NCBI GenBank assembly: GCA_013365365.1
Contig: JABVXU010000137.1
Coordinates: 1-64,000 of the forward strand
DNA length: 64,000 bases
Direction of reading: 5' to 3'
Source of the DNA: Cruorifilaria tuberocauda
Lineage: Eukaryota > Nematoda > Chromadorea > Rhabditida > Onchocercidae
Part shown: positions 1 to 64,000 of the stretch, one piece after another
How the letters are laid out: each line of letters starts with the position of its first letter
How positions within the stretch are numbered: the stretch's first letter is position 1
The notes under the pieces: model-generated
Told to the model about the DNA's origin: nothing
Databases searched by the model: none
The model's input: only the letters and a program-made list of their open reading frames with translations
Translations under genes and position numbers: made by a program

Positions 1-773
1 ATATATATATATATATATATACAATCCACCTCAAAATAAAGTTAATAATATATACGGTTCATTTCAAAATAAAGTTAATAATATACACAGTCCACTTCAT
101 AATGAAAACCACTTTATATAATATAGTGAACACCAATAAATTAAGAATCTACTTCGAATTAAAACTAAAATAAATGATTTTCTAACGATGACAACAACGT
201 AAATACTACTGAAGAAGATTAAATTGCATTAGCATTAGCAAATAAACGACAGATGTTGAGAATAAAATTTGTATTTACAGGCACCTCATTTGATATACAC
301 TAAAATTTCAAATACAACAAATTAAATCGCAAAAATGATCTTTTGAAGCAACGAGCAATTAGAGAAATAAATTTTGGTGCGTAACTTGCACGTTTACACA
401 TAACTTATTTAGCACGATACTACAGAAGCACAGACACAACAGATATTGTTATTAAGATAACTGAGAATAAAAAATTAATTGCTCTTAACAGCAAGAGTAT
501 CTATAAGCATGCATTAATTAGCACTTCCTTTACATAGAAGTAATCCTCAAATACTGCAATTTCTGCCTTCAGAAATACTGAAAAACTAAATAAGCAACCT
601 GAAGTAGTTAGGCACCCTTGATTCTATTAAGGTTTATAACACCAAAATAAGTCATCCGTTTAAATTGCCTGTGCAGTTAATGAGATCCGATAAACTTGAT
701 GGGTTGTATATCAGATAGTGGATGTTTACAAATACGTTTTCAGCATTAGGCGTGCTTGCTATGGGCATCATTC
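1..773. other. Downstream flank of dcp-2, no gene seen
   Basis: AT-rich sequence beyond the dcp-2 stop. It opens with an AT dinucleotide run (1-20). Then an approximately 32-bp unit containing the words AAAATAAAGTTAATAATATA is present twice (about 31-54 and 63-86), with a decayed third start near 97. An open segment on the minus strand at about 650-780 (NAENVFVNIHYLIYNP) has no usable splice acceptor in frame. I see no other gene. Confidence 0.5.
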
Positions 774-3700
774 TCAAAATAATCGCGAAACATCAAACTG
801 AAAATACATGCATCACTTAAGCAAATATATACTACCAAGAAACAATGTTTATTAACCGTTCATTAATCCAAGAAAGAATTCCGTATTAATATTAATTTTT
901 ATTAATGCCGTTATTGATGCTTTTTTTATTTATAAATATGAAAAACCACATAATAAATAGTATACACGAATATCCGGCATCAACATAATTTAGTAAAAAA
1001 AGTTTGAAATTCGAACGAAAGATCAAAACTATCCTAAATCTTATGTTAGTTCCAAGCAAAAAGTCACCAACTTTGAAATTTTTCCAAGCACTGCACAAAT
1101 TAACGAGTTGTTTATCTTCGTTCATATGATGACTCATTAGTATAACCTTGGAGTTTTTCAAGCAATCATCTTCTTTTACACAATTCTTTATTAGGCGTTC
1201 CCTGCAAAAGATTTTATTTGATATAAAACGCCCATAAGTTTAAGAAATATTGAGTAAGAGCAAATATGCAAATACTACAAATAAGTCGCCAATGACTACT
1301 TCTTTCAAATCTGCCGCTATAATTCTATTAGTCAAATAAAAACAAACTTTGAATTACAATATGACGGTGAAACATCCCTCTTCACTGGCAGATGGCATTC
1401 ACATCCCACAGTTGCTTTCTTTTTATTGCTATCAGTTGAGTAACTAATCATTTCTTTCTTGGGTGTGATTTTACGATTTCTATCATAACGACTATCATTC
1501 AGAAATGTTTTATGCGATGATCCTGGTCTTAACGAAATATCCTGAAATATCCTTAAATGCAAACATTTAATGTAACCTTCATGAAACCATCGTCACAACA
1601 GTAATTATACAATTGAGTTGATTCCGCAAGACTCAATTCAGTCTTATTAATTTAAGAACTAATAACGATAATGACCACTATCCACAGCTCCTTTTACTCG
1701 AATTTCTCATTCAACATACTACTTGGCATCTTCTAAGTCGAAGTATTATGACATTGGAGAAAGCTTTACACCAGAAAAAACTGTTGTTTTCATTCGCGCA
1801 CCTTTTTTTCTGCTTCATTTCTAAATGCATCATATACTGGACGACCAAGTATTGGCATAACTGCTTTAGGTACTGTCGGTACTGGTCTCGTCACCTCTTT
1901 CATTTTCAGTCTTTCTGGAGATTTCGTATAATTTGTTACAAAAACTGAATGTGAAAGCCGGCATCAATAGACAAATTACTTTTATCATTTACATTTCAAT
2001 GCAGCTCTAAAACACGTGTTAATGGTGAAGGTCTACCTTCGATGCTCGTGCAGGAAGCGCCGGATAACATCTGCACAAAGGCAGTACCAGTATATGAGAT
2101 GTATTGCGCGGATATTGTCAACGGCTTGAAAAACGCTGAGTTTGGTGTATGACGTGAAGAATACTGAGAAACTGTTGAACGATTCATGTTTGCTGCAGCC
2201 TTTGTGTAGAATAAAGGATTCAGTGCTGGTGCTAACATTTCATTCCTCTCTATATAATGAAAATTTTCATAATAAGCAAAAAAAATATATATATATATAT
2301 ATTATCGTGCAAATTATATTGAGTAATGGTGCGTTATCATCATTCCATAAATAAAGGACTGCTATACTTCTAATGATGATAGAATTGCATGCAGATATAA
2401 AGCGATACAGGGCTTCGTGATAATTCTAAATGCCAAAAAATTATTCCATCCAATAATTTAACTTATTTGTGTTACAGTGATAATAAGTAAATAATTTGAA
2501 ATTAATTTGAATTTTTCATTTGCCGGAAGTTGCATTGATTTGCAATTATTATTAGTAAAAAGAAGTAGCAATGATGACGAAAAAATAAATGAAGTGATGA
2601 AAATTCTTTGAATCCATCAATCTGCTATAAAAAAGGAACGTACGCTGAGGCTGCACTGGACTGAATGCGCTGGATGAGCGTGTGCTAATATTTACCGCAC
2701 CCATTGGCTGCAAAGCAAAACATGCAACACCATTCGCAAAGCATTACTTCAAATATTACTAAGAAATCAAACATACTTATTGAAAACTCTTACGTCTCAA
2801 ACAATTTTTTGCTGTTGAAGAAGTCCCATTTTTATTATTTATGGTAAGTAACATTTAATGATCTCACATTCCGAAAAAAAAAGATATTGATACAACAAAC
2901 ATAAAATCTGATTATATCAGAAGAACTAAACCATTTTACATACCTTATGCTTCGGCTTATTTTGCGTATTACATTTGGAAACATACGCTTGCAATTCTTT
3001 AACGAACGGAATCACTGTATAGAAACTGCTTGGAGACATACCAATTCGCTCACACGCGGCGATGTCATTTCGATCCTTCGGTAAATCCCAAATACAAAAC
3101 CACTGAATTTTACTGAAAATTGTAATTTTTTCCCCTTATATCATTTCACATAATCACTAAAGAAATCTCAGAGCGACAACCCGTACAAAAAATTCATGAA
3201 ATACGTACCCTATCTCGTTTCGAGTATTGGGAGCAAATGGAAAATCAATAGGAACATCGCGTATTATATACAATCGTATTAAAGTATCGTTTACAAAACA
3301 CTGGATCAAACGTGTTTTGCAAATTTTATCAGAAATATCAAAACCCACTTCTTCCATTACCTCTCGACTAGCACAATCCATTGCTTCTTCTTGTTCATTT
3401 ATCTTAAATGAAATTATTTACAGCCTATTTTTTCTAATTTGTGGGAGAGGTCGTTTGGAGCAATATTAAGTAAACGGTAAATATATTTCGATGCATTTGT
3501 TACCTTTTTTATCTGGTTCACTGCTCAGTTCTTTGCATGACTGACAAATCTTCCCACTTATATAAAATTTACGAATATGCAAACGAAACCTCTTCCCTAA
3601 TCGATTACTTTAATTACATAAGCTCGAAGAGTTATCAGCCCCTTAACAATCTTAACTACTTTAGCAGATTCCTTTTCTTATTGATAACTCCTTGCTATAC

Positions 3701-6316
3701 ACAAAACGAATTAATATTTCGACATAACTTCAAACTTGTATTCTTCCTCAAGCTTTACCATTGTAATCCAAGCGTCAGCTGAATCTAACCTCACCTACAA
3801 TTATTTTTACTGACTTGAAATTGATGTTTATACAAAGAAATCTTGTTTCAGACTGTCAAAAATGTCAATTGGTGGTTAAAGCCCAAAAACGCCAGCAGTT
3901 GATTTGTTTCAAACTAAGCATCTTTGGTCACGTGCACATAGTTATTATTTCTTCTCGAAGTGTTATGAATCCTGTACATCTGCTTTATGCATTTTTGCAC
4001 CACTTTTATTTTTTATTACGCATGAAACGTCTGTCATTTAACTTTGATGATAAGGTATAATACTTTACGTATGAATAAAGATCTTTCGATTTAATTATGG
4101 AAAATATGCCAAATAGCCATGGTTTTCCTAATCGTACGAAATTCGTTTTTCAATTCGTCTCATGAAACTTATGCGCAGTGTACCACACAAAATACATATA
4201 GTAAGCACAGCTGTGCAGAAACCTGGGGTGTTGTTCTAATCATCTCTTACAAGTACAATACCATCAGTTAACAGATTGTACTGTAGGGGTCATGAAACCC
4301 GTTTGAATAGTCTCCTACCTATCTTATCTATTTACTTACATTTCCTTCTATATTTCGTGGCGGATCTTGCAAAGTGACTCAAATCTCCAATGGAAAATTA
4401 TTTTTACTGCTTTTGTCAAAATGTTTGCACTACATACATATTTAAAGGCACTTATTATCTTCACACATCTGACACAATTTAACCTTTGTTCTCCCGCATT
4501 AATCATATTTTTTGTTATTAATTAGCGCTACTTATAAAATGATTCGAAAAAAAGTCATGTAAAATATAATATAGAAATAGCTTTTAAAAATTCACTATCA
4601 CCAACAAATAATGTTTAATTAATCAATTCAAAACCTTTCAAAAATCAACGAACTTTTCCTTTCGGAAATCCCCAACTGTTTTTTGCAAAATATCCCTGCA
4701 CCAATAATACGTAATTCAATGAATTATCCAACAGTGCAGCACCATATGTTGGAACGGCCGACTTATAAATGCGCCATTCTTCCATTACCTACATTGGATT
4801 TCCACTGAGTAAAGTTTTAGAAGCAACACTGAGTACTAGTCAATAATAAGAGCAGCTTACGAAAGTTGAAAAACGATGCTTATAAATTACCTTATCGACA
4901 CTATCCGTGTATTGGACAAGGAAATCACAATGACTGAATATCTGCCTAAACAAAATTTAGTAAGTGATGAAATAGAATGGCAAATTATCTCTTTCTTCTT
5001 TTACTATCCTAAAAGAGAAAGTGAAGGTTACTGAAGTGTTTCAAGATTAAATAAATTTAAGTTGAATGCTGAAATTCCTCGAATTATAAGTCTTATGCAT
5101 ACAAGGTAAAAGAACACCTTACAGTTTGTATAAATTACACTTACCCAGCCAAATCTCTCAAGCTCACTTCAGGGCAATTTACATTCTCATTATTTCCTTT
5201 GCAATAGAAATCTATATAAAACCAATGTGCCAATTCGATTTGAAAGCAGAGCCGAACAGGAGTGTTTTTCTGTAATAAATTGAATTGTTTGAGTCAGAAA
5301 AAGCGCCTATCTTACAAATAAATACTAAAATCTGAATTTTCAATATCGAAAGGGGACAGAACGTTCTGTAGAGTTAATATATAAATCACCTGGTCGTCTG
5401 GGATATTGATAAGAAATCGGAAGCAAAGATCATCCAAAATATCATCAGGCACAGGCGGACCAAATGACAAGGAGCTTTTGGTTCGCGAACCTGAAGACTC
5501 CATGGCTGCTCCTGAAAAGAAACTGTTACCAACCATTTTAATCCATAAATGAATTAGATAAACTGACTCGGAATTTTACATAATCCAGAATTTAAATTAA
5601 TGTACTTATAGCTCAGAAGTTTGAACTTCTTAAATGAAAATTTCGAATTATATCACCAAACAAAATAGACTTCTGATATTACTGAACATGATAATCAAAA
5701 TCATTGCCACCTTTAGACATCCTTGTTCCCATACTACCTTTTTTCGGACCGCTTTTTTGACGACCACGTCTCGAATACTCGCATTTAACGCCATTTCCTA
5801 ATACAGTTCTTAAGTATTCTTTTCAAGTCAATTCAATTATATAAGCTTTCTATAACTGTGGAAAAGAACTGAAAAGTACAGTTGGAAGAGGTAAAGAAGC
5901 TACGGAAAGCAATGAAAATTCATTTCCTGAGAACGCCCTGATAAAGTCTGATTTTGATACCTTATAACGACATCAGGTGAAAATGGCCAGTGCAGCTATA
6001 AGTTGCAGGCAGGTGCGATCTCAATATATTTAAAGTAGAAATTGAGTAGCTGTTATGTACGTTGGTATCCACGTGCATAAATTGTGTGAGATGAAAACGT
6101 AGTACTTCAAGTCATAAATGAATAGTAATAAAACTAAAAAGCTCCATATGGAAGCTATGAAACCCTTCATTGTTCCAAAAAAGAAATTGAAGTATTTCAC
6201 AAATTAGTAAATAACTTACCGTTACCACTAACATCATTAAAATCAACTGTTCGTAAATTTCTATTATAAATTGTCATTCGTGTGGGATGCTGTTTACGGA
6301 TCATGTTAATCGTCAT
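774..6316 (-). CDS. dcp-2: mRNA-decapping enzyme DCP2 (Nudix hydrolase), 13+ exons
   Basis: Removes the 5' cap (m7GDP) from mRNA in cytoplasmic decay and P bodies, working with DCP1 and EDC4. Exons, in transcript order: 6220-6343, (optional 5738-5797), 5390-5511, 5145-5269, 4891-4945, 4654-4788, 3209-3402, 2944-3112, 2644-2707, 2037-2249 (or ending at 2016), 1802-1944, 1348-1541, 1072-1201, 774-797. All joins keep phase. They give about 554 residues from the first ATG of the first exon (6316). The Box A domain reads [16 protein letters not shown], then [14 protein letters not shown] and HCDFL. Next come [14 protein letters not shown] and SWGFPKGK. The Nudix box is intact (G-x5-E-x7-REVMEEVGF), followed by [10 protein letters not shown]. 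The tail is poorly conserved and ends AWKNFKFDVSRLF, probably a partner-binding motif (inference). The true start is unsure: the exon at 6343 begins after a good TTTTAG acceptor and could be trans-spliced, or an upstream ATG exon near 6989 (MEKTA) could join in phase. Confidence 0.92.
5738..5797 (-). other. dcp-2: Optional 60-nt in-frame exon of dcp-2
   Basis: Between the first two dcp-2 exons lies a segment with a TATTAG acceptor and a GTAGTA donor, in the same phase as both neighbours. It is 60 nt, so including or skipping it keeps the frame. It encodes a basic stretch, [20 protein letters not shown]. If the donor is not used, the frame runs on ([11 protein letters not shown]...) to a TAA near 5680, giving a short alternative protein end. 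Coding character is clear by eye; actual use is inferred. Confidence 0.55.
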
Positions 6317-6343
6317 ATCATTCACCGATTCAATACTATGCGT

Positions 6344-8938
6344 CTAAAATTTACAAATACTTGAAATGATATAAAAAGATTTCAGAAATTTGATAACGAA
6401 ACTTCTTGCAGGCTACAGATTGTCGCCATCAACTACTACCTACTCGAATCAGAAATTAAAACTTCTAAACTGAAGTTGTTCGACAAAATTTGAAGTACTC
6501 AGGAAGTTATCATTTTGAAATGTCCTATGAAAATGAAACTAGTGTATATTTAGGATAGATAACTATTTTGAATCGTACAAGCCATACATATTCAGAATAA
6601 TGTTCCAATCATCCCATAAAATATCAAAGGTGCAGGAAACGGACGTTTTTTTTACATGCTCAATAATGTGACGATGCAGTAAATCTAATGGAGATAATAT
6701 TTTAACAATAACATCAAGTAAACAATATTATATGATTGTTTTATGTTTTCATTATCACGGCAAGCAACTAGAATAACTTCCGAAATGTAACGTACGTGAA
6801 GAAATGAAAAGATAATTTAAAAAAGAAATCCAGCAAAAAGTACAAAACTTGTTAATGATCCAAAGATTGAAAAGTAAGGTAAATATATACAATATCCCAA
6901 TATTCCAATAATAATTATATGAAAATTTTGGCACGATCAAAGTAATACTGTTCCGGAGTAATCGATAAATTAACAGCCGTCTTCTCCATAAACAGTACAA
7001 TGAAATGTGAGCACACGTGGTAATGGAAACACACAACAATCACATGAGGAAGTAATGAATAGTGCTGCAACAGGTGGAAAAAGTGAAATTACGTAGGATG
7101 ACGAGTTGCATTCCTCATGTCTGATTATGGAAGAAAACTATTCGGAACTATCATTCCGCAGGATTACTTAGATCGTGTTCATGATTATTTTTCCGGTTTC
7201 ATTTTCAGATAGCATAATTAGTAGAGTTTGTTTATGTTTATCATTATTGTCTGGATCCATTATTGAATATTAATAATTGAAAATATTTAAGGTAAAATGT
7301 AACAATAGTTATAATGATTCATTAGGATTTGCTAATGTAAAGGTTGTTTTCATGAATTGAAGAAATAACAAATATCATGGATACGTATCGATTTTTACCT
7401 TATAGTAATTAATAAATGGAATTTTATTTGTGAAATTGTCATGATTTTGTATTTTTCACTTATACTCACGTAATTTTAATTCCTCTCTATCGATATTAAT
7501 GTTTTTGTTAAATACTTAAAGAGTCAATGATTATGAGCTTTGTTTTTGTTTCTTCATTTTATTTATACTAACTTTTGACACTATTTCAGATCAAAATTTA
7601 TGTTTTCAATTCAAAAATATTGCGAGTTTCATTCTTTTTTTCGTGTTTTGATCAAATAACCAATTAGTGATTTTGAATTTGTAATCCTGAATTTGTTAAG
7701 ATTTAGTTTTCCTTTTCATCAAATGTGACTGTAAATATTTACAAAAATTTCTTTCCTCCTTTCATTTCTCTGGCTGCATCATTTGTCTTCATGTGCTGCG
7801 TATATTATTCAACGTTTTTCCTAATTGTCAAAGAGAAATTTGTGCTAAATAAAAGAATGAAACTGTTGCAGCATTTTTGAATCAAAATTAAAACCTATGG
7901 AGCTCCAAAAATTAGCATCAGTAAAAAATTTATTAATATGGATTATTTAAGAATGTTAAAAGTGTTATAAAAATATAGTTGAAAATTACAAATAATCGGC
8001 AACAAATTTCGTAAAACAGTTTTCATATCTAGAAATTATCAACAATCATAAATTATTTTTTACACAAGGGTAATTTAGTTTACAGTTATTTCGCTGTTAT
8101 TTATTGTGTCGTTTTGTTAGAATGACAGGTGGTTTTTTTTTTTTGATACTAGTTGATGTTTGCTTAAGAGTTCGATGGTGCTTTCTTCTACTAACCTGTC
8201 ACGACTAATGCTTTCTACTGTTTGTTGTTGATGAGTTGGTCAATAATGCTCTTTGTAGCATGCTTGATGACATTTGCTTGATTTTTTGATATGTTGGTTC
8301 TAACGATATTTCGAATTTATATAATCATTTCATTTTGAGTATACGAAATTTCACTAGTCTTGATAGGTTAAGTATTTAAAAGTCAGAGATGATAAATTGT
8401 TGAGATTTCATCAAGCAGAAAAGGAGTGGTGAATTATATAAAGTTTGCTGCTGAACAGATTTCTTCGTTAACGAAGGTAGTTACTATTGCGCGGTTTTGA
8501 TGAGGTAAAGCTTGAAACAATGCGAGAAAATTTTGAAATCGGTGATTTCAAATAAATAATACTCTTCATAGCTGCTGAATATTTAACTAAAACCACCGAT
8601 TGTCATTCCGAAAAAAATTATTTCATGGAAGAGTCGAAGTTTGAATTGTTGTGAGAGGACTGTGTAAAGCGATTCCGCTATGTTTTGTCTTTTGAAAATT
8701 TCCTAAATTTCGTGTTATTTTTATTTTTAAAACACCATTATGTTGGGATCACAAGTTATAGCATTGTCGCCATTAACTTCAGTATTCCAGGTGGTTTGCG
8801 TATCATGCATAATAGTTTAAGTTCTTCAAAATTATAAATTTAATTTACAGTATTGAGAGATTTCGTCGCGAATATTTCAATTCTGTCTCATTTCAATATT
8901 AACTTTAACCTGATCTCAATTCAATTTTCAGATATAAT
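6344..8938. other. Divergent intergenic region between dcp-2 and dld-1
   Basis: Holds the 5' ends of two genes pointing away from each other, so both promoters should lie here. A minus-strand ATG segment near 6989 (MEKTAVNLSITPEQYY) may be a first exon of dcp-2. A plus-strand ATG at 8740 (MLGSQVIALSPLTSVFQ) followed by a GT does not join to dld-1 in frame. Otherwise AT-rich with no recognised motif. Confidence 0.4.

Positions 8939-8941
<3 letters not shown>
8924..8941 (+). other. Splice acceptor just before dld-1 ATG (candidate trans-splice site)
   Basis: TCAATTTTCAG ends at 8931 and the dld-1 start codon begins at 8939. A strong acceptor 7 bases ahead of the first ATG, with no fitting upstream coding exon, is the usual picture of spliced-leader addition in nematodes. 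A non-coding upstream exon would look the same. Confidence 0.5.
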
Positions 8942-12666
<3,725 letters not shown>

Positions 12667-13364
12667 AATTGTAATCTCGTTTCTCTGTTTCTCCTTTTTT
12701 CTTGCGAGTGCTAGCATTCAGTTGTCATAACAAAAGATCTTCATAGGGTAAATTGAATTTTGTTTTTTTTAATTAAATATTTTTGTTAATTTATCTCAGT
12801 TTTGCTTCCTTCTTTTTGTATTAACTTTCTCTTTGCACATCAAAAAATTTTTGTAAGAATTATTACAATAAAAGTAGATTATGCTGCATATAGTTTAGAA
12901 ATTATTCGAGGTTGAGAACGAGATTCATACATTTTTTAGTATTTTTTTTGTAGCTCGCAACTGTTTTTTTCTTTCTAGCCTTTCTACTCATATTCTGAAT
13001 TCATCAGAAAATTGCTGACGGATTCGAAATGGTTCTTTTCTATGGATTTTTTAATTTTCCGCTTTTTCATATTTATTTCTTTGTAAAATATTAACATTTT
13101 CATGTGTTTCGATGTTAGTTTTGAATTTCTTGTCTGCCAATTTGCTTAGGAATTAAGTGCTTTAAATAATATGTGAATACCTTTTATAACAGTATTTACT
13201 AATTTCTATACTTATAAAAAGAATGTTTATTGGTCCATACTATATACAGACGAGATCAAACAGTATTATTTCCCTATAATTTTTTTTTCAATAAAAGCTA
13301 AATTCTTGGCTTTGAGTCCTGAATGCGACGACGAAAATGAATGATGGATTGGTGCATATTATTG
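12667..13364. other. Convergent 3' flank of dld-1 and the first K2P gene
   Basis: Contains the presumed 3' UTRs of both genes. AATAAA at 12867 fits dld-1. TTTATT at 13226-13231 reads AATAAA on the minus strand, about 134 nt past the K2P stop. T-rich runs, no other feature seen. Confidence 0.5.
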
Positions 13365-16300
13365 CTACGTGTATGGTTCATCTGCATCCATAAAGATAAT
13401 CGATTCAGTGTCGAGCGTGATTGGTCGTGGACACTGGAATTGTACATTATGAATACTGGTTTTTTATGGAAGTGCTCTGGTAAAGGCTTAAAATCATGCT
13501 TCTACATTAATTATTGTTCAAGTTTTATAGATGAACTTACCCGTAAGGTACCTAATTCGCCAGCTTCTACCTTAATTGCCGCATTGACAAATTCGTCAAG
13601 GTTTAGATCGGCAATTTCGTTTATTGGTAAATCGAAATAATCACCCAGGTTTCGTACTAACTGTTTCATTGTAAGCCTGTAAAGAAGTTATTCAGCAGAA
13701 TGAGGTTGATGGACTTGTTGAAGGTTCATTCGCAGAACAAATATGATTTGAATTGTCTTTCATTTTTTACAACTTGAGAATTGCAACTTGATTTTACAAT
13801 ATGGCTTATTGTCATATTAATTTGAATTTGAACTACTTCTGGCATTTCATATGTTTTTACGCAATTCTTTGTTTTTCTAAATTGATTTCTGAAAAAGTAG
13901 CGTACAACAATTCAATTCACCCGTAATGCTCGCAAAAGTAGGATCATTTTAAAGATATAAAACAATGGTATCACATGTGATTATATAAGGAAGTAATTAT
14001 ACAACCTTAAATCTGTGAATTATTAAAACAAATATAACAATAGCTTACTTTTTGCCTCCAAACCAAATTTGTACATTTGCAACATTGTCAATTTTACGAC
14101 CGAAATAATGTAACATCTTCAAATATTCAGCAGCAATTTCAATAGCAATGGTTGTTAATGCTAAACCAACAGCTGAGTAAACCAATGTTAATACCAGGTA
14201 TTTTTCACTAAAACAATGAGACAGTTTAATTAATTACCTTATAAATTCCATTCAACTTTATCGCTTCTTTCCTAAATTGTCACATTAAAATCTCTGAAAA
14301 ATTTTCTAACTGATCTGAAATAATTTAAATTATTGAAATGTATAGCAGTTAAAATTATTCACTACTCTCTTCGTGGCACATGGTTTTTTTTAAATTCGAT
14401 TATATACCAGAAGAAGTTAATTCGTAATTAGCTCATAAAATCTTATTAGTTAGGTTGCTAATAAGTTTCCAATACGAGGAGTAATTTTTAATTTTTAAAA
14501 TATTCCTTTTCATAACTTAATAATTTTCAATTTAAAAATAATCTGAAATTATTACTTTTTAGGCACCAAATCACCTAAACCGATAGTTGTCAATGATACA
14601 AAATTGAAATAAATAGCTCCAAAGAAGTCCATTTCCGGTTCATAGCTTGCAATAACTACTGAACCAATTATGATGTAAATGAAAAAGGCCACAATTAATA
14701 CCAATGCTTCACCCCATTTTTCTACCTGTAAACGAAAAAAAAGAAGGAAATGATTGGATATCCATAATATCAAATTACAATTGATAAAATGATATGGTGG
14801 AAAAACTCCGTGAAAATATTTAGCTTTTAATCTTTTTCTTAACAGCATTTTTTTACTGAAATAATATCATGGGTTGATAAAACTACAGGTATCATTTCTT
14901 ATCGAAAAGTTTTTTTTAGTTTATTTATAAATAAAAATGACTCAATACATGAATATATTTACTAACCTTTTTTACCTCGGGACCATCTGATGTATCATCA
15001 TCATCATTTGAAATTTTCTATAAATATACCCTTTATTATTTCATTTTTTTCAGAATTATTTCGAAATGACAATCGATTGATGACAAAAGTAATATTTCGT
15101 TTTATTTATTTAAAGTAATATATATACCTAATACATTTAATGTACTTATATATACTTATAGAATGCTTAATTTTTCAGGAAAATTTTAGAATTCATTTTT
15201 TTTTATTTATATTTAAATATATTTGTAGAAATTGCGTTGAATCAAAACATACTTGTTTGTTACCATCATTCTTTAAATCATTAATTAGAGCTTGCTTTTC
15301 CTTAAGCTGCTTTTGCTTTCTATTGCAGCAGAAAATTGTCCTGCAAGTCGTTTGCAATTGTAAAATATTAATTGCAAAAAGTTTGAATACAATTGAATTC
15401 AATTTAAAAGTGAAAATTGAATGGGTCATTAAATTCGACAAATTTGATTTACAAAAGCTATTAAAGAGTTCGCAACATGTGTTGCATCGATTATTTCGAC
15501 AACTTTAACAACTTCAAAAACTTACTTCTGCACTTATCATATCTCTTAAAATTTCTTTAACTAAGCTAAAAGTTTTGCTTCATCATGCTAGTGGTATTAT
15601 TTTTTTTTTTTAATCAAGTCATAATATTTAATTCTTTCATATTATATTAACTAAAAGTAACTGTTATTCGCCGCATTTTAAACTTGAATTTTTTTCAATT
15701 TTAAATTTTCTTAAAATGTCTTCTTAATTATCAATTTAAATATCAAATATTCTTCCATCTGTATTATCATACTTTAATTCACTATTTGTTATAATTTATG
15801 CAGTAGGAAAATTGATTTCAACATTTAACGATAAAATTTGCCTAATTTGAAATTTAATCTCATTTCAGCTTAAACAACCATTTTCCGATTTGTTTTTTTT
15901 TTTCTAAAATCTATTTCACAATTTTCTTTTTCCTTTTCTTTCTCGGAAAAGAACAAAACTTACTTCATTAAACGACTAGTTGCTTTCGTAATTCCTTTCA
16001 AAATTTCAGCTAAAAATTTGCCCAAGCTAGCAATTGCAAGCATCGTAAATGGTATACCTAAAACGCCATATGCAATAACAAAAAGTCTTCCTTCCATTGT
16101 TTTTGGTGCTACATTACCATATCCTGAAAATGAAAGGAAAAAAAAACTACCGAAAAATTCTGCTAAATCAATTTATCCTGAAATGCATATATGTGATACG
16201 TAAAATAGATTAACGTTAATATCATTTTAATACGTGTATTTTTCACTTAATGAAGAAATATATAATCGATTAGTTAGGATAAATTTTGATAAAAGAATGC

Positions 16301-19300
16301 TTTTGAAAAAACAAAAATTATTTCAGGCTTTTTCTGAAATAAAAAGCCTGAAATAGTTAGTAATTGCATTTGCTTCCTTTTTCATTTCATCTTTTATCCT
16401 AATCAAATGGAAAAAAAAAAACATACCAATTGTTGTTATTACAGTAAAACAGAAAACAATAGAATCCATGAGGGACCAATAAAAATAATCACTAGTATCA
16501 TTTGTTGTAGTAGTAGCATCTTTAATAAATTTAATAAATTTAAACTTTCAAAAAATATTTAGAGTTTAAATGAGTCAAGAAATAAATTCAAATTTAGAAA
16601 AACTGAAGTAAGATTTATCTAATATAACCAAATCATAAAATTTAATTTGAAACAATTAGTTATAAGATAAGCAATTAAAAATTTTGAGGTAAAATTAAAG
16701 ATGGAATCTAAAATATTTTAATCTTCATTTATCATTTATCATCATTCATTTTATAATAATTTAGAAGTTGAAAAAAAAAAAACTACATAGATAGAAAATT
16801 TTGTGGAATATAAAAATTAAAGGAATTACGTGAAATTTTATTTTCGTCATAAATTTGTTCTCGAAAACAAGTATTGTAAACATCATCGGTTAATTCATCC
16901 AATTGTCCTTCCTCACAAATTTTACCACTATTCCTTTGTTTTAGCATTTCGATCATACATTCCATTTTGATACGTACTAAATATTTTCTTCATTTAAATA
17001 TTTATTTTAATTTCATTTCAAAATTTTAATTTAAAGAAAAAAAGGAAAGAACGGAATAATATAAATTAACTTTTCTTCATTGTAAGGTTTTTTTTTCTAT
17101 CTTTTTCTTCAAGTTAAAATTTCAGACGATTTCAACGATCTATTGACTTGATGATTCGAATAAAACTAGTAATTATATGATTTGTTAAAATTGAAATCAG
17201 AATCCCAATTTGTATTTTTATCTTCCGGTCCCTCGTTTTTTTCTTTCCTTACTTTTCTTTCTCTCTCTCTCTCTCTCCCTTTTTCTCTTTTAAGCAAAAC
17301 TATGAAATTAGTGTAAGATGTATTGTTTTTTTTTTTAATTCAATATTAACTAATGTATCAAAAAAAAAAATGGCAAGTTTTAAAGTTTAAAAAAAAAAAA
17401 GAAAATTCTCTGGAGAAACAAAACCATGCGAAGATTTGTTTTCTGAAAATGAAGTTTACGAAATTTATTGAAAAATATTTCGATATTTATTTTTTCAAAA
17501 CATTTTTTCTTTTTTCTTTTCCACTTTTGTTTCGGCTCTTTTTTTTTTTTGGCTCTTGTTTACTACAATGTCCCAGAAATGATAAATATAATTGGTTATT
17601 GGATAGTTGAAAAATTTTTTAATTTTCACTTCCTTACTTTTCTTGGTTATAAAAATCATTGAAAATTTTGTAAATAATCCAAATTTTGGAATCAACATTT
17701 AAAATTTTGCTTTTTATTTTCATTGAAAAATTTATTATATTAGAAATTAGAAAGAAAGAAAGAAATAAAGAAATAATACTTAAAAATATCAACATACATC
17801 TATTTTCTTCAGTAGGACTATTTTTAATTCGTTTATCATCACCACGAAATATATTACCATCTTTCATTAGCAGCTATAAATGTGATAATAAGTTAAGCAG
17901 TGATAATTCATTTTTTCATTCCTTTATACAAGAAGATTTCTTTTTTTTTTTAATTTCAAGGAAAAGAAAACAAAATTTATGATCGCAGTTATTGCATTCA
18001 AATTGAAAAAAAATTGAAAATAGTATTCGTAAATATTTGAAATATTGAATTTAATTTTGTTATATCACAAAACAGTCGGGAAAAAAAAAAGCATTTAATT
18101 TTGATTTATCACATAATATTTAAAATGAAATTAGCTGAATTTGATAATAGACCAAAAGTTTAAGGCAAAAAGTCAAATAGTTGTTAAATTTGAATAAAGA
18201 TAAAGTAATTGTTAAATTTGATAAATGATAATTTTTTTCCCGAAAAAAAAAAGCAGAGAAAGAATTAAAATTTTTTTTTCGTATTAGAAAATTGAACCGT
18301 GGAATTTCGAGTGATAGCAACAGCTTCAAGTTGACGAATTGCTAATGCACCTGCTAGAACATAAGCAGCAACAGCAATGACAAGTACTAAATGTAGTACG
18401 TATGGTGCAAACTGAAATTTAAAATTTTTTAATAAAAACGAAACTCAAAAGTTTTAATTTCAAATTGAAAAAAAGAACTTATCAGAAAAGTTATGAAATT
18501 TCATTTGTTATTAAATTTTGACAATAATATCAATTACTTTCCATACAATTCCAATTCATTCTTTATCGATAATAACAGGTTGATTCTGTTATTGCAATTT
18601 TGATAATTAATTTTTTCATTTTTCTTTTTTTTTTCTCTTAAATTTCATTTTTTGCTTCTTTTTCTTTCTTGCTATTGCATAAAATGTTTGATAAGAAATA
18701 TTTGCCATATTAAATTTTAATAATGAAAAGTAATTGTTTCAACAATACACACTTAAATTTTCAATTATATAATGTATGCATGAATTAAACAATTTTTAAT
18801 TTTTAATTTAAAGTTGAATTTTATTTTCAATTAACACTTACTCACTAAATTAGTAATGCTTTCATTCAATGTATAATTTTCCTCTCAAATTGCCAATATT
18901 TTCAAGTCATAAAAGAAGTTGCTTGAGCGATTTTATTGTACGCCGTAATGTAATTATGAGAGGGTATAAGGAGAGAGAGAGAGAGGAATGATTTCACAAA
19001 TTTTCATTCTCTCCCTCCCTCCTTCTCTCTCTCTCTCTCTTCCTTTCTCTCTGAACATTTCTTTTTTTTTCTAAAAAATAAAGGAATGGAAAAGCTGAGT
19101 TAAATTAGTTGTAATGAAGAAAAAAAGTTGTAAGTTGAATAAAATATAAGCTATTGAGGGAAAGTTTAGCGGAGAGTTTAGCAGTTAATTTTTTTCACTT
19201 AATTCTCAATAATTAATGAAAAAGCTTCGATTCCATTCATTCCTAACATGAAATCGATTATTTTCTCCGTATCAATCTGATCATTAAATATTTATATGAT

Positions 19301-21102
19301 CAGTTTCAAAATATTGGTAAAATTATTTATTATTTATTTATTTGCAATCAGGACTTTTCAATTTCCTTTTTTCTCCATATATATTTGCAAATTGGAACCT
19401 TTTAACCTTTAACTTTTAAAAATTTCACTGAATCAATTTATTTTTTTCAACAAAAAAAAAGTGATAAATAGTTTTGTCGTCGCTAAAACAGAAAATAATT
19501 GTGCAATATTATTATTATTATTATTTGTTTTTTTTGAAGAAAAATGTTAACAACCTATTAACATTTTGATTTTCAAGAACGAAATTTGGAATTTGTCAAA
19601 AAAAGGTCAGTTTAAATTTAATTTACGAAAATTAAAATACTTTCAACTGATGACAGCACAATTTCAAATCGATAACGGTTTTTTTAGATGAATAAATTAA
19701 TGCCATTAAATCAATTTATCATGATTTGGTAATTTAATAACGATATCAGGAATGAAATAATCTTAATCTTGATCAAACCAAGCAAAATGTGAAATTTATT
19801 AGAGGGAAAGAATTCTACACTTTTCTTAATAAATCAAACATCAAACAGCTATCAACTAATTTATCAATCATTGAAGCTAATTTACTTATCTTTTAAGTTA
19901 ATTTTTTTGCTAATCATTTCAAATTGAAAATATTTCGCCAATTTCAACACATTATGTCAGAGCTCATAAACTCTCCTATCAAAACCTATCCAGAATATAA
20001 ATGGAAGCAAATTTATCCGAAATGGTTCTGCACTGAACAATTTTTCATCCATATAAAATTTTTGGAATAATCAATTACTTTGATAATTTTTGATAATTTT
20101 CTTGAAATGATACTTGCAAAGCAACGAAAATTGCTAGGAAATTATATTTAAGTTACATACTTTAAAAAATTTAAGCAATTTTAGTAAATATTATCATATA
20201 TTGACTAATAAAATTTAAATCAAAATATCCGGAATTTCTTTTTTAGACGTTTACAGGATTATTTTCATCATTTTCTTCTCTTGGATGTTTGCAAACAATT
20301 TGATAAACTAATATAAATAAAATAATGAATTTATAGTTTATTAGCAACAATTTAACATCTTCAGATGTTGATAAAATTTAGATAACTTTGATATAACCGT
20401 AATCAGGAAAAAATAAAATGGATATTCGAGTAAGTGAAAACGAATTTGTTTTAATCGAATATGGCGATGAAACTTTGTAATTTTTTTTTTCACTCGATAA
20501 ATTTATAAAATTTTAAAGCAGCAATCTTAATTGTCATTGGTTGATAAGTGATATGAACTATGGCTGAATGATTTTACTTAAAACTAATTGCATAGAATGA
20601 AATAATTAAACTCATTTTATGCAATTTATAATTGTAACGGAACCAAAGATAATTATAATTATTAAATTTAAAAAGCAATATGAATGTGAGAGTAGTAATG
20701 CGATATTAAAATGATTATTGCGAAAAAAAAAACTGTAATAAGTGTGAAATTAATATTACTCAATTGAAAAGTATATGTGAAACTCAGAAGTTTGATTTTA
20801 AAAATTTGAACTTAAAAATTTAATAAACTATTGTTTATTTTTACTTACGAATTATTTGACACTGAAAAAAAAAAACGAAACAACATGATGATAAATGATG
20901 CAAATGATATGATTATGATAACTAATGCAACTGATATAATTGTGATAACTAGTGCAATCGATATAATTATACTTTTACTATGTCAGGTGGAATTTATTAT
21001 GAATTCTAATTTTATACATACCAAATGCAATCGTTCTTTTATTGGCTGGATCCCTTCACCCATCCGGTAAGCAGTAATGATTTCGTTACTGTTTCGCCTT
21101 CC
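13365..21102 (-). CDS. Two-pore-domain potassium channel (TWK family), copy A; first exon not found
   Basis: K2P leak potassium channel of the plasma membrane, working as a dimer. Exons in transcript order: 21022-21102, 18298-18411, 17798-17873, 16830-16976, 16427-16519, 15964-16123, 15253-15340, 14967-15017, 14556-14725, 14049-14207, 13541-13676, 13365-13433. They give 447 residues plus an unknown start; a Met (RMGEGIQPIK) in the first listed exon at 21063 could also serve. M1 is YVLHLVLVIAVAAYVLAGAL, with NST just after it. Pore 1 TTIGYGN is split by an intron between IG and YG. M3 is VLIVAFFIYIIIG, pore 2 is TTIGLGD, and M4 is [20 protein letters not shown]. It ends ...DADEPYT. Paralogue of the plus-strand gene at 32-39 kb; three exon lengths (160, 159, 136 nt) are identical. 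The C-terminal tail is short. Which TWK member it is cannot be told. Confidence 0.9.
16319..16355. repeat. Perfect 15-bp inverted repeat with 7-nt loop
   Basis: TATTTCAGGCTTTTT at 16319-16333 is matched by its exact reverse complement at 16341-16355. It lies in an intron of K2P copy A. The stem contains CAG/CTG splice-like words on both strands. No Rho-type or mobile-element context is seen. Confidence 0.8.
18971..19040. repeat. Facing (GA)n and (CT)n tracts
   Basis: A GA run (about 18971-18985) and a CT run (about 19024-19040) flank a spacer that itself has AGGAATGA facing TCATTCTC. The two tracts can pair into a long purine/pyrimidine hairpin. Located in the second-to-first intron of K2P copy A. 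A separate CT run lies at about 17260-17277. Confidence 0.7.
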
Positions 21103-23079
21103 CTAAATTACCTGTAAAATGGACATTTAAAAATCTGAATTAAAATTTATTTCAAAAAAAAAGTCGTTGAATTAATTTATTGAATAATCTTTTAAAAATT
21201 TATAAATATTTTAAATTGAAAAAGAAAAAATTTGCAAAGAAAATATTAAAATGTATCTAAAAATCAAGCATAAAATATAGTGAGATTAAGATTAAGATTA
21301 GGATTAAGATGAAGTAATGATTTGTAAAATAAATAAAAAATGATAAATGATGAAAACATTATGAGAAAAAGAATGCTTGATTTTTTTTCGAGATAAAAAT
21401 AAAACGATTAATAGTATTTAAGTATATTTATTATTTTTGTTATGAAATAAATCATATATGAAATATCTATATAGTATAACATTCAAAGATATTGATTACA
21501 TTGAAATAGTTAAGCTAAAAAACGATTAATCTATTGATTGTTAATGAATGAAACTAATTATTTATGATTGATAATGGTTATTAATAATCGTGATTAATCG
21601 TGATTATTGATAATTGATAAATGATTATAATTTTATCAGCATAATTCTTTATTTTAACATAAATCATTTTTTCTTTTTTTTTTTGTAAACATCAAAATAG
21701 GTTGAATGAAAAAAAAATGTAAAGTAAAATTTATATATTCATTCTTTTTTTTCCCTAATACTTTGAAAGTTTATATTTCTCTGAACGGTTTTTTTTTGTT
21801 TTTTTTTAAGATCATAATTTTATAAATTCCCGTGTGACTTTTAAGAAATTCCAATTTTTCTTTATCAGATTGCTTCATCATTTCCATAAACCTCTTCCAA
21901 TATTTATAAATCAAAAAATTGTTTATTTTTTTTTTTGCATCGAATAAGCTTGTTTAATAATATGCTTTTTGCTATTTTATGATTTACAATGAATGTAAAG
22001 CTTTTAAATTATTAAATTCATTTTAGAATTTACGAGAATTTCACAAAGATTTTTGAGAAATGGAAATTGAAATTTTTTTTTCCATGCAAATTCATATTTT
22101 TATCCGAAATTATCATTAAATTTCAGCTATGAATAATTTATCGTTGGGTGTAATTTTTGTAAACGAGGAAAAATGAAAGCACTGAAAGAGAGAAAATAAA
22201 AAAATGCAGAGAAATAACCTATTAAAAAAGTTAAAATTATAAATTTAGGATTAATTGATTTCATCAAAGATAAATAATATTTTAACTTTATGGATTAATT
22301 TCATAAAGAGAAAAAAAATTGAAAGTTAGAATTTATTTTCATTATTTTAGTCAAAAGCATCGATTTTTTTCTCTTTCAAACATCAAATCGGTATGAGCAA
22401 AAATTAGAATGTAAAATTAAATAATGCTGCTAATAGAAGCAAACTTACTAGCTTCGTTGATAAAAAAGAAAAAAGAAAAAAGCTAACTAAGGCAAAGTAG
22501 TACTTTGTTCTGTCCCAATTTAACTATTAGATAGTTGATATAGTAGAAAATTTAATTTAAAAAAAAATTTTTTCATCTTAAAATACGGTACGGTATCATA
22601 CAGTATCGTGATATCTTTATGTTATTTCTGTAGCTTAAAAAAAAAAGGCGGAAAAGGAAGAATTAAAATGGGAGAACGAAGAAAATGAAATTGATACGTA
22701 ATATGCTAGAAGTAATTTAAAAATTTAACGCTTCACTAAATTTCAATAATTGAAATGTTGATTGATTGATACACGAAATACATTGCTAGAAAGCTTAACA
22801 ATTTTAGCTCGTTCACAAAATAAGAATGTCTGCATAGTTGAATAAATATAATCAAAAATTTTATTACCGGAAATTTTGGAATTCAATCGACAATTTCAAA
22901 AATTTGATTTATACATACGTCATCTATATGCATGTATATCTCTACATGTAAGCATCATATGTTGAGTAATTTGAGTGCATTTTAGAACAGATGACATAAA
23001 AGATAAATGTGAAATATTGATAGAACAATGATGGCTTAGAATAAAAACATTTTGATAAGTTTTAGGCTATTTTAAAGTA

Positions 23080-23120
23080 AATATATATATATATATATAT
23101 ACATATATATATGTATATAA
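23080..23120. repeat. TA dinucleotide tract
   Basis: Nearly pure AT alternation interrupted by ACATAT and ATGTAT. Other short AT tracts lie at 1-20, 35349-35368 and 45113-45129. Confidence 0.85.
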
Positions 23121-26100
23121 AATGGAAAACAACATTATAACTATTCTTTATCATTTATCATCATATCAACCTTTGCCCTCATCTGAAATCTACGTAAATT
23201 ATTTATAATTTATTTATATGTTAGCATTATTACAGTAGAAAATAATTAGTTTCTTTCTTTCAAATTTAAAATTTTCAAATTTCAAAAACAAATTTTCGGT
23301 TATATTTTATTTAGCCATTTTAAAATAATTTACTTTATAACTAATTCTTATCTTAAGCAATCTTTTTCTTCCCACTTCTGTCTCATCTCATCTATACTAT
23401 AAAATATTTTTTATGAAAAGCAAAATTTAACGAACTTATCAATTAATGATTAATTTCAATGCTATAATACTTCGAGAATTTAATTATTACACAATGATGA
23501 TACGAGCATAATTCATCAATTTAACTTTAAAAAAAAGTGAAAAAAGTAATGGATTCAACAAAATGATAACATACCTTTGATTTATTATAACTGAAAAACA
23601 AACTTGAATTCATTAAAAATGAAACTTGAATTAAATTTTGAACTTTATTTGAAATGAAAAAAAAAAGAGTAGCAGATAGAAAAAACAGATTCAATTAATG
23701 AGAGCAAGTAATTTTTATTTGGAAATAATTTCACGTTGAAAAAGAAAGAGGCAAATAAGCATTAAATAGGAAAAAAGAAGGAAAAGCATTATTTCAGTGG
23801 TATAAAACGATTATTGAGAATATCATTGAAAAGGTTTTAATTTATTTCCATGCAGAGAAAAAAAAAACAAAAAAGAGAACAAAAAAATGAAAAGTTAAAT
23901 TAACTGACAATTCATTTATATTAAATGAATTTTTTTCAAGCATTATTTATTCAATGAAATAATGATCTATGATATTTGCAAATTCAAAAATTACAAAATT
24001 AAAATTAGGGAAAGTTTTTAAGTGATATAATTTTTAATTGGATTAAAAATTTCAACTTTACATTTGATAATCTTTCAAGTTTTCTCAAACCGAAATTCTT
24101 ATGTATTCTTTGAAAGGTTAATCTTATCGATTACTTATTATGATTCGTTATTTATTATTATGGTTCGTCGAATAAAATCTGAAATCTATTCGAAGTATTC
24201 ATTAGTGTTAGCTATAATTAACTGACAACTTAATTATTTCAAATGTGAAATGATTTTTGAATTTGCTAATGTCTGTAAATGAAAATCAAAAAAAAAAAAT
24301 TAATGAAAGTGAAAACGAAAAATGAAAAGCAGAAGACCGGAATAAAATTGCAAAAAAGGAAATTATCTTTTCTAATAAATTTTGTAGTACACAGTGCCGT
24401 TTTTTTTTTTTCTCTCAAAGAGAAAAATATTTTTCTATATTAAAACAATTTTTAAATAATTAAACAAATAATATTTACCTTAATAACAAATTCCTATGAA
24501 TCGATAGTGTAAAAAATAAAGTTTAATAGTTGAAACGAAATTAATCTACGATGTCTGAGATGATGGATTAATGGGATAATGGATTAAATGATGATGAATT
24601 ATGGATTAAATGAAAAAAGTGCTGCTGTCCGTTCAATTTAAAAATTATAAAAATGTTAGAAGAAGGAAAGAAAGTAAGGAAAAATGGAAATTTTAAGTTG
24701 CACTAACGATTTTTCTTTATCGCTTACTATTTTACCTATTATTTATTATTTCTACTTCAAATTTATTACGATCATTTTTTATTTAAAAAAAAATTTAATT
24801 ATCATTCAAACAAAAAAAAAAGAAACGATCAATTTATAAAAATTTTTATCAAATTGTATAAACGAAAATTATTTTATTTTTAAAGTATTAATAATGATAG
24901 GTGAAAATTTAATTCAATTTGAAAAGTTTATTATAAATTAAATATTGATTTAATATATATCAAATTTTTACTGTTAATAAATTGTATTCAAATAGATTGA
25001 AGTAATGGTAATTATTATGAATGATCAGTTGTATTGATTGGTGGCCTATAATAACTTTCCAATCATTTCATTTCTTTATTTATTGATCCAGTTGTTCCGT
25101 TTTAAATGTAAGTTTTCATCCTACTATGCTGTCGTTTGTTTACTATTATCTAATCTAAATACAAAATTATCAGCTAAGATTTCTTTTTTTTTATTTCATT
25201 GAACCATTTTTAAACCTTATCATATCATATCACACCTTATCATAGCAAATTGTTCTCACTACAATTAAAATTAATTACAATCCATTTGCTTATTTGCCAT
25301 CTTCAAGTACTGTTAACTCATTACTCTGCATTCAAATTTGATATATTAATTAACATTACAATCAGCTTAGAGAACAAATGTAAAAAAGAAATGAGAGAAA
25401 TTTCATAAATGAATAAACGATAAACAAATAGTGAAATAAATAGATGAAATGATAAATTAGTAAACAAAATAATAAATAAATAAATATGCATATAAATTGA
25501 GAGAGAAAAATTATCAATATGGATGAATCATAATTTTTAATTATGTTTTTTTTTTCTTTATTTTTAATTATACTAGGTTTAATTATATAATGTATATAAA
25601 CAATTATGTGCAAAATTTTTAACTATATTTAAGAGAAATAATAGAATAAATTTATTTCATTATAATAACAAATCTCCAAGAAGCTGAAAAAAAAAACAAA
25701 TCATAAATGATATATATCGAATATCTTTAAATTTTATTTTGAAATGTAAATTAAATTTTATAAAAAATTTAATCTTTTTCGTTTTCTTTTCTTTTTGAAA
25801 GCATACGGTTGAAGTGATAAAGCTATCAGATTACCATTTTCTTTGTAAATAAAAAAATTTTTCAAAATTTAAATTAAAAAAAAAACACAAATAAATAAAC
25901 TTCCATATATTTTGTTCGTTGTCTATTTAGCTTTTAAATATATAAAATTTAAGGTTTTAAAAGAGAAAAAAGTTTAAACTATATGAATAAGTAATTACAA
26001 ATATAGCTAAAAATGCTATCGTCTATTAATTAAGAATATTAGCAAAATGAATTAATGCTTATAAATAAATTAAATTTTTCGATTATTTAGAAAATTTAAA

Positions 26101-27564
26101 ACTTTGCTGATAAAAATTACCGAAAACTTAGTGAAATGATATGATATGAAAAATGAATATAGCGTTATTTGCGCTATTATCTTTAAATATCGTCACTAAA
26201 TTTTCAATAACTTTTTAAACTTTCTTTTATAATAGAATTTTTCATTGTTACAATTAATGATTAAGCGTTCTTAATCACTTAATAATAAAATCTTTTCAGA
26301 TTATCGTTTTCAGACATACTTTATTACTGTCTAATACTGTAACTCTCTAATTAAGCTATCAGACTATTACTGTATAATCACTGTTATCAACATAACAGTG
26401 TTACGTAGCATAAATAAAAGTAAAGTAATTTATAATGATTTGTCACGAGAAAAAAACAATTAACAAAGTTGAATTTAAAATTTCTAAAGGAAATGTTTTT
26501 CTCTTATCAACAAAGTATTATCTGAAAATACTTTTGATTGAAATTTGACTTATTGATTCATTTCCGTTTTCTTTGTATAATAATAAAATGTTTTTGTGAA
26601 AAAAAAAACTAATCATTCGATGAAGTAACGTTCAAAATTTTGATAAAAAAAAATTATCTGATTATTATCATAGTATTTACTTACTTAAATTTCGTTGAAA
26701 GATAAAAGAAAATTTGCCAAAAAACAAAACTAAGAAAATAGAACGATGTTTTCATGAAAATTCAACAATTTAAATTTCTTCAATCAACTTTACACTTCTT
26801 TTCATGTCTTCCTGCTTTTTTCAATTTGACAAGAAAAAGTTCATCACTCATCAAAATGTATTTGAAGCATGCATGACTCAAGAAAAAAAAATTTTTTTTT
26901 ATGATAACATTTTTTTTTTTTCAAATATGCGTAAATTTTTATTTTACACTTTAACAATATCATTTCAACAATCTTTGTCTAATCTAAATTATAATTTAAC
27001 TTTAAATTACTACAAGTGATCTGTGTAATAGCAATGATTTATCAATGTTTATTTTTTAAATTGCATCAAATAAATCAAAATGAAATATACTACAAAAATA
27101 AGCAAGATAAGAGAAATGAATGAATATCAGTTGCTTTTACATTCAATGAACAATTAGTAAAAAATAATTTGAATATTCATGCAATTATAAAATTAGGATG
27201 AAAACGAAAAAGAAAAAAAACCTTTGAATGTGTAAGCTTCGATGAATGTTTGTGAAATTGCTGAACCTAAACAGCTTCCATCAAAGTTTTCGATAAAATA
27301 ACAATGCTTTCCGTATTTTGTTCAATCTATTATCTTAGACATCAAAGATTGAATTCTTTTTCAACTGTTAAACTTATCACTGCACCATTTTTTTTTTTTA
27401 AACAAATTATTTTTTCCGTTAAAGTATTTAATTACATTCGTTACTACGTAGTTACTTGTTACTTTACATCATTTAACAATTACTGCATTCATTATAATCT
27501 TATTTATTTTCAAAATACTTTATCATATTTTATCACCGCAATCAATTTGCGATACAGAGAAATG

Positions 27565-27920
27565 ATGAAATAAACTTTCAATTCAAGCCATTGGTTGATT
27601 GATCCAGCCGTTTGTGGTTGTTCCGTCAAATTCACGCCTCGTCAGCTTATAATATTCCAAGAAAACTTTAGCGATATCAGAAAAGCTTTGCGACAACAAA
27701 GCTTGCGACAACAACATAACCGATGAAATCCAATCTCAGTTCATTGCTTATATATCCGGAGGAAATAGGACTCGTAGTACTTCAATCATTTGACCTCTTA
27801 TCATACGTAAAATTCGTCGGATCGCGTTCACTCGTTTTTCCCGTTGGTGATGCTCTGACATGCGTCACGTGACTTGCTTACATGGATATTCCATGAAATA
27901 AACTTTCAATTCAAGCCATT
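27565..27920. repeat. 300-bp GC-richer block bounded by exact 28-bp direct repeats
   Basis: The same 28 bases (starting ATGAAATAAACTTTC, ending AAGCCATT) occur at 27565-27592 and 27893-27920. The 300 bp between them is about 42% GC by hand count, against roughly a quarter in the surroundings. On the minus strand it has coding-like stretches, MSEHHQREKRVNAIRRILRM... and ...DIAKVFLEYYKLTRREFDG, in one frame but separated by two stops. It may be an insertion, a single monomer left from a tandem array, or a conserved promoter/first-exon island for the flanking K2P genes. The identity is unknown. Confidence 0.75.
27864..27873. promoter_or_regulatory. GTCACGTGAC palindrome (E-box, CLEAR-like)
   Basis: A perfect 10-bp palindrome around CACGTG inside the GC-richer block between the two divergent K2P genes. 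It equals the CLEAR consensus bound by TFEB/HLH-30-type bHLH factors. Function here is inferred from the match only. Confidence 0.35.
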
Positions 27921-30900
27921 ATTGTTGTTGAAATTTCTCTCAGCTGCTAAATCACACTTAAATTCAGTTTAATGAATTTAAATGAGTTTAATGGTTTATT
28001 TAACAATTTCGATGGTCAGTTAGCTATTCTTTCATCGGAAGTTTAAATTTAATCTGATTGAAAAATTTTTAATCTAATCAATTTAATCAATCATTTTCTG
28101 TCCAGGTTACCATAACTTTCCGTGATCAATTTATCTTGGTAGTATTCATCGAGACTGACCTTTGACATATCATTAAGGTTTCCGTATTCCAGCATGTTCG
28201 AGAAAAGTAGACGAAACAAATATCACATGCATGAATAAATGAAGAATTCAAAAACACTAATATAATGGAATTTAAAAATAATCAAGCCTGATCATTCATC
28301 AGTTTTCATTTTAATTCACTTAAAGTATATTATTGATGAAATTGATTGTAAAACAATTCAAATGATTCAATTCCATATTGCGAAAAAAAAACAAGCAATA
28401 AAAATAATAAAAACTATCAATATTTAAAATGCATAGCAATAACTAATAAATTTTAATATCCATTTTTAGTGAACAGTTTAATTATATCCTAAAGTAAACG
28501 ATTGAATTAAATTTAGCATGTATCATACAAAGGAAAAAAAGTTTTATCTTTTATTGATACCAATCGATTAATGTTGTTAACTTAATATACTGTTAGTGTG
28601 ATATTATTAATAAAATTCAATTTGCGATTAAATTTCATCAAATAAAAATTATACAAGAAAATTTCACAATATTTATAATGACAATTGGTATTGAAAGAAA
28701 AAAAAAAGAAAGGAAAAGCTTATGCTATTTAGGAAAAGCTTATTTTCATCAATCATAGATAAATATGGAAGAGAAAAAGAGAAATGAATTTTTAATAAAT
28801 ATAATGGAATCAATGAAAATTGATGGCAATTATTTCAACAATAGAGGGAAATTATTATCGAATGAATAAATGGAAACGATTTGAGTAATTTTCAAATATC
28901 TTATTGTTGTTCATATATAAATATCATATTTTAATATTTATCGAAAAATTCATTTCTGCTTATTTACTGCTTATTCGACAAAAAGTATCAATCGTTTCTT
29001 CAGCAATGCTGTATGTTTCGTAATATATTTATTCATTTATATAAATGAAATTTTCTTTTAAATTATAATAATCAAATATTTTTAATTGATCGATGATAAA
29101 TTATTAAACTTTGATCACTGATAAATCAGTGATAAATCATCAAACAATATCACTTGAATGATAATGTTGTTTTAATTAATAGCAATTATAGTACAATATC
29201 ATAATTAATAGTAATCATAGATTTTTGTATTTTCATAATTATATTGAGCATACTGCAATATCTTTCTTTTTCCTCCATTATTTATTTATTCTTTTTGTTT
29301 ATTTTCAATCACTGAAAATGAATTTTATTCTCGAAATAGTTAGAATTTCAAAAATTTGCTTTTAACTGTAATTAATTCCATTTTTCGGAAGATACCTTTA
29401 TTTTATTAAAGTGTTGTTTTTACGAAAAAATTTTTGCAAAGTTTGAATAAACTGAAAAAAATGTAAAGTGAATAAATATGCAACAGTTAAATCTAATATT
29501 TCAAGTGTATTTTCAAACTCACTAAAAATCTAAAATCCTCCATTTCAATAAACAATTTATTCCATTACTATTCATATACATCGCTTAATTAATGATTAAA
29601 TTCAATTCCAAAAAATTTGTTCAGTCAATAAAAATGCCTTACAGTAATTGCATGCTTTATTATTTGCATAATAAAATATTTTTGAAAATTGCATGTTAAA
29701 TATATTTTCTTTTTTCGTTTCTTATTGAATGCAAAAACTGTAATTATTTTAACAATTAATTAAATTGCTATAATTTTTAGCATTCACAGTAAAATAAATC
29801 TTCCATTTAATGTTAATGCAATTTCTTAAGAGAATGTTTTTATTTTCAACGAACAACAATTTACAATCAAATAAATGATAGAAAACAAATAAAGAATCAA
29901 TAAAATATGAATAAACAAACAAACAAAAAATATTATAATTGAACGAAAAAACAAATAAGCATGATAATGCTTGGTTGTTACTCTTTTTAGCAATAATAAA
30001 AGTTTAACGGAAAAATGCAATGTAAACTTGCTTACTGTATGAAGTTTTTAACTAAACTTATTTGTAACAAAATCAATGATTATTATCATTTTAATTTTAA
30101 TAGAAATATCATTTTAATATCATTTTAATAGAAATTTTAGTAAATTAAAAAAATTTTTCTATTAATTTTATCAAAAAGCACTTTTAATCGAATTTTTTTT
30201 TTGTTTTTATTGGATTAAAAAATTCATATTTGTTTCTTTTTTTATGAAAAAACATGAAAATAGTTTGACCTGGAGACGTGGAAAAATTTCGGTGGTAAAG
30301 GAAATATTACAAGGAAAAAGTTTTCAAACAATTTATGGTAAATATTATATATAAATGATTAATTTGATCTTGACCTTTAAACCTTTGTTTTTTAAAATTT
30401 AAAAGCGAATTTGGATCTCATATGATGCAGGATTACAGAAGCAAATCAAAGCTGTTAAATATTTTTAAACTGTAGCTTATCCTCAGCTTCGTTTCAATTA
30501 TTAAGCATTCAAATCAATTTAACGAAAAAGAATTTTTGTTAATTTAAAAAAACAATATAAACATATTGTTTTTATAAACATACTTGATTTCATATCATTT
30601 TCATTCCTTGTAAAGTGATTTCATTTCTCTCAAATGAATTTAATTAAAATTGAGATATATGCTAATAAATATATTTCTTCCTTCTTCTATCTTTTCGTTT
30701 CACCATTATCCGATAGATTTTAGTAATCATTTACCTAATTCTCATCATTTTATCGTTACCCTAAAATTGGCAGAAAATAAAAAAGTTAAAGAAGATAAGT
30801 TAGAATTTTCATCTCGAGAGTTATGGTGCAATTATCCGATTCGAAAACATTCTAGAAATCGAAGTAAATTATATTGTTGCAAGAGTAAACATGAAATTCG

Positions 30901-31281
30901 TGGTGCTCTCGATATTCTAATATAATTTGAATAAAATTAGAGGAAATATCTCAAAAAAGTAATTGCATTTTGAAATTTGAAGGAAATAAAACGACCTAAT
31001 TTATTGAATGTATTATTTGACGTTTATCTTGATTATTGATATTTCATTATGCAACTCTTTTTTTTTCTCATTTTTTTTTAAAGTCAGTATTTAAAAAACC
31101 ACTTTGATCCATATTTTTTTCCTAAATGGTTCTAAAGTAAGTTGAGAAATGGCTGTAATATTCCGAAAATAATCCGATATATTTACTTGAAATATTTTGC
31201 TAAATTTATCACTCGAAATTTTCCTAAATTCCCTTTCCCTTTCCGATATCACAATGCATTGATGATGCAAGGAATTAAGAA

Positions 31282-31435
31282 TAAGGACGATAACATAAAT
31301 GAAAGTGAAATATTACTACATCAATAAGTTATATGAACAATAATTTTTAATATATTGTTAAGGACGATAACATAAATGAAAGTGAAATATTACTACATCA
31401 ATAAGTTATATGAACAATAATTTTTAATATATTGT
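31282..31435. repeat. Perfect tandem duplication of a 77-bp unit
   Basis: 31282-31358 is repeated without visible change at 31359-31435, beginning TAAGGACGATAAC. The absence of differences points to a recent event or an assembly artefact. It lies about 0.9 kb ahead of the first recognised exon of K2P copy B. Confidence 0.9.
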
Positions 31436-32296
31436 TAAACATTTGAAAATTAATTTTCTATTGATAGAGATATTGATAAGAAAAATGATTTATCATCTCG
31501 ATTATTTCTTCTTTCTTCCAACTTTGATTGCTCTTTTGATTGTTTCTTATTTTTTATCAAATCAATTCCTCATTACTATTGTCTATTTGTTTAGCAAAAA
31601 GCAACCTACAATTATCATCAAAATTAGATTCTTTCTTTCTTTTCTCTCTTCTCTTCCTTACCTGGCCTTTTCTTCATTTCAATTCATTTTTTAAAATTTT
31701 ATATTGAATTAAATGGAATTACAACAAAGATGATACTGTAGATTGGTGGTACCTTTTCTTTTATTGTTTGTAAAAAAATTTTAATTTGAAATTATATAAT
31801 ATTGCAAACATGCTATGCTAGCAAGGTATGCAATTTACACGGTGGTATATTTTATTTTCAAAGAAATCTTTCTTTCTTTCTTTCTTTCTACTTATATTTA
31901 TTTATTTTTAGGTTTTATCTTTTTTTTTTTAATTTCATTTCACAACTATATGAAAATTTTCCATTAAATTGAACCAGAATTAGATGAAATACTCAAAAAT
32001 TTAATAATTCAAAATTAATTAATAAATTTCTTTATTTCATTTGAAACTTAATTTTTGGAAATCGAATTTTGAAATCGAATGTTTAAATTTCTGTATTCAT
32101 AACTGTATTATTTGAATTTCTGAAAATGAAATGTGTTAATCATCTCTATAATTTCATGATCGTAGAAAATTTTTGGAAAAAAAATTAAAGAAGTTGATTA
32201 ATTTCAGTTAACATAGGTAAAAGTATACAAAATAATCAAATCAATATTTTAAATTAATATCTTATTTATGCTGTACGACAATTTTGAAATTTACAG

Positions 32297-35200
32297 ATTC
32301 GTTCATAGCGGTGATAAGGAGAAAACTGTGACAACTGATAAAAAGAAAAGGATGTTACCTGGTTGGATACGTGTAGCTGGCTCAAAAGTTTGTTTACTTA
32401 TTTATTTTTTACTCTTCTCCTAATGCAATTAACTTACCTACAAGTTGGGAGAAAGAAAAATTTTTGTTGAATTAAAAGCGAAAAAAAAAAGAGTTAAGTA
32501 ATTAGTGTCTTTTCAATTATCTATAATTTTCTAATTTTAATCAAATTTCATTTATTATTTATTTGTTCAAAACATTTTTCAAAATGTTTTAAAATTGAAT
32601 GATTCAATTTTTTTATAATTGTTAACAAAAATCAACTGTAATGATTGTTACCTTAGGTATGAATAAGGTATGAAGTAATTAAAGTGAAATAATATAAGAT
32701 TTGAAATATAACGAACAGTAAAATGAAATGTTGAAAAAATAGAAGCATCAATTCTTTAAATTAAAAAAAATAATCAAAGTAATAAAAACATCTGGAATTC
32801 TTACTGATTAATCATTTTCTTATCAGTATATAAAACAAAAAAAAAAACTTTGCAAGCATTTAAGCATAATTCTTCCAAAGTCAAATTTCTCGCATTTCTT
32901 TTATTTTTATTTTTTTTCTTGTTGATTTTATCATTTCCAAGAATTGAAAAATTAATTGAATATAGTTGCCTAAGCGTTTATTAGAATTAATCATTCAATA
33001 AGTTTTTTTTTTTTTTAAATTCTTGATATCATTTATTTTCTCGCATATTCTTTGCATGCAATAAAATTAATTAAGCTTAATTGGTAATGAAAACAGGAGT
33101 ATTTTGAAAATTTTTAAAAACATCAAATCAATATATGGTTGTAATTTTAGGATTAAAAATTACTCAGAAATTTTTTAATTGCACCGAAACAGAATTCCAA
33201 GTTTTTCATACTTATAACTTATAATTTGATTTTTTTTTTAATTTTCATCTTCTAAAATTATGGTAAGGTAAAAAAGTGTTTTCTAGTTACTTTCAAATAA
33301 CTATTTTGTTTCTTTTCTCAGAATTAAAAAAAAAAAATTTATAATTGTAATTAAAAACTTCCAACTGACAAACAAATTCATTTTATATTTTTTCTTAAAC
33401 AATTCAAATTTATTTTTTGTCGTCAATTTTCATTTACGAATACTCAATTAAGAATTTCGATTTACTCTTAGATGGGGCCAATATTTTTACGTGTTTTGCT
33501 GGTAACTGCTGTTTCTCTTTACGCCGTTTTTGGTGCTCTCGTACTATCACACTTGGAAAGTAAACCGGTACGTCAATTACCGAATTTCATCTTAAAGGAT
33601 GCCATCAATCAAACTTTCTTCGGTATGTTCTGGAAGTATCATCTATTGGATGTTCGTAATTTCTCACTTACATTAAATATCGTTAATTAATTTCACACCT
33701 TGATAAAAATTATCATCAAGATTAAAATTATTTATGGATGATAATATTCATATTAGTATTGAAAGAATTTTTTTTACATATTTCTCATAGTATTATGAAT
33801 CCTGTCCCAGCAATTAATGTTCTATCAAAGTTTTCCTGATTTGAATTCCAATTTACAAATGCTTAAATCGTAAATTCAAAAGTTTTGAGAGTAGTTATCT
33901 TGTGAAAGTAATCATCTAACTCATACGAAATTGTACGTGCAAGTGAATTGGAAAAATTATTATGAATTAATTTGTAAATTAAATCACCAATTTTCAAATT
34001 TCTTTTAAACTTCTACTTGAGTAATCATCACTTCTTTGGATGGTTAATATCACAATCGTACATTTAGAATCGGCCGTATCTACAAATCGCTCGAATCAAT
34101 CTTGGAATAATATTCGTCAGTGTATAACTTATGTTATCAGGGTAATCAATAATTATTTTCCGATCAATATCAAATATCACAAACATATATAACATATTCA
34201 TTTCTTATTTTATTTCTTTTTCTTTTCATTCTTCCAGTTTAAAAATATATAAATAAAAATATAATTAAAAGAAATGAAACCGGTTGCTATAATTTTTCAG
34301 ATTTAGTAATAAAACAGATTTTATCTAAATCAGTTTTAAGAAAAAAAAAGAAAGAATTATGATTTTGATCAACGAATAAATTTTCTTGAATTGTAAGAAT
34401 TTTACAAAATTTACAAATTGAATTATTGAATACAAAATTGAATTCTACAAATTCATTATTTCAGCTATTTTATTTAATTGTAAAATATTAATGATCATAA
34501 CGAATGTATAGTATTGTAACTTTGTAGTATTTAAAAAAAATTTTTTTTTAAATTTAAAATAAATTTCAGGATTCATTAAAAAGGAGCAATTGTTCTAATA
34601 GTATATCCGATCATTTATCACTTCATTACTTCAGATATTGCTATTATTACGCTTTATTTTCATTTTTAAATAAAACTGGTAATATAAGTGATAAGGGACA
34701 AAATGATAACGATAATTACTTAAAATGTAAACCGTTTGTTTCCCGTTAATTCCTTAATCATTATAATGCATCATATTAATGGATTATATGAATAACTGGA
34801 ATAATCCGATAATTTATTAATTCAATAAATAAATTTTGAAAAACCAAACAGAAAAAAAACAACTTACCTATAATTTTAGCCTTAAAATCTATTAATCAAT
34901 TTTAGTAAATTTTACAACTGGAAAATTTTATTAATTTAAAAACTTTCTCGTGTCACTTTGTTTAGATATGGAAATGATAAATGGTTCATCAGCTGAATCA
35001 TGGCCATTTATTGATTCGTTATTATTTGCATTTGCACTTATCACAACCATTGGTTTGTTTCAATTTTATTTGAAAAAAAAATACAATTTAATCAATAATA
35101 GAACCGAAAAAGATAAATATCAATATTAGGATTGGAAATACGATAAAATACTAAATAACCAAATACTAGAACAAATTTGATATTGATAAATTGATTTAGA

Positions 35201-38200
35201 ATGACACATAGTCTCACATACCATAGTTCCTATGTTATTATTTTTTAAGGTATTTGGGAAATTAACAAATTTTGGATATCTTTTTATGATTGAATCTCGC
35301 AATCGATCCCACCAAATAACGACAAACAAATAATTTGTAATTTACCAAATATATATATATATATATATTTATTACAAAAAATAAAATTTTTAGCATAATT
35401 TAATTTCTAATTATCATTTTAATTTTTCATTTTTCTTCATTTTCTTTCTCTTCTTCTTTTTTTTTTTTTTCAATTTTTCTCTCAGGTTATGGTAATATTA
35501 CACCGAAAACTTTTGCCGGACGAATGTTCTGCATATTTTTTTCGGCATTTGGTGTACCATTAACATTACTTGCTATCGCAGATCTTGGCAAATTTATCGC
35601 TCAAATCATTTTCGCCTGTAATGACCGATTAAATGCACATATAAAGTTATTAAATTTTTCAAAATTTTATAAATACTTCCTGTTTTTTTCTTTTTCATAT
35701 CCTAGAAATTTCTATTTAAATTCTTTTTCTCAATCAAGAAATAAATAAATAGTTTTCTGATATGGAGGAAATTTAAAATGAAAAATCTAACCAATAAATT
35801 TTGCTATATTTTTAGAATTCATACTTAAACCTGTTTGTTATGTTAGCTAAAAAGCAATTCACTCGTATAACTATTCAATTATCTTCTCTTTTTTTTATTA
35901 TAGGAAATTATGGCAACGAAATTCTTTGCGAAATCGTTTTAGGATGATGATAGCCGATCGTAAATCGAATAAAATCCTGAATGATATGAATAATTTGAGA
36001 GTTAAATTATCACGAGCAGAAAATGGTAATAATGAATCAGGTCGACGAAATAACAATGATAAAGAGGTTCTTCTTTTTTTTTTTTTTTTTCTGAAATAAA
36101 TTTCTGATACTAGTATTCATTTTTATAAACAGGCAGAGATGAAAAGAAAAAAAAAATTTATAAAATTAAGATTAATGGAGCAGATGAAAACGAAGAGATA
36201 GGTGATAATAATGAACAACCAAATCGAACATTGATTCTTTTCATACTATTTATCATTTATGTTATCGGTGGATCATTACTACTTAGCAGCTATGAACCTG
36301 AAATGCCATTTTTTACCGTAAGTAATTAATAAAGGCTAATAAATTTTTTCATTTACTCAATATGAAAAAAGAAACTTTCAGCTATTTTTCAATAAAGCCT
36401 ATTTGATCATTCGTTTTTTTTGAATTACTATTTATTCCTTTCTTCGTCTTAAAAATATTGAAAGTTTAAAATCGATTGATTACAAAAAATTCATATGAAT
36501 AACTGCTAAAATTATTTTTAATTCACTTAATACTGTTAAATATGTGATAATTTTCAGGCCATATATTTCAACTTTATAACATTAACATCTATTGGACTTG
36601 GTGATATTGTCCCACAACGGTTTAATTTTAGTAATTTTAGGATTTGCAATCATTACTGTTATTTACTGATTTCAGAAAAGCATAAAAATATAAATTAATA
36701 TAAGAAATTTTATTCCTCATCTTTGACAAATCAATTACTTAATTTTCTTTTTGCAAATTAATTATTCAATTATTTCTTTTTTGATACAAATCAATGATTT
36801 AAAAAAATTTTAAAGATTTTTTTTTTGCAGAAGAACTTATATGGCAATAACGATTCTGTACATAATTGTTGGCTTAGCACTTACAACGATTGCTATTGAA
36901 ATAGCTGCGGATACATTGAAGCAATTACATTATTTCAGGCGACAAATTAAAAATGTTGGAAATATTGAAATTTGGTTTGGTGGCAAAAGGTTTTTTTTTT
37001 TTAAATCTTATTTTTAATAAATGTAATCATAGTAATTTAATATGCTAATTTTATTTATTCAATTAAATTTAGAGTTATTACTAGTGAGTAAATTTGTTCA
37101 CAGTTAAATGTAACTTTAATATTTTCGTACTTAATTATTTTTAATAAATGTAATCATAGTAATTTAATATGCTAATTTCATTCACTCAATTAAACGATGA
37201 AATTTAGAGTTATTACTAGTAAATAAATTTGTTCACAGTTAAATGTAACTTTAATATTTTCGTACTTAATTAATTGAAACAAGAGGAAATTTAAAGTAAA
37301 ATTCTTGTAAAAAGTTAGTTAAAAATTTCATTTCATACGATAAATTCTTAATATTTTTTATTTACTTTATTATTATTAAATTTACTTTGAAATTTTTAAT
37401 TATTTACTTTATTGTTACTGTTAAACTTGTACTAGTATTTAATGCAATATATTTTTCATCGGTTTTACTCTTGCATAACGGAAATAATTTTAAAGTTTAA
37501 CATAACTTTTCTCAATCTTTTCCCATTTTTAATTATATGTATGTATTCTACTGAAATTAAGGTTAAATTAAATTTGAAAAATCTTACAGATTATCTTACA
37601 GATTAACTGTTCGTCAAATAATCCGTAATTTATGTGATCAGTTCAATGTACCTGATACCGCATTATCTGACTTCAATATCGGTAATTTTGTGGAACAAGC
37701 AATTCAAGTTGAAGCTGGCGAACGACCTCCATTAAGAGTAGATTCTTGATATTTTCATTACTTGTTCATTCTTATACTTTTTTCAAATCTATCATCAATT
37801 TTTAGAATTTAACACCATGTCAAGAACCTGAAATTCCATCCGAACATGAACCGGAATCAGAGCATGTATCAGAATCTACACCCATACTATCGCAAGAGGA
37901 GGAACATGAGCCCACACCTGAACCTGAACCTGAACCGGAACCTGAACCTGAACCAGAAGTACCAACACCACCACGTGAACCAACACCAGTAATTGTAGAA
38001 TTAGAGCCTATACCAGATCCTGAACTGTATCCACTGAATTTATCGCAAGAAATGGAAAAAATTCCATATATACCTGAGATACCGGAACCGGAACCGGAAC
38101 CTGAACCGACACCTGAAATACCGGAACCAGAACCAGAACCTGAACCAACACCCGAGATACCGGAACCGGAACCGGAACCTGAACCGATACCCGAGATACC

Positions 38201-39151
38201 GGAACCTGAACCGACACCTTCGCCTGAATCAGTGCCAGAACTACCAGAACTATCTGAGGTTGAAGAAACAGAGGAAATAGAATCAGAACGAGAGATTCAA
38301 CCGGTACGTTAATCGTTTTATTGATAGGATACTGAATGTTATTTTGAAGTTTTTAGTTTCTTGCTAGTATAATAATAATTACTCTAATAATAATAATTAC
38401 ATTTGCAGGTAGAGCAGACTGTTCCGGAGCGTAAGTTTTAATTGAACTATTTTTTAATTAAATTAAACTTTTAGAATTTTTTAAATAAAAATAAATATTA
38501 CACCCTTAATGAAGAAAAAAATTAAATCACAGATTTGAATTTACAAAAAAAAGTTTAGAAATTTTAAAGTACTCAAACGTTAAATAAACTTTGCTTAAAT
38601 TTCTAAACAGCACACATTCATAACTCTGATTTGTAAAGCTTTTTTAGAAAGAGTTTTAATTAGATTATCATTAGTAAAGACAATATTTTGGAACTTTGGA
38701 TTAGATTAAAAAATGGTAAAAATTGAAGTTTGTGATCAATTCATTGAAGTTTACCCAGAGATTCATGCATCACGTGATAACGTCAAGTTACCTTACGCAT
38801 CACCTATCTATCTGCTTTTCATGTTATTTAGTTTGGATAAGAAATAGTGTTTGTATGTTAGCTAAAATTAATATTATTTTAAATTGACAAAATTCAATCA
38901 CTGAAATTTCAGCATCAGCAGATATAGGAGCACGGCGAAAAGGTTACAGTGAGGAAGCCTGGAAGCGTTATCTGGAATATAAGAATGTAAGTTATCTATT
39001 CATATAGATACACGATATATATATGTAATATTAATATATATTTCAGGAATGGAATAAGTTTCAGCGCCTTTCACGTACCCTTGCACGTAAACCACGTCCG
39101 AAGGGTGCAGGAAAAAAAACGATTACAAAGTCTCCGGATGATCCAAAATAA
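32297..39151 (+). CDS. Two-pore-domain potassium channel (TWK family), copy B, with Pro-Glu repeat tail; 5' end unsure
   Basis: K2P leak potassium channel. Exons: 32297-32387, 33472-33559, 34068-34141, 34570-34726, 34966-35052, 35486-35645, 35904-36025, 36133-36317, 36558-36619, 36831-36989, 37602-37737, 37806-38303, 38409-38430, 38913-38986, 39047-39151. The frame is kept throughout, giving 672 residues. The first listed exon needs 2 nt from an earlier exon unless it is trans-spliced and starts at the Met codon 32352. M1 [20 protein letters not shown]; pore 1 TTIGYGN split by an intron; M3 [18 protein letters not shown]; pore 2 TSIGLGD; M4 [20 protein letters not shown]. The tail carries 166 residues of acidic Pro-Glu repeats and ends in a basic segment ([16 protein letters not shown]). 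Compared with copy A it has an extra intron between M3 and pore 2. AATAAA overlaps the stop codon (39147-39152). Confidence 0.9.
37011..37272. repeat. Imperfect tandem duplication of a ~127-bp unit
   Basis: The sequence from 37011 (TTTTTAATAAATGTAATCAT) recurs from 37138, with scattered differences and a short insertion (ACGATGA) in the second copy. It sits inside the intron before the 37602 exon of K2P copy B. Confidence 0.85.
37919..38222 (+). repeat. Coding Pro-Glu repeats of K2P copy B
   Basis: CCN-GAA alternation forms a first block (about 37919-37960). A set of units of the type [13 protein letters not shown] follows at about 38077-38222, three near-complete and one short. The proline third positions vary (CCG, CCA, CCT) between units, so the repeat is not a fresh slippage product along its whole length. 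The reverse strand is also open here, but that is a by-product of the repeat. Confidence 0.85.
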
Positions 39152-40899
39152 AACTTGTTGCTTTATTTTATTTACAAATTTGAAAAAAAAAAATTCTTGC
39201 AAAATGTAATATTTAATGACAACTTGAAAATGCTCAAATAATTATGGAACTAATATGAAACTGACTGTATTAATTCCAAAGCTATAAAAGATAACGAAAG
39301 AGAAAATGATATACATATGATGATCAAAATTGAGTAATATTAAGGAAAATTTATGAAATATTATTAAAATACCTCTTAAATCTGTTAATTGAGGAATAAG
39401 TTTGATATTTGAAAAAAAAAAATTTATCATCATGATAATTCACTTAAATACAGAAGGGATTGATAAGCAAATATTGTTATGAGATATTTATAGGAAAACA
39501 AACAAACAAAAAAAAAAATGTTAATCAATTTTGGTTTAATTCGTTTCATTTCGCAATTATTTCACGATTAGCAATGGAAAAAATTGGAAATTTTAAATTA
39601 AAAATTGCATATTTTAAAAAATGATATTTTAAATTGGATATTTTAAGTAAATTTTAAATTAAAGATTGGATATTAAATGATTAGTGCATAAATAGAATCT
39701 AAATTATTGATTTGTTTTAAAACCGGAAAAAAAAACAAAAAACATCGTGCAGTAACTCATTCTGGAATTATAAAACGTTACACTTACATTTAATGATGAA
39801 AAATGATAATCTGTCTGATAAGACAAAAAATGTTAAGACAGTGATAATCTAGTGTTAATCATGTTATCAGTAATTTGTTGATATTAAATGATTTGTTAAT
39901 TATGATTAAATTATCAAATGATTCGTCTCGTTGATATCACTTAAATTATCCAAATTGCTATTGTGAATTAGTTTAAAACCACATAGCACCATCCTTTGAA
40001 TAAAAATTTAATTATAATTGAAAATAAAAGCAATTATTGAAGCATAGTGAGTGGTTAATTCGATTGAAAAAGATATTACTATCATTTTCTCGTTAATAGC
40101 TTTATCACTGTTATAGCCGATTTTCCATTTCATTTACTTTTCAATTGTAAGTTTTTAACATAGTTAAATTAGAAAACAGAGAAGAAAAGTTTGATAAAAG
40201 TTTGGATCAAATTTGAAAATTTCATTCAAATTCCGTAAATATTAATATGAAATAATTATTTGTCAAATTGTTCCTTGACAATACTTTTTTTTTCCTTTAC
40301 TCATTTTAAATGATAAGTAATCTTCTCATTGCATTTCTTTATCATTATTGGAATACCTGATTGATATGATGCTGATAATTCGTAAAAAATTAAAATTTAT
40401 AGAATTTAAAATCACATAATTTCTTCTGTCCTAATAAACGGATTAACAGATAGATTATTTCAATTTGTATTAAATATTGCTAATATGTTCGATAAATTAT
40501 TTACCATAAAATTATCAAATTTCTTTTTTCTTCTTTTCTTTGTTACAAAATGCTTATAAAAGAGTTATTAAAAAAAAATTTATAAACTAAATCAAAATCT
40601 TTTCAAATTTATTTAGTATTTTTTTTTAAGAAAAATTAAATTTTAACTTTAATAAGATCAATTTTCTGCGTGTTTTGTAATTAACTATATGATTTTTTTT
40701 TTCTTATTTGAAAATCTATTATTAACAATTTCTTTATTTTTATCCCAAATTTGTTAATTTCAAGATTTATAAAGCTAGAGAGAGAGAGAGAGAGAGAGAG
40801 AGAAGGAGAGGAAAAAAGTTATTTTAACAATTTTTGAGATATGTTTACAGAGGTGAGGTAAACAAATGTTTACATAGAAAGTTTCGTGAAAACAACAAA
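39152..40899. other. Convergent intergenic region
   Basis: AT-rich 3' flanks of K2P copy B (plus) and the Cys-rich gene (minus). Contains an (AG)13 run at 40777-40802. TTTATT at 40733-40738 may be the minus-strand AATAAA signal of the Cys-rich gene. No gene seen. Confidence 0.5.
40777..40802. repeat. (AG)13 microsatellite
   Basis: Uninterrupted AG alternation about 100 bp beyond the stop codon of the Cys-rich gene. Confidence 0.9.
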
Positions 40900-43694
40900 T
40901 TAGCGTTTCTTGCAACAATGCGATCCGTTATCACATGGAGTATTACCATCTGGACAGTAACATTGAATCATTCCTGTCTGTTGACATTGTTTTAACATTT
41001 GTTGTTGTTGTGGTGATAATGATGATGCTGATAACTGCTGCTGATAAGGATGATACTGATGATGACCACAATTCTGTTGACAAATTGTTTGACAAGCTGA
41101 TTGACATTGTGAGTCAATGATAGGATTAATACCGCATTGTTGTAAGCAAGTTTGCTGACATTGTGGAATACATTGTGTTGATTCCAGCATTGCTGCATTA
41201 AGATTTACTCGAATTACCTGAAAATAAAATAAACAAAAAATAAAATTAAAATGAAATTTCTAATGGATTAAAAGTTAATAATTGAAATTACTGAAATAAT
41301 TCATATAATTTGATACTATGTGTTATGCAAATGATAATTATGTTGTTATCACTTTCGAAAATAATTAATAAATGCACAATTATTCATACATTTATAGCTC
41401 TCACTAGTGATGCATATTATAATTAAACTTAAAATAAAGAATTACTTTGAGAAAGAAATGAAAAAGTATATATACTTTATAATAATATTGAAGTTTTTCA
41501 AGTATTGATAGCTTTAAAAGAATTACAATTTTGAATTAAATAGTAAAATACAATCAATAAATATTTACACAATTATGTCAACTTAAAAAATAGTCATTTT
41601 TATTTATTTTAACTGAATAATTGCAACTCTCTAATCTATTCAGTAAACATTTATTGATAATCATGATTTAATGATTATTTTTACTCGACTACAAAATTAT
41701 TTGTTTCAAGAAAAAATACGATAAAGTTAATGCTACCAAAATTTATCAAATTTTTTCAATCGTTTAGAAAATTAATTAATTGATTGGAATATTAATTAAT
41801 TAGTCGAGAAAAAAAAATCTCATAAATATTACGCTTATTTCCATGTTTAATCAAGTTATCGATAGTTTGAATTGTTATTATTGGATTAATGATTATTTCA
41901 ACTGATTAATAATTTCAATTTCAGTGCGAAATTAATTTATCATTGGAAAAATCAGTTTGCCATGATAGTAGTAATTATCAAATATTTCGTTTATTTCCCT
42001 AATTGATTAAAATATTTTTGAAGTAAACACTAATAGATAACTTTTTTATCAGTGGTTTTTATCATAACTGTCAAAAATGGTATTCCTCTCATTGTTATTT
42101 TTAGTTACAGCTGATAAACAAATTAATCATCGAGAAAATTCAATATGAGTAATTTCGGTGATAAAAATTTACTTTTATCTTTTAGTTTAAAAAAGAATTT
42201 TTTTTTTAGAAACAGTATATTACGAATTTTCATACCTCCTTGTTTACAATAACTTTTAATCACTTACTTTTTGTTTTTTAGAAAATTTTGATATCATGAA
42301 TAATATAATATTGAGAACATTAGTTGTTTCAATTATTAGAAAAATATTGATTTAATTAGATTTAAATTATTATATAATTTTTTTTTTACTTTTTCTTAGC
42401 TTATTTTTTTACTTCTTATTTTACTTATTAGCAATTAATTTATCTAATAACTTAAATAACTTCGAAATTTATTATCTTCGAATTCATTTCAATCTGAGAT
42501 GAAATACTAAAAAACGAGTGACAAAAATTTGAACCTGCGGTTGAAACATCTGCTTGGGTTGTTGAACAACGGGTACTGGTTGTTGATAAGGATGACAAAA
42601 TTGTTGACAATTTTGATTGCATGGATTAGAACAATGGGTAGTTTGCAATCCACAAGATTGTTTACAATTATCAAAACATTTTGCTAAGCAATATTGCGAT
42701 TGAATTGGATATGTATTAAAGGATGGATAAGAGTATGAATTTGATGAAATGAACGGATTCAATTGTGAATTTATCGGTGAGAAAAGTTGTGATTCTGGTG
42801 ACATGATGCAAATATCGGAACATTGCTGCTTGCATTGTGATTGACATCGTTGTGGTTGAATGATATTATTTAGTTGTTGTTGATTGCAAAATTGTTGACA
42901 ATTTTGTTGACAATACGGTATGCATTGTTGTTGTTGTTGTTGTTGTTGTTGAATGGTGGTGGAAAATGATGATTGCAAATGCATGCTAGGTAAACAAGCT
43001 TGCTGACATTGTTGCATGCATCCACACTGTAGCATATTACCATCCGAAAATGGCTGATATGTGCTACAAAATTGTCCACAAGCAATTAAACAGGTAAGAC
43101 ATTGTTCCGTAAATGGTAGTAATTGTTGATAAGAATGAGATGGATAGGAGGGATATGATTGTTGCATTGGATATATAGTTGGATTCCAATATGCTAAATT
43201 ACCAGGTTGCTGTTGCTGTTGCTGTTGCAAACTGCATGATTGCATGCATGCTTCAAGACATGCATTATCACAATAGATTTGTGACATATATGGATTACAT
43301 TGCATATTGCAAGATTGCTGACAACCTGTTCGACATCGTTGTCCAATGCTATCATGTAAATTACATCCGCAATAATTTGATTGCTGCAATTGTTGTTGCA
43401 CCTGTGGACATGAACATGACATGGAAAGTGTGGATGATTTCGGGATGCAAACACATGATTCACCTGTCCATGATTGCATTTGTTCTAATTGATTACAACG
43501 GCATGTTTGACGTCGCATGCGTTTCATATATTCAGCATATACCTTTAATTTATTCCATATTATTATGAAATAAAATTCAAACTTAATAACATTTATCATT
43601 AAGTTGGAAAATATAAATTAAGATATAAGCTTACATTATTTATTCCAATCATTGTAATGAAAGCAATAAGCAACTTAAATTGTAAAACATCCAT
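40900..43694 (-). CDS. Secreted Cys/Gln-rich protein with Cx3Cx3Cx3C repeats (abu/pqn-like)
   Basis: Three exons: 43635-43694, 42535-43542, 40900-41217, all joined in phase 0, giving 461 residues. Exon 1 plus the next few codons form a signal peptide (MDVLQFKLLIAFITMIGINN then VYA, a fair cleavage site), followed by a dibasic RMRR site. The mature part has a Cys-rich head (CRCNQLEQ..., CSCPQ, CGC) and about ten four-Cys units such as CIPYCQQNCQQFC, CQSQCKQQCSDIC and CNQNCQQFC. Between them lie Gln, Pro and Tyr-rich linkers and a nine-Gln run (42925-42951). This is the layout of nematode C_tripleX-repeat proteins of the abu/pqn group, which in C. elegans are linked to the pharyngeal cuticle and other apical matrix. 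Cross-linked extracellular matrix is the likely role (inference). The C-terminus CPDGNTPCDNGSHCCKKR resembles a small disulphide knot. Confidence 0.8.
41937..42180. promoter_or_regulatory. Cluster of GATA-type sites in intron 2 of the Cys-rich gene
   Basis: WGATAA or its complement occurs at 42035, 42046, 42059, 42112, 42159 and 42175, six times in about 146 bp, with two more TTATCA words between 41937 and 41985. At this base composition about one per 300 bp is expected, so the density is high. GATA factors drive gut and epidermal genes in nematodes; a link to this gene is inferred. Confidence 0.35.
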
Positions 43695-46600
43695 CAAGGC
43701 GATAATACTACCGTAAAAGAGATGAAGAGATTGTTGTAGTGAATGTAAGTTGGCTACAATTTTGAATTGTTGACTGATGCTTGTGTAGTTCGATTAAATT
43801 TCCATTGATCGTAATGATTTAAGCCACAAATGCAAACTCTTAACCGGTCTTATATTGAATTTTTGTTTGCTAAATTATATAAACTACTATTAACACCCAA
43901 ATAGCGTTCTTCAACTTTGTTATACCTTCATTTTAGTACCGCTAATACATCATCTTTCTTCGGTTCCTCTCTTAGAATACATTTGAAATCAATCAACTCT
44001 TCGTATATATACTTCTCATCCTTTCCTTTCTTTCCTGACCATTCATTCAATAAAGCATATTTTTAAATCTAATACTTGAATTCAGGTGCAAAATTTTCCT
44101 TTCTATTAATGTGATCCAGGTGTAATACTTGTATACGTGCATAATTTACAGGTAATATTGGCAAAAAAACAAAGAATAACGATTAAAATTTACAAAAAAA
44201 GACAAACAACGAATAACGATATAATTTTCCAAATTAAATAAAAGATTAATTAAAAAAATAGCTGATTAATTGTTAAAAAGAAAGAAAAATTATTTATACT
44301 TTGTAAACAAACGGAAAATGAAACTTCTAAATCTATGCGTTAGTGCGGAGGAGTTTCTGTTTTTTTTTTTTTTTTGAATTAAGCAGTGATAATGATTGAG
44401 CAGAAAGTTTAAATTTTTATATTTCTATTTAAAATGCTGTTGATATGAAAAATAGAAAGGGAATAAGGTAATAAATTATCTGACAAAATGATAGCGCATA
44501 AGCTGATTAAAATGATAATGATCTTAGTAGCATAATTTGTCAATTTGAAATTAGAATTATTTCAACTTTCATGTGTCTATCTTCATGATTTCAGGAATTA
44601 TTTGAATTTAATAAATCATTAAGGTTACTTTAGGTAAATAGAAAAGGTTTCGCAAAACATGATATTGAAGTACAATTTCATCTTGCATAGAATATGTAAT
44701 TTATTTCAAAATAATGAATTGTTTATTGAATCGAACAAATTTTGACAATCATACTTAATTTTTTTTCCTTCCACTTTTAAAAAGTTTAATTTTTTCATTC
44801 CTCGAATTTTTGAAAATATTGATTTAACGAAAACCTATTTCTAAGATAGTAGAAAATAACTTTAATAATTTTAGGTATTAATTTTAATTTTAGCTCCAAA
44901 AACATTTCCATTAACAGCTCCATTTATGAACGTTGGAATTCAAAACAAATTTATGATGAAATTTATTTCAGACCAGATAGAAAAAGGAATGTAATTGATA
45001 AAACTATTCAAAAAATATCGTTAATGAAATGCACATTCCATTTAATGGCAAGAGAATTTTGTTTTATAAAAAAAGAATTTTATATCAATGGAATAATTAT
45101 TTAATTCTTATAATATATATATATATATAAAACAGTAAGAGTAATTTATTGTCTACTCGATATTTAGTCCTTTTTTTAAATTATTTCGAAATGATAAATA
45201 AAGTTATCAGATGATTACTAATCTAACAGTTTTTATCAGTGTGTCTTTTTCAGTTTGAATGAATTTCAACTACATGACTAATAGAGAATATTGAGCAAAC
45301 TTTCCAAATTAAAAAATTTTATCCATAAAGGTTTATCAATGATAAAAATGGGAAAAGATTGGCTGTTGTTTTCTTTGCAATATAATCAGGATAAGAGTTA
45401 TTCAGAAATTGAAGAAATCATGGTTGATAATTGGCTGTAACTTCAGTTTAGTCATATGACTGTCATTTGTTAAACGAAAATTTCAATTATTTGACTGTTC
45501 AAACACTTTGTTTGAACCAGAATCGAAAACCTTCAATGAAATATGTATCATCGATTTCATGAATGGATAATGAAAATAAACTGTCGATATCGAAAGTTAT
45601 AAAAAAAGATTTTATGTTATGAAGAAATTTTATCAAAGCCATTATAACGCAATTACTGTGAGGCATTCGATGTGAATCAACATTAATCAGGCATTTTGGT
45701 ATTAAAAAAAACTTAACTTGCCAAATTATTACCAATAAGCTGAATAATCAATCAATTTAAAAAGTATTAATTAGCAACAAGTAATAATTTTAATACGAAA
45801 TCAAAATACACCGAGTCAATTTTATTTCATCTTTACGATTGTTTGATAAGCATTCTTTAAATCATCTTTGCTAAACTGCTATGGATTTTTTAACTCTTAT
45901 TTGACACTCTTAAATCCACATTACATGTAATTCACATAAAAATTTAACGTGAAAATTTATCACATGGAATCACGTTAACGGCAAAAAGTTCGAAATACAG
46001 AGAAAGGAAAAGTTGACATATTTAATGATGGAAAATCATGTTCTCGTAATTTAATACCTTCAAAATTCCCAAAATGTAAATAAAGAAACTTGCAAATCAG
46101 AGAAGATATATTTTATTTCTTTAAAATTCCTAATTCATCTTCAAATTTTCAGATTTCCCGTATCGGAAGAAACCTTAAAATGGGAAAAAAACTGATGAAC
46201 ATTTATGCCATATTGGAGCGAGATACACATAAAGCGGAAAATCCTGCTTGAAAAAAAATATTTCTATTGCTTTACTTCATCCTTTAATTGATTTTTAATT
46301 AAAACGAATTATGATATATATATATCTTTACTAAGGCGGTTGATATGCTTCATCAGAAGTGGATATAAACTAGTAGAAACTTTAATCGTTCTGTGTTATA
46401 TGTTTTTAAGTAATAATACGAATACAAACCAAATCTGGTTATATGTATGCTTTTTTTAGTGCAATTATTTCAAATATCCCAATGAAACCACTTTAGGCAA
46501 TGAATATTAGAATGAATTGTTTCCCACACTTATACTGAAAAGCATTTTTGTTTTTTTACCAGATATTTATGTAAAATATGTGGGAATGGAAAAGGCTGAA

Positions 46601-48495
46601 TAAGCATTCAAAACTGTATAAAATAAATATCTCCAATGAAAAAACTATTTGCTTCGCACATCTACCAGTAAAAATTGTTCAAAAATAACTGTTGATCCTT
46701 AAATTTAAATCAATTCGTGATTTTATTTTCCTTTTACTCGTTTTGGTATCTTTATTTCATTAAAAGGAATACATCGAGAACTTTAAAATTACGATTTATT
46801 TGACATATATTTGTTACTAAGTAATCTTTAGGAGTTAAGAATTAACTTTGATATGGTTTATTTGTTATTAATTTATTGATGTTGAAACTTTCAGAATTAT
46901 CGAAATCTAATCATCATTTCAGCCTCAGTGCTATTGAGAAATTTAAATCAATAGATGATCCGGAAAGCATTATTGATTTCTCGCAATTTTTTTCAAATTA
47001 TTTCTTTCTTGAAATGTTTCGCAGTATTTCTTCAATCACTAGCCACATGCAACATTTAGGATGGTACAGATATGATCACAGAATAAAACATGATATGCCG
47101 TGACGTTTTAAAAGTTTGTAACTTTTCTCTGAGAAGTTTAATGAAATTAGCAAATTAGATCATAAAATGTAGCATTAGTTGAATGGATGATTAACAGGTA
47201 ATTTTTATTTATTTGTTATTTTTTGATATTTCCAACAAAACCGGACTGTGATTTCAGAAATTGAAAGCTGATAATTTCAGCTTCCGATAGCAGACATGAA
47301 AGACGTAGCAATTTTCTACTTTTAGAAACCCACTGGAATTTTTGTGGTGATATTTAATATTTCATCCAGATCTATCTTGAAATCAATCAACAGTTCACCA
47401 AAGGGAATGGCAAGGTCAATGCAGCAAAAAGCGACACAAACCCGCATTATAATTGCGGTCAAGCAGCGATGTCAACAACAAAAAAAAGAAGAGAATGGTG
47501 TAATTGAGGAGGTTCTTGGGATCGCTAAAAATAAGAAAATAGTATACATGGATGGATGCTAGTCATTCACAAAAATATGAGAGAGAAAAATATGTGACGA
47601 AAAAATGAATAACAGAGATTGCTGAAATTCTCGAAAGAATTTGTTTATAAATCTATGAAGTCAATGATAAGTGTGTTTCTATAGTGTATTGTTGGGTTCA
47701 CAATCAGATTGCGAATGTTTTAATTAATGCAATGAGACGGTATACAAAATCGAACAAAATTGCTAATATACGGTATTATTGAAGTTTTGTGGTTGTTGGA
47801 CATTCTTAAAATTCCGAGAAATCCCGGGTAGTACTGAAACGCTTTAGTTAGAAATTCTCATTCTTGTATATGAAACTTGGTAAATTAAAATGAGATAGTT
47901 TGACTTTATTATCCGTGATATTCTGTGGTGTCTAAAAAAAGCGTTGTTATCAGAAGATAACTTACAGTAAATGATAGATGAGCTACAGTAATCATGGGTT
48001 TTTGAGTTAGGTAATAAAAGTTATTTTTAGAGTAAGATTCGTAGTGAATATTTTCTAGATTGATTGGCCCGATAATGATTAATCCTAGACCGATAATCTG
48101 AAATATATCATAGTGAGATTTTTTACATTCCGGTGAAAATATAAGATATTTTACATATTTTCTTCCAGCACGTTATCAACTTTTGCAAGATTATCAACAT
48201 TTTAGCCAGTATTTACATCATAACTCAAAAATAAGTTAACTGTCAGTCAAAATGTCCGAAAATAAACAAAGTACAACAAAGTAGCAAGTTCCAAACAAAG
48301 TAGCATAACACTCACTGCGTAATATTGGAAGAATTACACTTAGCTTTCCATTAGTTTCTTTTTTTTTTTTTAAATTTTCTTTCTTCATTATATACTTTTT
48401 GATTCCACCATCTCTACCATGCTTTTCTCTCAAAATTGTATTCCAATATATCCAAAAATGTCAAACTAGAGACACTATACCTGTAAGGTGTTGCT
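43695..48495. other. 4.8-kb region without a recognised gene; weak coding-like segments
   Basis: It should hold the promoters of the Cys-rich gene (minus) and the ST7 homologue (plus). Several plus-strand pieces look coding: 44894-44994 (TFPLTAPFMNVGIQNKFMMK), 45285-45440 (MIKMGKDWLLFSLQYNQDK), 46153-46251 after a TTTTCAG (ISRIGRNLKMGKKLMNIYAI), 46876-47103 (IDDPESIIDFSQFF) and 47344-47562. On the minus strand there is 45499-45735 (DIDSLFSLSIHEIDDTYFIE). None matches a family I know. Most end in stops, and no multi-exon model could be joined. They may be a fast-evolving gene, gene relics or chance. Confidence 0.25.
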
Positions 48496-51400
48496 ATGAT
48501 AACTCGATTACGGTCATGGGTGACGTGGTCATGGACTTATTTATGGGCGTTATGGTTCTTGTTGGTTATCGCATTGGTATATATCCTACGTGGTCCACTT
48601 CACATCACTGAATCCCTCGAAAGCGGTATCTAACTTTTTTTGATGGTATAGTTCTTTCGCCATTGATTTTCTTGATTTTACGTTCCATGCCATATCTTGC
48701 AGCTTCCACCTATTTCAATAACTTAACACCCAAATTTTACGTTGCATTGACGGGAACATCGAGTTTGGTTTCCGGTATCATATTGATCTTCGAGTGGTGG
48801 TATTTTAAAAAGTAAGTAAATTAAAGATTGACGAAGAGCTAGGAAAAAGTGGGTGGATGTATCAAGAATTAGGTGGTAATTGAAAAACAAATAGATGAGG
48901 ATCTTAAATATTAGATGATGACCGTCTTTACAAATTGAGTGCCTTAGGAATTAATTCGAATCGGAGAGGAATCACTCGGGGAATTAGAAAAAAATTTTCA
49001 CTTAGTAATAAAAAATGAAGTGACCGTCGCATTGGCACTTTATATTTAGTAATTTGAGAATTAAATAGATTTTGCATTAATTTACAGTAATTCCGGTGAT
49101 AATGGAACGGGTAGTGAAGATGGCAGTGACAACGAAGACGGTATTGAGTCAGCCGGTCGAAGTGTACCAGGTTGGTGATATTAGTTTATAAATTTCATGT
49201 TACTGTGATTCATTTTTTATTTATTTTTAATTATTCTCTTCCATCGTCATCCAACAGAAAATTTTAGAATGCAAAGTTTGGCGAAATCCAACTGCCTTAT
49301 TTCGTGGCGCAGAATATCAAAGGTTTACAAAAATGACAGGAAAGGAACCGCTTACATATTACGATATGAATTTATCAGCTCAGGATCATCAAAATTTTTT
49401 CACATGTGAAGCAGATGCGGGAAGACAGGACTATGAAAGTGAGTTTCTATCAGACAGTTTAAATACGTAGGTGACGGAAGATGACGTAATGCTTTGTATA
49501 TTTTTGAACTCGTGGCAGATACCTGGCATACAGTTTTTTCAAGAAAAGGAGATGTGAATTTTAGTAATGCAAGTGGCATGGCGGGAGCGTGATAGTTATT
49601 CGAGGATTAATGCAGCATATAAGGCATTGGAAATTAATCCTGAATGTGCTCCAGCATTAATATTATTGGCAGAGGAGCAGTGCCAAACGATTGCCGATGT
49701 AGAACAAACGCTGAAGTAAGGAAAAAATCCTTTGATATTGTAGATTTTTATTTAAAAGGTTAATTGTGTTTTATATTCTTCTTCACGGTATTTCCTTTGC
49801 TTATAATATAGTTTTTCTGTGTTTCTGAAGTTCTTAGAATGTTGATCATATGAATTATTGAAAATTTTGAACACGACATAACTTTTAAAACATCCACCAT
49901 TGGTAACCGTATAATTATGCATGTATTATGTTAAAAAGATTCTATAACGGTGCCTTACTTGACAACGATTGATAGAATGCCTGAAACTTGTCTGATATCA
50001 TTTTTCGATAAGTGGTAGTATTGCTTCAGATATATTGTCATATCTCTTGTTCAGTGGCATAATGTCAGTAATGCTCTGTCCGTCATTTTCTAGGCGAGCA
50101 TTGAAAGTAACAGAAGCAAACTATCGCAAGTCCCAATCACAAGTGCACTATGATTTAGCTTCGGATCCAGTACACAGTAAGTTCATTGCTAATTAATTTG
50201 TTCGCCGTCATTATGCTGCCATTTTTCTTAATATATGGTATCTATATTTGTTAATGGTAGATGCTATCCGACCGATGTTCGCGAATGTGCGGAGAAAATC
50301 AAGTCTTACGAGAGGTCTAACGCTTCCGTTCAAGAAGAAGAATATTTCTAGGGCGTGATGTCAATTTGCTAGTTTTCGTACGCCGACGACTGGCTATGTG
50401 CGCACGACGGCAAGGACGATTGCGAGAGGCAGTCAAAATGATGCGAGATGTAAGCTATGGCGTGTTTTAACCATTTCCATTTGTTCTAGCACATTTTTTA
50501 ACTTCTGCTCTTAAAAAAAGATATTGCATAGCTTCAAAATTAGAATTTAGACTTATTGTCCATTGTAGTTTCTGGTTTCGGGGAAATAAAGGATGAGTCG
50601 AAGTGTGCATATAAAAGATGCTTGATGTTGAGTGGCATTTTTCCGTGTTATTTAAACGAATTATTATAGTTGATCAAAGAATTTCCGATGCTTAATGTAA
50701 TGAACATTCATGAAAATCTGATTGAAGTGCTTCTAGAACAGCAAGCTTATGCCGATACCCAGGCTGTCCTAGCTCGATACGATGGTGATGTTTTGTTTTT
50801 TCTATTATTAATTAATAGATTACCCGCGAAATAATACTTGAATAGAAATTATTGACTGATCTATTATTGTCTGCTCATTTACTACTTTTTATTAAATTAT
50901 ATAGTGTTTTGGCACTGCTCTCATTTTCAGATATCAGCTTACCGAAATCAGCTACTATATGTTTCACATCAGCCTTATTAAAAGTGAGAAGTGTCGCAGA
51001 TAAGTAAGTATCTCTTTTCTTGTTTCAGCATTTATATTTTTGCGTGATTCATTTTGATAACAGTGAATTTTTTTCCTGCATGATGACACGCGACTCCACC
51101 AACTTCACTTTTAATATAAAACATCTTAGTTTCATGAGCATTGTGTATAGCAGTTTAATATAGTAGAAATATGGCAAATGTAACAGTCAAGTAGTGATCG
51201 ATTTCGACAATGACTCTTTTCTATAATTGAACTACTTTTTGAGCGTGAAAAGTTTCTCAAGTGTTTTTATCATTTAAGGTTCACGCCAGATTTTGTATTG
51301 CGACGTGGATTGAGCACTGCAGAATTAAATGCTGTTGATGCGATACATCGAGCAGTTGAATTTAACCCTCATGTTGCAAAGTATCTGTTAGAGTTGAAGC

Positions 51401-52481
51401 CATTGATATTACCTCCAGAACATTTATTGAAGCGTGGAGATTCGGAAGCGATTGCTTATTCGTTTTGGCATTTACAGCATTGGAAGCGGATCGATGGTGC
51501 TCTTTCATTGCTTCAATGTACTTGGGAAGGAAGTCTGTTTCATTTTTATCGCTTATTGTGGTGAAATTCATTACTAAATTAATATAAATTGCGAAATATT
51601 GATAGATTATAAGGCAAAAGAAGTATATATGTAAACTATGTCAATAATTCTCATTCAGCATTTCGACTGATACCAAACCCTCTCGAAAAGGGACATCTTT
51701 TTTATCCTTATCCATCGTGCACCGAATCTGCCGATAGGGAACTTTTACCGTGTAAGTTCATTTCATCAATTGTTAATTGTTGTTTGGTGATATATTCTAT
51801 ACCTACTTCTGTGTATAAAGCATTAGGAATTCTTCTGAATTAAATTCATTACGATGAATACGGAATTGCGGGATATCCATAAAAAAAAAGAAATCAATTA
51901 ATTTTCTCATTTCATATATCATATTTTTTAGCATGGCATGAGGTATCGGTATATCCAAAGCGTGATTTGCCCTTTTTCACTATACTTACTGCTTTGCTTT
52001 TCTTCATTACTATCGTTTTAGCCATTGTCACTCATCAGTATCCAAAGGTTATTTTTTTCACTTTTATGTTCATTAATAAATTTCAAAACAATTTGAAAGT
52101 ATCGAAAAACTGCTTGGCGATTGTGAATACTACGAAAATTTATACCACATATAAATTTTTATGGAATACACTGCTGGTTGTTGCTGTATCGGGGTATATC
52201 TTAAGTATTAGGTATTTCTTCAGTAGTTTTCAATTCCTATCAACGATCTGGATAAGTCTTGATTTTATCTGTAATCTTTTTCTGACAATTTTAGATTTTC
52301 ATGGCTTTTGGCTGTTATGACATTCAGCAAATTATTTCAGGAATTCATACAGCCCTTGACTTCGATTGCAAATTTGTTCTTCGGTTTCATTGACAATGTT
52401 TATAGTCTTGTCCCAGATAATGTTATTAATCTTCTTGCATCAAAACCGGTCGTTCTACCTTCTAGCGATTCTATTAGTTGA
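48496..52481 (+). CDS. ST7 (suppressor of tumorigenicity 7) family membrane protein
   Basis: Homologue of vertebrate ST7, a multi-pass membrane protein of uncertain molecular role with TPR-like helices. Thirteen exons: 48496-48625, 48703-48811, 49088-49170, 49268-49438, 49565-49715, 50094-50176, 50352-50449, 50670-50784, 50931-51003, 51279-51532, 51659-51751, 51932-52047, 52341-52481. All are phase-consistent, giving 538 residues (human about 585). Hallmarks: membrane segment [161 protein letters not shown]; late membrane segment [22 protein letters not shown]. An acidic Ser/Asp/Gly linker ([16 protein letters not shown]) follows the second membrane span, as in relatives. The start follows an in-frame stop two codons upstream. 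Confidence 0.95.
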
Positions 52482-52897
52482 AATAGTTTGGTGCTTTTGT
52501 AATCTATACAAGGAAAAGTAGATAAACATGAGCGTGAACTTTCGAAATAACAAGAGTTTTGTATCTTCTAAAAAAATAATCATATTTTAGAGAGTCCCTT
52601 GTGAATTTCTGCTTTAGAGGACGCTTCAGTTAGCAAACTGTCTTAAATTTTGATGGATTTTAATTAAAAATTTGTAGAATGGTTTGGTAGCCTTTACCAT
52701 TTCTTGGAAACTTTATGTTTTAGAGAACTAATTAACAGTTATGGTGCACATGCATGAGCTGATTTTAGCAATTTAATAACATGATGGTACGGCCAACATG
52801 TCATTGTCTCTCATCAAATCTCATCAAAGATAATTCATCCTTTAAATTGCTAGATTATGGTCTTGTTAGTATTGCTGTCCTTGTTTTCACTGCGGTT

Positions 52898-52900
<3 letters not shown>

Positions 52901-52930
<30 letters not shown>
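52901..52930. repeat. (AT)15 microsatellite
   Basis: Uninterrupted AT alternation between the ST7 homologue and mon-2. Confidence 0.9.
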
Positions 52931-52934
<4 letters not shown>

Positions 52935-53110
52935 CAGTGCTTTGATTTGGATTTGCTCGCTCTTTCATTCGGTCTTCTCTCTCCTTTTTCTCGTTTTTCT
53001 TTTCCATTTTTCCTAATTTATAAATTGTCTTCATTTTCTGAATTTTGTTATGTTGGATAATTTCTAAAATGATCGATGAAATGATATTATTAACATTTTT
53101 CTTTGTATAT

Positions 53111-53128
53111 GTGTGTGTGTGTGTGTGT
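53111..53128. repeat. (GT)9 microsatellite
   Basis: Uninterrupted GT run in the ST7/mon-2 intergenic region. Confidence 0.9.
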
Positions 53129-53685
53129 TATGTGCTATTATTTGGTATTGTGGTGTTGCATTTATATCTATTCATTAATTTCTTTTGAAGTCTTTTTAAA
53201 TGCAAATGGTTGAATATTTTATTGATATTCTTTTTGAATTATCAGTGGATATTTCAGTGGTGCATTTTATAATACTGAGCAATTTACATGTTAAAATACA
53301 ACGAATAAAATGGTTTATTCTGCAAAAAAAGTTAATATGTTCTCGTTTAAATCTCGATTCTTCACTATTTTAATTTAATACAGCATTTTTTATCTTTTTT
53401 TTTTTTTTTTGGATTGCATTTTTAAATGATCAGCTGTAATCATTCCGTATGCAATCGCACATTCCTTACCGGAAATTCTTATTTATAACTTTCCGCAAAT
53501 TCTGAATTGTTTGTTATGAACTGTGTACTAAGGTGATTGCGCATAGTGTTTACTATGGTTCCCAATATTCATTTTATTTTATTCAAATCTGTAAGTAGTT
53601 TTTAGTTTGGGTTATTGGAAAATAAGATATGTATGAGACAACTGGCAATATTTATCCGTAAACTTTTTTTTATCTGAAGGTTTTA

Positions 53686-56600
53686 ATGTCAAGTAGTGGA
53701 CCATTCGGTACTGCTGTTGAAGCAAAAAGATTGGTAGAAAATTTATTATCGGATTTGAGAACACTTTCGACAGAGGCTAGGAAAAAGCATTCACAGGTTA
53801 AGGAGGTACGATTTTACTGCAAATTATTATAATACATGGTAAATCAGTCTTATTATTGGCATTATTTTGGACTTGAATATTAATAAAGTATACTTTTTTT
53901 TCTTAGTATTCGAGTTCAAAATGATGCCAATAATACTGAAATATACTCAAATCATGAATTTCAGAATCATCAGGTATTTCACAAATAACAAGGTTTTTAA
54001 ATTTTCATTTAATGTGTTACATTTCTATTTTCGTAATATTTTACAGTCGGCTGAATCAGGTCTCGTGAAGATAAAGAATATTAGTGCAGCGTCCAATGAA
54101 CAAAATTTGTTGACAAACATACGTTGTGCTAGTGCCGAATTATTACAACCGCTTATTTTGGGTTGTTCAAGTAAAAATGCTCGTCTTGTTCAGGTGTCCT
54201 TACAGGCCATTCAAAAGATGGTACAGCATCGAGTTATTGAATCCGTACGTTCTCGTTTCATGTGCTTTTTGGCTTTTATTTAATTAAAATGGGTTTAATT
54301 TGAGTAGTTCTTCCGGTACCTTTTTTTCACTACCTCATGTTTTTAATTTTCATTTCAATCAGTGGTTGAAGCGTAATTCAATTTGTTATTGAGAATTGCA
54401 GTTACCAATGGAACTAGAGTTTTTTGAGGGATTAAAATTTGAAAATTTTGTGAGATTGTTACTAAAATGTAAGGAAAGCTATATTGAAGTATTTATTGCA
54501 GGCTTCTGCTCGCATAATTGTAAATGAACTATGGCATTTAATGGAAGCGGAATGCGAAGAATTACGGGTCTTGCAAACATTAACACCTCTTGTCAGTACT
54601 GAATTACTGGTCACTGGGCAGTGGCTTGCAAAGGTGAAATTCATTGTTTTGTTCATATGCAATATTATTTTGCAATTTTGATGCGAATTATCGTCTTATT
54701 ACGTCTTATTACTTGTTTTTTTTTCCAGTGCTTAGTGATGTGTTTTCGTTTAAATTTTGCAAAGGATCCAATTGTAATAAACACAGCGTCAGCAACTGTG
54801 CGACAAATGGTGAACTGTGTTTATGAACGAGTCATCCAGGTACTTTCATTTCAAAATATTTTTTTTATTTAATGGGTTAAAAAATGCTCCACATGTTGAA
54901 AAATGATTTACGAAAATCTCGGATTATATATTTCCAACCACTAATTTTTAAAGGAAGATGGTTTGAAAGGTTGTGAAATGCCAATCGTTCATCAAACTGT
55001 ACGAGTACATGCCAAAGCTCCACCACCGACACTAAGGCCATGCGCTTTGGATGGTTACATGTTGTTTCATGTAAACTTAATTTTTTCCGTCTATTATTTG
55101 AAAAACTTCGGAGCTAATAGGATATCACCAAAATATCACATTTTTTGTTTCCTGATTTCTTTTATCTTCTTTATATTTTCTTCTATCGCTATTTTTTTCT
55201 ATTTTTTTCCTTTTATTCATTTTTAGATTATATAGCAGTTGTCATATATAGATATTTGCTGGACTATATAAGTAGTGCTAAACTCCATCCATTTCCAGAT
55301 GTTGAGTATCTTTGCCATCATAATTAGGATCCTCTTAATCTCTCATCGATAGAAATGATTTGTATACTTCCTTTTTCAGGATCTTTGTCTGCTTATCAAT
55401 TCTGAATCACCTCTCTGGTTGACTGGCATTCAGGAAATGACGCGTACATTAGGTTTAGAATTGTTAGAATCAGTGCTTTCTTCCTATCCATCAGTATTTA
55501 TCAAGGTTCTTCAGTTATTCTATATTCTATATTACTATTCCATTTATTGTAGGACCTGATTGTTGTTTTATTATGGATTGAATTTTTTGAATATTTGAAG
55601 TAAATCGAACCGACTGTCCTAATTTGGATAACTTTTAGTATTTCTTTTGTCTTTCAAATAACTTGTTGCTTTTGCAGCATTCCGAATTTGCTCAGTTGTT
55701 GAAAGATCAAGTATGTCCTCTAATCATTAAACTGTTCGCACCGAACCATAAACAGATGCAGGTAAGCCTTCAGCTTTAACTGATCAGATTTCGTTCGTAG
55801 TAAATTAAGACTGTTTAGTCCGCAAATTTATCCCTTATGAAATGTGAATTTATTTGATTTAGATTACTTCGCAACATCCGTGTTCATCAAGTATACACGT
55901 ACCAATAGATTCCATTTCTTTGCAAATGCCTTGTTCACCTGAACGTGTATATTTTCCAATTTCAATGCGGCTTTTACGTCTTGTTGTAATTTTGATTACG
56001 CTTTATTACAACTTATTGGTTTGTTTATGATATTTTTATAACCTTTATTTGGTTGAAATTAATTTGTTGGTTTCGGACAAATTTATTTGCAGATTATGAT
56101 CGGAAGTGAAAGAAGAGACTTCATGAAGAAGGACTGTATAAGGATTTAATGTATTATGGGAATTTTATTATGCGCGGATTAATTTGGTAGTTTCAGGTGA
56201 CAGAATGTGAAATCTTTTTGGCATTGCTCGTAAAGTTTCTGGAATCCGATAAGCTGGGATGGCAACGTGCTATTGCTCTTGAAGTTTTGCACAAGATTGT
56301 TGTTTTACCCGAACTTTTAATGTATATTATTATCGTTGATCCTGTAATCCATCTTTCTCTTATCAGTAGTTATTGGTGTTAATCGCCACAACTGTCATTT
56401 GCTGTCAGTTAATTTAATTTAGTTGGTTCTGTGAAAATTATGATGCAAGATCAAATGCCACGAAAGCGATTAATTCAATTGTATCTGGCTTGGCCGCATA
56501 CGTACAACTGTCATTTTTGCGTCCCACTGTGTCAGAAACTAGTAAGTTTATTAAAATTTTATGAGGTTTTAATTTTAATGAGCTAGGAGTGGAATGGTGC

Positions 56601-58186
56601 AGTTCCAAAATTTTCATGGTAAAGCAGTAAATGATAAATTCTTCACATCAACTGCTTTAATTACTTGATCGTTTCGTTTATTGAATTTTGCCGTAAACTA
56701 AGAATATTGTTCAATGTGTTATTTTAGCTACTAAAGATGACGAACAATTTGAAGTAAACGTTCATTCTGGCTCACAACCAGGTTTTCAGTATCGTGATGT
56801 ATGGATTCCACTGTGTCAGAATATTACCCCCAAGAAATCTTTGTTGTAATTTTTTTTTTGATTATACTGCTTACAATTAGTCAACTAGAAGTGAGTCGAT
56901 TAAAAAGAATGTTGAGACTAGCATCTTCAGGTAGTTTTCTTAATAAATTCTCCTAAATCATCGATGAAGCCGTATTTCTATTGAATCGCAAAGTTTTAGA
57001 ATGCTGATCTATATATAAATTTCATTCTAGTTGATTTCATGAATGTTTAACATATAGCAAACTTCTCTATTTTTCAGGTTAGATTCCCTAGAAAAACATG
57101 AGGCACAGAATTTACCTAATGGCTATTCATTATCTTTAACTTATTATTGCATAAGCAGCTGCTGCCAATCAGTTTTCGAAGCTGTTGAATCTCTGCGTTC
57201 TCGAAAGGAAAAAAAAGGTTATAATGTTCGTTAATCTGGCTAAATGTAGACGAGCAGTTAGTTAATCTGATTAGTAAAGTCTTTCTTTTCACCTAAGAGA
57301 GAAGTAACCAGTAGTGTTTGCAGATGTAGCTCGAGAACTGTATCAGTCAACTTATGCAAGCCTTTTGGTTGCAATTTCACTTTTTCTGGATGCAAGGTGA
57401 GAATGATTTCAAGATTTCAATCAGCAAGGGATAAATTATGTGTGGCGTTTCCGAATTTTCATTTTTAAAAACAATTATTTATGTTTTTTTGAAACAGTTT
57501 GAGAATTTCTTTGCAAAAGTACCTATTACTTCATTTTTTCGATTACTCAAAGGTTTTCGTATCCTTGGTTTCAGCATTGACGAATCGGTAACAGAACAGC
57601 TGTTGAAATGCTTCGTCACAATGACGCTTTTATCCTGTCGTTTGGGTCATGCAGCTGGCCGTGATGCTGCATATTTTGCATTGTGTAAAGCTGCGTTACC
57701 ACGAAAATATTTAGTGCGAATAGCAAATGCTTCCGGTGGTTTAACTTCCCTATCAGGACCTTTAATTTCATCCAATTCCCACTTTGAAAGGGACTCTTTG
57801 AGTGGTATGTTATCAAAGATCCAATTACTAATTATAAAATTTTTTGAACATTCATGCTAACTAAATTGCATGGCATATGTTGATCCATCGAATGTTAGCT
57901 TCTTGATGAATTTTTTTGTCATTGGTTCTATGCACAGATTTACACATTGTGCTTTCAAAAAATTTTATATCATTCTTCATTATTTTATGTTTTAGACAGT
58001 GTATGTGTTCAGTATTTCTGTTGCATTAGTGATTGTTGAAATTTTTAAAATTTCTTATTTCAAGGTTCTAAAGTGGAAAAGATTGAAAATGAATCAGTAC
58101 CAGGTCAACCTTGTCAAATTATAGCTGTTAGTACTATTTGTCCAACTCCTTCACTTCCTTTAAGCTTTTACAGTGGAACTGTCATG
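53686..58186 (+). other. mon-2: mon-2 exon map, exons 1-15
   Basis: 53686-53805, 54047-54244, 54502-54633, 54729-54839, 54954-55070, 55380-55505, 55678-55761, 55863-56018, 56197-56321, 56423-56541, 56728-56842, 57078-57217, 57324-57396, 57575-57804, 58065-58186. The least certain donors are 56321 (GTATAT) and 56842 (GTTGTA), chosen because they alone keep phase and family alignment. Confidence 0.85.
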
Positions 58187-61100
58187 GTATGTTTTTTTCA
58201 TTCAAATCTGAATTAACTTGCTTTAATCTTATTAGTTTTTCCGAAAGATTTTTATAATTCAAAATTTCATTTAAAATTATTTCGTAAAATCCTAGCCTCT
58301 TGTGCTAAGATGTTCGTTTTTTAGTTAACTTCCAAGAATGTACAAGTAGCACGTGTATTGATAAGCTCCGCTCAAACTAATGGTCAAGAACTGGGTGATT
58401 GCTGGCATCTTGTGTTAGCTTCAATGCAACATTTAGTGTGGATTTTGGGGATGACCCCAAGTATGCAAGGTGGATTTCGGTCTGATGGTAGGTGGAATAA
58501 TTACGAATTGATAGAAATAATTTGTTGGACCTTAAAAATTAGTTTCGCACATGATGGAAACAATGGTGTTAAATTTTAAATAATTCTTCAATGTTTTTCA
58601 GAAGCATAATGCTTTGCAAACATGAATATTTAATATTCTACATATATTAAATCAATTTCAGGCGAAACTGTTGATGGAACCTCGCTGGTAACCGGCTCGC
58701 ATTCCAGTACTAATGTTCTGACAACTGCTGCTATGGCTGATGTTCCCATTGTAGTATGTTTGTTTAATCATTTTCACACGTAAAGGAAGACACCATTAAC
58801 TCATTCAGGAATTGGTTTGTTTATGGTTGTAATCAATTTTTACTTATGAAATTTATCGAATTTTAGGCAACTATGCTAAATAAATTGTTTGATTCAACAG
58901 CTAAGCTTGACGATGTTGCATTACATCACGTGATCGCCGCGTTATGTAAACTTTCATCTGAGGCAATGATCGTAAGCAACTTTTGAATTTCTGAATTTTT
59001 ATGGTGCACCGAAGCAAATCCAAAGAGATTTATTGATATAATAGAGGAGATTTCAGGTATCACAGAATGGTTCTCGTGAGCCTTCTTTTTTTTCTGTTGC
59101 AAAACTACAGCAGACAGGAATGGTAAACCTTGTACGTCTGGAAGTATTTTGGAGACCTGTAACGGCTCATCTTATTGAGGTAACATCACTTAACACTGTA
59201 TGTGGATTAAAACTTTCTTGTCTTTATCTTCTGCATGCAACGAAACAATTAAAAATATTTAAAACATTTGTACTATTAAAGGTATCAGGACATCCTTATG
59301 CGAAGCTACGAGAATGGGGTGCACAAGCATTAACAATATTGGTGAAAAGTGCTTTAAAAGTTAAAACTACAGTTACAGAATCGGTTCGTTGTATTTTATT
59401 AGTGTTGCAAAGTTGTAGTTTTAATCTTTATGCGGATTTGTCTTTCATAATGTTTCATGTTCTTATTAATTTTAATTTGGATTTTTTAGTATGATTTATA
59501 AAGATGGTAGGAAAAAAGTAGGTAGTGTCGGTAAAACTTCAAAAATGAACTTCGCCGTGTTATGCAATACTTCTGATGTTTTCAATGATTATTAGGAATC
59601 GGTGCTTCTTAAATATTTGTTTTTAAATAAATTCATATCATCTTATTCATTTCTAGAAGCGTCAGCAGTTGATTCTCTCACCTTTATCATCAATGTCCGA
59701 AATTGAATATATTGATGTGCGTCGAAAGCAGATCGAATGTCTTCTAAATATACTACAGTCAGGTGGACAACAGTTAACCTCGGATCAGTGGCCAACCATT
59801 ATCGAAATTATTCGTGTTATTGTGGATGGGAAATTAAGGTTCTTTTTACTACAGTTTTCAAATTTTATAGCGAAAATTTGCATATCATAGTTTCGGTTTT
59901 CTGTGGTGGAGAATCTTCTACTTGGTGGATTAAGAGCGATTGAATTCATAATTTTTTATCCTTGTTTCCAGAACATCCTTAAACATTTTTGTAGAAGTGA
60001 ATAGTTGTTGCATTGCTGTGAAGAGCTAATGTTAGATTTGCTGTAGAAAGAGAGAAAATTCACTGCAAAAAAATTAATCTTCGGGATTCTTAAAATTTCA
60101 GTTACGATGAAGTATTGGTCAAGCAAAGTTATGAAGCGGTAGCTTTGATGATTACAGATTTCCTCGAAATATTACCTTTTCATTGTATACAGCTTCTCGT
60201 TGAAACAGATGCAAAATATGGTTCTCAGCAGTGCGAATTAAATATATCTCTTTCGGCTCTAGGACAACTAGTGAGTTTTATAAGAAGAATTTTAATAATT
60301 TTAAAAATATGAGGGGAGGCTGTAATACGAATCTTGAAAGTTTCGGCAGTTGCAAAGCATTTTTTCATATTTGAAACAATGTGCTCATTTCAGTGGACAA
60401 TTTCTGATTTTGTTTACCGGAAGAATCCAAAACTTTCGCAGAAAGAAAGTGAAACAATTTGGCTGGTGCTATATAATTGCTTATCCGAATTGTGCGTTGA
60501 TATCAGACCACCGGTTCGTAAAAGTGCTTGTCAGACATTATTGCAAACAATTGCTGCACATGGTTTAGCATTGAAACCAGATACATGGAAACATATGGTC
60601 TGGAAGGTGCTGGAGTATTATTCTTTGATGTTTTTTGAGTTTGAGTTTGAAGTGCACTGTTTCCTGTTTTTGTTATGCAAATTTTAATGTTAGCTTTTGA
60701 TCTTTAAATTTTTAATTTCTAGTTGTATTCACAAGATTGGAAGTAAAAAAAATTTTTGAATTTCAGATACTTTTCCCAATGTTGGACAAAGTACGAGCTC
60801 TAACGCTTAGCGCTTCGACAACGCGAACAGATAGTTCAGCTTTGGGTGCTTCAAATATACTTATTCATCATTCGAGAGATACCGAATCGAAACAGTGGGC
60901 TGAAACTTCAGTTCAAACACTCAGCGGTGTCGTCAAAGTTTTCAATGCCCAACGGATACTTCTGCTTACCCTTGGTAGATTAATTTATTTTTTCAGACGT
61001 TTCAGATAACTTTGAATGCGACTCTGAGCCAGGTAACAAGCAAAAATTCTGATTTTTGAATAGAAATCAATCGTCGACGCTTTCAGATGACTTCCCAGCA

Positions 61101-64000
61101 ATTTGGGCGACTCTTCTTCACTATATTGAATACTTAGCTGCGTCCGATAATAGTGAAATGACATTGGCTGCACTTAAGAGTTTCCAGGTTTATATTCATT
61201 TTTTGCATTTCTTGGAAAAATATCAAACGGAAATATAGTCCGAGTGACTTCGGTCTTTCATTGGTGTTCGCAGTATTTCCAATGCCTAAGTAGCATTCTG
61301 TAATTCTTCACGTAACTATGAGAGATGTTTACAGGAATTATTGTTGGGTAAAGTACCACCACAGGGCTATGAAATGAATAAGCGGGAAAGGTTTACCACG
61401 TAAGTTCTATTTTTTAATCCGGTTTCAAGATTAACAGTAGTCATTTAATGATTGTTCTATGTTTTTAATAATTGCTCTATACTTTTATTTTAAAGAACAA
61501 AAATTAGAGTTCTGTTTCAGATCTTCGAAGAACCAACTGTATTGTAATTTTTGTATACTACCATTTTATGTGATTATGTTTTAGCTATGCCTATGGAAAT
61601 TACGTTGGTGATGAACCGCTTAATTTACCGGAGCATTTATGGATCGCCTCTTGGAAGGTACGTTTTATGCTCATATTGGAACTCAAACCAACCTTATTTA
61701 TTAATTTTCATTATCTTATAGTTAATGCGAAATCATATATTAAATTAAATTTGAGTAAAATGGTTTAATACGATTGTTTAAGAGCTGGATGATAATGTCG
61801 CGGACATTGGTTTTAACTAAACTTTTTGAAGCACCATCGGACGCTATGGTATCTTTATCCGAGAGGTGAAACTTGTTTTAACTGATTATCATATCTTCGA
61901 GTTATTAGTACTTAGAAAATAGGTTGAAAAGTTGTAACCTTTGAGTTTTTAAATAATTTTATTGGTTTAATCAATACTTCAGTCCTCATACATCTTATCC
62001 TTCCAGTGGTTCTTTTTTTTCCTAATGCATAAGCGATCGTAATTCACTTATTGAATGGGTTTAGAATTTTTAAGTTTAATATTTCTGATAGTTTTTTAAA
62101 TTTTTGTGAAAATCACTCAGGTTTCAGGAGTGGAGGTAAATTTATCCCTGGACAGATTCATCTCATTACTTTACTTCACATATTCGTTCCTTTATTTGAT
62201 CGAGTTCGAAAGAAAATTTCATGCGATGATTTGAAATATGATGAAGTACCGAGTATTTTAAAGGTAATAAGAATTTTCGTAAGCGTCCTAAATAACAAAT
62301 AAAAAATTGCTGGATTTTTCAGGGTATAGTTAGTGTACCATCAACTGCAGAACAACTTCCATTCATACTGTCAAATGCAAATGATATTACTCCAACTCTA
62401 GAAGCTGTTCTTAATTGTGTTCGAATTATATATCAGGTATGCTAAATGTTAATTCCTATCGTTCAAGTTTATAGTTATGATTTGCAAATGGAATGCTGTT
62501 GCAGGATATGTTGGAAACAGGTTCATCACTGCGTCCAGCTTTACCTGATCTTATTCGTTTGTTGCTTGATTTCACAACTTTTGCTATCCATCCACCGGTC
62601 ACCAGATATAAGCCAAACACAGCTGAAAATGTTTTTGTTTATTTTGAAATTTTAGTACATATTTCGGTTTATTGCAGCAATGAATCCACATGAACTTCGC
62701 TTACTGAATCATTCAAATTTATTTTATTTTGAATCAGTGATTCAGATTAACGTTTGATGAAATTCTACTTGTCATTTTGATTTTGATGTTTTGTAGAATA
62801 TACAAAATTTTCTATCATTTTTGCATACAGGAGGAAGAAAAATCAATCATTTTAATTATTCTAGAAAGAAATACAAAATATGGTGCTTTTCGCGGAATTA
62901 TCATTACGAACAGTTGTGGAATTCTATGCAGGTACCGCGCATTTCCAGGAAATTGTCCAGTCTACTGTATTTGTTGATATTGTTAAGGTGTGTTTTTTGT
63001 TCAGTCTCCAACACTGTTTTGATATTTAAGTACGAAGTTGACTTCAGCGAAAGATAACCAGCATTTTTATCATTTTTATCATAATGAGATCTAAGAACTG
63101 ATTAAGTACAGATCGTCTTAAGACCATCATGCCTTATATTATCGTTCAGAAGAACTGAGATTTAATTACACCGTTTAATCTGTTTGGTAGCCAGCCTGTC
63201 ACTTTTTACTCTTCTTGCTTTTTAGTTTTATTGAATATTTCATTTTATTGTTTCTTCCTGTTCTTTTATTCATTAGGCTAACATGAATTAATTTCCGAAA
63301 AGTTCTGTTCAGTGTTTGTCCCAGCCAATGGAACTGAAATACCAATGTCCTTCTCAAAGTACATGGAAAGCCGCAGCATCAGCATTTGTTACAGTTTTGC
63401 GATTAGGCCTTCCTATTGCCAGGCAGCAGTGTGAGTCTCATCTTCTAGAAAATACATTTCTAAAATCATTTGTTTATATCGAGACTATCTTGAATTAGTT
63501 GTATTTATAAATTGGATAACCTCTGCCATTTAGTATTTATTGCCCAAAAAAGTTTCTAATTTTGAAAGCAATTTGAAATAAAGCAAAGATTAGCAAGTTA
63601 TTAAATTTTCTTTGTTAGTTGATATATGAGACTTTCAGCTCGTTATTTTCACGCAATTTGGCCGGTCATTGCTGATACATTAGATCGTTTTCTGTTCAAC
63701 AATAGGTAAGATGTAATTTATACTTTACGCCTCTAAATACCTTTGTTTTACATTTTTATAGCGTGTACACAATTTTAATATTGTTGAACAACGATGCAAT
63801 ACTTGAAAAGTTTTTTTTTCTTTGCAAATTTTACTACCTGTTTCTTCATTTTTTAGTCGTCCTTCATGTCCTTTAAATGCTGATGAGCGAAAAAGACATG
63901 AATTTATCGACTGCCAGTTGATAGAATTGATCACAACTGAGGTAAAAATCTAGGTTTTATTTCCGGAATTTTTTCTAATTATAACAAATTTTTTTTCTTT
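53686..64000 (+). CDS. mon-2: MON2 homologue, regulator of endosome-to-Golgi traffic; 3' end outside window
   Basis: Large peripheral Golgi/endosome scaffold related to the non-catalytic parts of big Arf-GEFs (DCB and HUS regions, no Sec7 domain). It acts in endosome-to-Golgi recycling with phospholipid flippase partners. Thirty-five exons were traced, giving 1472 residues with the frame kept at every join; human MON2 is about 1717, so about 250 residues lie to the right. The start [20 protein letters not shown] is followed by [18 protein letters not shown], as in MON2 N-termini. Conserved blocks include [154 protein letters not shown] and [16 protein letters not shown]. Introns are mostly short. 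Intron 1 carries a strong RNA hairpin. Confidence 0.96.
53845..53938 (+). ncRNA. Candidate pre-miRNA hairpin in mon-2 intron 1
   Basis: 53845-53882 and 53905-53938 are inverted-complementary around a 22-nt loop. By hand pairing, 32 consecutive base pairs form, starting from TATTATTGGCATTATTTTGG on the 5' arm. Four of these are G-U wobbles, and after a small bulge CAGT pairs with ACTG. Stem length, loop size and location in a 241-nt intron of the same strand fit an animal miRNA precursor. A decayed DNA palindrome is the alternative. I do not recognise a known miRNA seed. Confidence 0.4.
58325..63941 (+). other. mon-2: mon-2 exon map, exons 16-35
   Basis: 58325-58487, 58662-58753, 58867-58971, 59057-59179, 59282-59383, 59657-59838, 60102-60270, 60394-60606, 60767-60974, 61087-61187, 61335-61399, 61585-61657, 61783-61865, 62128-62263, 62323-62436, 62505-62630, 62865-62987, 63313-63430, 63639-63705, 63857-63941. 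A further 27-nt in-frame microexon is possible at 61006-61032. The last listed exon ends in phase 0 with a GTAAAA donor, so the gene continues past the window. Confidence 0.87.
61006..61032 (+). other. mon-2: Possible 27-nt microexon of mon-2
   Basis: Between exons 24 and 25, TTTCAG ends at 61005 and a GTAACA donor starts at 61033. The 27 nt between fit the phase of both neighbours (phase 1 in, phase 1 out) and would add nine residues, DNFECDSEP plus a split Gly. The upstream intron would be only 31 nt, which is very short, and the family alignment is already complete without it. Confidence 0.25.

Follow-up and report, generated by a model that had tools for sequence, protein, structure and literature searches.

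The window, that is, the whole 64,000-nt stretch of DNA analysed here, encodes on its + strand the start of a mon-2 orthologue, as indicated by the Pfam DCB domain and by related proteins. Exon 1 (53686-53805) opens with ATG, comprises 40 codons and ends in QVKE, and the proteins of Brugia timori and Litomosoides sigmodontis start alike; these are also the closest named proteins, both of them partial (94% over 47% of the query and 89% over 45%, respectively). Intron 1 (53806-54046, 241 nt) runs from a GT at 53806 to an AG at 54046, a splice implied by the intron-less proteins P0004 and P0005, and leads into the start of exon 2 (54047-54250, the end being approximate), where the DCB domain lies. 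The hairpin that is the subject of this analysis sits on the sense strand of this intron, which is where the sequence-only reading of the window had placed it. Exon 2 opens with Ser (TCG, 54047-54049), a position at which all seven other covering sequences (P0002-P0008) have Ala. A pattern search for mon-2 relatives in IMG/VR matched two stretches, neither of them a relative. Elsewhere in the window there are a long ORF rich in Glu-Pro repeats (37806-38312, + strand) and a 377-aa ORF rich in Cys and Gln (42484-43617, - strand), while assembly contig C419 carries a Wolbachia-type cox1 whose protein shows, among the 80 matches listed of 593, 89% identity both to its counterpart in the Litomosoides brasiliensis symbiont and to a MAG, which is consistent with a filarial nematode.

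The hairpin itself is real. Its 5' arm (53851-53883) and 3' arm (53903-53935) pair on the + strand in an unbroken 33-bp stem around a 19-nt loop (53884-53902), made of 29 Watson-Crick and four G-U pairs (53863/53923, 53870/53916, 53874/53912 and 53880/53906). The sequence-only reading had described an unbroken stem with four G-U wobbles, all of which we located, and had given it 32 bp and a loop of 22 nt, sizes that are corrected here by one base pair and three nucleotides. The loop contains a 12-nt palindrome, AAAGTATACTTT (53885-53896), plus a T run. In the predicted fold, 4 further pairs form within the loop beyond one mismatch, and outside the stem, beyond 3 bulged nucleotides on the 5' side, lies a short helix in which TCAGT (53844-53850 including the bulge) pairs with ACTGA at 53935-53939. 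When 53820-53960 was folded as RNA, a check of the kind that had been proposed, the + strand gave -46.9 kcal/mol (z -9.0) and the - strand -31.1 kcal/mol (z -5.05), with 0 of 200 shuffles as good in either case; the hairpin folds more poorly on the - strand because the four G-U pairs turn into A-C there. Precursors of miRNAs are expected to form a hairpin in which ~16 or more bases of the mature region are paired, and the present stem offers 33 consecutive pairs.

Such a stem is uncommon in this genome. Among the 36 inverted repeats reported for the window with arms no more than 150 apart, it ranks first in length. It also exceeds every other stem in 247 kb, consisting of the window plus 183,119 bases sampled from 25 loci of the same genome (2,500 of the bases being N), when G-U and A-C pairing and loops of up to 80 nt were permitted in the scan. 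The same scan returned 13 non-overlapping stems of at least 20 bp, with a repetitive runner-up of 27 bp and a next non-repetitive stem of 24 bp. A weaker hairpin of the window (26112-26215, - strand) has a 23-bp stem with 4 G-U pairs and a 58-nt loop. A DNA search of the 71.7-Mb assembly, in which very common words were skipped, revealed no second copy of the hairpin, and a 27-nt core pattern, searched on both strands of the assembly with up to 3 mismatches, matched only the two arms. We rejected on these grounds the candidate origin from a transposable element, for which several related copies would be expected: the inverted-repeat form does resemble the remnant of a palindromic element (MITE or foldback element), but neither search found another copy and in the relative discussed below the 5' arm belongs to the intron as native sequence, and we regard this origin as very improbable. 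Hardly any more probable is a hairpin-siRNA (hpRNA) aimed at another gene; a long, nearly perfect duplex is what such an RNA would need, but the assembly, searched on both strands with up to 3 mismatches, contains no other site for the 27-nt core, i.e., no near-perfect complement elsewhere in the genome at that threshold.

The evidence on how the hairpin arose comes mainly from the orthologous intron of P0002, a 193-aa protein prediction that includes parts of the mon-2 exons and reads from exon 1 through intron 1 into exon 2. We compared this intron as degenerate DNA, back-translated from the protein, and the comparison accordingly represents one presumed relative at the protein level. The P0002 intron matches that of the window on both sides of the hairpin (e.g., 44.2 bits for 53937-54017, reached by 0 of 300 shuffles, whose maximum was 21.2), yet it is ~50 nt shorter and contains the 5' arm alone, with neither the loop nor the 3' arm. 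The complement of the 3' arm also matches this lone arm (23.1 bits; 0 of 300 shuffles, maximum 21.6). To the same effect, when 612 cuts of 44, 47, 50 or 53 nt were made in the window intron and scored against P0002, the best score was 66.7 vs. 33.4 for the uncut intron, shared by 14 cuts (53881-53930 to 53891-53940), all of which take most of the loop and the 3' arm; the next score was 66.5 (53899-53948), and cuts from 53851, which remove the 5' arm instead, reached at most 48.6. The putative ~50-nt insert is placed here at 53891-53940, one of the 14 equal-score placements (starts 53881-53891). The comparison with related nematodes that the sequence-only reading had called for, as carried out on the P0002 protein, recovered the 5' arm and failed to recover the 3' arm and loop. 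The P0002 cluster lists two sequences in two contigs, one of which was compared here; the listing of two speaks against a one-off assembly error. As for other relatives, P0010 aligns equally with or without the loop and 3' arm (1.5 full vs. 0.9 cut), the P0009 sequence ends ahead of the loop, and the end of the P0003 intron gave no convincing match to the hairpin (at most 15.1 bits).

Of the 32 informative stem columns, 9 separate P0002 from the 5' arm and 7 separate it from the complement of the 3' arm, all 7 being shared between the two comparisons; two of the shared columns, 53882 and 53883, sit at the junction, where the alignment may not be true, and leaving them out reduces the second figure to 5 of 30. 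The two differences private to the 5' arm are the G-U sites 53863 and 53870, the only two of the four that P0002 resolves, and at both P0002 agrees with the 3' arm. Between the two arms there are differences at 4 of 33 positions, and between the flank and P0002 at 11 of 68, which gives only a lean towards arms younger than the split from P0002. The repeat extends somewhat beyond the stem, with 36 matches, 5 differences and one 3-nt gap between 53844-53887 and the complement of 53899-53939. In this local alignment the two halves were not joined across the central palindrome, which was found separately; a 12-nt palindrome is held by 67 of 9141 19-nt stretches of the window and by 36 of 20,000 shuffled loops. 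If the T run that follows the palindrome is a later expansion, as we assume, the repeat once reached its centre.

The hairpin has the look of nearby DNA copied backwards fairly recently, and the simplest history appears to be one in which the 5' arm served as template for the 3' arm once the lineage had split from that of P0002; P0002, as one relative at the protein level, has only the presumed source copy at the orthologous site. We lean, at slightly better than even confidence, towards a single-copy, lineage-restricted inverted duplication in mon-2 intron 1, of template-switch/fold-back type, as opposed to a conserved miRNA. The direction of the change would be a gain here, with a loss in P0002 the less likely course. 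A loss is what the alternative of an older hairpin involves, in which selection on RNA structure (i.e., a miRNA, splicing or editing element) maintained the stem and the loop and 3' arm were deleted in the P0002 lineage. Hairpins are prone to deletion, pairing has been preserved here through G-U changes, and the differences that both arms show from P0002 could all postdate the loss and have occurred in P0002. However, wherever such a both-arm change arose in the window lineage instead, gene conversion or a second, matching change would be required, and P0010 lends no clear support; we consider the older hairpin rather unlikely.

We infer the duplication mechanism (template switch or fold-back), and every step at the RNA level, as follows. 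In the most likely course of events, the strand being synthesised in DNA replication changed template or folded back near 53890/53891 and would then have copied ~45 nt of the sequence before that point backwards, for a gain of ~50 nt. The T run and the 3-nt gap would have appeared later, while four transitions built up in the arms; at the two of the four G-U sites that P0002 resolves, the change was probably in the 5' arm. On transcription of mon-2, the intron would fold into a stem-loop of pri-miRNA size, which most likely is removed by splicing and broken down; a fraction may be cut by Drosha/Dicer or edited by ADAR. Under the duplication hypothesis, the hairpin would be raw material, whether or not a new miRNA has come of it.

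Whether selection has since acted on the RNA form can be assessed from the arm differences, all four of which keep pairing on the sense (transcribed) strand only. The sequence-only reading had taken pairing kept through G-U as what selection on RNA structure gives; the G-U pattern is confirmed (4 of 4), and the argument from it is modest. In 100,000 simulations per transition fraction, in which an initially perfect 33-bp hairpin received four random changes, + strand pairing survived all four with a chance of 0.07% at a transition fraction of 0.33, 0.4% at 0.5, 1.3% at 0.67, 2.6% at 0.8 and 6.3% at 1.0 (transitions only), i.e., 0.4% to 6.3% over the range from 0.5 to 1.0, these values being doubled if either strand is allowed; the stem was picked for being unbroken, and the statistic would be weaker with the inner mismatch (53884/53902) and the 3-nt gap counted in. 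The reading's own caveat, that one-way C-to-T decay could mimic such a pattern, is not the whole story, since 53870 appears to be an A-to-G change in the 5' arm, given that P0002 and the 3' arm agree there, and C-to-T decay alone is thus insufficient. The all-G-U pattern mildly favours selection on RNA, as a hint and not as proof, and with four of four differences keeping sense-strand pairing, a newborn miRNA under weak selection is a possible reading.

It is in this light that the pre-miRNA-like character claimed by the sequence-only reading should be seen: structure, strand, host gene and pri-miRNA size all agree with it. The comparison with P0002, which lacks the 3' arm and loop and differs at 9 of 32 columns in the 5' arm, is unlike what a conserved miRNA would show. 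That is, neither hairpin nor mature-sequence conservation was found in this one relative, where conservation of the 5' arm does not exceed that of the flank (11 of 68). The hairpin would not matter as a conserved regulatory RNA, because the evidence is against that reading. A young, lineage-specific intronic miRNA, with Drosha and Dicer cutting the sense-strand hairpin and one arm guiding Argonaute, is compatible with a duplication origin and, in our view, a tentative possibility that falls well short of even. The sense-strand location, the 33-bp stem with its small loop and the retained pairing on the sense strand fit it, and over 105 nt the hairpin reaches -0.43 kcal/mol/nt, somewhat stabler than the stretches around let-7 (108 nt, -0.40) and mir-2 (101 nt, -0.38) that served as yardsticks in the same genome. 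According to the excerpted text of PMC3282659, moreover, 42 of 104 unique mature miRNAs of Brugia are conserved elsewhere, the remainder being apparently novel, and some filarial miRNAs are intronic; filarial worms thus have many miRNAs without known relatives, and non-conservation is compatible with a young miRNA.

On the other side, the missing 3' arm of P0002 and the unremarkable conservation of the 5' arm argue against a young miRNA, and the stem is without the mismatches and bulges of let-7 and mir-2. In addition, an Rfam scan of the window returned nothing at gathering score, and a search of the main texts of papers found none containing six arm words of 16-18 nt or six 12-mers in U form; the six 12-mers in T form matched 17 papers, none of them on nematodes as judged by title. 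The hairpin therefore matched no known miRNA family in Rfam at gathering score or in paper text. A miRNA gene is recognised by two stacks of 20-26 nt reads with 2-nt 3' overhangs and uniform 5' ends. From the DNA sequence, we see a modest chance that the hairpin is a newborn miRNA; its shape is one that could give rise to a new microRNA. The fuller version, a microRNA near birth, formed by one-step inverted duplication, with the single-arm state kept in a relative, and since selected on its RNA form, we deem unlikely, at about the level given above to the older hairpin. If the gain is true, the locus would show a nematode-intron hairpin both before and after its one-step birth, this birth would be dated after the split from P0002's species, and the locus would allow a clear-cut check on whether hairpins of this sort turn into miRNAs or remain inert.

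Compared to known systems, the let-7 and mir-2 precursors of the same genome are stable hairpins, as is the mon-2 intron hairpin, but they have interior mismatches or bulges and match Rfam families (56.2 and 63.8 bits, respectively), neither of which applies to the latter. With the lineage-specific filarial miRNAs, as far as the excerpted text of PMC3282659 describes them, it shares a suitable size, the lack of known relatives and, for some, an intronic location, whereas those miRNAs rest mostly on sequenced reads and the present hairpin is known from DNA alone and has an unusually perfect stem. The mon-2 intron hairpin is real and uncommon, and it is of a known kind, best read as a further case of the stem-loops produced by template switching or fold-back, the former being a described source of miRNA stems in the sections of PMC8794818 drawn on here. 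It differs from human MIR633 as presented there (section 5) in lying in a nematode intron, in having its presumed polarity rest on one relative at the protein level and, again, in being known from DNA. Like MIR633, it is a near-perfect stem that would have arisen as a reverse-complement copy of nearby sequence and that is absent from an outgroup, and, as the same source describes for stem-loops of that type, its mismatches would have arisen later.
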